Shown in pieces: positions 1 through 53,521 of a stretch of 53,521 nucleotides of DNA (its first letter is position 1; each line of letters starts with the position of its first letter). Origin of the DNA: Verrucomicrobiales bacterium (GTDB lineage: Bacteria > Verrucomicrobiota > Verrucomicrobiia > Limisphaerales > UBA11320). The position numbers were made by a program, and so were the translations under genes. The stretch is from assembly GCA_016793885.1 (NCBI GenBank), contig JAEUHE010000163.1, positions 1-53,521 on the forward strand, given 5' to 3'. The notes below the pieces were generated by a model. The model had not been told where the DNA came from and did no database searches. It saw only the letters and a program-made list of their open reading frames with translations.

Positions 1-185
1 CCACCACACACCACCACTCCTCAGGAAAACCACCTATTCCATTGGGCCACTCCACCACCACCGCTTTCACCTTAGTTTCTTCGTGTGGTTCGTCGAGGGG
101 ACAAGTGCAGAATCTAGGATAGCGAGTGAGCCTCACGCCAAGAGTAAGCTTGTTAACGGCAGGTGAAGAGTGTTACGCATCACCC
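1..185. other. Left edge, no gene recognised
   Basis: This stretch is rich in short CAC/CCA triplet runs near its beginning and contains no ORF that looks protein-coding. It may hold the promoter of the small ORF at 186, but no convincing -35/-10 pair was found. A purine-rich AGGTGAAGAG at 161-170 is the only candidate ribosome binding site. Confidence 0.4.
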
Positions 186-398
186 ATGAATGCCGACGAC
201 TCCACCAAGGTCATTGGTCGACGCCGTCCCGGAAAGGGCGGGCTGGATTCCGCCAACGGCTTTTTGAAGCTGGTCATCAGCCTGCGCGGCGAGAAACCAT
301 TCATTCCGCGCGGCGTATACCGGTTCAGCAGTCACGAAGAAAAGGATGCATGGACTCTGAAGATGCTCACCCGCCCGACTCGCGTCCCCCCACGCTAG
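186..398 (+). CDS. Small basic protein paired with a nucleotidyltransferase
   Basis: A 70-aa protein starting MNADDSTKVIGRRRPGKGG, basic, with a short motif GVYRFSSHEEKDAWTLKML near its C-terminus. It overlaps the nucleotidyltransferase ORF at 350 by 49 bases in another frame, which suggests translational coupling. I do not recognise a named family. Small ORFs immediately upstream of AbiEii/MNT-type nucleotidyltransferases are often their partner or antidote, so an antitoxin-like role is an inference. The frame stays open upstream to a GTG at 126, but the ATG at 186 is preferred because AGGTGAAGAG lies upstream (161-170). The spacing is somewhat long, so the start is moderately secure. No transmembrane or signal segment is seen. 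Confidence 0.55.
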   Translation: MNADDSTKVIGRRRPGKGGLDSANGFLKLVISLRGEKPFIPRGVYRFSSHEEKDAWTLKMLTRPTRVPPR

Positions 399-844
399 AG
401 GACCTGCTCCTCCTTTGCCGCAGCCTGAATGAGACTGGGGCACGATATCTCGTCGTGGGTGGTTTCGCCGTCATGCAACACGGATTTACCCGGGCGACCG
501 AAGATATCGACCTCTTGGTCGAGTCGTCGCCGGAGAACCAGGCCAAGGTCAAAAAGGCTTTGGAAGCATTGCCCGACAAGGCGGTACTCGCGCTGGGTGA
601 CGACGATTTGCGCAACTGGGTGGTGGTGCGCGTGGCGGACGAGATCGTAGTCGATCTCATGCTCGCCGCCTGCGGGATCGGCTACGAGGAGGCGAGTAAG
701 GAGATTGAGATCGTCCACCTGCAAGGAGTGCCGATTCCGTTCGCGTCGCCCGCCCTGCTCCTGCGCATGAAACAGACCCATCGCGAAAAGGACCATTTGG
801 ACCGGATGTTCCTGGAACGAAAGCTTCGCGGCGAGAATCCCTGA
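350..844 (+). CDS. Nucleotidyltransferase (AbiEii/MNT-like fold)
   Basis: A 164-aa protein starting MDSEDAHPPDS. After a leader of about 25 residues comes RYLVVGGFAVMQHG followed by TEDIDLLVES. This is the glycine-rich motif plus the DxD metal-binding pair of the DNA polymerase beta-like nucleotidyltransferase superfamily. A later third acidic position (VVDLM) and the tail LLLRMKQTHREKDHLD fit the family of stand-alone nucleotidyltransferases found in toxin-antitoxin or abortive infection pairs. The frame is open upstream to 170, but that extension has no protein-like character and overlaps the 186-398 ORF, so the ATG at 350 was chosen. The product probably transfers NMP to a protein or RNA. 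The actual target is unknown. Confidence 0.75.
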   Translation: MDSEDAHPPDSRPPTLEDLLLLCRSLNETGARYLVVGGFAVMQHGFTRATEDIDLLVESSPENQAKVKKALEALPDKAVLALGDDDLRNWVVVRVADEIVVDLMLAACGIGYEEASKEIEIVHLQGVPIPFASPALLLRMKQTHREKDHLDRMFLERKLRGENP

Positions 845-951
845 GCGCCGCCGAGAGCCCATCGGACGTCTTCAAGACGCGCTGGACGTATTTGGAGTTG
901 ACCGTGAAGCGGTCCGACAAGGTTTATAGTTCCGATTTCCGGCAGACCTCC

Positions 952-1140
952 CCCGCTTTGGCCTTCCCGGCGTAGCTCTGATCCCCCTCCGGGGGTGCCG
1001 AAAAGCGGTAGAGGTCTACCGCACTCCAAGACGCTTCGCGACGCGCGGAACGCTTTGGAGTGCGTGCACCCCTGTGCCGCTTTTGTCCCCCCAGAGTAGC
1101 TGGGATCCCCCTCCGGGGTAACGAAAAGGGCGTACCCACT
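952..1140. repeat. Imperfect direct repeat flanking a hairpin
   Basis: Two related copies of about 65 bp lie at 952-1020 and 1077-1140. They share a 15-base identical core GATCCCCCTCCGGGG at 980-994 and 1104-1118, 124 bp apart, plus GTAGCT just before and GAAAAG just after it. Between them, GCACTCCAA (1021-1029) can pair with TTGGAGTGC (1055-1063), giving a hairpin with a 25-base loop. The whole 845-1142 gap contains no gene. It sits between the 3' ends of the nucleotidyltransferase (plus) and the blaR1-like gene (minus), where repeats of this sort often accumulate. It could also contribute to termination, but no U-tract follows. Confidence 0.6.
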
Positions 1141-1142
1141 GG

Positions 1143-4100
1143 TTACCGATTCGGCACGCGGATCTCCCGGAGCTGTATGGTTCCCAGCTCGACAACTTGG
1201 TCCTCCTGACCCGGCTTGGCCTCGGGGACCTCGAACGTGCGTTCCGAAGCAAACGGGGGCGGTGCCGGTTCGGGCACCAAACTCATCGCTCCTTGCCGAG
1301 CATCAATCCGCAGACCGTACCTACCCGGAGCAACGACGTCCGACCGAATCGTTCCGTCACGCGCTACCGGAACCCTGATCACTCGAGCTCGAGCCAGAAC
1401 TTCACCCACCTCAGTTGATTCGGCGAAGCGCTGCCGAGCCTCGGTCGAAGGCAGAGCCTCCAACCGCTGACGAAGCGCAACCAGATCTTCGGTTTCCAAC
1501 AATGCCGAGAAAGCCTGGAAAGGAAGGGAGGAACGATCGTTAGGCAAGACGAACTTCGCATGAATTTTTCTCTCGCTGCCTCCGAGATCCAACCGTGTGA
1601 CTTGCCCACCCTGGGCCACAACTTGAGTCACGTCGCGAAACCAGCCGGTTGTCGCGGAAAGCTTCACGTGGTGGCGGATGGTCACAACACCGGGCGGTAC
1701 GTAGAGCATCCGATATCGCCCCTCGGCATCCGTCACAAATTCATGAGTTCGTGCATCGAGGACCAGAGGAGCAGAGCGAGCCATGTCAGCTCGAAGCGAT
1801 GCGTTCCCGTCGGAAAGGGTAGCCCAGAGACTCTCCCTGTTGGGATAGCCACCGATACCCGGTAGTGTCAGGTTCAGGACCTCGTTCGAAGCCGGCCGCG
1901 CACTCATCTTGAAAGAGCCATGGATCTCAGCCCATGGCTCGAGTCGGAGAGTCGGGGATTTGAGAAACGCATCGACCGGGACTTGAGCGATCCCCATCTC
2001 ACTCACAGCAACCACGGCGCGCACACCATCGAAGCGCGGCAGCGTAAACCGGCCATCTTGATCCGTCATGCCCAATTGACCCGTCTCATGAGAATCGTTC
2101 ATGAATCGCCCCCTTCCAACTACAACCCATGTTCCCGGTAGCGTCACCGCCACCTCCACACGAGGGGCCGGTGCGCCAGAGGGAGAGAGGACGACTCCGG
2201 TCAGCTCAGCTCCAGGAACCCGCACTGTAGTTACGGGATTCTTCAAGTACGTTAGCATCGGGTGCGACCCGAGACTAGGCACCTCGAGGTCTTGCGTCAG
2301 GCTTTGCCCAGGCTGAACAACCACCTCCATCAGCGGAACGACTGAAAACCCACTGAATGAAGGATCCCCTAGAGGCTCCTGGAGACTAATACCAATCGTA
2401 GCCGGTGGCACACTGGAAAACTCGAACCTCCCTTCGGCGTCTGTGGTGACCTCACCGAGGCCGTTGATCGTGATGTCAGTATCGCCCGCCAGGCTGAGCA
2501 TCAACTTCCTTTTGGCCAAGCCTTGGCCAGCGCGCTTCAAGGTTCCCCGCAAATGCCCGAACGGTTCCAACCGAATCACGGGTTGGGTCTTCAACTGCTC
2601 CAAGCTCACCAGCGCCCACCCAGCGCGTGAATTCACCAGAACGTGCGTGAGATCCCAAGGCGGCAGGAAGGCAAACGTCCCATCCTCCTGGGTGGATTGA
2701 GCCCAGTGCTTCTTAGGATGACCTTCCGTCCACCCGCTACGATCAGAGGCTAGATCAAAATAGCTCTGCACAAGCAGCACTGGCACCCGAGCCCCCGGCT
2801 TTCCGTCAGGCAAAAGCACCTTTCCTCGGGGTCCATCGCCCTTCGTCAACTTGAAGTCGAGTTCCGTGTGATCTCCTAGGAGGATGGTTCCTCCCCCCGG
2901 AATGTAACCCTCCGCTTCGATCCGCAGCGCAGGCTGCGGAATTCCTTTGCGAACCAGGACGTGGTAACGGCCTTGGAGATTCGAAGTGACCTCGGAAGCT
3001 TCCCAACTAAAACGATGGAACTCCTGCCCTCCCACCGTGACTCGAAACTTGGGCAAAGGCTGCAAGCTCGTCGCATCCAGCACTCGTCCTGCGACCTGCC
3101 AGGCCCAGGATAAATCCGGAACCGGTTCAGCGTTTGCGGCCTGGGCGGCGGTTTTGGGTCCCGGGTCACTCGGCTTTCTGACGAGACCACTCGCCGAAGG
3201 CGACTGCCCATCCGTCAAACCCACCCAGCCCACCAGCGCCAGCAGCGCGATTGCGAACAGGGACCAGCGTCGATGTGGGCGATACTGCAAAATCATGCGA
3301 AGACGCCGTTGCATTTGCGTTCGGTCCTCGAGAATCCCTACACCGCCCGGCACCGATCCCCGCGAATGAATCTGCTCCAGCAACTTCACCACGGTTTCGC
3401 CATAGCCCTCACCCGTGGTCGCACCCGAACACTCCAAAGCCAGATCGTCGCACGCGGCCTCGCGATCGGCCCGGATCCGGGCAAAAGCCCACCAGATCAT
3501 CGGATTGAACCAGTGCAGGATCTCAAGGCCAGTCATCAGCCAGTTCTGCCACAGATCTCCCCGTTTGAGATGGGCCAATTCGTGAAGAAAGATGTAATCG
3601 AGTTCTTCCGGGTTGAACCGCTCCGACATCCCGGGAGGCAGGAGCAGCTTTCGCCGAAACAAACCGAAGAGGGCTGGGCTTTCGGTCAATGAGGTCTCGA
3701 TCAGTTGTACGGTTTGATGAACGCCACACGTTAACCGACACCGTTCGAATTGGCTGATCAACGTCTGGCTCACCGCGTTGGCGTTTCGTCCAAGCGCGAG
3801 GTTGAATCGAATCGACCGAGTCAGAACCACGCCAGCCAAAAGGACCACACCCCCGCCCCACAGAAATATCAGCAGCGAGGTCCAGTCCCAGTCACTCCGG
3901 CGAGCCTCGACGGAAGGAGCACCCACTCCGACCCGGTGCAACGCCGAGGGGGCACTCACAGCAGACTCCCCCGGTGGATGCGGAGGCGGGGGCAATGTGG
4001 CAGGCGTTAAATCGGGAACAGCCAATGAAGCGTCGAGAGCAGAACGGCTGGGAGTCTGAACAGGAGGCATCGATCCGCTGCTCTCGATCGAAACCTCTCC

Positions 4101-4346
4101 GCCGGCGACCCGTACCGACGCCGGCTTCACCCAATTGAACACGCTCAGAGAGCTCTCCGGAGCCCAGGGCAACATCAGCTTGAGAAGCACCACCCACCAC
4201 AATGCGTAACGCCAGCGCGGCCGTAGCTGCTTCTGGAACATCCACTGCACGGCCAGCACGACGAGCACTAAGACGCTGGCCTGCAGAGTCGGGGTGATCA
4301 ACCACTCACGGAAGGCGGACACCAGCGGAGGAGGCAATGCATTCAT
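1143..4346 (-). CDS. BlaR1-like M56 peptidase with carboxypeptidase-like C-terminal repeats
   Basis: 1067 aa. The N-terminal 380 residues form an M56 (BlaR1/MecR1) protease. Membrane segments lie near 20-36, 45-62 and 156-178, the gluzincin motif HELAH is at residues 255-259 within FLHELAHLKRGD, the downstream acidic region ADREAACDDLALE follows at about 293-305, and there is a fourth membrane segment at about 361-378. In BlaR1 the extracytoplasmic end is a penicillin-binding sensor. Here it is replaced by about 690 residues of beta-rich domains with carboxypeptidase-regulatory-like repeats (for example VAGRVLDATSLQPLPKFRV and GRFEFSSVPP), so the signal sensed is unlikely to be a beta-lactam. 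The gene starts 9 bases after the BlaI-family repressor stop and is surely in its operon. In known systems the M56 protease inactivates the repressor. Confidence 0.88.
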   Translation of the reverse strand: MNALPPPLVSAFREWLITPTLQASVLVLVVLAVQWMFQKQLRPRWRYALWWVVLLKLMLPWAPESSLSVFNWVKPASVRVAGGEVSIESSGSMPPVQTPSRSALDASLAVPDLTPATLPPPPHPPGESAVSAPSALHRVGVGAPSVEARRSDWDWTSLLIFLWGGGVVLLAGVVLTRSIRFNLALGRNANAVSQTLISQFERCRLTCGVHQTVQLIETSLTESPALFGLFRRKLLLPPGMSERFNPEELDYIFLHELAHLKRGDLWQNWLMTGLEILHWFNPMIWWAFARIRADREAACDDLALECSGATTGEGYGETVVKLLEQIHSRGSVPGGVGILEDRTQMQRRLRMILQYRPHRRWSLFAIALLALVGWVGLTDGQSPSASGLVRKPSDPGPKTAAQAANAEPVPDLSWAWQVAGRVLDATSLQPLPKFRVTVGGQEFHRFSWEASEVTSNLQGRYHVLVRKGIPQPALRIEAEGYIPGGGTILLGDHTELDFKLTKGDGPRGKVLLPDGKPGARVPVLLVQSYFDLASDRSGWTEGHPKKHWAQSTQEDGTFAFLPPWDLTHVLVNSRAGWALVSLEQLKTQPVIRLEPFGHLRGTLKRAGQGLAKRKLMLSLAGDTDITINGLGEVTTDAEGRFEFSSVPPATIGISLQEPLGDPSFSGFSVVPLMEVVVQPGQSLTQDLEVPSLGSHPMLTYLKNPVTTVRVPGAELTGVVLSPSGAPAPRVEVAVTLPGTWVVVGRGRFMNDSHETGQLGMTDQDGRFTLPRFDGVRAVVAVSEMGIAQVPVDAFLKSPTLRLEPWAEIHGSFKMSARPASNEVLNLTLPGIGGYPNRESLWATLSDGNASLRADMARSAPLVLDARTHEFVTDAEGRYRMLYVPPGVVTIRHHVKLSATTGWFRDVTQVVAQGGQVTRLDLGGSERKIHAKFVLPNDRSSLPFQAFSALLETEDLVALRQRLEALPSTEARQRFAESTEVGEVLARARVIRVPVARDGTIRSDVVAPGRYGLRIDARQGAMSLVPEPAPPPFASERTFEVPEAKPGQEDQVVELGTIQLREIRVPNR

Positions 4347-4355
4347 GGCAATAGG

Positions 4356-4724
4356 TCATTTTTCTTTGAGCATGCGACGCAACTCCGCCAGCTCCTCCTT
4401 GCTCAACTTGCGATGCTCCACGAAGTGCGCCAGCATCGGTTTCAAAGACCCGCCGAAGATGCGGTCCAAAAACGATTCACTGGCAGCCGCCACACATTCC
4501 CGCTCGGTCACGAGCGGACGATACAAGTAGATGCGGCCTTCCTTCTCAAATCCCAAGGCACCCTTTTTGACCAGGCGATTGAGGAAGGTCTTCACCGTCT
4601 TGGGATGCCAGTCGTCGCTGGAAGAGAGCTCGTCAATGATATCCTGAGCCGTCCGAGGTGAACTGGCCCAGCAGAGTTTCATGATCTCCCATTCGGTGTC
4701 GGAAATGCGTGGAGTCGGTTTCAT
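4356..4724 (-). CDS. BlaI/MecI/CopY family transcriptional repressor
   Basis: 122 aa from MKPTPRISDTEWEIMKLCW. This is the classic winged-helix start of the BlaI/MecI family, with DTEWEIMK, a recognition region HPKTVKTFLNRLVKKGAL and a C-terminal dimerisation half. Upstream in-frame Met codons at 4784 and 4751 exist, but they lie within the operator/promoter and would add residues not expected for the family, so the ATG at 4724 was chosen. It should bind as a dimer to the two dyads just upstream (4734-4771), repressing itself and the M56 gene. Relief would come through proteolysis triggered by the M56 protein. The target regulon beyond this operon cannot be seen. Confidence 0.92.
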   Translation of the reverse strand: MKPTPRISDTEWEIMKLCWASSPRTAQDIIDELSSSDDWHPKTVKTFLNRLVKKGALGFEKEGRIYLYRPLVTERECVAAASESFLDRIFGGSLKPMLAHFVEHRKLSKEELAELRRMLKEK

Positions 4725-4733
4725 GGCGTATCG

Positions 4734-4784
4734 ATTACGGATGTAATGCATTGATTGTTTACGCCTGTAATCGATACAGCGCAA
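4734..4784 (-). promoter_or_regulatory. Promoter with two BlaI-type operator dyads
   Basis: Reading the minus strand, TTGCGC (4784-4779) and TAAACA (4761-4756), spaced 17 bp, form a plausible sigma70-like promoter. Overlapping it are two dyads of the form TTAC-N4-GTAA: ATTACGGATGTAAT at 4734-4747 and TTTACGCCTGTAAT at 4758-4771. Their centres are 24 bp apart. In addition GTATCGATTAC (4728-4738) and GTAATCGATAC (4767-4777) are a perfect 11-bp inverted repeat enclosing both. Family operators are TACA/TGTA-type dyads, so the match fits BlaI autoregulation. The promoter call itself is weaker than the operator call. Confidence 0.7.
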
Positions 4785-4816
4785 GGGAAATATTTGGAAT
4801 GAACGACCGCCGGACT

Positions 4817-5132
4817 AACCACGGATTTCTCAGATGACACAAATGAAGAACCAAGTCCCCGACCTGAATCTGCCGCCGAGAACCCGCAGGGTTCAAAGGG
4901 ATTAGCCGGGGCGTGGAGCGCAGCGGCACCCCCGGTCTGGCATCCCCCTATTCAACAGCACCCTGAAAGGGTGCCACCGGTCGGCGAAGGGACTGACGAA
5001 CAGAACAGGCTTGTTGGGTAGGGGTGACGCAGGTCTCAGAGGCCGGTGGCATCGCTGCGCGATGCTCCGTACTTTTAACAATTCCGGGGGTGCGAGCACC
5101 CCCGGCTAAATCTCTTTGAACCCTGCGGGTTC
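4817..5132. repeat. Composite palindromic repeat element
   Basis: Between blaI and dprA (about 590 bp without a gene) lies an element beginning AACCACGGATTTC (4817-4829) and enclosing a large inverted repeat. The left arm, 4880-4911, starts GAACCCGCAGGGTTC. The right arm, 5100-5132, ends GAACCCTGCGGGTTC. The arms match over about 31 bases with one mismatch and one indel. Inside are further hairpins: ACCCTGAAAGGGT near 4960-4972 and GCATCGCTGCGCGATGC at 5049-5065. Each short palindrome is made of 6-7 bp arms around a TGC/GCA centre or a GAA loop. A homologous copy lies at 36135-36280, and a core-only copy at 6661-6675. No transposase is encoded inside, so it would need a trans-acting enzyme if mobile. 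Confidence 0.8.
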
Positions 5133-5250
5133 GGGGTGTGCTGCCCAGATGAGAAACGCCGGTATCGCACGTCTTGTTTAGTCATTGGTCGGTTAAACCG
5201 TGTCGTGCCCACCGCGGTCCATGCAGAGAAGTGCCTCGGTCCAGTTCCCC

Positions 5251-5290
5251 TCCTCCCGCGTCTCTGCGCCCTTCCCGCCTCTGCGGTGCA
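5251..5290 (-). repeat. Short dispersed repeat (CACCGCAGAG type)
   Basis: On the minus strand this reads TGCACCGCAGAGGCGGGAAG followed by GGCGCAGAGACG. A related sequence starting CACCGCAGAG lies at 36091-36120, next to the second copy of the palindromic element. The pairing of this motif with the AACCACGGATTTC and GAACCCGCAGGGTTC modules at both places shows they belong to one modular repeat family, although order and orientation differ. No gene is seen in 5133-5316. Confidence 0.55.
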
Positions 5291-5316
5291 AATTCCACCG
5301 ATCCCTTTCACAACAT

Positions 5317-6432
5317 TCACTCCCCGCCCCCCGATCGCAAGAAGATCTTCCCCGGCTGCTGCGTCACGACGCGCTTCATCTCCAAGCTGAGCAGACAGAC
5401 GGACACCACCGAGACCGGTAAACCAGTGGAACGGGTGAGCTCATCGATCGAGCGCGACTCCAGCCCCAACGCCTCCATCACCTTCCGCTCGTTCTCGGAG
5501 AGCGCCACGAGCGGCAACTCGCCCGACTCGTTCGGTCCAGCCGGCCGATTCGTCGGTGGAAACAGATACTCAAACTCGCTCAAGATATCCTCCGCACCTT
5601 CGCACAGTTTGGCTCCCTTCTTGATCAATTCGTGACAGCCCTTGCTGCGCGGCGAGTCAATTCTCCCCGGCACTGCAAAGACCTGCCGCCCATACTCGGT
5701 GGCGAAGTTTGCGGTGATCAGAGCACCGCTGCTCAGGTTGGCTTCGACTACCACGGTGCCGAGGGTCATCCCCGCCACGATCCGATTGCGAATGGGAAAG
5801 GACTGCTTGTCTGCCGGACGATCAAAGGGGAACTGGGTCATTACGGCCCCTTGGGACGGAATCCGCTCGAACAGCTTCACATTCTCCGGAGGGAAGACCA
5901 AGTTGATCCCCGTGCCGAGCACCGCGATGGTTCGTCCCCCGGCGCTCAACGCACCTTGATGCGCCGCGGTATCGATCCCCCGAGCCCCACCGCTCGCCAC
6001 CGTGACACCCATATAGGCCAGCTGGTAGGCCAGCTTGCGCGCCGTCTCGATGCCGTATGGTGTGTTCTGTCGCGACCCCACCAGCGCCACCGCATTCTTG
6101 TCGCGAGGGCTGAGCGTTCCTCGGTAATAGAGCACGATCGGTGGATCATAGATTTCTCGCAGCGACGCTGGATATTCCTCTTCATCCTGGGTCACCACCT
6201 GACAGTCAAACTCGCGCAAGCGCTTCAGCTCGCGAGTCAGATCCACATGATCCTGCCAGCGGGCAATCGCCTCAGCCGTATCCGCCCCGATGCCGTGAAC
6301 TCGCAGCAGCTGATCTTCCTGTGCCGCGAGGATGGCTTGGGGTTCTCCAAAGTGGTTAAGCAGATGACGGAGCCGAACCGGCCCCACATGCTCGATCATG
6401 TTCAACGCGATCAACGCTTCTTTTCGCTGCAT
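5317..6432 (-). CDS. dprA: DNA-processing protein DprA
   Basis: 371 aa. DprA (Smf) loads RecA onto incoming single-stranded DNA during natural transformation. An N-terminal helix-hairpin-helix-like region (LLRVHGIGADTAEAIARWQ) is followed by the Rossmann-type DprA domain with VALVGSRQNTPYGIETA, the hallmark SGGARGIDTAAHQGAL, SFPIRNRIVAGM and VPGRIDSPRSKGCHELI. A C-terminal winged-helix-like segment ends the protein (SIDELTRSTGLPVSVVSVCL). The ORF is open to 6618, but the start at 6432 has a strong Shine-Dalgarno (AAGGAG about 7 bases upstream on the minus strand) and gives the canonical N-terminus MQRKEALIALNMIEHVGP. The gene stands alone, and no other competence genes are in view. Confidence 0.95.
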   Translation of the reverse strand: MQRKEALIALNMIEHVGPVRLRHLLNHFGEPQAILAAQEDQLLRVHGIGADTAEAIARWQDHVDLTRELKRLREFDCQVVTQDEEEYPASLREIYDPPIVLYYRGTLSPRDKNAVALVGSRQNTPYGIETARKLAYQLAYMGVTVASGGARGIDTAAHQGALSAGGRTIAVLGTGINLVFPPENVKLFERIPSQGAVMTQFPFDRPADKQSFPIRNRIVAGMTLGTVVVEANLSSGALITANFATEYGRQVFAVPGRIDSPRSKGCHELIKKGAKLCEGAEDILSEFEYLFPPTNRPAGPNESGELPLVALSENERKVMEALGLESRSIDELTRSTGLPVSVVSVCLLSLEMKRVVTQQPGKIFLRSGGGE

Positions 6433-6722
6433 AGCTTCTCCTTGATGAAATCTCCGCGGAAAAGACAGAGCACCGAACACACATGCGGCTGTTGCCTCCC
6501 CCTCGGAAGGAACGTGATGTATCCGAGAAGCGGGCCTGGTGCTAGAAAAAAGAGTGGAATGTCGCGCGAGGTCCGCGAGGGATTGGTTCCGAGTAATGTT
6601 GAATCCGCACCAAGACAAGTTTCCGACTCCGTCGGGTCCAGAAAAGCTGTACGGGGCCCCGAACCCGCAGGGTTCTCGACGGTGGATTCAGAAAGACATC
6701 CGAAGAAGCGAGCCCCCCCTTA
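6433..6722. repeat. Gap with one copy of the GAACCCGCAGGGTTC palindrome
   Basis: This 290-bp interval between the dprA start and the GH30 gene stop shows no credible coding sequence. At 6661-6675 it carries a perfect copy of GAACCCGCAGGGTTC (6-bp arms, GCA centre), the core of the composite element at 4817-5132, without its other modules. It may be a decayed copy or a solitary palindrome. It could also act as a weak transcription end for the GH30 gene, but no U-tract follows. Confidence 0.5.
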
Positions 6723-8171
6723 TCACGGGGTCCAAACGAAGGTGTTGATGGATTTGCCCAAGACCTGAGGTGAGAAGGCCTGAGCACCTGCCCCCACCCT
6801 GACGGTCGATTCCTGCGTCCCACAATGCACCACCACCAACACGAGCTTCCCATCCGGATTTCGAAAAGCCACGTGCTTGAGATCCGCACGCGCGGAGGTG
6901 CTCTCGATCCGAACCGCTCCGCGCTGAACAAACCTCATGAACTGACCGTAGACATAGTATTCCAACAGCCGCTCCGGTTGGAGGGTTTTGGAGTTCAGCT
7001 TTACAATTGCATGCGTTGCCGGAAACGGGCCGTTGTTTGGCTTTCCCTGATCGTCCAGCATCACCACCCAGGCGTTGTAGCTTGAGGCCCAGTTTCGCAG
7101 CCGATCGAGCAGCTGCCCAGCACCGTCGAAGCCAAAGACGGATCCTTCGGTGAAATGAATGGGCTTCCGGGGAAACTCCTGGTGAAAGGCCGTCATCCCT
7201 CCGGGCTCTCCAACATAACCATGGAAGGCCACCCCGTCGACAAACGCGGCGGCCCGGGGATCCGATAGAATCGTTCGCGGATGAGGCAAGCCGGCATCAT
7301 CCCCCTGGGCAACCAGGTTGTAGTTGTGATCGTAGCACCAGATCTTCGTCTTTAAGCCAGCCCGGCGGAAGGCGGGCCCCAAATGGTCCCGAATGAAATC
7401 ACGCTCCTGCTCGCCGGTCCAGTGACACGAGGGATAAAACCATTTGGGATCCTTCTCCTTTTGACGATCGACTCCAGGCTCGTTCTGAACCGTGACCGCA
7501 TAAATCGGAACTCCCTCAGCCTGATAGGACCTCACGAACCGGACAAAGTAGTCGGCATAGACCGAATAATACTTCGGCAGCAGTGATCCCCCGATCACAG
7601 ATCCGCTGGTCTTCATCCACCCTGGCGGGCTCCACGGCGAGGCAAAGAATAACAGCTTGGGATTCTTGCGCAGCGCCAGACGCAGCATGGGAAGGACATA
7701 GGCCTTGTCCTTGCGAATGCTGAAGCGTCGAAGGCCGGTGTCCGTCACACCGGGATCCAGATCGTTGTACGTGTACCAAGGATCGCCGGTAAAATCTGAC
7801 GATCCGATGCAGACGCGCATCAAGTTCATCCCGATTCCCGAGGCCGGATCCACCAGCTGGGTCATCAGCAGTTCCCGATCCTCCGGTAGCATTCTCCAGA
7901 GGTTCGAGCAGGTCGTAGCCTCCAAAGAGGCCCCCATCCCAAGCATGGTCTGGAAAACGATCGTGGCATCCACTTTCACGTCAGCCGAAGGAGCATCGGC
8001 TGCGGCGGCCGTCGCAAGCGCGGATAGATCTGGCTGAGGGGTGAGCTTGTGAGTGAGCGCTTCGGTAGTGGCCCACCAAGCAACACGCCCATCGGCAGCC
8101 GACGCCGTGCTCAAGATGACCAGGCCGAACATCCACACGATCGCGATTCGGGTGAGCATAGGGATCTGCAT
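6723..8171 (-). CDS. Secreted glycoside hydrolase family 30 (glucosylceramidase-like)
   Basis: 482 aa with an N-terminal signal peptide (IAIVWMFGLVILSTASA, cleavage near residue 25). The (beta/alpha)8 barrel of GH30 is visible: GMGASLEATT near 78, LMRVCIGSSDFTGDPWYTY, and FASPWSPPGWMKTSGS. The acid/base Glu is in TVQNEPGV (E231) and the nucleophile Glu in IHFTEGSVFG (E342). The C-terminal beta-sandwich (VRIESTSARADLKHVAFRNPDGKLVLVVVH) is typical of the family. It should hydrolyse beta-linked glucosides or related polymers outside the cytoplasm. Substrate choice inside GH30 cannot be told from motifs. It starts 5 bases after the RND pump stop on the same strand, so it may be co-transcribed with the pump. 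An alternative Met lies at residue 6. Confidence 0.9.
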   Translation of the reverse strand: MQIPMLTRIAIVWMFGLVILSTASAADGRVAWWATTEALTHKLTPQPDLSALATAAAADAPSADVKVDATIVFQTMLGMGASLEATTCSNLWRMLPEDRELLMTQLVDPASGIGMNLMRVCIGSSDFTGDPWYTYNDLDPGVTDTGLRRFSIRKDKAYVLPMLRLALRKNPKLLFFASPWSPPGWMKTSGSVIGGSLLPKYYSVYADYFVRFVRSYQAEGVPIYAVTVQNEPGVDRQKEKDPKWFYPSCHWTGEQERDFIRDHLGPAFRRAGLKTKIWCYDHNYNLVAQGDDAGLPHPRTILSDPRAAAFVDGVAFHGYVGEPGGMTAFHQEFPRKPIHFTEGSVFGFDGAGQLLDRLRNWASSYNAWVVMLDDQGKPNNGPFPATHAIVKLNSKTLQPERLLEYYVYGQFMRFVQRGAVRIESTSARADLKHVAFRNPDGKLVLVVVHCGTQESTVRVGAGAQAFSPQVLGKSINTFVWTP

Positions 8172-8176
8172 GTGAT

Positions 8177-11100
8177 TTAATGGCCCGCGCCCGACCAGGC
8201 GGCCCCACCTTCCGGAGCCACAGCCCCAGGCGAGCGGGGTATCGAAATGCTTCGACGGGCAGTCAGCAACGAATAGGCCACCGGCGTGACCAACAGCGTC
8301 AGCAAGAGCGAGAGGCTCTGCCCTCCGATAATCACCAGAGCGGTCGCGCGTCGCTCCTCGGCACCCGGGCCGTTGCCGATCGCCAGAGGAAGCATCCCCA
8401 CCACGAAGGTCAGGGTCGTCATCAGGATGGGGCGCAAGCGATCCCGGTTGGCCTGTACGATGGCCACCATCGGCTCCAATCCTGAGCGCCGCAGATGATT
8501 CATATGATCCACCTGGAGAATGGCGTTCTTCTTAACCACACCAAAAAGCACTAGTAGTCCCAGCGCGGAATATAAATTGAGCGTGCCTTGCGCCGCCCAG
8601 AGAGTGAAGAGGGCAAAAGGCACCGTCAGCGGCAGCGAGAGCAAGATGATCAGCGGATCCAAAAGACTCTCATACTGGGAGGCCAGAATCATATACATGA
8701 AGAGAACCGACAGGAGAAACGCCCAGAGGAATTCGCGAAAAGTGGTCTCCAGTTCCCGGCCTCGACCGACGACGCGCGTGGAATATCCCGCTGGCATCTC
8801 CAGCTTGGCCGCAGCGTCCCGGAGTGCCTCAATACGGTCGGCCAAACCATAGCCCGGAGCCACCGATCCTCGCAGGCTCACCTGCCGCTGACGATCCAAC
8901 CGATCGATGCGCGAGGCCCCCTGCCCCGCAGTGATCTCCACGAGATTGTCCAACCGCACGAGCGCACCGTTCTTGGCTGGAACATAGAGACGCGCAATGG
9001 TGGCCTCGTCTTTACGATCGGTGTCCGTCAAGCGCAACTGCACATCGTAGTCATCGTTGACCGCCTCGTCCCGGAAGCGGGAGACACGCGGGTCCCCACC
9101 CACCATCAACCGAAGCGCCGTCGCCACATCCGCCACGGCCACGCCCAGGTCCGCAGCGCGAGCCCGATCAATCGCCACTCGTGTTTCCGGCGAATCGAGC
9201 TTCAGGGTGATATCCGCATCGACAACCCCGATGTCGGGAGCCAGCTTCCGCAGCCTCTCCGCATAGTCGCCTAAGGTCTTCAAATCGGGTCCGAGCAGGG
9301 AAAAATCGATTTCGGCGCCGCTGCCTCCCAGGTTGAACGATTGCGACGGCCGGATGCTGGGACGGAGCGCCGGGTACCGGGACAGGCGCTGCCGAATCTG
9401 CTTAACCACACTCTGCTGCGTGATGGTATCCCGAAAGGCTGCCAGGGGCCTGCCCCGGGAAAGCTCATAGGCCAGGCGCCCAAAGGAGAACAGCCGTTCC
9501 GAGTGGGGCTTGAGCTTGATAAAGGCACGAACCTGGTTCAGCCCGCCCAACCCGCTGCCCACCGAGGCGAGGACCGTATCCACACCCGGGAGATCGCGAA
9601 GCTCCGACTCGACCACCCGGGTGAGTTCATCCATCGCCGCCAAGCTAAGCCCCTCCGGCGCCCGTACATTCAAATCGATCTCACCTTCGTCCGCGTTAGA
9701 CGGAACGTACTCCTGCCGGATCAGCGAATACAGCGGCACGCTGGAAAGCATGAGCACGCCGGAGACTCCCAAGACCAGGACCCGATGGCCCAACGAAAAG
9801 CGAAGGAGTCGCTCATACCCACGATCCACATAGCCATAGATCCCGGATCTGGATCGAGGACCATCTGCCCCGCCGCGGCGCGAGCGACGAAACAAACGGG
9901 CGCTCATGACCGGAGTCAGGGTGAACGATACCAGCAAACTTACCAGAACCGCCACTGCCGCCGTGATCCCGAACTGATAGAGGAACCGACCCGAGATGCT
10001 GGACATGAACGACACCGGCACAAAGATCACGACCAGACTCAACGTCGTGGCGAGCACCGCCAGACCGATCTCCTCAGTAGCCGCCCGTGCCGCCTCCCAG
10101 GAGTCCATCTTCTTTTCCTCCACGAAGCGAAAGATATTCTCCAGCACCACGATGGCATCGTCGATCACGATGCCCACCATGAGCACCAAAGCGAGCATCG
10201 TCACGCTGTTGAGGGTAAAGCCCAAGGCCCACATCATGCCGAATGTGGCGATCACGGAGGTAGGGATAGCCACCCCGGCGATTACGGTTGCCCGCCAATC
10301 CTTCATGAACATCAGAACTACCAGACAGGCCAGCAGACTACCGGCGACCAGGTGGACCTGAATCTCACGCTGCGCCTCGAGAATGTAATTCGACTGATCA
10401 CGGATGACCTCGAGCTTCACATCGGGAGGCAGCTCTCCTTCAATCGACGCAAATTTCGACTTCACCCCTGATATGACGTCGACGGTGTTGGCTCCAGATT
10501 GCCGCTTCACGTCCAGAGTCACGGCGGGAACGCCGTTCAAGCGAGCGAGTTTACGCATTTCCTTGGTGCCATCCTCGGCACGTCCGACATCTTTGATGCG
10601 AATCGGGGTTCCGTTGACCGTCGCGACCACGAGATCGTTGAACTTGGCCGGATCGCTCACCTTTCCGAGGGTGCGCAAGGTTCGCTCACGCAAGCCGGAA
10701 GTTACGTTCCCGCCGGGGGATTCGGCATTCTGGCTGACGATGGCATCGCGCACCGCCGTGATGGGAATCTGGTAGGCCGCCAGGCGATCGGCATCGACCC
10801 AGATACTGATCGCCCGCTCCACGCCTCCGACGATTTCCACCTCCCCGACCCCGGCCGATCGTTCGAGCTGAACCTTCACAACCTTGTCAGCCAGTTCAGT
10901 GAGTTCGCGGGGGGAACGATCCCCCGACAGGGCGATGCTCAGAATGGGCGTCTGATCGTTGTCCAGCTTGGAGATGATCGGCGGATCCGCCTCTCGCGGC
11001 AGATCCCGCACTACGGTCGCGACGCGCTCACGCACGTCCTGCGCCGCCGCCTCGATGTTGCGATTGAGCTCGAACGTGACGATGATGAAGGACGATCCCA

Positions 11101-11359
11101 TGCCTGAGATCGACCTCAGCTCCTTGATGCCCTCGATCGTGTTGACGGCCTCCTCGATGCGCTGAGAGACCTGGGCCTCCACCTCGGCGGGAGAGGCGCC
11201 CGGCAGCGTCGTGCGGACGTTGACGGTGGGAAGATCGACCGACGGTGATCGATCCACGCCCAAATGCCAATAGCCCACCGATCCCACCACCACCAGCGAA
11301 AGGATCAGCATCGACGCGAAGACGGGACGACGCAGGCAAATCTCAGCGAGCCGTTGCAT
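8177..11359 (-). CDS. RND efflux pump inner-membrane subunit (AcrB/MexB type, HAE1)
   Basis: 1060 aa, the usual length for a proton-driven RND drug exporter. It begins with the typical cytoplasmic edge and TM1 (CLRRPVFASMLILSLVVVG). The porter-domain motif GIKELRSISGMGSSFIIVTF follows. TM4 has GIVIDDAIVVLENI, with the paired aspartates D400 and D401 that carry protons. The two-fold internal repeat is evident, since the second half has its own TM block (LSVLFMYMILASQYESLLDPLIILLSLPLT). Its start overlaps the stop of the upstream membrane-fusion protein by 17 bases, showing coupling. No TolC-like outer membrane factor is nearby, so a distant channel must be used. Substrate is unknown. Confidence 0.94.
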   Translation of the reverse strand: MQRLAEICLRRPVFASMLILSLVVVGSVGYWHLGVDRSPSVDLPTVNVRTTLPGASPAEVEAQVSQRIEEAVNTIEGIKELRSISGMGSSFIIVTFELNRNIEAAAQDVRERVATVVRDLPREADPPIISKLDNDQTPILSIALSGDRSPRELTELADKVVKVQLERSAGVGEVEIVGGVERAISIWVDADRLAAYQIPITAVRDAIVSQNAESPGGNVTSGLRERTLRTLGKVSDPAKFNDLVVATVNGTPIRIKDVGRAEDGTKEMRKLARLNGVPAVTLDVKRQSGANTVDVISGVKSKFASIEGELPPDVKLEVIRDQSNYILEAQREIQVHLVAGSLLACLVVLMFMKDWRATVIAGVAIPTSVIATFGMMWALGFTLNSVTMLALVLMVGIVIDDAIVVLENIFRFVEEKKMDSWEAARAATEEIGLAVLATTLSLVVIFVPVSFMSSISGRFLYQFGITAAVAVLVSLLVSFTLTPVMSARLFRRSRRGGADGPRSRSGIYGYVDRGYERLLRFSLGHRVLVLGVSGVLMLSSVPLYSLIRQEYVPSNADEGEIDLNVRAPEGLSLAAMDELTRVVESELRDLPGVDTVLASVGSGLGGLNQVRAFIKLKPHSERLFSFGRLAYELSRGRPLAAFRDTITQQSVVKQIRQRLSRYPALRPSIRPSQSFNLGGSGAEIDFSLLGPDLKTLGDYAERLRKLAPDIGVVDADITLKLDSPETRVAIDRARAADLGVAVADVATALRLMVGGDPRVSRFRDEAVNDDYDVQLRLTDTDRKDEATIARLYVPAKNGALVRLDNLVEITAGQGASRIDRLDRQRQVSLRGSVAPGYGLADRIEALRDAAAKLEMPAGYSTRVVGRGRELETTFREFLWAFLLSVLFMYMILASQYESLLDPLIILLSLPLTVPFALFTLWAAQGTLNLYSALGLLVLFGVVKKNAILQVDHMNHLRRSGLEPMVAIVQANRDRLRPILMTTLTFVVGMLPLAIGNGPGAEERRATALVIIGGQSLSLLLTLLVTPVAYSLLTARRSISIPRSPGAVAPEGGAAWSGAGH

Positions 11360-12602
11360 TGAGCTCCTCGTGAACCGGCTGTTGGGACCGCAGCTTGCCC
11401 GGATTCAGAATCACACGGTCACCCGCCGCCAGACCGTCGACGATCTCCACCCAAGGCTCCGCGCGTCGCCCGGTGGTCACACCTCGCTCCACCGCCTTCC
11501 CTTCCTTGAGCAGGAACACCTTATCCAAGCCGACAAAGCTGGTGATAGCCGACTCTGGAACGCACAGGCCGGGGTCATCCTTTCGGATCACAATCTCCGC
11601 TTCGGCGAACAGCCCGGGCCGCAACGCTGGGTCCGTCGCAACATCGGCCTCCACCAACAACATCCGATTGGAGTCGGTTAGAATCGGGCTCACCCGAGCG
11701 ATCTCGGTCTGGTACACCGCTCGTGCACGTCCCACTCGAACTCGAACGATCTGTCCTGGTCGGATCTCGGTGGATTCCAATTCGGGGACCTCCAAACGCA
11801 GCCGCAGCGGGTTCACCGCCGCGATCACGAGGAGCGGGGCGCCCCCCTGAACAAACTCGCCCGGACTGGCCAGCCGTTCCTGGACCACACCATCGAACGG
11901 GGCGCGGGTCGTGGAGTCGGAAAGCTGCTTGCGGGCGATATTCAGCTCGGCCCGCCGCTGCACAACCAAGGCTTGGCGAGCGCGCACGGACTCGACCGCT
12001 TCCTGGTAGCGACTGACCGCCACCGCATGGGCAGCCTCCGTGGCATCGAGATCGGTTTGGGGGGCCAGCTTCTCCAGAACCAGCTGACGCACCCGGGCAC
12101 GATTCTTAAAGGCCTCATCGAGCAAGGCTTTGGCTTCTCTCACTGCGCCCGACGCTTCGACCTCCACCGCGTCATCCTCACCGCTCAAAGGGAGCCCGAT
12201 GGCAGCCCGAGCCTGGGACAAAACGGCCTCGGCCTGCTTGACCCGAAGCTCATAATCGGTCAGATCGACCTGCGCCAGCTTGTCTCCTTTGCGAACCACA
12301 CTTCCGATGTCCACGGCGATGAACTCCAATCGTCCGGCCACCTTCACGCTCAGCGTGCTCTTCTCGCGTGCGTAAAATGAGCCCGAAACTTGGACGCTCC
12401 GTTCCATGGGACGCAACTCGGCCACTGCCGTCCGGACCGGTTTTGATGGCAACGGGGCTTCTGCGCTACTGGCCTTCGAGGGACCCGACCGCGGGCCGCA
12501 GGAACACAGCGACAGCAGGAGCAAGGCGCCCAGGAAGCAGCCGATCTTGGGGCCTCGCCACCCGGTGAGCCCAGCGCTAAAGCGGCAGAGTGTTCGATAC
12601 AT
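11343..12602 (-). CDS. RND efflux periplasmic adaptor (membrane fusion lipoprotein)
   Basis: 419 aa from MYRTLCRFSAGLTGWR. A signal segment FLGALLLLSLCSCG ends in a lipobox-like LCSC, so the protein is probably lipid-anchored. The body is an HlyD/AcrA-type adaptor: a beta-barrel/lipoyl hybrid (LEFIAVDIGSVVRKGDKLAQVD), a helical hairpin of about 100 residues rich in Ala and Glu (about 120-215), the return lipoyl half (STTRAPFDGVVQERLASPGEFV), and a C-terminal membrane-proximal domain (GLDKVFLLKEGKAVERGVTTGRRA). It links the RND pump to an outer-membrane channel. The ORF extends to 12638, but the ATG at 12602 gives a compact signal peptide. No strong ribosome binding site was seen. Confidence 0.92.
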   Translation of the reverse strand: MYRTLCRFSAGLTGWRGPKIGCFLGALLLLSLCSCGPRSGPSKASSAEAPLPSKPVRTAVAELRPMERSVQVSGSFYAREKSTLSVKVAGRLEFIAVDIGSVVRKGDKLAQVDLTDYELRVKQAEAVLSQARAAIGLPLSGEDDAVEVEASGAVREAKALLDEAFKNRARVRQLVLEKLAPQTDLDATEAAHAVAVSRYQEAVESVRARQALVVQRRAELNIARKQLSDSTTRAPFDGVVQERLASPGEFVQGGAPLLVIAAVNPLRLRLEVPELESTEIRPGQIVRVRVGRARAVYQTEIARVSPILTDSNRMLLVEADVATDPALRPGLFAEAEIVIRKDDPGLCVPESAITSFVGLDKVFLLKEGKAVERGVTTGRRAEPWVEIVDGLAAGDRVILNPGKLRSQQPVHEELNATAR

Positions 12603-12771
12603 GCTCAAGAGAATAGTGCCCAATCCGGGAAGGAACACCTACCCGCGTAGGGAATAAAGACATACTTGCGAAAGAAATAGACGGTGGCAAGATCAGGCCC
12701 CACCAATCTACTTGAACAATTCCTTCCCTTCCCAAGTCCATTTTTCCTAGCATCATCGCCTTAAGACTCAA

Positions 12772-15700
12772 ATGCACATGCGAACTCTGTTAATTGCCGC
12801 CACCTGGGTGCTCGCCAACCTGATGGCCACAGCGCAACCCGCCGTCCGACTGGAACTCAAGTCGGGAGACCACGTCAGCCTCGTGGGCAACACGTTGGCC
12901 GACCGTTTTCAGCACAGCGGGTGGCTGGAGACCCTCATCGTCGCCAAGCACCCCGCTCACAACCTCATCTTTCGAAACCTTGCGGTCGCCGGGGATGAAA
13001 TCACCCTCCGTCACCGCTCCGAAAACTTCGGAACACCAGAGGATTGGCTGAAAAAGACCGAAACCGACGTCATCTTCGCCTTTTTCGGGTTCAACGAGTC
13101 ATTCAAGGGTTACGAGGGTCTGGAAAAGTACAAGGCCGACTTGGATAAATTCCTGAAGGAAACCGCCACTAAGAACTATTCAGGCAAAGGGGCCCCGCGA
13201 ATTGTGCTCTTCTCCCCCATCGCCGCCGAGAGGCATCAGGACCCCAACTTCCCGGATCCGGCTCGCATCAACGACAGCCTAAAGGATTACACCGCCGCGA
13301 TGGCGGATGTCGCGCGCGCCAATGGCGTCCAGTTCGTGAACCTGTTCAATCCTTCCCAGCAGCTATTCGCCGCGGCTGCTCGCCAGGGTCAGTCCCTCAC
13401 CGTCAACGGGCTGCACCTGAAAGAAACGGGGGATAAACAGCTCGCTCCGATCATCTTCAGCGAACTCTTTGGCGAACCGGCACCCGCCGGAAACTTCGAG
13501 AAACTCCGCGAGGCGATCAACGAAAAGAACGCGCAGTGGCATGCGCGGTACCGCACCATCGACGGCTACAATGTCTACGGTGGCCGATCCCAGCTGAGCT
13601 TCGAAAGCGGCAAAGGAGGCCCGAAGATCACGAACTACAAAGTCATGCAGGAAGAGATGAGCCAGCGCGATGTGCTTACCGCCAACCGCGACAAGCGGGT
13701 CTGGGCCGTCGCCAAGGGAGGCGACCTGACTGTGGAGGACTCCAATCTGCCCCCCACCACCAAAGTGCTCTCCAACAAGCCGGGTCCCAATCCGGATGGC
13801 ACCCACGTTTTCTTGAACGGTGAGGAAGCCATTTCCAAGATGACCCTGCACTCCGGCACCAAGATCAACCTCTTCGCAGCGGAGGATAAGTTCCCGGAGT
13901 TGATCAATCCGGTGCAGATGGCTTGGGACACCAAGGGACGCCTCTGGGTCTCCGTCTGGCCGAACTATCCCGGCCGCACTCCTGACAGCAAGGTTGGCGA
14001 CAGCCTCCTCATTTTCGAAGATGTCGATGGCGATGGCAAAGCCGACAAGTGCACGCACTTCCTCGACGATCTTAACGCCGCGACTGGGTTCCAATTCTAC
14101 AAGGACGGCGTGTTGGTGGTGCAAGCGCCCGACCTGTGGTTCGTCCGCGACACAGACGGCGACGGCAAAGGCGACTGGAAGGAACGAGTGCTGATGGGTC
14201 TGGACTCGGCTGATTCACATCATACCGCCAACGCGGTTTGCCTCGATCCCGGTGGCGCGATCTACCTCAGCGATGGCGTTTTCCATCGCACGCAGGTAGA
14301 AACCGAACGAGGTCCTTTGCGGAACAACGACGGAGCCATCTATCGGTTCGAGCCGCGAACCGGCAAGTTTGAAACCTACGTTGCCTATGGTTTCGCCAAT
14401 CCCCATGGCCGGGTGTTCGATGCCTGGGGCAATGACATCATCACCGACGCGACCGGCAATGCCAACTACTTCGGCGCGGCCTTCAGCGGGCATATTGATT
14501 ACCCCAACAAACACGGCGGGATGAGGGAGTTCTGGAACCGCCCTTCCCGCCCGTGCCCGGCCACCGGAATCCTGACCAGCCGGCACTTTCCGGAGGAGTT
14601 CATGGGGAATTTCCTGAATATCAATGTCATCTCGTTCCAAGGAATCTATCGAGTCAAAGTCACCGACGAAGGCTCGGGGATTAAAGGTGAGACCTTGGAA
14701 CATCTGATCTCCTCGAGTGACCCGAATTTCCGTCCGATCGCCATCAGCACAGGGCCGGATGGAGCCATCTATTTCGCGGACTGGCACAATCCGATCATCG
14801 GGCACATGCAGCATCATTTGCGCGATCCGAACCGCGATCGCGGCCATGGACGACTCTACCGCATCACCTACGAAGGTCGCCCGCTTTTGAAGCCGGCCAA
14901 GATCGACGGGGAGCCCATCGAGAAGCTGTTGGCCCTGCTCAAGGAACCGGAAAACCAGACCCGCGAGCTGGCCAAGATCGAACTGGGCGAACGCAACACG
15001 GCCCAAGTGGTGGCCGCCACCAAGAAATGGGCCGCGAGCCTCGACAAGCAGGACCCGAACTACGAGCACCAGATGATGGAAGCTCTTTGGGTTCACCAAT
15101 GGCACAATGTTGTTGATGCTGATTTCCTGAAGCGCATGCTGTCCTCGCCTGAACCCAGAGCCCGGGCAGCGGCGGCCCGCGTTCTTTGCTACTGGCGAGA
15201 TCGGGTTCCCGACGCGCTGGCACTCTTCAAAACGCTAGCCAATGATGCCCATCCGCGCGTTCGCTTAGAGGCAGTTCGAGCGGCCAGCTTCTATCGGAGT
15301 GCCGAGGCGGCCGAAGTCGCGCTCACCATTCTAAAGCAGCCGACGGACTACTACCTGGACTACACGCTCAAGGAGACGCTCCGGCAACTCGAGCCGTATT
15401 GGCGGAAAGCCATCGCCGCCGGACAACCCCTCGCCGCCGACAATCCGGCGGGCATCAATCACCTCATCAACAGCGTCAACACCGCTGAACTGCTGAAGCT
15501 CCCCAAGACCCCGGGAGTTTTGGAAGCCATATTGATCCGTCCCGGCATTCAGGACTCGGATCGCAACGTGGCCCTCGACTCGTTGGCCAAGGCGCGCAAG
15601 AACAACCGCGTCAACCAACTCCTGACCCTGGTCGACTCCAAGGGATCCACTGAAGCCGCCGCCGCCAGCCTCGCCCGGCTGTTCCCATTCCAGCTCGCGG

Positions 15701-17181
15701 AGGAACTGGCGCCGGCGCGGGACCGAATCGCCAAGCTGGCCACCAGCGCGGCATCCCCCGACCTCCGGTCCGCTGCCTGGAGCGCCTTGGCTCTGGCCGA
15801 CAACAGCTTCGACCGCGTGTGGACGGAAGCCTCCAAGTCCCCGGCGGTCCTGTCAGACCTGCTCAACAGCATTCCAGCCCTCACGGATTCCGACTTTCGG
15901 GCCCGAGCCTACAACCGAGTTAGGCCTCTCTTGGGAGACCTGCCAGCCCAGTTCCAGGCGGAGGCAGCCAACGCCAAGGCGAACGCGCGATATGTTAGGA
16001 TCGAGCTTCCCCGCCGAGGCACGCTCACTCTCGCGGAGGTGCAGGTGTTTAGCGACGGCAAGAACATCGCCCCCGAGGGCAAGGCCAAACAGTCGTCCAC
16101 CTCGAATGGCGGCGACGCGGGCAAAGCCATCGATGGGCGCACCGACGGATCCTTCTCCAGCGGAACGCAAACCCACAGTCAGGAGAACGAAAACAATCCC
16201 TGGTGGGAGCTGGACCTTGGTAGCGGCCGCCCAGTGGATTCCGTCGTAGTCTGGAACCGGACTGAGGGCCAACTCGGGCAGCGTTTGGAAGGCTTCACCT
16301 TGACGCTCTTCGATGCGGACCATCGGGAAATCTTCAAGCAAGCCGGGAACCCTGCCCCCGCCGAGAGCGCCAAAATCAAGGCGGGCCAGGACACCATCGG
16401 CAGCCTGCGTCGCGCCGCCATCCGGGCCAGCGTCAGCATGAACCACGAGCCCGAAGCGGTCTTTACCGCGCTCGCCGACCTGATCGATCGACGCGAGCAG
16501 GTCACAGCCGCGGCCCAAGGCATGCGAGTATTGCCTCGCGCCGCCTGGCCCAAGGCTCGTGCGGGTGAAGCCGCCGTCTCCCTGGTGGCGTGGGCTAAGA
16601 GCATTCCGTCAGGAAGCCGCACCGCCCAGGACTTCATCGAGACCGTCCAGTTCGCCAGCGATCTCGGCGGCCTGCTTCCTCCCGACAAAGCTACTGAGCT
16701 TCGCCGCGAGCTGAAGACCCTTCGAGTACCGGTTTTCGTCATTCGCACCGTTCGCGAGCAAATGCGCTACGATACGCCTCGTTTGGTGGTGGAGCCTGGA
16801 AAGGCGATCGAGATCATTTTCGAGAATGCCGACTTCATGCCGCACAACCTGGTGATCGTACGTCCGGGTACTCGCGAGAAAATCGGAAACGCCGCCGCCC
16901 TCATGAAACCGGATGAGCTCGATGGACGCGGCCGCGCCTACACTCCCAACACCCCAGACATCCTGGCCGCCACCAAAATGCTGGATGCGGGCCAGCGCGT
17001 CACCCTCAGCCTCACGGTGCCCAATGAGGAAGGTGAATTGGAATATGTGTGCACCTTCCCGGGGCATTTCCAGCTGATGTGGGGTCGGCTGGTCGTGACT
17101 CGTGATGTGGACGCCTACCTGCAAGCGCATCCGGAGGCTCCCCTGCCGACCGCCGGGGCGCATGCCGACCACGACAAGTAA
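12772..17181 (+). CDS. PVC-type SGNH / beta-propeller dehydrogenase-like / HEAT / F5-8C / cupredoxin protein
   Basis: 1469 aa, exported (RTLLIAATWVLANLMATAQP; Met 1 or Met 3 may start). Domains in order: an SGNH-like fold (about 23-235) whose first block reads VGNTLADR instead of GDSx and whose last block is NGLHL, so the catalytic Ser is missing; a propeller of the PVC membrane-bound dehydrogenase type (about 350-690) with Ca-loop motifs DVDGDGKADKC (about 418) and DTDGDGKGD (about 461) and NPHGRVFDAWGN; HEAT-like helices (about 740-1070); an F5/8 type C/discoidin domain (about 1073-1193, NNPWWELDLGSGRPVDSVVVW); and a C-terminal blue-copper domain (about 1317-1450). The copper ligands appear complete: H1358 in MPHNLV, then C1427, H1432 and M1436 in VCTFPGHFQLM, the azurin-like C-x4-H-x3-M spacing. 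Many relatives end in a CxxCH cytochrome c. None is present here. Likely a periplasmic oxidation or electron-transfer protein of unknown substrate. Confidence 0.9.
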   Translation: MHMRTLLIAATWVLANLMATAQPAVRLELKSGDHVSLVGNTLADRFQHSGWLETLIVAKHPAHNLIFRNLAVAGDEITLRHRSENFGTPEDWLKKTETDVIFAFFGFNESFKGYEGLEKYKADLDKFLKETATKNYSGKGAPRIVLFSPIAAERHQDPNFPDPARINDSLKDYTAAMADVARANGVQFVNLFNPSQQLFAAAARQGQSLTVNGLHLKETGDKQLAPIIFSELFGEPAPAGNFEKLREAINEKNAQWHARYRTIDGYNVYGGRSQLSFESGKGGPKITNYKVMQEEMSQRDVLTANRDKRVWAVAKGGDLTVEDSNLPPTTKVLSNKPGPNPDGTHVFLNGEEAISKMTLHSGTKINLFAAEDKFPELINPVQMAWDTKGRLWVSVWPNYPGRTPDSKVGDSLLIFEDVDGDGKADKCTHFLDDLNAATGFQFYKDGVLVVQAPDLWFVRDTDGDGKGDWKERVLMGLDSADSHHTANAVCLDPGGAIYLSDGVFHRTQVETERGPLRNNDGAIYRFEPRTGKFETYVAYGFANPHGRVFDAWGNDIITDATGNANYFGAAFSGHIDYPNKHGGMREFWNRPSRPCPATGILTSRHFPEEFMGNFLNINVISFQGIYRVKVTDEGSGIKGETLEHLISSSDPNFRPIAISTGPDGAIYFADWHNPIIGHMQHHLRDPNRDRGHGRLYRITYEGRPLLKPAKIDGEPIEKLLALLKEPENQTRELAKIELGERNTAQVVAATKKWAASLDKQDPNYEHQMMEALWVHQWHNVVDADFLKRMLSSPEPRARAAAARVLCYWRDRVPDALALFKTLANDAHPRVRLEAVRAASFYRSAEAAEVALTILKQPTDYYLDYTLKETLRQLEPYWRKAIAAGQPLAADNPAGINHLINSVNTAELLKLPKTPGVLEAILIRPGIQDSDRNVALDSLAKARKNNRVNQLLTLVDSKGSTEAAAASLARLFPFQLAEELAPARDRIAKLATSAASPDLRSAAWSALALADNSFDRVWTEASKSPAVLSDLLNSIPALTDSDFRARAYNRVRPLLGDLPAQFQAEAANAKANARYVRIELPRRGTLTLAEVQVFSDGKNIAPEGKAKQSSTSNGGDAGKAIDGRTDGSFSSGTQTHSQENENNPWWELDLGSGRPVDSVVVWNRTEGQLGQRLEGFTLTLFDADHREIFKQAGNPAPAESAKIKAGQDTIGSLRRAAIRASVSMNHEPEAVFTALADLIDRREQVTAAAQGMRVLPRAAWPKARAGEAAVSLVAWAKSIPSGSRTAQDFIETVQFASDLGGLLPPDKATELRRELKTLRVPVFVIRTVREQMRYDTPRLVVEPGKAIEIIFENADFMPHNLVIVRPGTREKIGNAAALMKPDELDGRGRAYTPNTPDILAATKMLDAGQRVTLSLTVPNEEGELEYVCTFPGHFQLMWGRLVVTRDVDAYLQAHPEAPLPTAGAHADHDK

Positions 17182-17223
17182 GCAACCGTCCGCGAGCTCC
17201 GATCCTGGAACCTGTCGAATCGC

Positions 17224-17703
17224 GTGAAAAAAGGCGTATTGATCAAGAAGGTCATCGCACGGCTCTCTGAAGAGCTGGAGCTCTATGCTTCAGCAGCTCG
17301 TGCGTCGCATGCAGAAGCGACGCACGAGCAAAGTCGTGCTGATAACAAATATGATACTCGGGGACTCGAGGCCGCCTATCTAGCCCGAGGGCAGTCGCGT
17401 CAGGTCGCGGAGGTTGAGTTGGCCATCGAACAGTTCCAGAAGATGGCGCTTCGAGATTTCTCGCCCGAAGATCCCATCGATTTGGGAGCCTATGTGGAGG
17501 TCCTTTCCAAACAAGGCACCAGCCACTATTTCATCGGCCCGCGCGCTGGGGGTACGGAAGTGGAGCATGATAAGAAGGAAGTTTTGGTGATAACCCCGCA
17601 GTCTCCGCTAGGCCAGCAGTTGGTCGGGAAAAAGCAGGGCGAAAAGCTCCAGATCGAGATAGCCGGAACGCGATCCGAGTATCGAGTGACCAAAGTGGCT
17701 TAG
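17224..17703 (+). CDS. GreA/GreB family elongation factor-like protein
   Basis: 159 aa from a GTG start (VKKGVLIKKVIARL). The N-terminal half is a predicted coiled coil with ADNKYDTRGLEAAYLARGQ. The C-terminal half is the FKBP-like GreA/B domain ending VLVITPQSPLGQQLVGKKQG and IEIAGTRSEYRVTKV. Length equals GreA (about 158 aa), but the coiled-coil tip lacks the usual DLSEN acidic signature, having THEQSRADNKYDTR instead. It may therefore modulate RNA polymerase differently from true cleavage factors. Members of this branch usually accompany, rather than replace, canonical GreA. It lies 43 bp after the PVC protein on the same strand and is followed by a repeat. Confidence 0.82.
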   Translation: MKKGVLIKKVIARLSEELELYASAARASHAEATHEQSRADNKYDTRGLEAAYLARGQSRQVAEVELAIEQFQKMALRDFSPEDPIDLGAYVEVLSKQGTSHYFIGPRAGGTEVEHDKKEVLVITPQSPLGQQLVGKKQGEKLQIEIAGTRSEYRVTKVA

Positions 17704-17724
17704 CTGAGGGGTTGGGCAAAAAAA

Positions 17725-17748
17725 GGTAGGGAGAGACTCCGTCGAGCC
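17725..17748 (+). repeat. Half copy of an inverted-repeat element
   Basis: GGTAGGGAGAGACTCCGTCG at 17725-17744, continuing to AGCC, matches the terminal arm of the 172-bp element at 27157-27328. Similarity fades into the following 35 bases (both copies go on with a GAACAGA-type stretch). No matching right arm is present near here. The sequence that follows (17749-17873) carries only a small hairpin (GTGGCAA 17802-17808 with TTGCCAC 17825-17831) before the truncated gene at 17874. Confidence 0.65.
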
Positions 17749-17873
17749 GTGATGGGCCCTGGGTCCACGAACAGAACGAGGTTGCGTCGTGGAGAGCCGA
17801 GGTGGCAACGATCGTTCGTCGTGATTGCCACACCCGGGTGGCATGGATAGGCTCCCCTTCAATCGCCACACCG

Positions 17874-18083
17874 ATGAAGACGATCCCATCAAGGCTCTCC
17901 CTGCCACTCAACCGCCGACAGTTCGTTATCTCCGGCTCCACACTCGCCGCGGGCGCGCTCACGGGATGCCAGACGACCGGGGTTCGTCAGAGGCATGGCA
18001 TCATCGACACTCACACGCATTTTTACGATCTTCAACCGGAACGCCAAAGCCATTTACCGTTATGTCAGCTAAGATCTCCTTGA
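17874..18083 (+). pseudogene. Truncated amidohydrolase, N-terminal fragment
   Basis: The 69-aa ORF begins MKTIPSRLSLPLNRRQFVIS, continues with a twin-arginine/lipoprotein-like segment GSTLAAGALTGC, and then HGIIDTHTHFYD. The last stretch is the first metal-binding motif (HxH) of the amidohydrolase superfamily (amidohydrolase 2 type), which is normally followed by some 250-300 more residues. Here it runs into 17 unrelated residues and stops, and its end overlaps the start of the FAD oxidoreductase gene (18062). I read this as a remnant left when the rest of the gene was deleted. It may still supply expression signals for the downstream gene. Confidence 0.7.
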
Positions 18084-19828
18084 GAACCCCGCGAGCCTCC
18101 ACCCTCGGCCGGAGAAACTTCATACGATCACTCGGAACGGCTGGCCTAGGTGTGGGCCTCGGCGTTCTGGCGAGCCCCGTCTCCGCAAGGTCACTGTTTG
18201 AAGCGGCAGCGCGGGAGCGCGGCCGTCGGGAGATGACAGCAGATATTCTGATCGTGGGGGGAGGCCTGGGAGGATGCGCGGCAGCGCTAGCAGCGCTTGA
18301 AGCGGGAAAACACGTAATCCTGACCGAGGAAACCGATTGGATCGGCGGCCAACTCACCCAGCAGGGAGTGCCTCCCGATGAAAACCGCTGGATTGAAACC
18401 CATGGGTGCACACGCACCTACCGTTCGCTGCGGAATGGAATCCGCGATTACTACCGCCGTCATTTCCCACTCCTCCCCGAGGTAGCATCTCGCGCTCACC
18501 TCAATCCGGGCGACGGAAACGTGTCCCGATTGTGCCACGAGCCCAAGGTCGCGCTGGCTGTTTTGGAATCTCTGCTGGCGCCCTACCAAGCCAGCCGTCA
18601 ACTCGTGATTCTGCTCGAACATCATGCCATCGCCGCGGAGACGCAGGGCGACTCCGTGCTAGGTGTTACCCTCCGAAGCCAGCGCTCGGGCGGCACGGTG
18701 TCGGTTCGGGCGCCCTACTTCATCGATGCCACGGAGCTGGGAGACTTGCTCCCGTTGGCTCGTGTGGAATTCGTTACCGGAGCGGAGGCGCGCCGCGCGC
18801 ACGGTGAACTCCATGCTCCCGAGATTGCTCAACCAGCCAACCAGCAGGCGTTCACGGTCTGCTTCGCCGTCGACCATGTCAGCGGCGCAGATCACCGGAT
18901 CGAAAAACCTCGCGAATACCCGTTTTGGCGGAGTTATCTACCCCAGCTCACCCCGCCCTGGCCCGGCCCGTTGCTCAGTCTCACCTATTCCCATCCGGTG
19001 ACACTCCAGCCCCGCACGGTAGGGTTCAGTCCGATCTCCGAAACCACTGGTGATCTGCTAAACCTCTGGCGGTACCGCCGAATTGCCAGGCAGTCTCAGT
19101 TCAAGCCCGGGGCCTATCCCGGAGATATCTCCCTGATCAACTGGCCGCAGAATGACTATTGGCTGGGCAACCTGGTGGGGGTTAGCGACGGAGAAGCAAC
19201 CCGGCATGTGCGCCGGGCCAAGCAACTCAGCCTGTCGTTGCTTTATTGGCTCCAAACAGAAGTTCCACGGGTTGATGGAGGAACCGGTTGGCCAGGATTG
19301 CGGCTCCGAGGCGATCTGATGGGCACCGAGGATGGTTTGGCTAAATACCCCTACATTCGGGAGTCTCGAAGGATTCGCGCCGTCTACACCGTGGCCGAAA
19401 CGGATTGCGGCCGTCAGGCGCGAGCGCAGTTGACCGGCGCATCCGAAACCGCGGTGAAGGCCAAAGACTATCACGACACGGTGGGCATCGGACATTACAA
19501 CATCGACCTGCATCCCAGCACCCAAGGGGTCAACTACATCGATGTACCATCGCTGCCCTTCCAAATTCCTCTCGGTGCGCTGCTCCCGATCCGCGTTAAG
19601 AACCTGCTCCCTGCCTGCAAAAATCTGGGTGCCACCCACATCACGAACGGCTGCTATCGGCTGCATCCGGTGGAGTGGAACATTGGAGAGGCGGCTGGGG
19701 CACTGGCGGCTTTTGCCTTGGATCGCCGAGAGCCCGTTCACGCCGTCCGCGAGAAGCCTGCGCTGCTGCGCGATTTTCAAGCACGCCTGGAGCAACGCGG
19801 CGTCGAACTGCGCTGGCCCGCAACGTAG
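18062..19828 (+). CDS. Tat-exported FAD-dependent oxidoreductase
   Basis: 588 aa from MSAKISLRTPRAST. A twin-arginine signal GRRNFIRSLGTAGLG is followed by a hydrophobic stretch to about residue 45, indicating folded export with cofactor. The dinucleotide-binding motif DILIVGGGLGGCAAALAAL (about 60-80) and TEETDWIGGQLTQQGVP are those of the FAD_oxidored family, widespread in Planctomycetes and Verrucomicrobia. The C-terminus has the second FAD contact region (LLPACKNLGATHITNGCYRL and EWNIGEAAGALAAF). Physiological substrate is unknown. The ORF is open to 17825, but that portion is out of frame with the amidohydrolase remnant and is not protein-like. The next gene, a PmoA-like protein, begins 118 bp downstream, so a shared catabolic role is possible. 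Confidence 0.9.
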   Translation: MSAKISLRTPRASTLGRRNFIRSLGTAGLGVGLGVLASPVSARSLFEAAARERGRREMTADILIVGGGLGGCAAALAALEAGKHVILTEETDWIGGQLTQQGVPPDENRWIETHGCTRTYRSLRNGIRDYYRRHFPLLPEVASRAHLNPGDGNVSRLCHEPKVALAVLESLLAPYQASRQLVILLEHHAIAAETQGDSVLGVTLRSQRSGGTVSVRAPYFIDATELGDLLPLARVEFVTGAEARRAHGELHAPEIAQPANQQAFTVCFAVDHVSGADHRIEKPREYPFWRSYLPQLTPPWPGPLLSLTYSHPVTLQPRTVGFSPISETTGDLLNLWRYRRIARQSQFKPGAYPGDISLINWPQNDYWLGNLVGVSDGEATRHVRRAKQLSLSLLYWLQTEVPRVDGGTGWPGLRLRGDLMGTEDGLAKYPYIRESRRIRAVYTVAETDCGRQARAQLTGASETAVKAKDYHDTVGIGHYNIDLHPSTQGVNYIDVPSLPFQIPLGALLPIRVKNLLPACKNLGATHITNGCYRLHPVEWNIGEAAGALAAFALDRREPVHAVREKPALLRDFQARLEQRGVELRWPAT

Positions 19829-19946
19829 TGTGGGGAGGACGGCTGAGGCGGCCCACGCTACAATTGTGGCGTCGTCCGTGTCGGACGATTCCCCAGCCCA
19901 TTTTTCGCCTCGCTCCGAAGCCGTCATTTTGTCATACCAGCCCATC

Positions 19947-21179
19947 ATGCGCACGCGACTCACTCTACCCAGTCTGCTTAGCTCCCTACTCCTGACGCTC
20001 TCAGCAACCGCGAAGGAAGCGGTTCCCACCTGGGTGATCGAGGTCCAAGCGGGTGCGCAGGCCCGCTCGCAAACGGTCGCAGTGGTCGCCTGCCCTCCCG
20101 AACTGGCCGGAGCGAGTTGGATTAAGCCCGAGAACGGCAAACGAATCCCCTTTCAGATCGATCGCCAGGGACGGGGATGGTTCATCGTAGACAACCTACC
20201 CGCGGGGAGCAGTCGCCGGTATGTGGTGGATCTCAAACGGAAGGCTTCAGAAAAACCACGGGGCTGCACCCTGGAATTCATCGGGAATGCGCTGCTTTAC
20301 CGCCTCGATGGCCAGCCCGCCTTCCAGTTTCAGCAAGGACTCAGCCCCCTGCCCCGACCGGACATCAAGCCCATCTTTCGGCGCGGCGGATACCTGCATC
20401 CCGTGTTCACTCCCTCAGGCACCCTGGTCACCGATGATTACCCCACGAACCACGTGCATCACCACGGGATCTGGTCGGCGTGGACCAAAACGATTTTTGA
20501 AGGACGCCAGCCTGATTTCTGGAACATGGGAGAGGGCAAAGGAACCGTGATCCCACTCAGCCTGGACGGATCCTGGGATGGTCCGGTGCAGGCTGGGTTT
20601 CGCGCGCGTCACCGCCACCAAGATCTCACCATAACCCCGCGACGAACCGCCTTGGAGGAAAACTGGGAAGGCCGCCTCTACGCCTTGGGAGGCAAGAAAG
20701 CAGGCCACTTCATCTTCGATCTGATCCAAGAGCAAACCTGCGCAACCGGAAGCCCACTGGAGCTGCCCGAGTATCATTACGGCGGCATGGGACTGCGAGG
20801 CTCGGAGCAATGGCAAGGCGCAACCAGGGCCTTTTTTCTGACTTCGAACGGTGAGACCAACCGCGTCAAAGGCCACGCTACCAAAGCCAACTGGTGCGCG
20901 ATGAGCGGATGGGTCGATGGCCGTCTGGCCGGAATCGCAGTGCTCTGCCATCCACAGAATTTTCGCGCGCCTCAGCCCATGCGCATCCATCCTGATGAGC
21001 CCTTCTTTTGCTACGCACCTCCACAGGAGGGGGCTTTCCGAATCAGTCCCGAGCAGCCCTATGCGGCTCGCTACCGTTTCGTGGTGTTCGATGGAGCCCC
21101 CGATGCAGCAAAATTAGAAGCCCTCTGGCAGGACTATGTCCATCCCGTGGAAGCTACCTTGCGGCAAGCGAAGCCCTGA
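19947..21179 (+). CDS. PmoA-like (DUF6807) secreted protein
   Basis: 410 aa from MRTRLTLPSLLSSLLLTLSA, a clear signal peptide. The body matches the family usually annotated PmoA (a misleading name; it is not methane monooxygenase). Motifs visible are GGYLHPVFTPSGTLVTDDYP followed by NHVHHHGIWSAWT, and later GGMGLRGSEQW and WCAMSGWVDGRLAGIAVLCH. The HxHHHG cluster is highly conserved and looks like a metal or carbohydrate site, but the biochemical role of the family is not established. Family members commonly sit beside oxidoreductases and amidohydrolases in sugar-degrading loci, as here. The frame is open upstream to 19542 inside the FAD gene, and the Met at 19947 is chosen because the signal peptide follows. 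Confidence 0.85.
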   Translation: MRTRLTLPSLLSSLLLTLSATAKEAVPTWVIEVQAGAQARSQTVAVVACPPELAGASWIKPENGKRIPFQIDRQGRGWFIVDNLPAGSSRRYVVDLKRKASEKPRGCTLEFIGNALLYRLDGQPAFQFQQGLSPLPRPDIKPIFRRGGYLHPVFTPSGTLVTDDYPTNHVHHHGIWSAWTKTIFEGRQPDFWNMGEGKGTVIPLSLDGSWDGPVQAGFRARHRHQDLTITPRRTALEENWEGRLYALGGKKAGHFIFDLIQEQTCATGSPLELPEYHYGGMGLRGSEQWQGATRAFFLTSNGETNRVKGHATKANWCAMSGWVDGRLAGIAVLCHPQNFRAPQPMRIHPDEPFFCYAPPQEGAFRISPEQPYAARYRFVVFDGAPDAAKLEALWQDYVHPVEATLRQAKP

Positions 21180-21232
21180 GTCCGGGAACCGATAATTGCA
21201 TCGGCCTTCAACCTGGTGTATAGAATGGGGAC

Positions 21233-24019
21233 ATGCGCCCCTGTGCTCTGAGCCTGTTGTTGGTACTCTCTCTCCGCCTTTCCCTGGAAACCAAGGCCGA
21301 GATCGTGGTGGATGGAATCAGCCATCGGGAAGTGGCGGTGGATGCAGCCAGCTTCCGGGTACGGTCCGAGGCTGGGTTTGGCTACGAATGTCGGCTCAAC
21401 GGCCACCCGATTCCAACAGATCGCTTTATCTCCTGCGCCGCCGATTACTACGATCTGAGCATCCGCCGGACCCAGCTCACCTCAGGTGAAACCTCCGATC
21501 GCTTGATTCAATTCATCGTTCGCTCGAGTCAGCGCGGCGGTTCTGAAGTCGGCCTCCGGCCCTGGGTTCCTCTGCCGCTCATCCAATCAGCGCCCGCCGA
21601 ATTTGAGGGCTCACAACTGCTGCTCATTGGCCCGCGATCCCTGCCGGTGACCCTAGATCTACCGCTGATTGCCCTGATTCAAAACACTGAAGGCGAGCCG
21701 GTCCGAGTGAACGGTCTGGTGATCTGGGACGCGCCTGCGGCTGGATCGCTGCAGATCCGCCGGGGCTATGGATCCACCCTCATCCCAGACACTCAGGGGC
21801 CAGGCACTTTCACCTGGCAGACGTCCATCGCCGGATTGGCTCAATCGTTCACCGTGACTCGCGAATCTTCGACAACCTGGACGCCCATCGGTGGAACCCT
21901 CGCCGGACGGGTCGAGTGGCCGGAGAACTCCCGGCTCGAGATCACCAATCACTTGATCATCCCAGCGGCAGCCGAGTTGCACGTCGGGGCCGGCAGCATT
22001 CTGAAGCTCGCGCCGGGAGTTAACGTGGACGTGACCGGATCGCTCACCGTTTCGGGAACGCTGGCGAACCCCGTTCTCTTCACTCCTGAACGCCGCTCAG
22101 CACCATGGGGCGGAATGTTCTTCCGCACCAACAGCTCCCTGGGAAACCTGCGTGGAACGATCCTGACGGGGAGTGGAGCGAATCCGAAGTGGTTTACGGA
22201 AAACACCGGTTACAATGTTCACCGCAAGGAGCAGGCTCTCCTCCTCGTGGAAAACGGGGCCGCCGTGACCCTGACCGAGTGCTTTCTCATCGATAACTTC
22301 GGTCAAGCAGGGCATGGAAAAAACGCCTTTCTCACTTTGAATCACTCCCTGATCCAGCGCTGCCTGACTGGCGGGGAATATAGCGGCGGATCGGTGAAGC
22401 TCATGAACAGCGCGCTGATCGAGTTTCCTCAGGACGACGGTATTTTCGCCGACGACGACAACGACGCCATTTACTTCACCACCGGAGACCATTTCATTCT
22501 CAACTCCCTGATCGGCTGGGCCAAGGACGATGCGCTGGATGCCGGCACGGGAGGGCTCGGCTCGATGACGGTGAGCAACTCGTGGATCGAATCCAACTTT
22601 CACGAGGGCATGGCCTGGTCGGGGGACAACGGACGCAAGGTCAACGTCGGGCACACCGTGGTGATGAACTGCGGTCAGGGCATCGAAGCCGGCTTCGGAA
22701 AGCCGACGGTCCAGGCCGGGGAACTGCTCAGCCTCGGAAACTTGACCGGCGCTCGTTTCGGCGACAACTACGACTGGACCTACGCTGGCTTCTTGCGGAT
22801 CACCAACTCGATTCTGCTCCATAATTTTCGCGATATTTGGGGCCAGACCTGGACACCAGGAGCCTGGACCAACGAGTTGGACCAGATGGATATCCAGGGA
22901 AATCGACTCACGTCGGCCGATCCTCTCTTCCCGCGGAACGCGGCCTGGGATTCTTCTGCGGATGGACCATCACTGGCGCGATTCCTCGGCGCGCTAGCCA
23001 CCCGACCTGTCGGGGTAGGGTTCGCGCTCCGGGAACCGGAGGTCACTGAAGCGGATTGGACCAACGGCGTTCCCGTGGGGCTGAGCCGCTTTCACACTCA
23101 GACCGTCACGGTCACCTACCGGGTGGAGCATTCCTCCGGAGCGCTAATCCGCTCGGGAGAGCTAAACTTCGAGCCGGGAAGGACCATCCACCGAATCCCC
23201 CCTATCGAAGCTGCCACCCCGGGTGAGGCTGGATTCTATGTGCTCAAGCTCGATCAGGCCTCCGGCGCCTCGATCACCGGCCGGCTTCGGGCTTTCTATT
23301 CACCCCTCGAGCCGAGCGCGCCCTTCACCACCACCTTCATTGGCAAAAGGTCGACGTGGCGATATTGGGACCGAGGATCGGAACCCGCTGGCAACTGGCG
23401 AGCTTTGAACTATGCCGATAGCGAGTGGGCCTCCGGTCGCGCCGAGTTGGGATTTGGGGATGGTGACGAGGGAACGATTGTGGCCATCGGCCCGGCTGAG
23501 AGCCACTTCACCGGCTATTACTTTCGACGCACCTTCAATGTGGACCAACCGCAGCATCTGACGTCCCTGTCCATCGGTTTGCTGCGCGACGATGGGGGTG
23601 TAGTGTACCTCAACGGGACTGAAGTATTTCGCAGCAACATGAGGCCGGGGACGGTCCAATATGAAGATACTGCGGCGGGCAATGCCTCCTCGGAAACCAC
23701 TTACTATCCGACTAACGTGGCGGCGGCCGGGTTGCTACCCGGGGTGAATGTCATCGCGGCAGAAGTGCATCAATCCCAGACCAACTCCAGCGACCTGAGC
23801 TTTGATCTGGAACTGGTGGGGCAACACGCCGCTCCCCGTCCCACCTTGAGATGGGTGAACTGGGAAGGAGACCGATGGCTGGTCTGGCGGCAAGTGGGGT
23901 TTGTGCTCCAGAGCGCCGCATCCATCGACGGCCCCTGGACCACGGAATCCAAGGCCCGCTCGCCACAGGCCATTGTCGCGTTGGCGCGAAACCGATTCTA
24001 TCGTTTGGCGCTTCCCTGA
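21233..24019 (+). CDS. Large secreted right-handed beta-helix protein
   Basis: 928 aa with a signal peptide (ALSLLLVLSLRLSLETKA). The middle third (about 240-560) has repeated short hydrophobic strands with Asn/Gly turns (for example VTLTECFLIDNFGQAGHGKN and MTVSNSWIESNFHEGMAW), the pattern of a parallel beta-helix as in pectate lyase-like or NosD-like proteins. A later part (about 700-860, WRYWDRGSEPAGNWRALNYA and GELGFGDG-type turns) is a jelly-roll-like domain often found in Verrucomicrobial surface proteins, here with LRDDGGVVYLNGTEVFRSNM. No lyase active-site residues can be assigned. It probably binds or cuts polysaccharide. Its 3' end overlaps the convergent TPR gene by 22 bases. Confidence 0.8.
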   Translation: MRPCALSLLLVLSLRLSLETKAEIVVDGISHREVAVDAASFRVRSEAGFGYECRLNGHPIPTDRFISCAADYYDLSIRRTQLTSGETSDRLIQFIVRSSQRGGSEVGLRPWVPLPLIQSAPAEFEGSQLLLIGPRSLPVTLDLPLIALIQNTEGEPVRVNGLVIWDAPAAGSLQIRRGYGSTLIPDTQGPGTFTWQTSIAGLAQSFTVTRESSTTWTPIGGTLAGRVEWPENSRLEITNHLIIPAAAELHVGAGSILKLAPGVNVDVTGSLTVSGTLANPVLFTPERRSAPWGGMFFRTNSSLGNLRGTILTGSGANPKWFTENTGYNVHRKEQALLLVENGAAVTLTECFLIDNFGQAGHGKNAFLTLNHSLIQRCLTGGEYSGGSVKLMNSALIEFPQDDGIFADDDNDAIYFTTGDHFILNSLIGWAKDDALDAGTGGLGSMTVSNSWIESNFHEGMAWSGDNGRKVNVGHTVVMNCGQGIEAGFGKPTVQAGELLSLGNLTGARFGDNYDWTYAGFLRITNSILLHNFRDIWGQTWTPGAWTNELDQMDIQGNRLTSADPLFPRNAAWDSSADGPSLARFLGALATRPVGVGFALREPEVTEADWTNGVPVGLSRFHTQTVTVTYRVEHSSGALIRSGELNFEPGRTIHRIPPIEAATPGEAGFYVLKLDQASGASITGRLRAFYSPLEPSAPFTTTFIGKRSTWRYWDRGSEPAGNWRALNYADSEWASGRAELGFGDGDEGTIVAIGPAESHFTGYYFRRTFNVDQPQHLTSLSIGLLRDDGGVVYLNGTEVFRSNMRPGTVQYEDTAAGNASSETTYYPTNVAAAGLLPGVNVIAAEVHQSQTNSSDLSFDLELVGQHAAPRPTLRWVNWEGDRWLVWRQVGFVLQSAASIDGPWTTESKARSPQAIVALARNRFYRLALP

Positions 24020-24783
24020 GCAGGTGGCGAGGATGCCGCAGCCTGCGCACGAACCTTGTCGACCCGCTCGAGCAGAGCCTTCCAACTCGCCTCCCCTTCC
24101 TCGGCAATCCAGGCTGACTTCGCCTGTTCAAGTTTGGCTTCGATCCCGGCCAAGCGGGTTTGCACCTTCTTCCTCTCCCCCCATTTCAGCTCGGCTTCCA
24201 TAAGCGTCAGCCAGTTCTCCGGGTAATCCGGAACGAGCTCGACCGCCTTTTGCAGCTGAGCCCGAGCTTTGGATCGACTGCCGACGCTGGCTGGCCACCC
24301 CGGGGCATCCTGGTAGAGCATGCCCAAGGAACGAACCGGGGCGGCATGGCGGAATTTTGGGTCAATCGCGATGGCAGCTAGAAACTGCTTCTCCATCTCG
24401 GAAACGATTCCCAGCGCGCTGAGCGTGCGCGTCCGAGCAAGCTGTCCGAGGTTCACCGCCAGGTAGTAACGGCCTTGAACCGAGTTGGAATCTCGCCGGA
24501 TGCTTTCCCGGGCTGCGGCGATGCCCTGCTCGGCGAGTCGGGCTCTTTCACTGGATTGCTGAGAGAACTCTGCCCGGTTGAAGCAGGCGGCCGCAAAGCG
24601 CCAATTCAGCTCGACATCATCCGGCTTGGCCTCCAGAGCGGCTTTGGCCTTGAGCCAACGCTGTTCGGCCTGCTCCAGGGTCGCGGCTGGGATCAGGAGT
24701 CCACCGAGGCACAAAAGCAGGCCGAGGACCCCTAAAACCAGGGTCCTTCCTGACCGTTGAAGCTCCGAGTTCTGTGTTGCCAT
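23998..24783 (-). CDS. TPR-repeat protein, membrane-anchored
   Basis: 261 aa. An N-terminal hydrophobic segment (LVLGVLGLLLCLGGLLIPA, residues 15-33) could be a signal anchor. The rest is helical with tetratricopeptide-type repeats (LEAKPDDVELNWRFAAACFN; SVQGRYYLAVNLGQLA; ARAQLQKAVELVPDYPENW). It resembles TatT-like TPR lipoproteins but lacks a lipobox, so only a general TPR call is made. It is transcribed away from the lipoprotein/hpnH pair, with 27 bp between the two starts, so the two promoters must overlap. Its C-terminus overlaps the beta-helix gene tail. Confidence 0.72.
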   Translation of the reverse strand: MATQNSELQRSGRTLVLGVLGLLLCLGGLLIPAATLEQAEQRWLKAKAALEAKPDDVELNWRFAAACFNRAEFSQQSSERARLAEQGIAAARESIRRDSNSVQGRYYLAVNLGQLARTRTLSALGIVSEMEKQFLAAIAIDPKFRHAAPVRSLGMLYQDAPGWPASVGSRSKARAQLQKAVELVPDYPENWLTLMEAELKWGERKKVQTRLAGIEAKLEQAKSAWIAEEGEASWKALLERVDKVRAQAAASSPPAQGSAKR

Positions 24784-24804
24784 GACCTAGTTCCAAACTA
24801 TAGT
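24777..24804 (+). promoter_or_regulatory. Predicted promoter, possibly leaderless
   Basis: TTGCCA (24777-24782), a 16-bp spacer, then TATAGT (24799-24804). The -10 box differs from TATAAT at one position. Transcription would start about 7 bases downstream, which coincides with the GTG start codon at 24811 and leaves essentially no leader. The box overlaps the start of the opposing TPR gene (24783), so the two genes cannot have independent upstream regions. Confidence 0.5.
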
Positions 24805-24810
24805 AACCCT

Positions 24811-25023
24811 GTGAAACGAAACAAACAGCTTTTCCCTGGGATGCTGGTGCTCGTCGTGGCCTGGATGGTTACAGGATGCGGCGGTTTCCAAGGCTCACGG
24901 AGCGTCTCACCTGCCACCTTTTTACTTCCGGGGCTGGGTCAGACCGCACCTGTCAACCCGCTGAACGATTCACGAGACCCCGCTCCATCCGCTGACTCCA
25001 ACGGCTTTGTCGCCGCCCAATAA
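24811..25023 (+). CDS. Small lipoprotein upstream of hpnH
   Basis: 70 aa from a GTG start (VKRNKQLFPGMLVLVVAWM). The basic N-terminus, hydrophobic core and VTGC lipobox mark a lipoprotein that would be acylated at Cys 24, leaving a mature peptide of about 47 residues rich in Pro, Ser and Asn. I do not recognise a family. It stops 6 bases before the hpnH start, so both are surely on one message. A shorter start at the ATG 24841 would lose the positively charged N-region, so the GTG is preferred. Perhaps an outer-membrane partner for hopanoid handling, purely by position. Confidence 0.6.
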   Translation: MKRNKQLFPGMLVLVVAWMVTGCGGFQGSRSVSPATFLLPGLGQTAPVNPLNDSRDPAPSADSNGFVAAQ

Positions 25024-25029
25024 GGATCT

Positions 25030-26433
25030 ATGCGATTTCCTTTAGCTCTGACGCTCAAGATTGCCAAGCACATCATTAAACATAAGGTTAAGCGAACCCC
25101 AAAGTTCGCGATGGTTCTTCAGTTAGAGCCGCTCCATACCTGCAACCTCACCTGCACCGGCTGTGGGCGCATCCGGGAATACTCAACCAGCCTGAAGGAC
25201 ATGGTCCCGCTGGAGCAGTGCCTCGGGGCGGCAGCGGAGTGCGAAGCTCCCATGGTGTCGATCTGCGGCGGGGAACCCCTGATCTATCCGAAGATCGAAG
25301 AACTCGTCGCGGGGCTGCGTGCACAAGGCCGGATTATCTACATTTGCACCAACGGCATGTTCATGCGCAAGAAGATGCGCGATTACATGGCGGCCCACTT
25401 TGACGCCGGGATGGAAGCCAAGCTCCAGCAGCTGGTTGCCGAGCAATTGGTCAGCGAGAAGGAGGCGGATACCATCCGCAACGCCGATGATGCCGCCCGC
25501 AAGAAGGTGGTGATCAAGCCGACTCAATGGCTGTATTGGAACGTTCATGTTGACGGTCTGGAATACACCCACGATCTGATCGTCGAGCGTGAAGGCGTGT
25601 TCAAGGAATGCGTCGCCGCGATGAAGATGGCCAAAATTCTCGGTTATCAAGTCGCCACCAACACCACGGTTTACAAAGAAACCGAGGTTCAGGAGCTGGA
25701 GGAGATGTTCAAGTATCTCAGCTGGCTGGGAGTGGATGGCCACACCATCTCGCCGGGCTACGATTACGACGCCGCCAAAAAGGACATGGCCAAGCGCCTG
25801 GCCCGGGATCCGAAGGACTTCTTCCTCACCCGCGACCTCACGCGTCAAAAATTTAAGGACATCAAGCGCTGGGGCGAAATGTTCACGATCTTCGGAACCC
25901 CGGTCTATCAGGAGTTCCTGGCCGGGAAGCGCGAGCTGACCTGCACCGCGTGGGCCATCCCGACCTATAACGTCCGCGGCTGGAAGGCCCCCTGCTATCT
26001 CATGACCGACGGACACTACGCCGGCTATCAGGAGATGCTGACGAAGGTCAACTGGGAGAAGTATGGGGTGGTCGATGGTGTCGCTCGCGATCCGCGCTGT
26101 GAAAATTGCATGGTTCACTGCGGTTACGATCCCAGCGGGGCTCTCGGGACCAACTACCAGAGCGGGGATAACTGGAAGAACTTTGCCTACAACTTCGGAA
26201 AGAAGCCCGAGCGCTATCTGGCAGGGAACCAAGTGCTGGCCTTCAACGGCTCCTCCATTGGCAAAGGGCATCTGGCCGAGGCGAAGGCGGCGGTCAACAA
26301 AGAGATCTCCGGGGCGAAGTCCGTTTACCAGCGCAACGGCCATCACGATCACACCGAGGCCGCGGTGCCGACCAGCGTCGACAGCTCTCAGCGGGACGAC
26401 TTGCTCGCTAAAATCAACGCCGCGAAAAAGTAG
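25030..26433 (+). CDS. hpnH: HpnH, radical SAM adenosyl-hopane synthase
   Basis: 467 aa. HpnH adds the 5'-deoxyadenosyl group to diploptene, the first step of making elongated C35 hopanoids. The radical SAM cluster motif CNLTCTGC has cysteines at residues 38, 42 and 45. SICGGEPLIYPKIEEL is the GGE/SAM motif, and VSPGYDYDAAKKD-type and CTAWAIPTYNVRGWKAPCYL segments are typical of HpnH. The C-terminal CENCMVHCGYDPSGA is the conserved Cys-rich signature. Family proteins are usually about 330-390 aa. The extra length comes from an insertion at about residues 122-165, a highly charged helix (MEAKLQQLVAEQLVSEKEAD), and an 85-residue C-terminal tail. No squalene-hopene cyclase is in the window, so the rest of the pathway must be elsewhere. 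Confidence 0.92.
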   Translation: MRFPLALTLKIAKHIIKHKVKRTPKFAMVLQLEPLHTCNLTCTGCGRIREYSTSLKDMVPLEQCLGAAAECEAPMVSICGGEPLIYPKIEELVAGLRAQGRIIYICTNGMFMRKKMRDYMAAHFDAGMEAKLQQLVAEQLVSEKEADTIRNADDAARKKVVIKPTQWLYWNVHVDGLEYTHDLIVEREGVFKECVAAMKMAKILGYQVATNTTVYKETEVQELEEMFKYLSWLGVDGHTISPGYDYDAAKKDMAKRLARDPKDFFLTRDLTRQKFKDIKRWGEMFTIFGTPVYQEFLAGKRELTCTAWAIPTYNVRGWKAPCYLMTDGHYAGYQEMLTKVNWEKYGVVDGVARDPRCENCMVHCGYDPSGALGTNYQSGDNWKNFAYNFGKKPERYLAGNQVLAFNGSSIGKGHLAEAKAAVNKEISGAKSVYQRNGHHDHTEAAVPTSVDSSQRDDLLAKINAAKK

Positions 26434-26453
26434 AGCGGCTCTGCCCTCGCCGC

Positions 26454-27047
26454 TCACTGAGACTTGATCTCTACCTCCGTGTACCCCAAAGACCGGAGGA
26501 ACGCGGTCAGTTGGAACTGAGCCCTTTCGATCGCCTCTTTTTGAATGCCCTGCTCTCCCGCAGCTAAACGAATTTCATCCAAGGCTTGGCGGCGGGCGTT
26601 CTGCTCCAACTTCGCATCGAAGGTTCGCCAGAATGCAGTGGTGTGCTCCCACACCTCGGTCTTCTTCTCGTCGAGGTAGCAATCCGTAATCCGCGCCGGC
26701 GGCAGAGTCAGAGTGAGTTTGGTTCCAGAGACCTCCACGTCCTCGGGTTTGAGATTCGAAAGGTCCACCCCCGCCTTCACGACGGCGTGGGTCAGCAGCA
26801 CGATACGATCACGCCCCAGCACTGACGGCTCCGCTTCCAGTTTGACCACCTTCTCGACCAGATACTTGACGGTGACCAGTTCGCTCAGGGTTTGAATCTT
26901 GGTGAGCATCATCCGAGTGGGAGCCAGAGACTGCTTGCCCCGAAAGCCATCCCACCCCACAAGAAAAAAGACGGTGCCGAGCGCCGCCAGGAAACCCAGC
27001 ACCGCGCCGGCCAGCAATGGAAGGCCGAAGGATCGTGTCTTGTCCAT
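26454..27047 (-). CDS. DUF4230 domain protein, membrane-anchored
   Basis: 197 aa from MDKTRSFGLPLLAGAVLGFL, with one N-terminal membrane segment and a periplasmic or extracytoplasmic body. The region LAPTRMMLTKIQTLSELVTV followed by LLTHAVVKAGVDLSNLKPED is the typical opening of DUF4230, a conserved family with no known function. The C-terminus is helical (ALDEIRLAAGEQGIQKEAIE and AQFQLTAFLRSLGY). The ORF extends to 27098, but the Met at 27047 fits the anchor. Convergent with hpnH, and followed upstream by the MITE-like element. Confidence 0.8.
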   Translation of the reverse strand: MDKTRSFGLPLLAGAVLGFLAALGTVFFLVGWDGFRGKQSLAPTRMMLTKIQTLSELVTVKYLVEKVVKLEAEPSVLGRDRIVLLTHAVVKAGVDLSNLKPEDVEVSGTKLTLTLPPARITDCYLDEKKTEVWEHTTAFWRTFDAKLEQNARRQALDEIRLAAGEQGIQKEAIERAQFQLTAFLRSLGYTEVEIKSQ

Positions 27048-27156
27048 GAGCTGAGTGTACGCGACCGCGCCAAAACGGAAAGCGGGAAGCTGAAGCAACG
27101 GGGGGTCACGGGTTTGAGTATTTCCAACTGAGCCTTGGAAGGGAAAACGTCATCGA

Positions 27157-27328
27157 GGTAGGGAGAGACTCCGCTCGAGCCCATGAATGCCCAGGATTGA
27201 GAACAGATGAAGGAGCCACGGCGAAAAGCGCTCAGGGACAATCTACGTTGAGAGGCCCTCATCGGGGTGGCCCTCGGTGCGCAACGTAACTTGGGGCCGT
27301 TGTGGGCTCGACAGAGTCTCTCCCTACC
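27157..27328. mobile_element. MITE-like element with 26-bp terminal inverted repeats
   Basis: A 172-bp segment whose left end, 27157-27183 (GGTAGGGAGAGACTC then CGCTCGAGCCCA), is the near-perfect reverse complement of its right end, 27303-27328 (TGGGCTCGACAGAGTCTC then TCCCTACC). Internal sequence is non-coding. A half copy with the same terminus lies at 17725. The short size, the terminal repeats and the lack of a transposase fit a non-autonomous element, though no target-site duplication was recognised. It occupies the 394-bp gap between DUF4230 and hemB, where no gene is otherwise seen. Confidence 0.7.
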
Positions 27329-27441
27329 ACCCCGCCCTGAGCAGGATTTGAATCTCACCAGGAAATAATCACACCCCCCGATGCCCCACCAACCCACGGC
27401 CGGCCTTGCTCTGCGACGGGGAGCTGCTCTAGCGTCGTCAC

Positions 27442-28449
27442 ATGAACGTTCACGCTGCGGGTCATTTTCCAAGCTACCGCCCTCGCCGGGTGCGGGGGGT
27501 GCCGTCGCTTCGCCGGATGACCGTCGAATCGCGTCTTCATGCCGACCAGCTCATCCTGCCACTCTTCATTCGACCGGGAAAAAACGAGCGACGCGCCGTC
27601 GGTTCCATGCCGGGAGTTTTTCAACTGTCGATCGACCAGGCGGTCCGCGATGCCGAGGCCGCGTTCAAAGCCGGAGTCCCAGGAGTCATCCTGTTCGGAA
27701 TCCCGGCTAAAAAGGATCCTCAGGCAAAAGGCGCCTACGCCGCCCAAGGCATCGTGCAACAGGCCATTCGAACCCTCAAGAAAGAGCTCCCCGACCTACT
27801 TGTCGTCACCGACGTCTGTTTGTGCGAATACATGAGCCACGGGCACTGTGGCATCGTGAAGCAAGGACGACGAGGACCGGAAGTGATCAATGATCCGACC
27901 CTGGAACTCCTGGCTCGTACCGCGGTCAGTCACGCGGACGCAGGATCGGATCTGATAGCCCCGAGTGATATGATGGACGGGAGGATTGGCGCCATTCGCT
28001 CCGCCTTGGACCGGGGCGGTTTTCAAGAGATCCCAATCATGTCCTACGCCGCCAAGTTCGCATCGGCCTTCTATGGGCCATTCCGCGAAGCGGCCGAATC
28101 AACACCCCATTTCGGCGACCGTCGCAGCTATCAGATGGAGCCGGGAAACAGTGATGAGGCGATCCGCGAGGTCTCCTTGGATATCCAGGAAGGAGCGGAC
28201 ATTGTGATGGTCAAACCCGCTTTGGCGTATCTGGATGTGATCCAAAGAATTAAGAGCACCTTTGGCTATCCGACCGCCGCCTATGCCGTCAGCGGAGAAT
28301 TCTCCATGATCAAAGCCGCAGCGGCGAGGGGTTGGATCGACGAACGTCGAATGACTCTGGAGATCCTGACCGGCATGAGACGCGCAGGAGCCGACATTCT
28401 GATCACGTATTCTGCCGTGGACGTGGCTCAGTGGCTCGCCGAGGGCTAA
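27442..28449 (+). CDS. hemB: Delta-aminolevulinic acid dehydratase (porphobilinogen synthase)
   Basis: 335 aa, the normal length. It condenses two 5-aminolevulinate molecules into porphobilinogen in the heme/tetrapyrrole pathway. The zinc-binding cysteines are present in DVCLCEYMSHGHCG (C126, C128, C136). Both Schiff-base lysines are visible, K205 in SYAAKFASAFYGPFR and K258 in VMVKPALAYLDV. The metal/magnesium loop RRSYQMEPGNSDEA and the C-terminal AYAVSGEFSMIKAAA are standard. It is a stand-alone gene convergent with the FHA gene. Confidence 0.97.
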   Translation: MNVHAAGHFPSYRPRRVRGVPSLRRMTVESRLHADQLILPLFIRPGKNERRAVGSMPGVFQLSIDQAVRDAEAAFKAGVPGVILFGIPAKKDPQAKGAYAAQGIVQQAIRTLKKELPDLLVVTDVCLCEYMSHGHCGIVKQGRRGPEVINDPTLELLARTAVSHADAGSDLIAPSDMMDGRIGAIRSALDRGGFQEIPIMSYAAKFASAFYGPFREAAESTPHFGDRRSYQMEPGNSDEAIREVSLDIQEGADIVMVKPALAYLDVIQRIKSTFGYPTAAYAVSGEFSMIKAAAARGWIDERRMTLEILTGMRRAGADILITYSAVDVAQWLAEG

Positions 28450-28476
28450 CCCGGGGGCACCATCGCGTGAATGGGT

Positions 28477-28983
28477 CTACTGAGTCGCTAGCATCACCAA
28501 AATGGCGATGAGGATCAAGGCAACGATACCGATGCCGATCAAGAAGAACATGGTGGAGTTGTTGCTCTTCTTCTTGAAATCCGTGGCTTTGACGGCTCCC
28601 CCCACTCCAGCCGTCGAAAGCTGATCGCGATTGATGCCAGCGGGGATCACGGCGGTGTTCGCTGTCGGCTTGGAAGGCGCCTTGGCGGGCTGAGTCTCGG
28701 CGGCCTCAAAACGCATCTCGATCTGACCGAGACGGATGACCTGACCGTGCTTCAGCGTGATCTCAGTGATCTTATCCGCGCCGAGATAGCTGCCGTTGGT
28801 CGAGCCCAAATCTCGGAAAACGACATCTGGCCCCTTCAGCACGAATTCCCCGTGATGACTGGACACGGAACCGTCCGGGATCTCGATAGAGTTATCCGCA
28901 GTACGACCTACAGTGGTTTGTTCCACTTTGAGTTCATACGAACGGCCTGTGTAGCCTTCGCTTAAAAGGACGAGCCTCGCCAT
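28477..28983 (-). CDS. FHA domain protein with C-terminal membrane tail
   Basis: 168 aa. Residues about 20-95 form a forkhead-associated domain that binds phosphothreonine peptides: TVGRTADNSIEIPDGSVSSH (GR and SxxH motif), then VVFRDLGSTNGSYLG (the conserved STNGS). A linker rich in Ala and Pro is followed by a hydrophobic C-terminal helix (STMFFLIGIGIVALILIAIL, with residues to VMLATQ), so the protein is tail-anchored with the FHA in the cytoplasm. No kinase is adjacent. Function likely phospho-dependent recruitment, partner unknown. Confidence 0.9.
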   Translation of the reverse strand: MARLVLLSEGYTGRSYELKVEQTTVGRTADNSIEIPDGSVSSHHGEFVLKGPDVVFRDLGSTNGSYLGADKITEITLKHGQVIRLGQIEMRFEAAETQPAKAPSKPTANTAVIPAGINRDQLSTAGVGGAVKATDFKKKSNNSTMFFLIGIGIVALILIAILVMLATQ

Positions 28984-29001
28984 AGCTAGGATGTGATGCC
29001 G

Positions 29002-29029
29002 ATTATGTGGCGCAAACGCTTAGAGTCAA
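29002..29029 (-). promoter_or_regulatory. Predicted sigma70 promoter of the FHA gene
   Basis: On the minus strand TTGACT (29029-29024), a 16-bp spacer and CATAAT (29007-29002), about 20 bases before the FHA start codon at 28983. Both boxes differ from consensus by one base. Just upstream lies a small perfect palindrome TCAGGT-TAG-ACCTGA (29074-29088) that may be an operator, or just chance. Confidence 0.55.
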
Positions 29030-29111
29030 CCGTTTAACAGAAACGGACTCTGATTTGCGCATGACGGATTCCTTCAGGTTAGACCTGAGACAACCAGGAC
29101 AGTCACGTCCC

Positions 29112-30275
29112 TCAACCACGCTTCTCGATCAATTGCCTAAACTCCCCGAACAAAGGTGTAGAATCATGAGGTCCGGGAGACGCCTCAGGATGGTACTGCA
29201 CCGAGAATACCGGCTTCGTGCGATGTCGCAGTCCCTCAACCGTCTGGTCGTTCAAGTTAATGCGATTGATCGCGACGTCCGAGGGAAGTGATGCCGGATC
29301 CACCGCAAAGCCGTGGTTTTGAGACGTGATCTCTACTTTCCCTGTTTCCAAATCCTTCACGGGTTGGTTTCCACCCCGATGTCCAAACTTCATCTTGAAG
29401 GTTTTGCCACCAAAGGCTTGCCCAAGAATCTGGTTTCCCAAGCAGATCCCGAAAATCGGGATGCCGGTCTTGACGAGGTCGCTCGTCGCCTGCACCGCAT
29501 AGCCCAGCGCACTCGGGTCCCCGGGTCCGTTCGAAAGAAACACACCAGCGGGTTTATACTTCAAAGCATCGGCGGCAGTGGCGGTGGCGGGTAGCACCTG
29601 CACTCGGAAACCAAACTGACGTAAACGCCTTAATATATTGTACTTAATACCAAAATCAAAAGCCACAATGGGAATATCGGCCGCGGGCATCTTCGCCCGA
29701 CTGGCGCGAGCTTCCTGAGAGCTGGCATGGGTCTGAACGAGCTTGAAGGCCGCGCTATCGACGTCTTTCTCATCCCAAGCAAAGGCGCTCGGATGGGTTA
29801 CCTCTTTGACGTAATCCACCCCCACCAACCCCGTCCAAGCCCGGGCGCGATCCACGGCCTCCTCGGCCCCAACTCCCTCGGTAGAAATAAAGCCCTTCAT
29901 GGCTCCACGCACCCGGAGCTTCTTTACCAAACTGCGCGTGTCAATGCCTTGGATCCCGGGCACCCCGTGCTTCAGGAGGTAATCGCCGAGTGAGAGATCC
30001 GAGCGCCAGTTGCTGACGATCGGTGATAGCTCACGAATGACGAAACCAGAGACGTGTGGCTGCCAGGACTCCACGTCGACCGTATTGATCCCATAGTTCC
30101 CTATCAAGGGATAGGTCATGGTGACAATCTGACCTTTATAGGACGGGTCGGTGAGAATTTCCTGATAACCCGTCATCGAGGTGTTAAAACAAACTTCACC
30201 ACACGACGAAACGGGCGCACCAAACCCGCTGCCGTGATAGACGCTACCGTCTTCGAGGGCTAAAATGGCTTTCAT
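29112..30275 (-). CDS. carA: Carbamoyl-phosphate synthase small chain
   Basis: 387 aa. CarA hydrolyses glutamine and passes ammonia to CarB to make carbamoyl phosphate for pyrimidine and arginine synthesis. The N-terminal CPSase domain starts MKAILALEDGSVYHGSGFGA. The C-terminal class I glutamine amidotransferase has the nucleophile C278 in FGICLGNQILGQAFGG, plus the His/Glu pair in VQYHPEASPGPHDS. All catalytic residues are present. carB is not in the window, unlike the usual carAB operon. Confidence 0.96.
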   Translation of the reverse strand: MKAILALEDGSVYHGSGFGAPVSSCGEVCFNTSMTGYQEILTDPSYKGQIVTMTYPLIGNYGINTVDVESWQPHVSGFVIRELSPIVSNWRSDLSLGDYLLKHGVPGIQGIDTRSLVKKLRVRGAMKGFISTEGVGAEEAVDRARAWTGLVGVDYVKEVTHPSAFAWDEKDVDSAAFKLVQTHASSQEARASRAKMPAADIPIVAFDFGIKYNILRRLRQFGFRVQVLPATATAADALKYKPAGVFLSNGPGDPSALGYAVQATSDLVKTGIPIFGICLGNQILGQAFGGKTFKMKFGHRGGNQPVKDLETGKVEITSQNHGFAVDPASLPSDVAINRINLNDQTVEGLRHRTKPVFSVQYHPEASPGPHDSTPLFGEFRQLIEKRG

Positions 30276-30297
30276 GAATCAGTTCAGACCGCGGCGG

Positions 30298-30325
30298 ATG
30301 CTAAGCGCCGGCCGGGTAGGGTCAA
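30298..30325 (-). promoter_or_regulatory. Predicted sigma70 promoter of carA
   Basis: On the minus strand TTGACC (30325-30320), a 16-bp spacer, TAGCAT (30303-30298), 22 bases before the carA start. Two mismatches in the -10 box make this a moderate call. The rest of the 168-bp divergent gap to the GT87-like gene shows no clear operator. Confidence 0.4.
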
Positions 30326-30443
30326 GGAAGTATCGCAATCAAGGGGCACTTTGTGAGGGTGGCACCCATTTTCAGGTGATCTCCCGCACAAAAATATCAA
30401 ATCGGCTTGGGAAGCAACTTCGGCAAGCTCTAGGATCGAGGTC

Positions 30444-31751
30444 ATGGCCCGGTTGCATGGACTCGGATTCGTAAGTGCCTTAGGATATGGCGTGCTCAGC
30501 TGGTTAAACCAGCCGGGACATCCCCTGCCGCTGAGCGCATACTTCCTGATCCTCGGGCTCTGCTGGGGCGCGTTAGGGCTGGCCGTGGCAGTGCTGGCCC
30601 AAGGTCGCCTCGCTCAGGCCATCGTACCTATCCTCTTGTGGGCACTGATCTTCCGTGCGATCGGATTTGCAGCGAACCCGATCCTAGAAGATGACTTTTA
30701 CCGATACCTCTGGGATGGACGGCAGTTGGCACTCCAGGGCAACCCCTACGACACCAGCCCTCAGGATCACTTCGACGATTCGGAGTTGGAACCCAAATTC
30801 GAGGCGATTTTGAGTCGGGTTAACTATCCGCATCTGCCCACCATCTACGCTCCGGTGCTGCAATATCTCTTCGGAACAGCCTACGTTTTGAGTCCAGGAG
30901 AGCTATGGCCCTGGAAAGGCCTCCTGCTCGTCGCGGACTTGCTCGCGGGGTTGTTCGTCTTCCGGTTGGGTGGCCTGCAAGCACTGCTGCTTTACAGCTG
31001 GTGCCCGCTTCTGATCCAGGAGACCGCCTTCACGGCTCATCCTGATGTGCTGGGAGCACTGTTCGTGATCGCGGCGTACGACAGCCGAAAAAGCGGCGCC
31101 TCAGTTCGAACGGGAATCCTGCTCGGGCTCGCCGTTAGCACGAAGATCACCGGAGCCATCATCGCTCCCTTCCTCTTGAAAGGCCAGCCGCGCCGTGCGT
31201 GGTTTGCTGCAGCAGCCGCCTGGATCGTCGCCTATCTCCCGTTTTGGGCCCAGGGTAGCTGGGCCGACTGGAAGGGCCTGGCGGTGTTCGCCCAAGAGTG
31301 GGAGTTCAATTCGGGGGGATTCGCGTTGCTCAGTCTATGTTTCGGCCCCACTCAAGCGCCGCTCCTGGCGGCCAGCGCCATTCTGATCCCACTCGCCTAC
31401 TTCTGGTGGCGAACCTCACCCCTCGCGGCTTCAAAGAGCCTACGGGGCGACTGGGTCTTCGGTTGGTTTTTCACCTGGTCGGCCGTGGTGCAGCCCTGGT
31501 ACCTGGTCTGGCTACTGCCCTGGGTCGCCCTGATCCCATCCTGGGCCGGAATCACGGCACTGGCATCGGTGAGTCTCAGCTATATCACCTGGATGAATTT
31601 AGGAGCGGACCACCCCGACCCCTTTGGGCATCCCGGGTGGGTTCGTCCTGTGGAGTACGGCCTCGTCCTCATCGCCTTGGGAGTCGGAATCGGCCTCAGG
31701 AAGTGGAAGAAGGGCAAGAATCAGGGCCAGGACGAGGACAGCCCAGTCTGA
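30444..31751 (+). CDS. GT87-like polytopic membrane glycosyltransferase
   Basis: 435 aa with about ten hydrophobic segments through its length (e.g. LILGLCWGALGLAVAVLAQG, LLLVADLLAGLFVFRLG, ALASVSLSYITWMNLG). The loop ILEDDFYRYLWDGRQLALQ carries the acidic DD of GT-C-type, polyprenol-phosphate-mannose-dependent mannosyltransferases (MptB/GT87 like). The region QWYLVW-like (VVQPWYLVWLLPWVALIP) is also typical. It should add a sugar on the extracytoplasmic side of the membrane. The acceptor is unknown. Its 3' end overlaps the convergent kinase gene by 31 bases. Confidence 0.78.
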   Translation: MARLHGLGFVSALGYGVLSWLNQPGHPLPLSAYFLILGLCWGALGLAVAVLAQGRLAQAIVPILLWALIFRAIGFAANPILEDDFYRYLWDGRQLALQGNPYDTSPQDHFDDSELEPKFEAILSRVNYPHLPTIYAPVLQYLFGTAYVLSPGELWPWKGLLLVADLLAGLFVFRLGGLQALLLYSWCPLLIQETAFTAHPDVLGALFVIAAYDSRKSGASVRTGILLGLAVSTKITGAIIAPFLLKGQPRRAWFAAAAAWIVAYLPFWAQGSWADWKGLAVFAQEWEFNSGGFALLSLCFGPTQAPLLAASAILIPLAYFWWRTSPLAASKSLRGDWVFGWFFTWSAVVQPWYLVWLLPWVALIPSWAGITALASVSLSYITWMNLGADHPDPFGHPGWVRPVEYGLVLIALGVGIGLRKWKKGKNQGQDEDSPV

Positions 31752-33697
31752 ACCAACTGGAGCACCTCCTGCAGGCGATGAAACGTAAAGGGCTTTTGCA
31801 GGAAAACCGCGGGTCCCCGCTCCGCCAGTCCTTCCTCCCGATGAGACATGGCGCTCGCCTCGCAAAACCCGCTCATCAGAACAAACGGCAAGTCGCCCCG
31901 CCGCGCCCGCAACTCATCAAACAATTGCAACCCATCCATACCCGGCATGGTGATATCCGCCACCACGATGGAGAAACGATCCGGCTGGCGAAGATAGAGC
32001 GAAAGTCCCTCGGCACCACCCGCGGCCTCCTCCACCTCAAAACCCAACGCCTCGATCATCCGGGCGGTGATTTCACGAACTCCGGACTCATCGTCGACCA
32101 ACAACACTCGACCTTGACCCGCGGCAGAACGCCCATCCAAGGTCGTGCTCGGGAAATCAGACGCCTTGTCCACGGCCATCTCCTGCTGGCTCAAAGTCTC
32201 CGGAAAAAGCAGTTTTACGGAGGTGCCCTTACCCTGCTGGCTCTGGATCCGGAGTCCACCTCGATGCTCACGCATGACCGCGGCAACCGTCGTCAACCCC
32301 ATGCCTGCGTGCCCCGGCTTACGGGAGAAATAGGGCTGGCAGGCTTGCGATTGAACTTCGGCGGACATACCGCAGCCTTCATCGGACACTTCGAGAAAAA
32401 TGCACTCGCCCGAACAACCCACCGTACCCGGCAGGCCCTGCTCAAACAAGTCGGGTTCCACGTACTGGCGCCCGGTGCTCACCGTGATACGTCCCGGCCC
32501 GGAGCCAATCGCCTCCCGCGCATTGCGGATCAGATGATGAAGCACTCCCAGCATCTGGCGCCGCTGGACCAGCAGTTTGGGCAGTCCAGGAGCCAGGACC
32601 CAACGTAAACGGCAAGGAGCAGTCGGATCGGCAAACTGCGCCCGTCCTTCACTGAGCAACTCCTGCAGATCGACGGGACCGCCAGCTCCGTCCGCGACTC
32701 GACCGGGGGCCGAACCTATTAAAGGCTCCACCGCCACCGGAGGGGCCAAACGCTGCAGTGTGTAAAACAGGAGATCAGGACGGCCATCCTTGGTTCGAGT
32801 GCAGCTCACAGAGGCTCTGACCCAGATCAGTGTGCCGCATTTTTGCAGCAATCGCTTATCGAGTTGGTAGGAGTCGGTCTCACCGGAGAGCAGCCGATTA
32901 TAGAGCACCACTTCGCGCTCCCGGTCCTCGAGATGAGTGAGAGCAATCCACCCGCGAGACTCCAGCTCCTCCTCGGAGTACTCAACGCAAGATCTGAACG
33001 CGGGATTGCTGAACAACCATCCGCCCTGCAGCGCCGCCACCGCGGCCGGAGTTGCGGAGTGGGTCAGATGTTTGCCCCAAAGCACCTCGCGCGGCCCGGG
33101 CTCATGAATCCAGGCGAGCGCATCCGGAATCAGCACGGCCGCCGAAAGGCTGACCGGACGTTCCGCCGGCTCCGGGCGAACGTACTGGCTGAGCAGCCGA
33201 ATCCGCTGAACCTTGGAGTCTGGGCCAACCAGCTTCAACTCGATCTCCTCACTCAGCCGTTCGCGAAGCACCCGCTGCAGGTGATGATGAAACCGCTGGC
33301 GATCCGCCTCGACCAAGAGCGGGAAAAATGGGCGGTGCCGCCATTTCGTAGGCCCCCCACCCAGGAGTTCCCCCGCCACAGCATTGAGCTCCTCGAGATG
33401 ATGGCGCTCATCGAACACAAAGTAGGCGATCGGTGAGGAGTCAAAGAACTCGAAGTATCTCGTCCTGGCCCGCTCCAAGGAACGCTGGGCTTCGCGCAGT
33501 TCCCGGTTTTGAATCTCCAGAGCGAAGGAATGGGAGGAATCGAGCTCCCGACCAAGCGGAAGCGAAGCGGATGCCTCGGAAGCCGACGGCAGCAGCGGAC
33601 CAGCCGAGCCGGGTATGCGATAGTGAGGCATCTGGGAATCCAGAGCCCTGGCCAGATTGACATCCGGCTGCACGCCATCCGAAGAACGGCCGCTCAT
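31721..33697 (-). CDS. PAS-containing hybrid kinase with HATPase and receiver but no visible DHp histidine
   Basis: 658 aa from MSGRSSDGVQPDVN (the frame extends to a possible TTG at 33781). A coiled coil (LEIQNRELREAQRSLERA) leads to PAS 1 (RYFEFFDSSPIAYFVFDERH) and PAS 2 (SNPAFRSCVEYSEEEL followed by LTHLEDREREVVLYNRLL). Then comes a HATPase_c domain: N box VLHHLIRNAREAIGSG, G1 SDEGCGMSAE, G2 GHAGMGLTTVAAV. A C-terminal receiver has ILLVDDE-type start (VLLVDDESGVREI), phospho-acceptor Asp in VVADITMPGMDG and Lys in FLQKPF. Between PAS 2 and the HATPase I find no helical H-E/D-x-x-N/T phospho-acceptor motif, unlike the kinase at 46900. It may phosphorylate nothing itself, or use another protein's histidine. 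Confidence 0.82.
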   Translation of the reverse strand: MSGRSSDGVQPDVNLARALDSQMPHYRIPGSAGPLLPSASEASASLPLGRELDSSHSFALEIQNRELREAQRSLERARTRYFEFFDSSPIAYFVFDERHHLEELNAVAGELLGGGPTKWRHRPFFPLLVEADRQRFHHHLQRVLRERLSEEIELKLVGPDSKVQRIRLLSQYVRPEPAERPVSLSAAVLIPDALAWIHEPGPREVLWGKHLTHSATPAAVAALQGGWLFSNPAFRSCVEYSEEELESRGWIALTHLEDREREVVLYNRLLSGETDSYQLDKRLLQKCGTLIWVRASVSCTRTKDGRPDLLFYTLQRLAPPVAVEPLIGSAPGRVADGAGGPVDLQELLSEGRAQFADPTAPCRLRWVLAPGLPKLLVQRRQMLGVLHHLIRNAREAIGSGPGRITVSTGRQYVEPDLFEQGLPGTVGCSGECIFLEVSDEGCGMSAEVQSQACQPYFSRKPGHAGMGLTTVAAVMREHRGGLRIQSQQGKGTSVKLLFPETLSQQEMAVDKASDFPSTTLDGRSAAGQGRVLLVDDESGVREITARMIEALGFEVEEAAGGAEGLSLYLRQPDRFSIVVADITMPGMDGLQLFDELRARRGDLPFVLMSGFCEASAMSHREEGLAERGPAVFLQKPFTFHRLQEVLQLVQTGLSSSWP

Positions 33698-33872
33698 AGT
33701 CGCATCCAAAGTTCGGTCTGAAACCAGCGTCCAACACGCACGAACGTCCCAAGCCCAACAGCGATACGACAAGGACCCCAACTTATTCCCTCGGGCCGAG
33801 GAGAATGCTAAGCCCGAAGCCTGGGATGTCAGGAAGAAAATGTGACAGGACGATAAAAAAACCGTTGACTAG

Positions 33873-33913
33873 CCCGGTCGGACTTGTCCCCGCCAAACGT
33901 GAGTCCGGCCGGG
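33873..33913 (-). terminator. Hairpin with downstream T-run after uvrD
   Basis: CCCGGTCGGACT (33873-33884) pairs with AGTCCGGCCGGG (33902-33913) over 12 bp with one G-T wobble, loop 17. In the minus direction, from the uvrD stop, seven T residues (33861-33855 complement) come 11 bases after the stem. That spacing is long for a classical rho-independent terminator, so this may be a terminator or a transcript-stabilising hairpin. No gene is seen in 33782-33961. Confidence 0.4.
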
Positions 33914-33961
33914 GAGCCCAAAGCTGCTGAGTCATCTCTTCGGAAGCGTCGCGACAGGCTG

Positions 33962-36013
33962 CTAGGACCCCTCGGTTACCGCACGGAGTGCCGCAAAGAA
34001 ATCGGTCGCCCCACCGGCGGCCACCGGCTTCTTCGCACTGGCCGTTGACCACTCAACCAGTTCACTGGGCAGCTCTTTGAGAAAGGGCGAAGGATGACAG
34101 GGCAAAACCTGACCGTAACGCTTCCGGCCCGCGCAGTGGCTCATGCTCAACGTTTCCTGGGCGCGCGTGATCGCCACATAGAAAAGACGCCGCTCTTCAT
34201 CCAAGGTCCCCTCCGACTTGGAACGGGTGTGGGGAAGCAAGCCGTCTTCCATGCCCACGATGAACACATGGGGAAACTCCAACCCCTTGCAGCTGTGCAT
34301 CGTAATGAGCGTGACCTCGTCGCCGGCTTCCTTGTCCGCGGCTCGCTCGCCGTCCAGGGTGATCTCATCCAAAAAATCTTCCAGCCGTCGACGCGGGGCC
34401 GCGCTGGGAGACTCGTTCCGGTCCAAGCTGGCGGTGAGTTCCTTGAGATTGCGCACGCGATTGTCGGCGATGTCCTGGTTCTTCTCGGACTTCCGCAGAT
34501 CCTCGTAATAGCCAATCTCCTCCAGGAACGCCTCGATCCAGCTCTGCAGCAGCACGGGCTCCTCGCTGTCCAGCTTGGCCGCATGACGTTCGATCAGCTC
34601 CACAAAGCTGAGCACCGACTCCAACGTCCGCTTCAAGGTCGCCGCCTGCACGTCGGTGTGGCGCATCGCGGCAAAGACCGAGCAGGATCGCTCCTGGCTG
34701 GCCGAGAGCAACCGCTCCATGGTGACGTCGCTGAGCCCCCGGGGCGGGACGTTGGCAATCCGCAAGAGACTGATGTCGTCATGCGGGTTGACCAACATCT
34801 TGAGAAACGCCAAAAAATCCCGCACTTCACGCCGGTCGAAATAGCTCTGCCCGCCGATCAGGTGATATCGGACACCACCTTTGCGCAACGCGGTCTCCAG
34901 TGAGCGGGACTGCTGGTTGGTTCGAAAAAGAATGGCTTGCTCCCCCCAGGAAATCCGGCTGCCGATGCGATTGTACTCGATCTGCTCCACCACGCAGCGC
35001 GCCTCCTCCTCGTCGCTTTCGAAGGTCTGCAGCTGGATCAGCGTCCCCTGCCCCTTCTGCGACCACAGGCTCTTGGGGCGGCGGCGGGCATTGTTGCGGA
35101 TCACGGCGTTAGCCGCGCTGAGAATCGTATTGGTGGAACGGTAGTTCTGCTCCAGCTTGATGACTTTGACCTGCGGGAAATACTTCTCCAACTCGAGCAG
35201 ATTGGCGGTCTCGGCGCCACGCCACCCGTAGATGCTTTGATCATCGTCGCCCACCACACAAAGGTTTTGATGTTCCCCCGCCAGATACTGAATCAGCTGG
35301 AACTGGGCGGCATTGGTGTCCTGGTACTCATCCACCATGACGTAGCGATATTTCTCCCGACAAGCTTCCAGGGCTGCCGGATGCTCCGCGAAGAGCCGCA
35401 GAGTGAGCAGGATCAAATCATCAAAGTCGACCGCGTTGGCCGCGCGCAAGGCCGATTCGTACTTCTTACGAACATGCTCCGCCAACGCAACCACGCTGGC
35501 GTCCTCGAACCCTCGGGATTGAGAGCCGCCGTTGCGAAAACGGCTCAGCATCGCCAGGACAGCCCCCGGATCGGTCTTCTCGCCCTTCGCCGAGATGTGA
35601 CTCAGAATCTTTTTGACGGCGCCGAGCTGGTCGGATTGATCGAAGATGACAAAACCCTTCTTGTAGCCGAGCCGCTCGATATGCTGACGCAAAATCCGGA
35701 CACAGAGTGAATGGAAGGTGCAGATTGTGGGACGATCCGGAGGCGGACCCTCTTCGCCTTTAGCCTTTCGCGGCTGCTTGGGTTGTTTGGGAAGCAGCTC
35801 CGTGACGCGCTCCTGCATCTCACGAGCGGCCTTGTTGGTAAACGTCACCGCCAGAATGTTGCTGCGCTGAATGCCTTCGGAGACCATGTAGGCGATCCGA
35901 TGAGTGATCACCCGGGTCTTGCCCGTGCCAGCGCCCGCCAAGATCAGGACAGGCCCCTCCGTGGTCAAAACGGCCTCACGTTGCTGCGGATTCAGGGAAC
36001 CTAAACTAATCAT
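33962..36013 (-). CDS. pcrA: UvrD/PcrA-type DNA helicase
   Basis: 683 aa from MISLGSLNPQQREAVLTTEG. SF1A 3'-5' helicase acting in repair and replication restart. Walker A GAGTGKT at residues 27-33. Motif Ia AVTFTNKAAREMQERV, motif II DEYQDTN, motif III VGDDDQSIYGWRGAE, motif IV LEQNYRSTNTILSAAN, motif V TMHSCKGLEFPHVF, and motif VI YVAITRAQETL are all present in order. Length is near the usual 700-730 aa. The frame runs open upstream to 36511, but only this start gives the family N-terminus, and the extension overlaps repeats. The C-terminal end is short compared with E. coli UvrD, as in many PcrA proteins. Confidence 0.95.
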   Translation of the reverse strand: MISLGSLNPQQREAVLTTEGPVLILAGAGTGKTRVITHRIAYMVSEGIQRSNILAVTFTNKAAREMQERVTELLPKQPKQPRKAKGEEGPPPDRPTICTFHSLCVRILRQHIERLGYKKGFVIFDQSDQLGAVKKILSHISAKGEKTDPGAVLAMLSRFRNGGSQSRGFEDASVVALAEHVRKKYESALRAANAVDFDDLILLTLRLFAEHPAALEACREKYRYVMVDEYQDTNAAQFQLIQYLAGEHQNLCVVGDDDQSIYGWRGAETANLLELEKYFPQVKVIKLEQNYRSTNTILSAANAVIRNNARRRPKSLWSQKGQGTLIQLQTFESDEEEARCVVEQIEYNRIGSRISWGEQAILFRTNQQSRSLETALRKGGVRYHLIGGQSYFDRREVRDFLAFLKMLVNPHDDISLLRIANVPPRGLSDVTMERLLSASQERSCSVFAAMRHTDVQAATLKRTLESVLSFVELIERHAAKLDSEEPVLLQSWIEAFLEEIGYYEDLRKSEKNQDIADNRVRNLKELTASLDRNESPSAAPRRRLEDFLDEITLDGERAADKEAGDEVTLITMHSCKGLEFPHVFIVGMEDGLLPHTRSKSEGTLDEERRLFYVAITRAQETLSMSHCAGRKRYGQVLPCHPSPFLKELPSELVEWSTASAKKPVAAGGATDFFAALRAVTEGS

Positions 36014-36090
36014 GCGCGGCGGGAGTGTAGGAATCGTCCCCGCGAACGCAAGCGCAGGAATGAGGGGGAAACCAAGCCCGAGCGGACTCA

Positions 36091-36280
36091 CACCGCAGAG
36101 ACGGGGAGAACGCAGGGAGGGAGAGCAACGGGTGAACCACGGATTTCGCTGATCCCACCTTCTCATGAGTTCCCAGATCCGCCGCCGCGCCGAGAACCCG
36201 CAGGGTTCAAAGAGATTAACCGGGTGAGCGAACATCCCCGGAACCGATCCCTGAAAGAGAGCGCATCGCGCAGCGATGCC
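36091..36280 (+). repeat. Second copy of the composite palindromic repeat
   Basis: Modules in order: CACCGCAGAG type (36091-36120), AACCACGGATTTC (36135-36147), GAACCCGCAGGGTTC (36194-36208) followed by AAAGAGATTAACCGGG, and the palindrome GCATCGCGCAGCGATGC (36263-36279). The distance from the second-last to the last palindrome (86 bp) and the flanking bases match the minus strand of 5132-5049 (84 bp), and the 60-bp spacing from AACCACGG to GAACCC matches the 63 bp at the first copy. This fills most of the 317-bp gap between uvrD and the STAS gene. Confidence 0.75.
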
Positions 36281-36330
36281 GCTTGGTGGGACAGACAATG
36301 ACCACAGCCGTAGGGGGAAAGTTTTGGATT

Positions 36331-36867
36331 CTAGGAACCCTCGCCGCCGCCTTCCAGCCGTTTGATGTCTTCCTTGAGGAAGTTCACAACATCCCGGAAT
36401 TTTGCCTCGTTGGCAGGATTCAGGCGAACGATGACTTCGTGGGCTTCCAAACTGACTTTCGAGCACTCCAGGCGGGAGGTCCGACTCGCGGAGGGAGGCA
36501 CCGGGATCCACTGCTCTGGATACCCCGAATGCTGGGGCTTGAGCCGGAAATATTCATCGAGGCCCAGGTTGCGAATGAGCTCCGCCACCCGGACATTGGC
36601 ACCCAACAGCTCGATCACATGGGTTCCGGCTTGAAGATTGCCCAAACCAAACTCCTGCTCCAACCCGGCGAGAGTCCCCAGGAATGAGCTGTCCATGACG
36701 ACACATTCGCGAAGATCCAACGCGAACTGCTGAATCTCCTTCGCCCTCAGCTCTTGAACTAAGGAAAGGAACTCAGCCCCGATGACGCAGTTGGCGCGAC
36801 CCGTGACCTTAATCCAGGCCACTCCGCCCTCGAGCGTATAAGACAAACTGGCGCTAGATTCACTCAT
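36331..36867 (-). CDS. STAS domain protein (anti-sigma factor antagonist-like)
   Basis: 178 aa. Residues about 8-105 show the SpoIIAA-like STAS fold: SYTLEGGVAWIKVTGRANC, then FALDLRECVVMDSSFLGTLA with the conserved Ser following Asp (DSS) that is phosphorylated in partner-switching regulators. The remaining 70 residues are a charged tail (LNPANEAKFRDVVNFLKEDI) without a recognised fold. No adjacent anti-sigma kinase or phosphatase is present. It is 14 bases after the holA stop, on the same strand, so likely in that operon. Confidence 0.85.
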   Translation of the reverse strand: MSESSASLSYTLEGGVAWIKVTGRANCVIGAEFLSLVQELRAKEIQQFALDLRECVVMDSSFLGTLAGLEQEFGLGNLQAGTHVIELLGANVRVAELIRNLGLDEYFRLKPQHSGYPEQWIPVPPSASRTSRLECSKVSLEAHEVIVRLNPANEAKFRDVVNFLKEDIKRLEGGGEGS

Positions 36868-36881
36868 GGTGTCGGGTTATT

Positions 36882-38033
36882 TCAGACGGCAGCACGACCA
36901 CGGGCCGTGCCTCCGGAGGCGCTCCCACTCAGAATATGTACTAAGGTCTGCTGGAGCACCAGCCGCGCCTCCAGGCTGCTGAATATCAGGCTCCGGTTGC
37001 AAGCCAGGAGAGACTCCATCGCCCTAACCAACTCAGCCGCAGTATATTGACGGCAATGAGAAATAGTCTTGTGAAGCACATAGGGGTGCAGCGCGGCCGG
37101 GTTAAACCGCTTCTCGCTTGGGAGTTTTTCCGGCGGGATACGTTGCAGCTGAGAGGGATAGCGACGCCAGTCTTGCTCGGGCTTGAGCCACTTGAGACGC
37201 AGCAGTTCGCTGACTCCAATCATGGATCGCACCTTGCTGATGAGCCCCATGAGGAGTCCAAACTCGCTTTTGTCCTTGTCGAATTGCATCTCCCACATCT
37301 CCTCGTCCAAACAGCGCAAGGCTTTAGCGAGGTTGCGCTCTCCAAATGCCTCGCTCAAGGCAAAGGCTCGAGCCTGCTTGTTACGGGTGACGATGGCATC
37401 GACGTCCGACTCGGTGATTTGGCGTCGATCCCCGACATAAAGGCTCAGCTTCTCCACCTCGGACATCAGCTGGCGAGGCTGCGGGCCGACCGACGTGACC
37501 AATGCCGCCAAGGCTTCGGGAAAAATCTCCTGTCTCCGCTCGCGCAGGGCCTGAGCTGCTGCGGCCTCCGCCCTCGCCACCCAATTGTCGTCGTCCGACC
37601 AAGAGGCGAAAACCTCTACCGTGCCGAGCTTGTCCAAGGTTTTGTAAAAGCTGCGGCGCTTGTCCACCTTGCCCGCGCTGACGATAAGCCGAACGCTGCC
37701 CCACTCGAACTTGGCAAGCTCCGCGGCCAACTCGGAGAGGGCCTCGGTTACGGTCCCGGAGGTGGACGTGCGATCATCTCCTAGAAAGGAACAATTCTGC
37801 CACCAGATGACTTTGCCTCCCCCGAAGAAGGGAAGAGTGTGGAGCGCTTCCCGCAACTTGCCCAAGGATCGCAGCATCTCCCCGCCGTTGGAGACCTGCC
37901 CCTCGATCATCTCGTGATCCATGCCGCCCAACTCCTGGGACCACTGATCGAACAGTGCACGGGCACGGGCTTTGACCGCGAAGTCATCTTCGCCGTGGAT
38001 CAGGCAGACCGGCTTGGAAGCACCACTGGCCAC
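36882..38033 (-). CDS. holA: DNA polymerase III subunit delta
   Basis: 383 aa. HolA is the clamp-loader subunit that opens the beta clamp. N-terminal domain begins VCLIHGEDDFAVKARARALF (family motif G-x-D). The middle includes SAGKVDKRRSFYKTLDKLGT and AVAD-type helices, with GPQPRQLMSEVEKLSLYVGD and RRQITESDVDAIVTRNKQA the most typical segments. The C-terminal collar domain follows. It has no Walker motif, as expected for delta. Its stop is 14 bases before the STAS gene and its start is 5 bases after the DUF151 stop. Confidence 0.92.
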   Translation of the reverse strand: MASGASKPVCLIHGEDDFAVKARARALFDQWSQELGGMDHEMIEGQVSNGGEMLRSLGKLREALHTLPFFGGGKVIWWQNCSFLGDDRTSTSGTVTEALSELAAELAKFEWGSVRLIVSAGKVDKRRSFYKTLDKLGTVEVFASWSDDDNWVARAEAAAAQALRERRQEIFPEALAALVTSVGPQPRQLMSEVEKLSLYVGDRRQITESDVDAIVTRNKQARAFALSEAFGERNLAKALRCLDEEMWEMQFDKDKSEFGLLMGLISKVRSMIGVSELLRLKWLKPEQDWRRYPSQLQRIPPEKLPSEKRFNPAALHPYVLHKTISHCRQYTAAELVRAMESLLACNRSLIFSSLEARLVLQQTLVHILSGSASGGTARGRAAV

Positions 38034-38038
38034 GATCG

Positions 38039-38503
38039 TTACTCCCCCTCGCCTTCCATCTCCCCACCGTTCTCCTTGATCCGCTGAAGCATTTCCGTCA
38101 TGTCATCCAGCTGGGCGAACAGGGCTGCGGAAACGAAAAGAGGCCGCTTCATCGCGGCCACCAAAGCCAGACAATCGCTCGGCCGGGCGTCGATCTCGAC
38201 CAGCTTTCGCCCCAACTCGTTGGTCTCCTGCAAAATAAGCCGGGCAAAATAAGTCGAGTTCTTCAACTCATTGATGACCACCCGCTCCACATTAATGTTG
38301 AACCCCTTCAAGACGCTCAGCATCAAGTCATGGGTCAACGGACGATCCTTGGCAGTGCCGCGCATGAACATCGCAATCACCTGCCCCATCATCTGCTCCA
38401 CTTGAATCACGAACACCTTCTCGGCATTGCCCAAAAAGATGGCACAGCCATTCGGGGTCTGAAACAGCTCCCGGATTTCGACCGAGACCACATCGTTGCT
38501 CAT
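38039..38503 (-). CDS. Bifunctional nuclease family protein (DUF151)
   Basis: 154 aa. Family signature: AIFLGNAEKVFVIQVEQMMG, DRPLTHDLMLSVLKGFNINV, YFARLILQETNELGRKLVEI and DARPSDCLALVAAMKRPLFV. This domain shows RNase/DNase activity in a plant homologue and a toga-like trimeric fold in bacteria. The bacterial function is not settled. It heads the DUF151-holA-STAS transcript, with 93 bp separating it from the divergent rfaE2 gene. C-terminus is acidic and short (GGEMEGEGE). Confidence 0.9.
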   Translation of the reverse strand: MSNDVVSVEIRELFQTPNGCAIFLGNAEKVFVIQVEQMMGQVIAMFMRGTAKDRPLTHDLMLSVLKGFNINVERVVINELKNSTYFARLILQETNELGRKLVEIDARPSDCLALVAAMKRPLFVSAALFAQLDDMTEMLQRIKENGGEMEGEGE

Positions 38504-38596
38504 GTGAACACTTTAGGAACCAGTTCCCAAAACACAAGCCCGCGAAAGTCACTTCATAACTTGATCCAGAAGCCCGCCCTCCACATGCTAGCGCGC

Positions 38597-39082
38597 ATGA
38601 ATTTCCGGACAAAGCTCCTTTCAGCGGATCAGCTGCGGGATTGGCGCCAAGCCCAGCGTGCTGCCGACCGTCGCCTCGTGGTCACAAATGGGTGTTTTGA
38701 CCTGCTTCACCTCGGCCATGTCACCTACCTCGAGTCCGCCCGTAACCAGGGCGACGCCCTGTTGATCGGGGTCAACGGAGATCAGGCCGTTCGCCAGCTC
38801 AAGGGCCCCCAGCGACCGGTGAACGAAGAAACCGACCGTGCCTTGGTTTTGGCCGCCCTGGCCAGCGTCGACGCGGTGTTCATCTTTCCCGAGGCCACCG
38901 CCACACGTTTCCTGAGCGCCGCGCAACCAGACATTTATGTCAAAGGCGGAGATTACACGCTCGAAACCTTGAATCAGGAGGAACGGCGCGCGGTGGAGTC
39001 GGCCGGGGGCAGGATTGTGCTCATCCCATTCGTGGCCGGCAAGTCAACCACCGCGACCTTGGCAAAAATCGCCAAACTCTGA
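38597..39082 (+). CDS. rfaE2: D-glycero-beta-D-manno-heptose 1-phosphate adenylyltransferase
   Basis: 161 aa from MNFRTKLLSADQLRDW. A stand-alone version of the second domain of HldE. It makes ADP-heptose for the lipopolysaccharide inner core. The nucleotidyltransferase HxGH motif is in VTNGCFDLLHLGHVTYLESA, followed by LLIGVNGDQAVRQLKGPQRP and the late motif FVAGKSTTATLAKIAKL. An alternative start (MLARMNF) lies 12 bases upstream, and the frame is open to 38330 inside the divergent gene. The kinase domain (HldE N-term) is not here. The stop is 5 bases before the rsmH-SET gene. Confidence 0.92.
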   Translation: MNFRTKLLSADQLRDWRQAQRAADRRLVVTNGCFDLLHLGHVTYLESARNQGDALLIGVNGDQAVRQLKGPQRPVNEETDRALVLAALASVDAVFIFPEATATRFLSAAQPDIYVKGGDYTLETLNQEERRAVESAGGRIVLIPFVAGKSTTATLAKIAKL

Positions 39083-39087
39083 TTCCC

Positions 39088-40686
39088 ATGTCCGACGCGC
39101 CGTCCAGCACCCCTGCTCCGATCCCCGATCCAGCCACCGTCCCCCCGAAGCACCAACGCCGCCCTCGCTACTCCGGCAGGAACCCACGCCGCTTCGATCA
39201 GAAATACAAGGAGCATCGGCCTGACCTCTATCCTGAAACCGTCCGAAAAGTCCTGGATTCTGGGAAGACGCCCGCCGGTATGCATCGCCCGGTGATGCTG
39301 ACCGAAGTTCTCGACATTCTGAAGCCCCAGCCCGGCGAGGTCGGAGTCGACTGCACTCTGGGTTACGGCGGTCACGCGACCGAGCTGTGGAACCGCTGCC
39401 AGCCCAAGGGGAAGCTCCTGGCATTTGATGTAGACCCGCTCGAACTCCAGCGGACGGAGGCGCGGCTCCGCCAGCAACTCAACCCCGGGGACAGTCTGAT
39501 CGTTCAGCCGGGAAACTTTGCCGGGCTGCCCAAGGTTCTGGCCGCCCGCGGGCTGGAAGGCGTGGATTTTTTGCTCGCCGACCTGGGCGTTTCGAGCATG
39601 CAACTCGACGATCCTGCTCGCGGATTCTCGTACAAGACCGAAGGCCCGCTGGACCTGCGCATGAACCCAGGAAAGGGTCAATCCGCAGCCGCCTTCCTGC
39701 GATCCGTCGCGGAGAAAGATCTCTCGGAGTTACTCCAGGAAAATGCCGACGAACCCCGGGCGGCAGTGATCGCCCGCGGCCTGACCACGCTGCGCGCTCA
39801 ACGTCCGATCGAAACCACTCTCGATCTGACCCGCGCGCTGCAGAACGCCTTGAATGTGCTCCCCGGTCGATTAGGCGAGGACGAGTTCAAGTCGACTTGC
39901 CAGCGAGTGTTTCAGGCGCTCCGCATCCAGGTGAACGGCGAGTTTACCGCCTTGGATGGCCTGCTGCGGCACCTGCCTCAGGTGTTGAACCATGGCGGAC
40001 GCGTGGTGATTCTCACGTTCCACTCGGGAGAAGATCGACGCGTCAAGCACGCGTTCCAGCAAGGCTGGAAGGCCGGGCTCTACTCTCAGATCAGTCAGGA
40101 AGTCGTGCGGCCAACGCCCGAGGAGCGCCGAGCGAACCCCCGCGCCAGCTGCGTTAAACTTCGCTGGGCGATTCGCAGCCCCCGGGAAACCGCCACCATG
40201 CCCTTGCCTGGCGCATCGACGTCGGTACCCGAACATCCTCAGCTCTCCTTCCGCAGCTCTGGCATCCACGGAACCGGAGCCTTCGCCAAAGTTGCAATAC
40301 CTTCGGGAACACGCCTGATCGAGTATCTTGGCGAACGCATCGACAAGGCTGAATCCCTCCGCAGGTGCCTGCGCCAAAACGAGTACATCTTCACCCTCGA
40401 CGACGAGTCAGATCTGGACGGGGATGTGCATTGGAACCCCGCCCGTTTGCTCAACCACAGCTGCGACCCCAATTGCGAAGCCTTGAATGAGGAGGGGCAC
40501 ATCTGGATCCACACGATACGTCCCATCGCTCCAGAGGAAGAGGTCACCTTCAACTACGGCTTCGATCTGGAAGGGTTCCGCGAACATCCCTGTCGATGCG
40601 GCTCCCCAAAATGCGTCGGCTACATGGTTGCTGAAGAATACCACGATCGAGTCCGCAAGGCCGTGGCCAAAAAGCCGAAGGGGTAG
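39088..40686 (+). CDS. rsmH: RsmH-SET fusion: 16S rRNA (C1402-N4) methyltransferase with SET domain
   Basis: 532 aa in one uninterrupted frame. After a 65-residue basic leader, the RsmH part (about 66-366) has MHRPVMLTEVLDILKPQP, DCTLGYGGHATEL (GYGGHA at 92-97), LLADLGVSSMQLDDPARGFS, FHSGEDRRVKHAFQ and the C-terminal NPRASCVKLRWAIR. A short linker follows, then a SET domain (about 390-515): SGIHGTGAFAKVAIPSGTRL, RLLNHSCDPNCEALNEEG (H457, C459, C463), TFNYGFDLE (Y490), and a post-SET zinc motif CRCGSPKCVGYM (C502, C504, C509). Together these are the SAM-binding and catalytic parts of a protein-lysine methyltransferase. An internal ATG at 40198 could start a separate SET protein, but it has no ribosome binding site and no stop separates the two parts. 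The gene is 5 bp after rfaE2, away from any dcw (mraZ-mraW) cluster. Confidence 0.9.
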   Translation: MSDAPSSTPAPIPDPATVPPKHQRRPRYSGRNPRRFDQKYKEHRPDLYPETVRKVLDSGKTPAGMHRPVMLTEVLDILKPQPGEVGVDCTLGYGGHATELWNRCQPKGKLLAFDVDPLELQRTEARLRQQLNPGDSLIVQPGNFAGLPKVLAARGLEGVDFLLADLGVSSMQLDDPARGFSYKTEGPLDLRMNPGKGQSAAAFLRSVAEKDLSELLQENADEPRAAVIARGLTTLRAQRPIETTLDLTRALQNALNVLPGRLGEDEFKSTCQRVFQALRIQVNGEFTALDGLLRHLPQVLNHGGRVVILTFHSGEDRRVKHAFQQGWKAGLYSQISQEVVRPTPEERRANPRASCVKLRWAIRSPRETATMPLPGASTSVPEHPQLSFRSSGIHGTGAFAKVAIPSGTRLIEYLGERIDKAESLRRCLRQNEYIFTLDDESDLDGDVHWNPARLLNHSCDPNCEALNEEGHIWIHTIRPIAPEEEVTFNYGFDLEGFREHPCRCGSPKCVGYMVAEEYHDRVRKAVAKKPKG

Positions 40687-40729
40687 AAGGCGCGACGAGG
40701 AACCGTAGGAACGGCGACGGCTGCCCGTC

Positions 40730-41140
40730 CTAGCCACAATAGGTGCCAAAACTCCAACGATTGCCTTCAACATCGCGAATGGTAAAATCCCGCGACACAT
40801 AATCGGTCTGGTCGCACAGTTCGCGCTCCACCGGAGCACCGAGGGCCAGTGCCCTGGCGTACACGACGTCTGGGTCAGTAGTGACGACGTAGAGCACGCC
40901 GCTGCCGCGAGGTGGCTCGAGTGCAACGGGGCGCGTGCCTCGACTGGAGACCATCACGCGCCCGCCTTCCGGCCAAAGCATCTCGCTATGATGTATCTCG
41001 TCTGTCCCCGGGCCCGGTATGACGAGGCCGGGTGCAAATCCCAATGCCATCAGCCAGGCTCTGGCCGCCGTGGCGTCATCGTATGTGAGTCCCGCCCAGA
41101 TGTTACGATCCGGACGATGATCGGGCCGTCCCGCTGTCAC
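40730..41140 (-). CDS. VOC/glyoxalase-like protein
   Basis: 136 aa from a GTG (VTAGRPDHRPDRNIWAGL). One VOC module with YDDATAARAWLMALGFAPG and EIHHSEMLWPEGGRVMVSS, then VTTDPDVVYARALALGAPVE and FTIRDVEGNRWSFGTY. The spacing fits the vicinal-oxygen-chelate fold seen in glyoxalase-like and antibiotic-resistance-like proteins. Catalytic ligands are not complete enough to name an activity. The frame extends to 41209, 9 bases after the hisS stop, so the start is uncertain and co-transcription with hisS is possible. Confidence 0.78.
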   Translation of the reverse strand: MTAGRPDHRPDRNIWAGLTYDDATAARAWLMALGFAPGLVIPGPGTDEIHHSEMLWPEGGRVMVSSRGTRPVALEPPRGSGVLYVVTTDPDVVYARALALGAPVERELCDQTDYVSRDFTIRDVEGNRWSFGTYCG

Positions 41141-41218
41141 ATCACGCTGGTCTTTTTCGTTGTTAGGCTTCACAGGCACAAGTTTAAGAGGGAGCCTCCT
41201 GACTGCCACTCCAACGTC

Positions 41219-42457
41219 CTACACCAGCCGTTCGCGGATTTCCGCCCTAGGAACGCGGACTTCTTCCCGAGTCGCGAGATTTCGCAATACGACCTCGGTT
41301 TCGCCATCGGCTTGCACCGTCCAACGCGCGCTCATGTCCAACGCTCGCTTTAACTGCTTGTCGAGCTTGGCCGGAGTGAGTGAATACTCCACCGTTCGCC
41401 CGGCATCGCGCAACTCCTGCACGAGTTTCAAGGCAGCTGGCCGGGCAGCCTCGTCGGGAACTAAGCAAAAGACTTCCACGCCCGCCGAAAAAACCGGGAG
41501 CTTGCCTCGGGCTTTCAGCAACTCCATGAGCACGACGTCGCCCATGCCAAAGCCCAAGGCGGGCAAGTCAACCTTGCCGCCGCTGATGAGTTTCACCAAA
41601 TGATCATAGCGCCCGCCCCCAGCGATCGCGCGAAATTCGCCCTGCCGGTCGAAGGCTTCGAAGACCGGCCCGGTGTAGTAGGCCAACCCGCGAATGACAT
41701 TGTAGTCAATCTTCACGAACTCACCCAACCCGCGGGCGTTCAAGTTGGAAAGCACCGCCGCCAGCTCGGCGGTCGGCTCAGCCGCACGGATGAACTCCTG
41801 AACCTGATCCAAGGAAAAGCCCAGGGCCGAGAGCTTGGCGGCGCTGTCGGCCTCAGACTCGCGCTCGAGCTTGTCGATCACTTGGAAAAACGCGTACGCG
41901 TTCTCCGGCTTTCCCCCGCCCGCCGCAAAGAAATCCTGCCAGGCGTTCCGGCTGCTGAGACGCACCACAAAATCTTCCGCCGTCAGGCCCACCGCCCGCA
42001 GCGTGTCGATCAGGAGCGAGATCAACTCGGCGTCAACCGCTGGATCCTTCTCGCCAAAAACATCCGCGTTCAGCTGGAAGTGTTCACGCAGACGCCCCTT
42101 TTGCTGACGTTCATAGCGGAACAGTTGCGGAATGGAGAACCACTTGATCGGCTTGGGATAATTTCGCTGATGCGCGGCGACCATCCGAGCCAGGGTCGGC
42201 GTCATCTCGGGTCGCATCGCGACCGGTCGGTCCCCCTTGTCGGTGAAGTTGTACAGCTGGCCGACGATCTCATCGCCGCTCTTCGCGGTGTACAACTCCA
42301 GCGTCTCCAACGGCGGACCGTCGTATTCCCGAAATCCGTAGCGACGGGCGACAGCGGCCCAGCGGTCAAACAGATAACGACGCGCGTCCGCACTCCACAC
42401 GTCTTTGCTGGGGAGAGGCTCGGGGTAAAAATCTCGAAAACCGGGCAAGCGTTCCAT
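41219..42457 (-). CDS. hisS: Histidyl-tRNA synthetase
   Basis: 412 aa. Class II synthetase charging tRNA-His. Motif 1 region FRDFYPEPLPSKDVWSADAR, motif 2 LFRYERQQKGRLREHFQLNA, the HisRS signature KIDYNVIRGLAYYTGPVFEA (in FVKIDYNVIRGLAYYTGPVF), and motif 3 AIAGGGRYDHLVKLISGGKV with GFGMGDVVLMEL. C-terminal anticodon-binding domain ends VEYSLTPAKLDKQLKRALD. The start codon is immediately after the HU-gene terminator, with no obvious Shine-Dalgarno, so it either has its own short promoter or relies on readthrough. Confidence 0.96.
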   Translation of the reverse strand: MERLPGFRDFYPEPLPSKDVWSADARRYLFDRWAAVARRYGFREYDGPPLETLELYTAKSGDEIVGQLYNFTDKGDRPVAMRPEMTPTLARMVAAHQRNYPKPIKWFSIPQLFRYERQQKGRLREHFQLNADVFGEKDPAVDAELISLLIDTLRAVGLTAEDFVVRLSSRNAWQDFFAAGGGKPENAYAFFQVIDKLERESEADSAAKLSALGFSLDQVQEFIRAAEPTAELAAVLSNLNARGLGEFVKIDYNVIRGLAYYTGPVFEAFDRQGEFRAIAGGGRYDHLVKLISGGKVDLPALGFGMGDVVLMELLKARGKLPVFSAGVEVFCLVPDEAARPAALKLVQELRDAGRTVEYSLTPAKLDKQLKRALDMSARWTVQADGETEVVLRNLATREEVRVPRAEIRERLV

Positions 42458-42462
42458 GGCAG

Positions 42463-42500
42463 AAAAAAATAAGGCGCCCTCAGTGCACCCGAGAGCGCCC
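42463..42500 (-). terminator. Rho-independent terminator of the HU-family gene
   Basis: On the minus strand, an 11-bp stem GGCGCTCTCGG/CTGAGGGCGCC (42499-42489 and 42483-42473; two G-U pairs), loop GTGCA, followed by TTATTTTTTT. It lies 26 bases after the HU stop and 6 bases before the hisS start on the same strand. Confidence 0.88.
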
Positions 42501-42525
42501 GAAAAAGTTTACGTGGCGAATGAGC

Positions 42526-42891
42526 TCAACCGGGCTGCGACTCGGATTCAGCTTCCCCGCCAGACGCAGCGTCCTCGCGGTTGGCCGCGGCAACTTGCTC
42601 CGGAGTCAGCTTGATCACCTCGTCGCGCATTTCCTTGCCGGGCTTGAACTTCACCACCGCCCGCTGAGGAATGGGAACGTCTTTTTCGGGGGAGTTTGGG
42701 TTCCGCCCTACTCGCGCCTTGCGTATCTTCACTTCAAAGACACCAAAGTTGCGCAGCTCCACTTTCTGACCTTTCGCCACCGATTGGGCGATGTAGTCGA
42801 GGGTTTTTTGAACCACATCCAGCACTTGCTGCTGAACCAAACCCGTTTCTAAACTGATCCGAGTAACAAGGTCGCGTTTCGTTAATGACAT
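42526..42891 (-). CDS. HU/IHF family DNA-binding protein
   Basis: 121 aa from MSLTKRDLVTRISLETGLVQ. Histone-like fold: helical dimerisation half (QQQVLDVVQKTLDYIAQSVA) and the beta-arm region FGVFEVKIRKARVGRNP, followed by VPIPQRAVVKFKPGKEMRDE. The arm sequence with ARVGRNPNSPEKDV is IHF-like rather than strict HU. A 20-residue acidic/Ser tail is extra. A GTG codon 6 bases upstream (42897) is an alternative start. It bends DNA and probably affects many promoters. Its own terminator is at 42463. Confidence 0.93.
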   Translation of the reverse strand: MSLTKRDLVTRISLETGLVQQQVLDVVQKTLDYIAQSVAKGQKVELRNFGVFEVKIRKARVGRNPNSPEKDVPIPQRAVVKFKPGKEMRDEVIKLTPEQVAAANREDAASGGEAESESQPG

Positions 42892-43080
42892 ATCCACAGG
42901 TGGTTGAATTTCCCACAGCCCGAACGTCGACTCCGTGTTTAAGGTGCTTTCGCTGAACGGTCAAGCGCGATCATCAGGGAATCTGAAGCTCCCCAGAAGC
43001 CCCACCGACCCAAAAAGTCCGTTTCCGAATTGAAACCACGCCTCCCGCCTCCTATCTTGTTGCCTCGGACGGAGCTCCTC

Positions 43081-45117
43081 ATGCAATTTGCGCGACCGGA
43101 CATTCTATGGGCGATGGCACTGGTGATGCCGCTCCTGATTGGGTTCCTTTGGTGGACCTGGCGGGAGCGCCAAAAACTGATCACTCAGTTTATACAAGCC
43201 CGACTGCTACCAGCCCTCACGGTCGGGGTTTCCAAGCCCCGACAAAAACTGCGCCTCATCCTGCTGAGCTCGGCGGTGGCCCTGACGCTCATCGCTTTAA
43301 GTCGGCCGCAGTGGGGTTTCGGTTATCAAGAGGTCAAACAACGCGGGCTCGACATCGTGATCGGCATCGACACCTCCCGAAGCATGCTGGCTGAGGACGT
43401 CCCCCCCAACCGACTCCAGAAAGCCAAGCTGGCGGCCCAAGATCTGCGGCAGCTCGCCAAATCGGATCGCATGGGATTGGTAGCCTTCGCGGGCTCGGCG
43501 TTCTTGCAAATGCCCATGTCTCTGGATGAAAACGCATTTCGTCAACATCTGGAGGCACTCGACACCCGCCTCTTGCCCCAGGGGGGCACCGCGCTGGCCG
43601 AGGCCATTCAAACCGCGCGCACCGCTTTCAAAGAGGCCGGCGAAGAAAACCACCGAGCACTCGTGCTCTTTACCGATGGCGAAGATCACGATGGCCAAGC
43701 CATCGAAGCAGCCGCTCAAGCCGCGAAAGAGGGACTGGTGGTCTTTACCATCGGGCTCGGGAGTCCCAACGGGGAACTGATCCCGGTGCGCGACGCCAAG
43801 GGCCGGGTCGACTTTATCAAGGACGAGAATGGCAATGCCGTGAAGTCGCGGCTGAACGAGAGCCTGCTCCAGGACATCGCCAAAGCTGGTAAAGGGTTTT
43901 ACTTGCACCTGGCCGGAGCGGGAGGGATGGAGATGCTCTACGAGCGAGGGTTGGCACCGCTGCCCAAGCGCGACCTCCAAGCCACGCTGATGCGGCGCTA
44001 CTTCGAACGTTTCCAATGGTTTCTAGCTGCGGCCTGCCTGCTGCTAATCGCTGAGTTGTTCATCCTGGATTTCAAGCCACCCGCCCGGCGACGGGAATCA
44101 ACCGCCACATCTCCCGCGACCTCCCGCGCGCCGCTAGCAACCTCCGCCACGATGGGCGTCCTGCTGCTGTGCGCCATGACCGCCTACGCCTCCCCCTCCA
44201 GTGCGCGCCGCGATTACGAGGCCGGCCGATTTAAGGATGCCTTGAGCGAGTATGAGAGCCTGCTCGAGAAGAAGCCCAAGGATGCGGCCCTGCGCTACAA
44301 TGCCGGGGCTGCGGCGTTCCAAGCCGGGAAGCTTCAGGATGCCGCCGAACACTTTGGATCGGCGTTGGCGACTCAGGATCCCCAACTTCAGCAACGCGCT
44401 TACTACAATCTTGGCAATACTCAATTCCGACTCGGGGAGGACGCAGGCGAACCGGACAAAACCCAAAAGATGTGGGAGCAGTCCATCAACAGCTACGAAA
44501 CCGCCCTCAAACTCAACCCTCAGGACGCCGATGCCCAGCACAATCTCCGCTGGGTGAAAGAGCGACTGGAGGAGCTTAAAAAGCAACAGCAGCAGCAGCA
44601 AAAGCAGGATTCGGATTCCAAGGACAAGGATGAGCAGAAGAAGGACGACCAGGAAAAGAATCAGGATCAGAAAGACAAGAATTCCAAGAACGACCAGAAC
44701 CAGGACCAAAAGCAGGACCAGAATCAGGAAAAGTCCTCCCCAGAGAAAAAAGATCAGGACCAGGCCAAGCAGGATTCCTCGCCCGAGGACGAGTCTGCGC
44801 AGAAGGACAAACAGGAATCTCAGAAACAGGAATCCAATCAAGAGGATCAGAAAGAAGGCCAGGAAGACCAGAAGTCCGCGCAGGACGAGCGGGACAAAAA
44901 GGATGGTGCCCAACCCAAGCCAGGCCAGCGCGGCATGACCAACAACCCTTCCGCCACTCAACCAGAAGGCGGCAACCCCATGTCCGGTCAACCCCTCCAG
45001 ATGACCCAGCGTGAAGCCATACGCTTGTTGGAGGCACTGCGATCCGAGGAGAAACTCTTCCTCCCGCCCCCTCCCCAGAAGCCCCGCAAGAATCAGCGTC
45101 AGCTCAAAGATTGGTGA
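43081..45117 (+). CDS. VWA-TPR protein (BatB/BatC-like fusion)
   Basis: 678 aa from MQFARPDILWAMALVMPLLI, with a Shine-Dalgarno GGAG 9 bases upstream. Two N-terminal membrane helices (about 10-27 and 57-75), then a VWA domain with the MIDAS DTSRS at 97-101, GGTALAEAI and FTDGEDHDG. A third membrane segment (WFLAAACLLLIAELFILD) follows, then TPR repeats (AGRFKDALSEYESLLEKKPK and NLGNTQFRLGED). The last 190 residues are a long low-complexity run of Lys, Asp, Gln, Glu and Ser (about 500-620), then a conserved tail (QREAIRLLEALRSEE). BatA/B/C proteins belong to the MoxR-Bat aerotolerance system. Here B and C seem fused. No MoxR ATPase is in the window. Confidence 0.85.
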   Translation: MQFARPDILWAMALVMPLLIGFLWWTWRERQKLITQFIQARLLPALTVGVSKPRQKLRLILLSSAVALTLIALSRPQWGFGYQEVKQRGLDIVIGIDTSRSMLAEDVPPNRLQKAKLAAQDLRQLAKSDRMGLVAFAGSAFLQMPMSLDENAFRQHLEALDTRLLPQGGTALAEAIQTARTAFKEAGEENHRALVLFTDGEDHDGQAIEAAAQAAKEGLVVFTIGLGSPNGELIPVRDAKGRVDFIKDENGNAVKSRLNESLLQDIAKAGKGFYLHLAGAGGMEMLYERGLAPLPKRDLQATLMRRYFERFQWFLAAACLLLIAELFILDFKPPARRRESTATSPATSRAPLATSATMGVLLLCAMTAYASPSSARRDYEAGRFKDALSEYESLLEKKPKDAALRYNAGAAAFQAGKLQDAAEHFGSALATQDPQLQQRAYYNLGNTQFRLGEDAGEPDKTQKMWEQSINSYETALKLNPQDADAQHNLRWVKERLEELKKQQQQQQKQDSDSKDKDEQKKDDQEKNQDQKDKNSKNDQNQDQKQDQNQEKSSPEKKDQDQAKQDSSPEDESAQKDKQESQKQESNQEDQKEGQEDQKSAQDERDKKDGAQPKPGQRGMTNNPSATQPEGGNPMSGQPLQMTQREAIRLLEALRSEEKLFLPPPPQKPRKNQRQLKDW

Positions 45118-45214
45118 CCTTAAGGATCATTACCCTGTTCTTGCCATCCCCGTGGCCAAAATACCTGAATGTTTTCCCTCAGCCGGAACGCGAATCGGAT
45201 TCTACATTGGGGCT

Positions 45215-46837
45215 ATGATTGGTTTGAGAGCTTCTCGATCAGGAAGGATCGGCTGGCTGACGCTGCCTCTGCTCATCGCCCTGAGCCCCTGGACGGCGGG
45301 TAGCGCGACCCGGCCGGCCTTCGCAGACGTGAGTGAGCGATTGGGGCAGGTTCCGGGCACCGCCACGACTCAGCCTTCCAGCAAACCGTCGAACTCATCA
45401 GAACCTCGAAGCCCAGTCGGCCCCGGCATCACCTGGTTCGATGCAGACGGAGATGGTTGGGAAGATCTGATCCGGAGTGGAGCGCACGAGGGCGGAGTGA
45501 GCATCCTGCGGAATAACGGTACCGGCGCCTTTGTTCAGTGGATTCAATCTTCCCTGGCTGGCACCGAGGATGAATACATCGCCACCCTAGGCTGGGAAGG
45601 AGACAGCCCGTCAAGACGCTGGCTGGCTGGGACTGCCCACCGGAGAATCACCTCGCCGCAGCCCACTCGAAATCATATCTGGCTGCTGCAGAATCCAATG
45701 GAACGCGGAGCAGTCCATCCACTTCAGGTTCTGCCCCAAGCCACGAACGTCGCGGGGCCAATGGCCATGGCCGATATCGATCTCGATGGCCACCTTGACC
45801 TGTTCATCGGGGGTGGGGCCCGCTCGACCAAGAACTCAGCTGCTTCTCCCGCGCGGCTGTTTCGCGGCACGACCAACGGATTCACCATCGATCCGGACAA
45901 CGATCTTCGACTGGCAAGAGTTGAGCGGGTGTCAGGTGCCACGTTCGCTGACTTGAACGCGGATGGCCGCCCCGATCTCGCGCTTGCCGTTGAGTCAGGC
46001 TCGATCCGCGTCTTTCTCAACGAGCACGGCCGACTGATGGACACCACCTCGGCTTGGGGCCTGGATAAAACCCCAGGAGAATGGACCAGCATCGCCACCG
46101 GCGACTTCAACAGCGATGGATCCCTCGACCTCGTCGTCGGGGGCCGGAAACCACCTGGGGGAGGCATCGGCACCGAGTCCAGCGTCTTCCTAAATCGTCA
46201 GGGCCAGCTTCATCGAATACCGCTCCCTGGCGAGGCCCAGTCGTCGACAGCGTTCGGCCTGGTGGTTGCGGACCTAGACGGAGACGGCGTGACCGATCTT
46301 TTCCTAGCCCCGGTCTCGGCCGACACCACTGCTACTGCTCCAGCGGGGCCGCTCAATGCGACTGCCGGGCTGGCACTCTTGGGTCTTGGAGCAGGAAAAT
46401 TTCAGGCACTGACCGCCGAGGCGAGCGGCATATGTTTTCGCGGCGAGCCGAGGGGAGCTGCGGCTAGCGACTTCGACGCGGACGGGAAAGTCGACTTGGC
46501 GGTGGCTTACGCTTCGGGTGCGACAGGCCTTTTCAACAATCTGACAGGGCAGTCTGGACTGCGGGTCTTCCTGAGGATAAACCGACCGGAAAGATGGGCG
46601 GTGGGAGCAGTGGCTCGAGCGATTTATGCCACCGGCGAAATCGGTCCCGCCTGGGAAGTGCGGGTCGGCGGAGGATATTACTCTCAGGACAGCCCGATTC
46701 TCCTCCTGGGTAAACGCAGCCAACTCGCCTCTCTGTGGGTCCGTTGGCCTGGGGGCCATGTCACTATCGTCAAGGTGCCGCCTCAGGCCCGGGACTTGCA
46801 GGTGGACCCGCTTGGAGTGGTCAAGGTACTGCGCTGA
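45215..46837 (+). CDS. Secreted FG-GAP/VCBS repeat protein (UnbV-like)
   Basis: 540 aa from MIGLRASRSGRIGWLTLPLL, signal peptide to about residue 28. Six calcium-loop motifs of the FG-GAP type are spread along it: DADGDGWEDL, DIDLDGHLDL, DLNADGRPDL, DFNSDGSLDL, DLDGDGVTDL, DFDADGKVDL. They build a seven-blade-like propeller. The C-terminal part (GLRVFLRINRPERWAVGAVA and YYSQDSPILLLGKRSQLASL) looks like an ASPIC/UnbV domain. Function is probably binding at the surface or periplasm; no catalytic site is seen. The frame is open upstream to 45011, inside the Bat-like gene, and the Met at 45215 gives the signal peptide. It is followed 62 bp on by the kinase gene. Confidence 0.85.
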   Translation: MIGLRASRSGRIGWLTLPLLIALSPWTAGSATRPAFADVSERLGQVPGTATTQPSSKPSNSSEPRSPVGPGITWFDADGDGWEDLIRSGAHEGGVSILRNNGTGAFVQWIQSSLAGTEDEYIATLGWEGDSPSRRWLAGTAHRRITSPQPTRNHIWLLQNPMERGAVHPLQVLPQATNVAGPMAMADIDLDGHLDLFIGGGARSTKNSAASPARLFRGTTNGFTIDPDNDLRLARVERVSGATFADLNADGRPDLALAVESGSIRVFLNEHGRLMDTTSAWGLDKTPGEWTSIATGDFNSDGSLDLVVGGRKPPGGGIGTESSVFLNRQGQLHRIPLPGEAQSSTAFGLVVADLDGDGVTDLFLAPVSADTTATAPAGPLNATAGLALLGLGAGKFQALTAEASGICFRGEPRGAAASDFDADGKVDLAVAYASGATGLFNNLTGQSGLRVFLRINRPERWAVGAVARAIYATGEIGPAWEVRVGGGYYSQDSPILLLGKRSQLASLWVRWPGGHVTIVKVPPQARDLQVDPLGVVKVLR

Positions 46838-46899
46838 ATCGTCCGAAATCCCGCTCGCGTCTCGAGTGCGGGAAGGCTAGGTTGTGTTCCGATTGCAAC

Positions 46900-49800
46900 A
46901 TGCTGGTTCACATTAATAAACCCTGGAAATCGTTTTGGGGCATCCTGAGTTGGATGGCTGCGGTTCTGCCCTGCCTGGCCGCACCACTCACGCTGACCTC
47001 CCCACACCTCAGCAAGAACTACATTCTGCGATTGTGGGAGGACGAAGATAAGTTCCCGCGCATCTCCGCGCGTTCCCTGGCTCAGACTCCTGATGGCTTT
47101 ATCTGGGTGGGAACTTTCAGCGGACTTTTCCAGCTCAACGGCACGACTCCTTCCACTCGAATTCCCCTTCCCAAGGCCGGCAGTGGAGAGGAAGGAGCCT
47201 GCATTTCACTGCTAGGCGACCAGCAGGGTCGCCTGTGGATCGGAACGGAGCATTCCCTGCTGCGCAAGGATGGAGCAGCCTGGACCACCTTTCCCAAAGG
47301 ATCGCAATGGGAGGGAGGGATGGTATTTTCTCTGAAGGAGACGGCCGACGGCACGGTGTTTTTTGGGACGTCCGAAGGAATTTACCGGGTCACTCCTCAG
47401 GGTCCCGAGCGAGAAAATGTGGCGCCTCGCGGCACCAATTCACTCGGAGCTTGGATCCTGGCGGTGGATCAGTCGAACACGGTCTGGGCTCGAGTGGATG
47501 ATCAACTCATCCGCCGCGATAGGGACCGCTGGATCACCGTCCCCGGCTCAGCGACTGGACCGACCCACTACAGCGGGATCGCTGCCTCCAAACGAGGCGG
47601 CGTTTGGGTGTCCGAGCGACATCGGCTCACACGGCGAATGGGAGAGTCTGTCCTCGAGGAGTATGGATACCCGGAAGACTTTCGAGACGATCTGGTTACC
47701 ATCCTGGAAGATCGTCGCGGCCAAGTCTGGGTCGGCGGTTTTGCGTCCGGGCTCTTGGTCCTCCAGACCAACGGACACGCCCAACGCATCCTCTCGCGAC
47801 AAGGTCTGCCGCACAACCATGTCGCCTCCATGCTGGAGGATGTGGAGGGAAACATCTTTCTAGGCACCGGGAGAGGGGGATTGCTTCAGCTCACTCCCAG
47901 ACGAGTGAACATGCTGTACGCGGACAACCCCGACCCCAACGACAGTCAAATCACGGCGGTTAGCAAAAATCCGAAAGGCGAACTGGTTTTCGCCACCGCG
48001 AACGGCGAAGTGTTCGCCAGCGAACAGGGCGAAAAACGGCTCCTGTGCCGACTCGGTGAACGACAAACTCTCCGATCTCTGCTGTGCACCCGCGAAGGTG
48101 AAATGTGGCTCGGGACGGAGGCGCACGGAATCCTACGGTTTAAGGAACAGGAACAGCTGCCATCGCTGAACCTGCCTCTCGAGAACACCCCTATACTTCT
48201 GCTTCACCAAGATAGCCTCGGATCGATCTGGATCGGCACCGAGGCTGGCAACCTCAAACTCGATACACCCACCGCACCCCCACGGAGACTCCAGGAGCTC
48301 GACCACGAAACCTTGATCGGAGTGGCCGAAGTTCCGAATCAAGGCACCTTCGTGGCGACCCGAACCAACCTCCGCCTGATCGAAAACGGCCGATTCAGGA
48401 TATTGGACCTGGCCGAAGCTGGCCCCGACCCGAGGTTCATCGCGCTCGCAGCGGATCCGGAAGGAGGGGTGTGGCTGTCCTTGAACGAAGGCGGGCTCCT
48501 CTGGCGACGTTCCGATGGGACGGTGTATCGATTCGACTCGCGCCAAGGATTGCCGGAACTGGGTCTGGAAGCCCTCTTGTGGGATGACCATGGGCGCCTC
48601 TGGACGGGTACCTCCATAGGCTTGGTTTCTTTCGAGCTGAGCCGGCTCAAGTCAGTGGCCTCAGGAAAGGAACGGCTGCTGCTGCCCTTGCGCCTCACGC
48701 GTGAAGACGGATTGGCGAGGAACAATGTCATCGCCTGGGCGCATCCAGGCTCGGTCAAGAGCTCCTCCGGACAAGTCTGCTTCGCAACCATTCAAGGAAT
48801 CGCCTCAATCGAAACCGGTTCTATCCACATCATGACCAACAAGGCGGAGGTCATCCTGCAATCCATTGAGGTGGATGGACAGCGATTGCCCCCGTCCCGG
48901 GAAACCCTGATTTTCCCCCCCGGCACCCAGCGTGTTCGCATTCACTACACCACACCCACGTTTTCCGCACCTGAACGCGTGCTCTTTGAATATCGCCTCG
49001 CCGAGCCGGCGGCAAAATGGCGTTCGGCGGGCGACTCCCGGTCCGTCGAGCTGCTCCCGATGGGCCCAGGCAGCCACCGAGTGGAAATTCGCGCCTCGAA
49101 CGGCGATCAAATTTGGAGCCAATCCACCGCCGAGATCTCCTTCACCATCCGACCTTTCTTCTGGCAAACCTGGCTCTTCCGTATCCTCGTGGGCCTCGTG
49201 ACCATGACCTCCATCGGAGCCTGGGTTTGGGCCTATCAATACCGACGCAATCAGGAGGGCACCGAATCCTTGAGGCGCGAGAAGATGCTGGCCGAGGAGC
49301 GCACTCGCATGGAGCGTCAGCTGCGACAGTCTCAGAAGATGGAGGCTTTGGGCACCCTGGCGGGTGGTATCGCCCACGACTTCAATAACATTCTGACCGC
49401 CATCTCAGGAAACACCCAGCTCGCCATCAGCGATCTACCATCGGATCATCCAGTGCAAGTCAGCCTCGCCGAAGTCAAACGAGGCACGCGGCGCGCCGCT
49501 GATCTCGTCCGCCAGATTCTGACCTTCAGCCGGCAGGAGAAGCAGACGCTGGAGTGCATTGCGCTGGAGCCCATCGTCACCGAGGCGCTTCAACTCCTGC
49601 GAATCAACATCGCACCCAGTATCCACATCGAAACACGCTTCACTCCGGACTCCCCACTCATTCTCGCGGACCCCTCCCAGATCCATCAGATCATTCTCAA
49701 CCTGGGCACCAACGCCGCTCAAGCCATCGGACGCCGCAGCGGCTTGATCCAGTTCGAGCAAACGGTGGTGGACTCGCCGATCCCACCCCAAATCAAAGAG

Positions 49801-50475
49801 GATGAGGAGGTGCAGCCCGGCCGGTTCCTCTGCCTCCGGGTCAAGGATACAGGCAGCGGTATGGATCGGGAAACCATGGAGCGGGTCTTCGACCCCTTCT
49901 TCACGACTAAAGGCCCCAATCAAGGCACCGGTCTTGGGCTTTCGGTGGTACATGGCATCATGCAAAGGCTGGGTGGCAGCATTCATGTGGAAAGCCAACT
50001 CGGGCTAGGCACGACCTTCACCCTGCTCTTCCCAGTCGCTCTGCGCCAACCGAGCCTGACGCCGCCCGCTCCCATCGAACTCCGCCAAGGGCACGGCGAG
50101 CAAATTCTGGTGGTGGATGACGAGGAATCCATCGTGTTCCTCACGACCCGGATTCTAAAAAAACTCGGCTACCGCTCCCGCGGGTTTCGCAGCCCGGAAG
50201 AGGCCCTGGCCCAGTTCAAGTTCAAGCCTTACGACTATGCTGCGGTCATCACGGACCTCTCGATGCCCAACCTCTCCGGTCCTGATCTCGCCCGGCAGAT
50301 CTTGATGATCCGTCCCGATATTCCCATCATCCTCACCACCGGCTACATCAGACCCGAGGAGCAGGACCAGGCGGAAGCCACGGGCATCAGGTACATCCTG
50401 CTCAAACCGAACACGGTGAGTGAAATGGGCCAGGCCCTTTCATCGGTGCTGCAGCCCCAGACGCAGGCATCCTAG
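46900..50475 (+). CDS. Hybrid histidine kinase with periplasmic propeller sensor
   Basis: 1191 aa from MLVHINKPWKSFWGILSWMA. After a signal segment come two-component-regulator propeller repeats (about 40-680), with IWVGTFSGLFQLNG, LWIGTEHSLLRKDG and VWVGGFASGLLVL-type motifs, and a Y_Y_Y domain (HYTTPTFSAPERVLFEYRLA). One membrane helix (WLFRILVGLVTMTSIGAWVW, about 757-776) precedes a HisKA with LGTLAGGIAHDFNNILTAIS (H826), HATPase_c (NLGTNAAQAIG, DTGSGM, GTGLGLSVVHG), and a receiver with ILVVDDEESIVF and D1119 in VITDLSMPNLSGP and LKPN. This is the classic hybrid two-component architecture that senses polysaccharide breakdown products in Bacteroidetes-like systems, but lacks the AraC output. 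A separate regulator is needed. Its ligand is not known. Confidence 0.92.
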   Translation: MLVHINKPWKSFWGILSWMAAVLPCLAAPLTLTSPHLSKNYILRLWEDEDKFPRISARSLAQTPDGFIWVGTFSGLFQLNGTTPSTRIPLPKAGSGEEGACISLLGDQQGRLWIGTEHSLLRKDGAAWTTFPKGSQWEGGMVFSLKETADGTVFFGTSEGIYRVTPQGPERENVAPRGTNSLGAWILAVDQSNTVWARVDDQLIRRDRDRWITVPGSATGPTHYSGIAASKRGGVWVSERHRLTRRMGESVLEEYGYPEDFRDDLVTILEDRRGQVWVGGFASGLLVLQTNGHAQRILSRQGLPHNHVASMLEDVEGNIFLGTGRGGLLQLTPRRVNMLYADNPDPNDSQITAVSKNPKGELVFATANGEVFASEQGEKRLLCRLGERQTLRSLLCTREGEMWLGTEAHGILRFKEQEQLPSLNLPLENTPILLLHQDSLGSIWIGTEAGNLKLDTPTAPPRRLQELDHETLIGVAEVPNQGTFVATRTNLRLIENGRFRILDLAEAGPDPRFIALAADPEGGVWLSLNEGGLLWRRSDGTVYRFDSRQGLPELGLEALLWDDHGRLWTGTSIGLVSFELSRLKSVASGKERLLLPLRLTREDGLARNNVIAWAHPGSVKSSSGQVCFATIQGIASIETGSIHIMTNKAEVILQSIEVDGQRLPPSRETLIFPPGTQRVRIHYTTPTFSAPERVLFEYRLAEPAAKWRSAGDSRSVELLPMGPGSHRVEIRASNGDQIWSQSTAEISFTIRPFFWQTWLFRILVGLVTMTSIGAWVWAYQYRRNQEGTESLRREKMLAEERTRMERQLRQSQKMEALGTLAGGIAHDFNNILTAISGNTQLAISDLPSDHPVQVSLAEVKRGTRRAADLVRQILTFSRQEKQTLECIALEPIVTEALQLLRINIAPSIHIETRFTPDSPLILADPSQIHQIILNLGTNAAQAIGRRSGLIQFEQTVVDSPIPPQIKEDEEVQPGRFLCLRVKDTGSGMDRETMERVFDPFFTTKGPNQGTGLGLSVVHGIMQRLGGSIHVESQLGLGTTFTLLFPVALRQPSLTPPAPIELRQGHGEQILVVDDEESIVFLTTRILKKLGYRSRGFRSPEEALAQFKFKPYDYAAVITDLSMPNLSGPDLARQILMIRPDIPIILTTGYIRPEEQDQAEATGIRYILLKPNTVSEMGQALSSVLQPQTQAS

Positions 50476-50620
50476 GCTGCCCCCCCGGCCTAAAATCGGA
50501 CATCGACATCGCCGGCGAGGTCGCTTTAATCCTCCCCGTAACCTGTCACAACCAAACCTCAGAAAATGCGCCCCAACCGGTCGCGGTTTCGATCCAAGGG
50601 AGCGTGTTTGACCCGCAAGC

Positions 50621-53521
50621 ATGAAGCCACAATACCTGTCCCTAATCCTGGCCGGCCTGACCGCCCTCGGTGCGCAGGCCCAGCAAACCAACCAGTTCTA
50701 CGAAGCCGAGATCAACTGGGCGCTCGGAGCGCTCGCAACCCAATCCAGCACGCTTAGTCCGGGCACCGCCGATCGAGCCGTCGATGGTGGCACGGACGGG
50801 AATTGGGCCAACAACTCGGTCACGCACAGCGGAGGAATCGCTCTGGACGGAGATCCGCCCGATCCCTACTGGGAGGTCGACTTGGGAATCAGCCAACCGA
50901 TCGGCGCCGTCCATGTGTGGTTTCGCACCGATTGCTGTGACCTGAGGAACGATGACTTTTCATTGGTCATTTACAACGCCAACCACGATGAGGTCTGGCG
51001 ACGCGCGTATCCTGGTCGGCCCTCACGCGATGCCCAGAACGGACTCCACGTTCTCTACAACCTGTCGCCCGAGGTGCAGGGCCAGTATGTGCGCTTCGTT
51101 CCCCAGAATCCTCCCACCACGAGCGATGGCACTTTCTCCCTGGCCGAGGTCCAGGTCCTGGCTCCTTACCAGGGAGTCACCGTCAATGTGAACCAGAGTC
51201 CGATTGCGACCTCCGTAATCCAGGGACGCAGGACCACCTTCGGCCCCGTGTCAGCCACCGTGGTGGGCGCACCCCAAGATCGACTCACCTACCAGTGGCT
51301 GCGCAATGGGGAGGAGATCCCGGGAGCCAACGGCACCACCTACACCACCGGGATACAATCGCTGGCCGACAATGCGAGCGAATACTCCGTCCGCTGCGGC
51401 GTATCGGGCGGAGGCACCCTGACCGCGAAGGCGGTGCTGACCGTTACCAGCGACACAACCGCACCCCAGATCGAGCAAGTAAGTTTCGGCAGTGGCCCCA
51501 CCTTGCTCACCACCCTTCGTTTCAATGAGGTCTTGGACGAAGGAACTGCGGTCCAGACGGCCAACTACTCGTTCGGCGCAGGTGTCTCGGTTCAAGGAGC
51601 CGCGCTGAGCCCGGTCCTCATCGACCCCAATGACCAGCATGTCTATCAAACGGTGACTCTGAGCGTGGTGGGTTTGGCCCAGAACGTTCCTTACTCTCTG
51701 GCCGTGAGTGGGGTCAAAGATTTTGCCGGGAACACGATCGCACCCGTCACCATGACCGGTAGCACGCCACTCTTCGAAATCAACCTGGCGATGAGCGGTA
51801 CTGCCACTCAATCCAGCACCGCTGTGGGTGGCGAACCCGAACACGCCATCGACGGCAACACGAGCGGGTTCTTCTCCAGCGGATCCGTCACCTTGAACGC
51901 CTTGGCGGAGGACCCGGGTTGGTGGGAAGTAGATCTCGGCACCACGCAGTCCATCGGCCGGCTCAAGGTCTGGTTCCGCACCCTGACCGCGGACGAATGT
52001 CAGGCTCTGTTCAACTCCTGCGCAGTCCGAAACGACAACTTCACCCTCAGCGTGCTCGACCTAAACCGCAATGTTGTTTGGACCCAAACCTACCCGGGTC
52101 GTCCGCCGCTCCAAGTGGCCTACAATCTTCCGCCCGGAGTCACCGGCCAATACGTTCGCTTCGAGTCGCAGACGCCGCTGACAACCAGCGATGGCTTCTT
52201 CTCTCTAGCTGAAGTGCAAGTCATCGCCCCCTACCAAAACGTGAGCCTGGCTCTCTCGGCCGATCTCAGCCCCACCGCGTCGGCCACCGAAAACCGTCGG
52301 TTAACTCTCGGACCCGTGGTGGCCAGCCTGGCCGGTGGTGCCGGAGCACCCGCGGATGTTCTCTCCTATCAGTGGCAGGAGAACGGGGTGGATATCCCTG
52401 GCGCCAACGCAGCCGTCTACCAGACGCCCGCGCTTGCCCTAACCCAGAGTGGTGTTCGATACCGCTGCCTGGTCCGCGTTTCCGGACAACAGATCGCCAG
52501 TACCGAAACGACAGTCACCGTCGACAAGGATACTGCCGCTCCCACGGTCAAGAGCGTGGTCGCCGGGAACTCTTACACGGATATCACCGTGGTATTCTCC
52601 GAACCCGTATCGGAGGCTACCGCAGGAAGTCTCGCCAACTATTCGCTGTCCGACGGACTCGAAATCACCGAGGTCGTCATTCTGAGCTCAACGTCGGTTC
52701 GGCTGACCACCTCCGGACAGACGCCTGGCGCCACCTACACCCTCAAACTGAACGGGATTCGGGATGTGGCCGCGGGGGCGGGAAATCCGATCGCGGCCGA
52801 CACGCTCTTCCGATTCACCGCGCCTCAATCCGATGCGAGCCGCTACATCGTGATCGGAAATCCAGGCAACCCCAAGGACACCGTCTGGAACACTGCCCGG
52901 GGTTCCGTGGGCTACACCTTCGAGATCTCGAAGTTCAAAGTGACCAATGCCGACTACGCGGCGTTCCTAAACGCCAAAGCTAAGTCAGACCCTTATAACC
53001 TGATGGTCTCGGGCGGCGGAGAAATTCTCCGCGAAGGCGAAGATGGCAGTTACACCTACACGGTGCTCGAAGGTCGCGAAAACCGCCCGGTGCTGTTTGT
53101 CGCCGCAGTGGATGCCATGCGCATGGCGAACTGGCTTAGCAACGGAGGCACTGAGGACAGCGACACCGAAACCGGTGCCTACACCTTTAGCGGCTATGAT
53201 GTCGTAAGCGGCAGAAATTCGAATGCAGATTATTTCCTGCCCAACGACGACGAGTGGTACAAGGCGGCCTACTATGATCCGACCAAGAATGGGACCGGGG
53301 GCTATTGGCAGTTCCCGCCCAAGACGGATGATCCCAATCAAATGGTGAAGGAACTCCCTCCCGGAGGTCCTTACTCAGCAAACTTCGACAACGTCGCGGC
53401 GGGCGATGGCAACGGCACGACTGACGTCGGAGCGTACACGGCAGCGGTCAGTCACTACGGAACCTACGATCAAGCGGGCAACACCTGGGAATGGAACGAG
53501 CCTGTCGACCCGACCACGAAG
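50621..53521 (+). CDS. Large F5/8C-Ig-FGE protein, cut off by the window end
   Basis: The frame is open from MKPQYLSLILAGLTALGAQA to the last base (967 codons) with no stop. A signal peptide is followed by two similar halves. Half 1 (about 30-385) has a discoidin/F5-8C domain (PYWEVDLGISQPIGAVHVWF and GQYVRFVPQNPPTTSDGTFS), an Ig-like domain (LTYQWLRNGEEIPGANGTTY) and a SbsA-like Ig domain. Half 2 (about 387-740) repeats this order (GWWEVDLGTTQSIGRLKVWF; SYQWQENGVDIPGANAAVYQ). From about 741, RYIVIGNPGNPKDTVWNTAR and FEISKFKVTNADYAAFLNAK begin a formylglycine-generating-enzyme (SUMF1-like) domain with DEWYKAAYYDP and GNTWEWNE. Its active-site cysteine region lies beyond the end, so catalytic status cannot be judged. 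The start at 50621 is not preceded by a clear ribosome binding site. Confidence 0.85.
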   Translation, partial: MKPQYLSLILAGLTALGAQAQQTNQFYEAEINWALGALATQSSTLSPGTADRAVDGGTDGNWANNSVTHSGGIALDGDPPDPYWEVDLGISQPIGAVHVWFRTDCCDLRNDDFSLVIYNANHDEVWRRAYPGRPSRDAQNGLHVLYNLSPEVQGQYVRFVPQNPPTTSDGTFSLAEVQVLAPYQGVTVNVNQSPIATSVIQGRRTTFGPVSATVVGAPQDRLTYQWLRNGEEIPGANGTTYTTGIQSLADNASEYSVRCGVSGGGTLTAKAVLTVTSDTTAPQIEQVSFGSGPTLLTTLRFNEVLDEGTAVQTANYSFGAGVSVQGAALSPVLIDPNDQHVYQTVTLSVVGLAQNVPYSLAVSGVKDFAGNTIAPVTMTGSTPLFEINLAMSGTATQSSTAVGGEPEHAIDGNTSGFFSSGSVTLNALAEDPGWWEVDLGTTQSIGRLKVWFRTLTADECQALFNSCAVRNDNFTLSVLDLNRNVVWTQTYPGRPPLQVAYNLPPGVTGQYVRFESQTPLTTSDGFFSLAEVQVIAPYQNVSLALSADLSPTASATENRRLTLGPVVASLAGGAGAPADVLSYQWQENGVDIPGANAAVYQTPALALTQSGVRYRCLVRVSGQQIASTETTVTVDKDTAAPTVKSVVAGNSYTDITVVFSEPVSEATAGSLANYSLSDGLEITEVVILSSTSVRLTTSGQTPGATYTLKLNGIRDVAAGAGNPIAADTLFRFTAPQSDASRYIVIGNPGNPKDTVWNTARGSVGYTFEISKFKVTNADYAAFLNAKAKSDPYNLMVSGGGEILREGEDGSYTYTVLEGRENRPVLFVAAVDAMRMANWLSNGGTEDSDTETGAYTFSGYDVVSGRNSNADYFLPNDDEWYKAAYYDPTKNGTGGYWQFPPKTDDPNQMVKELPPGGPYSANFDNVAAGDGNGTTDVGAYTAAVSHYGTYDQAGNTWEWNEPVDPTTK

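Follow-up and report, generated by a model that had tools for sequence, protein, structure and literature searches.

A cupredoxin-ended form of the PVC heme propeller family from a Verrucomicrobiales bacterium

The window, by which is meant the whole stretch of 53,521 nucleotides analysed, carries on its forward strand an open reading frame (12772-17181) which starts with ATG and encodes 1469 amino acids, exactly as given in the first-pass annotation. A further in-frame ATG lies at 12778, and a promoter and terminator scan gave no signal clearly exceeding shuffles. The product is a cupredoxin-ended, presumably exported member of the PVC DUF7133/TIGR02604 propeller family, and its signal-like N-terminus makes a periplasmic location plausible. 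The domain order is SGNH, propeller, HEAT, F5/8C, a second helical block (1208-1315) and cupredoxin, with the following features:

12772..17181, + strand: whole gene, presumably secreted multidomain protein (open reading frame; relatives at 54 loci, mostly full length)
12772..12837, + strand: likely signal peptide, about residues 1-22, MHMRTLLIAATWVLANLMATAQP (read from the sequence)
12847..13470, + strand: SGNH-fold domain, degenerate, residues 26-233 (PF13472; conservation; fold matches)
13822..14880, + strand: DUF7133/TIGR02604 beta-propeller, residues 351-703 (Pfam/NCBIfam; AlphaFold2 model; VIA-align; hhalign)
14917..15933, + strand: HEAT repeats, residues 716-1054 (PF13646; helices in models)
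15985..16380, + strand: F5/8 type C (discoidin) domain, residues 1072-1203 (PF22633/PF00754; model strands)
16393..16716, + strand: second helical block, residues 1208-1315 (model secondary structure)
16723..17100, + strand: cupredoxin, auracyanin/azurin type, residues 1318-1443 (PF00127; auracyanin A profile match; VIA-align)
16843..16845, + strand: predicted copper ligand His1358 (43/43 sequences)
17050..17079, + strand: predicted copper-ligand loop C1427-TFPG-H1432-FQL-M1436 (C-x4-H-x3-M; C, H and M in 43/43)

Pfam matches were scored against the curated cut-offs. Lipase_GDSL_2 was found at residues 49-220 (37.6 bits, cut-off 32.9), DUF7133 at 351-565 (222.2 bits, cut-off 27) and Copper-bind at 1328-1442 (35.1 bits, cut-off 21.2); HEAT_2 (785-862) and F5_F8_type_C_2 (1118-1183) were also above theirs, and TIGR02604 of NCBIfam reached 202.3 bits (cut-off 122.2). 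The SGNH, propeller, HEAT, F5/8C and cupredoxin parts that had been named in the first-pass annotation are each confirmed by Pfam or NCBIfam, but the order it gave has to be amended, as the second helical block between the F5/8C domain and the cupredoxin had been overlooked. Judged by segment lengths, relatives L044-L047, L051 and L052 have an F5/8C region with about 150 residues fewer.

When the C-terminal domain was searched in isolation against PDB sequences it matched auracyanin A (profile E 3e-13) and blue copper proteins, and PF00127 was matched by all 20 cupredoxin domains tested, that of the window protein among them. A structure prediction of the last 130 residues had been proposed as a check, and in the AlphaFold2 model of residues 760-1469 (mean pLDDT 88) residues 1318-1443 indeed superpose on auracyanin 6kol (VIA-align; Z 18.9, rmsd 1.3 A, 117 residues) and on azurins at Z 16-17. 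The residues earlier proposed as a complete ligand set (H1358, C1427, H1432 and M1436) are as stated and are identical in all 43 aligned Verrucomicrobiota sequences, the window included. Together the modelled cupredoxin fold and the His, Cys, His and Met ligands predict a type-1 blue-copper centre. Azurin proper was dropped as a family name, the azurin equivalog TIGR02695 giving 25.7 bits, under its cut-off of 105.1. The CxxCH motif is absent from the window protein and from every copper-type relative.

The scan for relatives covered 84,980 species genomes and returned 54 loci, nearly all of them in Verrucomicrobiota. Nearly all relatives whose C-terminus is on the contig have the cupredoxin motif; in L041 the contig end falls inside the cupredoxin, which still scores 181 bits. 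L050 (68% identity) and L058, from Planctomycetota, have no copper or heme domain, their sequences stopping behind the first HEAT repeats; the DNA downstream of both yielded no split or frameshifted cupredoxin. Within the genus an orthologue is present in four of five genomes, the fifth being 85% complete. The gene neighbourhood across the loci revealed no conserved neighbour beyond synteny among close relatives and none indicating a substrate, the neighbourhood clusters being mostly antisense shadow ORFs. In the window an FAD oxidoreductase gene and a DUF6807 gene lie about 0.6-4 kb downstream of the copper gene; homologues of these two were not found beside the copper gene at other loci.

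In the window's genome the cupredoxin profile finds a single copy of the azurin/auracyanin type, which is the window protein, alongside 36 TIGR02603 heme domains. The comparison of copper and heme versions across genomes, suggested in the first-pass annotation, gives for this genome one copper-ended protein against at least 24 heme-ended paralogues (28 propeller proteins, 24 with a C-terminal CxxCH and three with neither ending; the heme-domain search placed the copy at C108, which is incomplete in locus L010, among the heme-ended ones). Moreover, paralogues L002, L003 and others have their cytochrome c where the window protein has its cupredoxin, at the C-terminus after HEAT. The proposal that a copper domain replaces cytochrome c is thus backed by fold, by ligand conservation and by heme-ended paralogues of the same genome. 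Other families of the class have up to 5-7 azurin-type cupredoxins alongside 15-32 heme domains, and some of these cupredoxins are fused to DUF7133 propellers in different architectures.

That the copper-ended propellers arose once, as one clade, was rejected (p-AU 2e-56; 0.004 without L109). In the unrooted propeller tree of 53 rows the heme-ended L002 is placed among copper-ended proteins, and in the cupredoxin tree the propeller-fused domains share one part with three stand-alone domains and one otherwise fused. Since the copper-ended propellers are not one clade, the terminal redox module has been swapped more than once in the family; the tree, being unrooted, does not give the direction of the swaps.

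At the serine site of the SGNH domain (position 41) alanine is found in 28, glycine in 9 and threonine in 4 of the 43 sequences, the window protein having Thr41. The loss of the catalytic serine that had been noted is therefore real (A, G or T in 41 of 43). The block V histidine is kept in 8 of 43, including the window protein (His215), the block III asparagine (Asn108) is invariant in the 43 sequences, and in fold the domain matches SGNH enzymes of the acetylxylan esterase type. The serine position is occupied by G in the heme paralogue L002, by E in L003 and by T in L004. Judged from these residues, the domain is degenerate throughout the family, heme paralogues included. A tie between the missing serine and the copper swap was rejected, because the heme paralogues are also without serine, and the special weight first placed on this loss falls away. 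Our guess would be that the domain binds glycans.

The AlphaFold2 model of the propeller (pLDDT 89) has PQQ sugar dehydrogenases as its top fold matches (VIA-align; 3a9g, Z 22.5, and 7cgz, Z 21.9), and the SMP30 and DFPase hydrolase folds, at Z of about 21, lie within about 1.5 Z of the best of them. Aligned by hhalign with the GSDH family, whose profile was built from five PF07995 proteins of the phylum, the propeller gave a probability of 96% and an E value of 6e-9, the catalytic His pairing with His484, RNPQG with ANPHG (542-546) and the first Arg of GRIRD with Arg654. No PF07995 match was obtained for the window protein among Pfam matches up to E 0.1; the heme paralogue L131 scores PF07995 over the cut-off, and PDB sequences, searched with a propeller profile, gave chance repeats only. 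The PQQ-site residues of soluble glucose dehydrogenase (sGDH), which are His144, Arg228, Asn229, Arg406 and Arg408, with position 542 aligning with R228, are represented in the alignment by His484, Asn543 and Arg654, and two arginines (the R228 and R408 equivalents) are replaced by Ala542 and Ile656. His483, Asn543 and Pro544 are present in all 20 copper-ended propellers, His484 in 19 and Arg654 in 15, and none of the 20 has Arg at 542 whereas 8 of 27 heme types do. PqqE was over the cut-off in none of the five genomes of the genus; a PqqC search gave no match, yet its control also gave none. A canonical PQQ site in the propeller appears unlikely because the Arg at 542 is missing and PqqE stays below the cut-off.

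The domains fused to relatives bear on the substrate. A 3-keto-disaccharide hydrolase domain (PF06439) is fused with SGNH, DUF7133 and cytochrome c in the heme-ended L003 and adjoins a cupredoxin in L103; ThuA is fused in L104, L128 and L137, DUF6807 in L109 and L129, and lectin-like Laminin_G domains occur in L115 and L124. Fusions with 3-keto-disaccharide hydrolase, ThuA or DUF6807 are found in relatives of both copper and heme kinds. PF06439 proteins are proposed or known periplasmic 3-ketoglycoside hydrolases and have been linked to the hydrolysis of 3-ketolactose and 3-ketotrehalose (PMC9007349). The TIGR02604-HEAT-cytochrome c protein Lac161_ORF7 has been reported as a beta-galactosidase hydrolysing lactose, and its possible operon includes a PF14100 (DUF6807) gene (PMC5342196). 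This lactose hydrolysis is the sole activity of a TIGR02604 protein found in the literature searched, and no follow-up was found among the papers located. Because of the fused partner domains sugars are likely substrates, and carbohydrate would be the likeliest substrate class.

On the whole we lean, if only somewhat, towards a periplasmic sugar dehydrogenase, possibly 3-keto-forming, which passes electrons via type-1 copper, its export, copper binding, electron direction, substrate and cofactor all being predicted. The propeller would bind and oxidise a carbohydrate or glycoside, and the catalytically dead SGNH domain and the F5/8C domain may aid the binding or positioning of a polymer or glycan. 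The C-terminal type-1 copper centre would take up electrons from the propeller site and hand them on to the respiratory chain, periplasmic or terminal, the same role as that of the cytochrome c in the sister proteins. In a concrete version a 3-keto-glycoside would be formed and then cleaved by 3-keto-disaccharide hydrolases. A wider and rather doubtful proposal is that DUF7133 propellers are the periplasmic 3-keto-glycoside-forming dehydrogenases of Verrucomicrobiota, with a non-canonical-PQQ cofactor site and a heme or blue-copper outlet swapped several times. The first-pass annotation had spoken of the oxidation of an unknown substrate: the substrate can be narrowed to carbohydrate, and oxidation is indirectly supported by the fold and profile likeness to PQQ dehydrogenases but weakened by the missing PQQ arginine at 542, the lack of a PQQ-synthesis gene over the cut-off in the PqqE and PqqC searches and the report of lactose hydrolysis by Lac161_ORF7 (PMC5342196). 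These points also stand against the dehydrogenase reading, as do the closeness in Z of SMP30/lactonase folds, the absence of a redox domain from L050 and L058 and the lack of a substrate-naming neighbour.

The propeller could instead be a hydrolase, acting on glycosides or lactones in the manner of SMP30 or Lac161_ORF7, with the copper or heme domain in a separate role such as redox-partner docking. This we consider unlikely: the beta-galactosidase report (Km 1.8 mM; PMC5342196), the SMP30, gluconolactonase and DFPase folds so close to the top match and the PQQ arginine missing from the propeller all favour it, but the report is without follow-up among the papers found, the profile similarity extends to the PQQ dehydrogenase family, and nearly all full-length copper-type members have a complete redox centre, which hydrolysis would not need. 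A role as an electron relay or adaptor, in which propeller, HEAT and F5/8C merely anchor and electrons arrive from another enzyme, is decidedly improbable. Conservation in the protein is among its highest at the centre of the propeller (of 20 copper types, 19-20 have HH483-484 and all have N543 and P544), which hints at an active site. HEAT and F5/8C are nevertheless interaction domains, no propeller cofactor was identified and the redox module is exchangeable, as that of a generic relay would be, but no partner gene is conserved nearby.

It is very unlikely that the cupredoxin is a non-redox domain for copper binding, storage or sensing. The two relatives without cupredoxin show that it is dispensable in some lineages; however, the azurin/auracyanin-type ligands and loop spacing are fully kept, the domain occupies the site where the sisters have a c-type heme, and related cupredoxins of the azurin/auracyanin type are electron carriers.

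In sum, the protein belongs to the PVC heme propeller family as a copper-ended variant, and the family has exchanged its redox module repeatedly. These heme-propeller proteins are strongly expanded and unexplained in the phylum, and a natural copper-ended version in a genome with so many heme-ended copies offers an experimental handle, as the copper colour would directly show reduction by a substrate. Copper/heme sister pairs could moreover separate the part that sets the chemistry from the part that carries the electrons. Were the 3-keto link to prove true, an enzyme of oxidative sugar degradation would have been named for a phylum abundant in fresh water and soil. The literature searched, a part of the whole, contained no account of a propeller-cupredoxin fusion.

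Several known systems resemble the window protein in part. Auracyanin and azurin have the same fold, His-Cys-His-Met ligands and C-x4-H-x3-M loop, but they are small free proteins, whereas here the cupredoxin is the last domain in a chain of 1469 residues and falls under the azurin equivalog cut-off. The SGNH/GDSL hydrolases are alike in fold, PF13472 score and block III Asn; they have a nucleophilic serine, however, which the window's family is without, and the block V His remains in only 8 of its 43 sequences. With the PQQ soluble aldose/glucose dehydrogenases (PF07995) the propeller fold, the His, the Asn and one PQQ-site Arg align, although the window protein has no PF07995 match, no R228/R408 equivalents and no PQQ-synthesis gene over the cut-off. 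The planctomycete-specific cytochrome c (PSCyt) proteins of freshwater Verrucomicrobia, from the same phylum, have been proposed to serve carbohydrate-linked electron transfer, and some have carbohydrate-binding modules, but they consist of other domain families and use heme, with no copper domain mentioned there (PMC5615132). Closest are the PVC-type heme-binding CxxCH proteins (TIGR02604 with TIGR02603; DUF7133-HEAT-cytochrome c), such as Lac161_ORF7, which share the propeller, HEAT and a C-terminal electron-transfer module; paralogue L002 also has the SGNH domain, with about 39% identity to the window protein over residues 20-898. The window protein has no CxxCH after the HEAT region and differs from these proteins in having a cupredoxin in place of the cytochrome, preceded by the F5/8C domain and the second helical block.

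The gene encoding the copper-ended protein is flanked in the window by the following features:

6723-8171, minus strand, GH30 glycosidase, adjoining the next pair on the same strand
8177-12638, minus strand, pair of genes for an RND-type efflux transporter and a membrane-fusion (HlyD) protein, oriented divergently to the copper gene
17224-17703, plus strand, GreA/GreB C-terminal-like protein, directly 3' of the copper gene
17825-21179, plus strand, FAD oxidoreductase (PF12831), then a DUF6807 (PF14100) protein

A GreA/GreB C-terminal-like copy, 67% identical, also lies 3' of the orthologue in a genus relative (locus L160, the same locus as L043) and was not found at the remaining loci. The DUF6807 open reading frame, as listed from 19542, overlaps the FAD oxidoreductase gene, and for this reason its real start is probably near 19,950. 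Away from the copper gene, a single open frame (50714-52087, plus strand) holds two further F5/8C-like stretches with 38-43% identity to the F5/8C domain of the copper protein.

Among the loci from other genomes, two relatives end after the first HEAT repeats and carry no redox domain of any kind:

L050:7836-10622, plus strand, 68% identity
L058:4086-6875, plus strand, 48% identity

Azurin-type cupredoxins were also observed in fusion with a 3-keto-disaccharide hydrolase domain and a PA14 domain (L103:2689-5427, L105 and L106; Pfam evidence from L103, host in another family of the class), and the propeller was not found in these fusions.

One further locus encodes a cupredoxin fusion which includes the propeller:

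L109:3466-7185, minus strand, DUF6807-DUF7133-cupredoxin fusion

It was placed far from the group of the window protein in the propeller tree, and is an independent copper-ended propeller.
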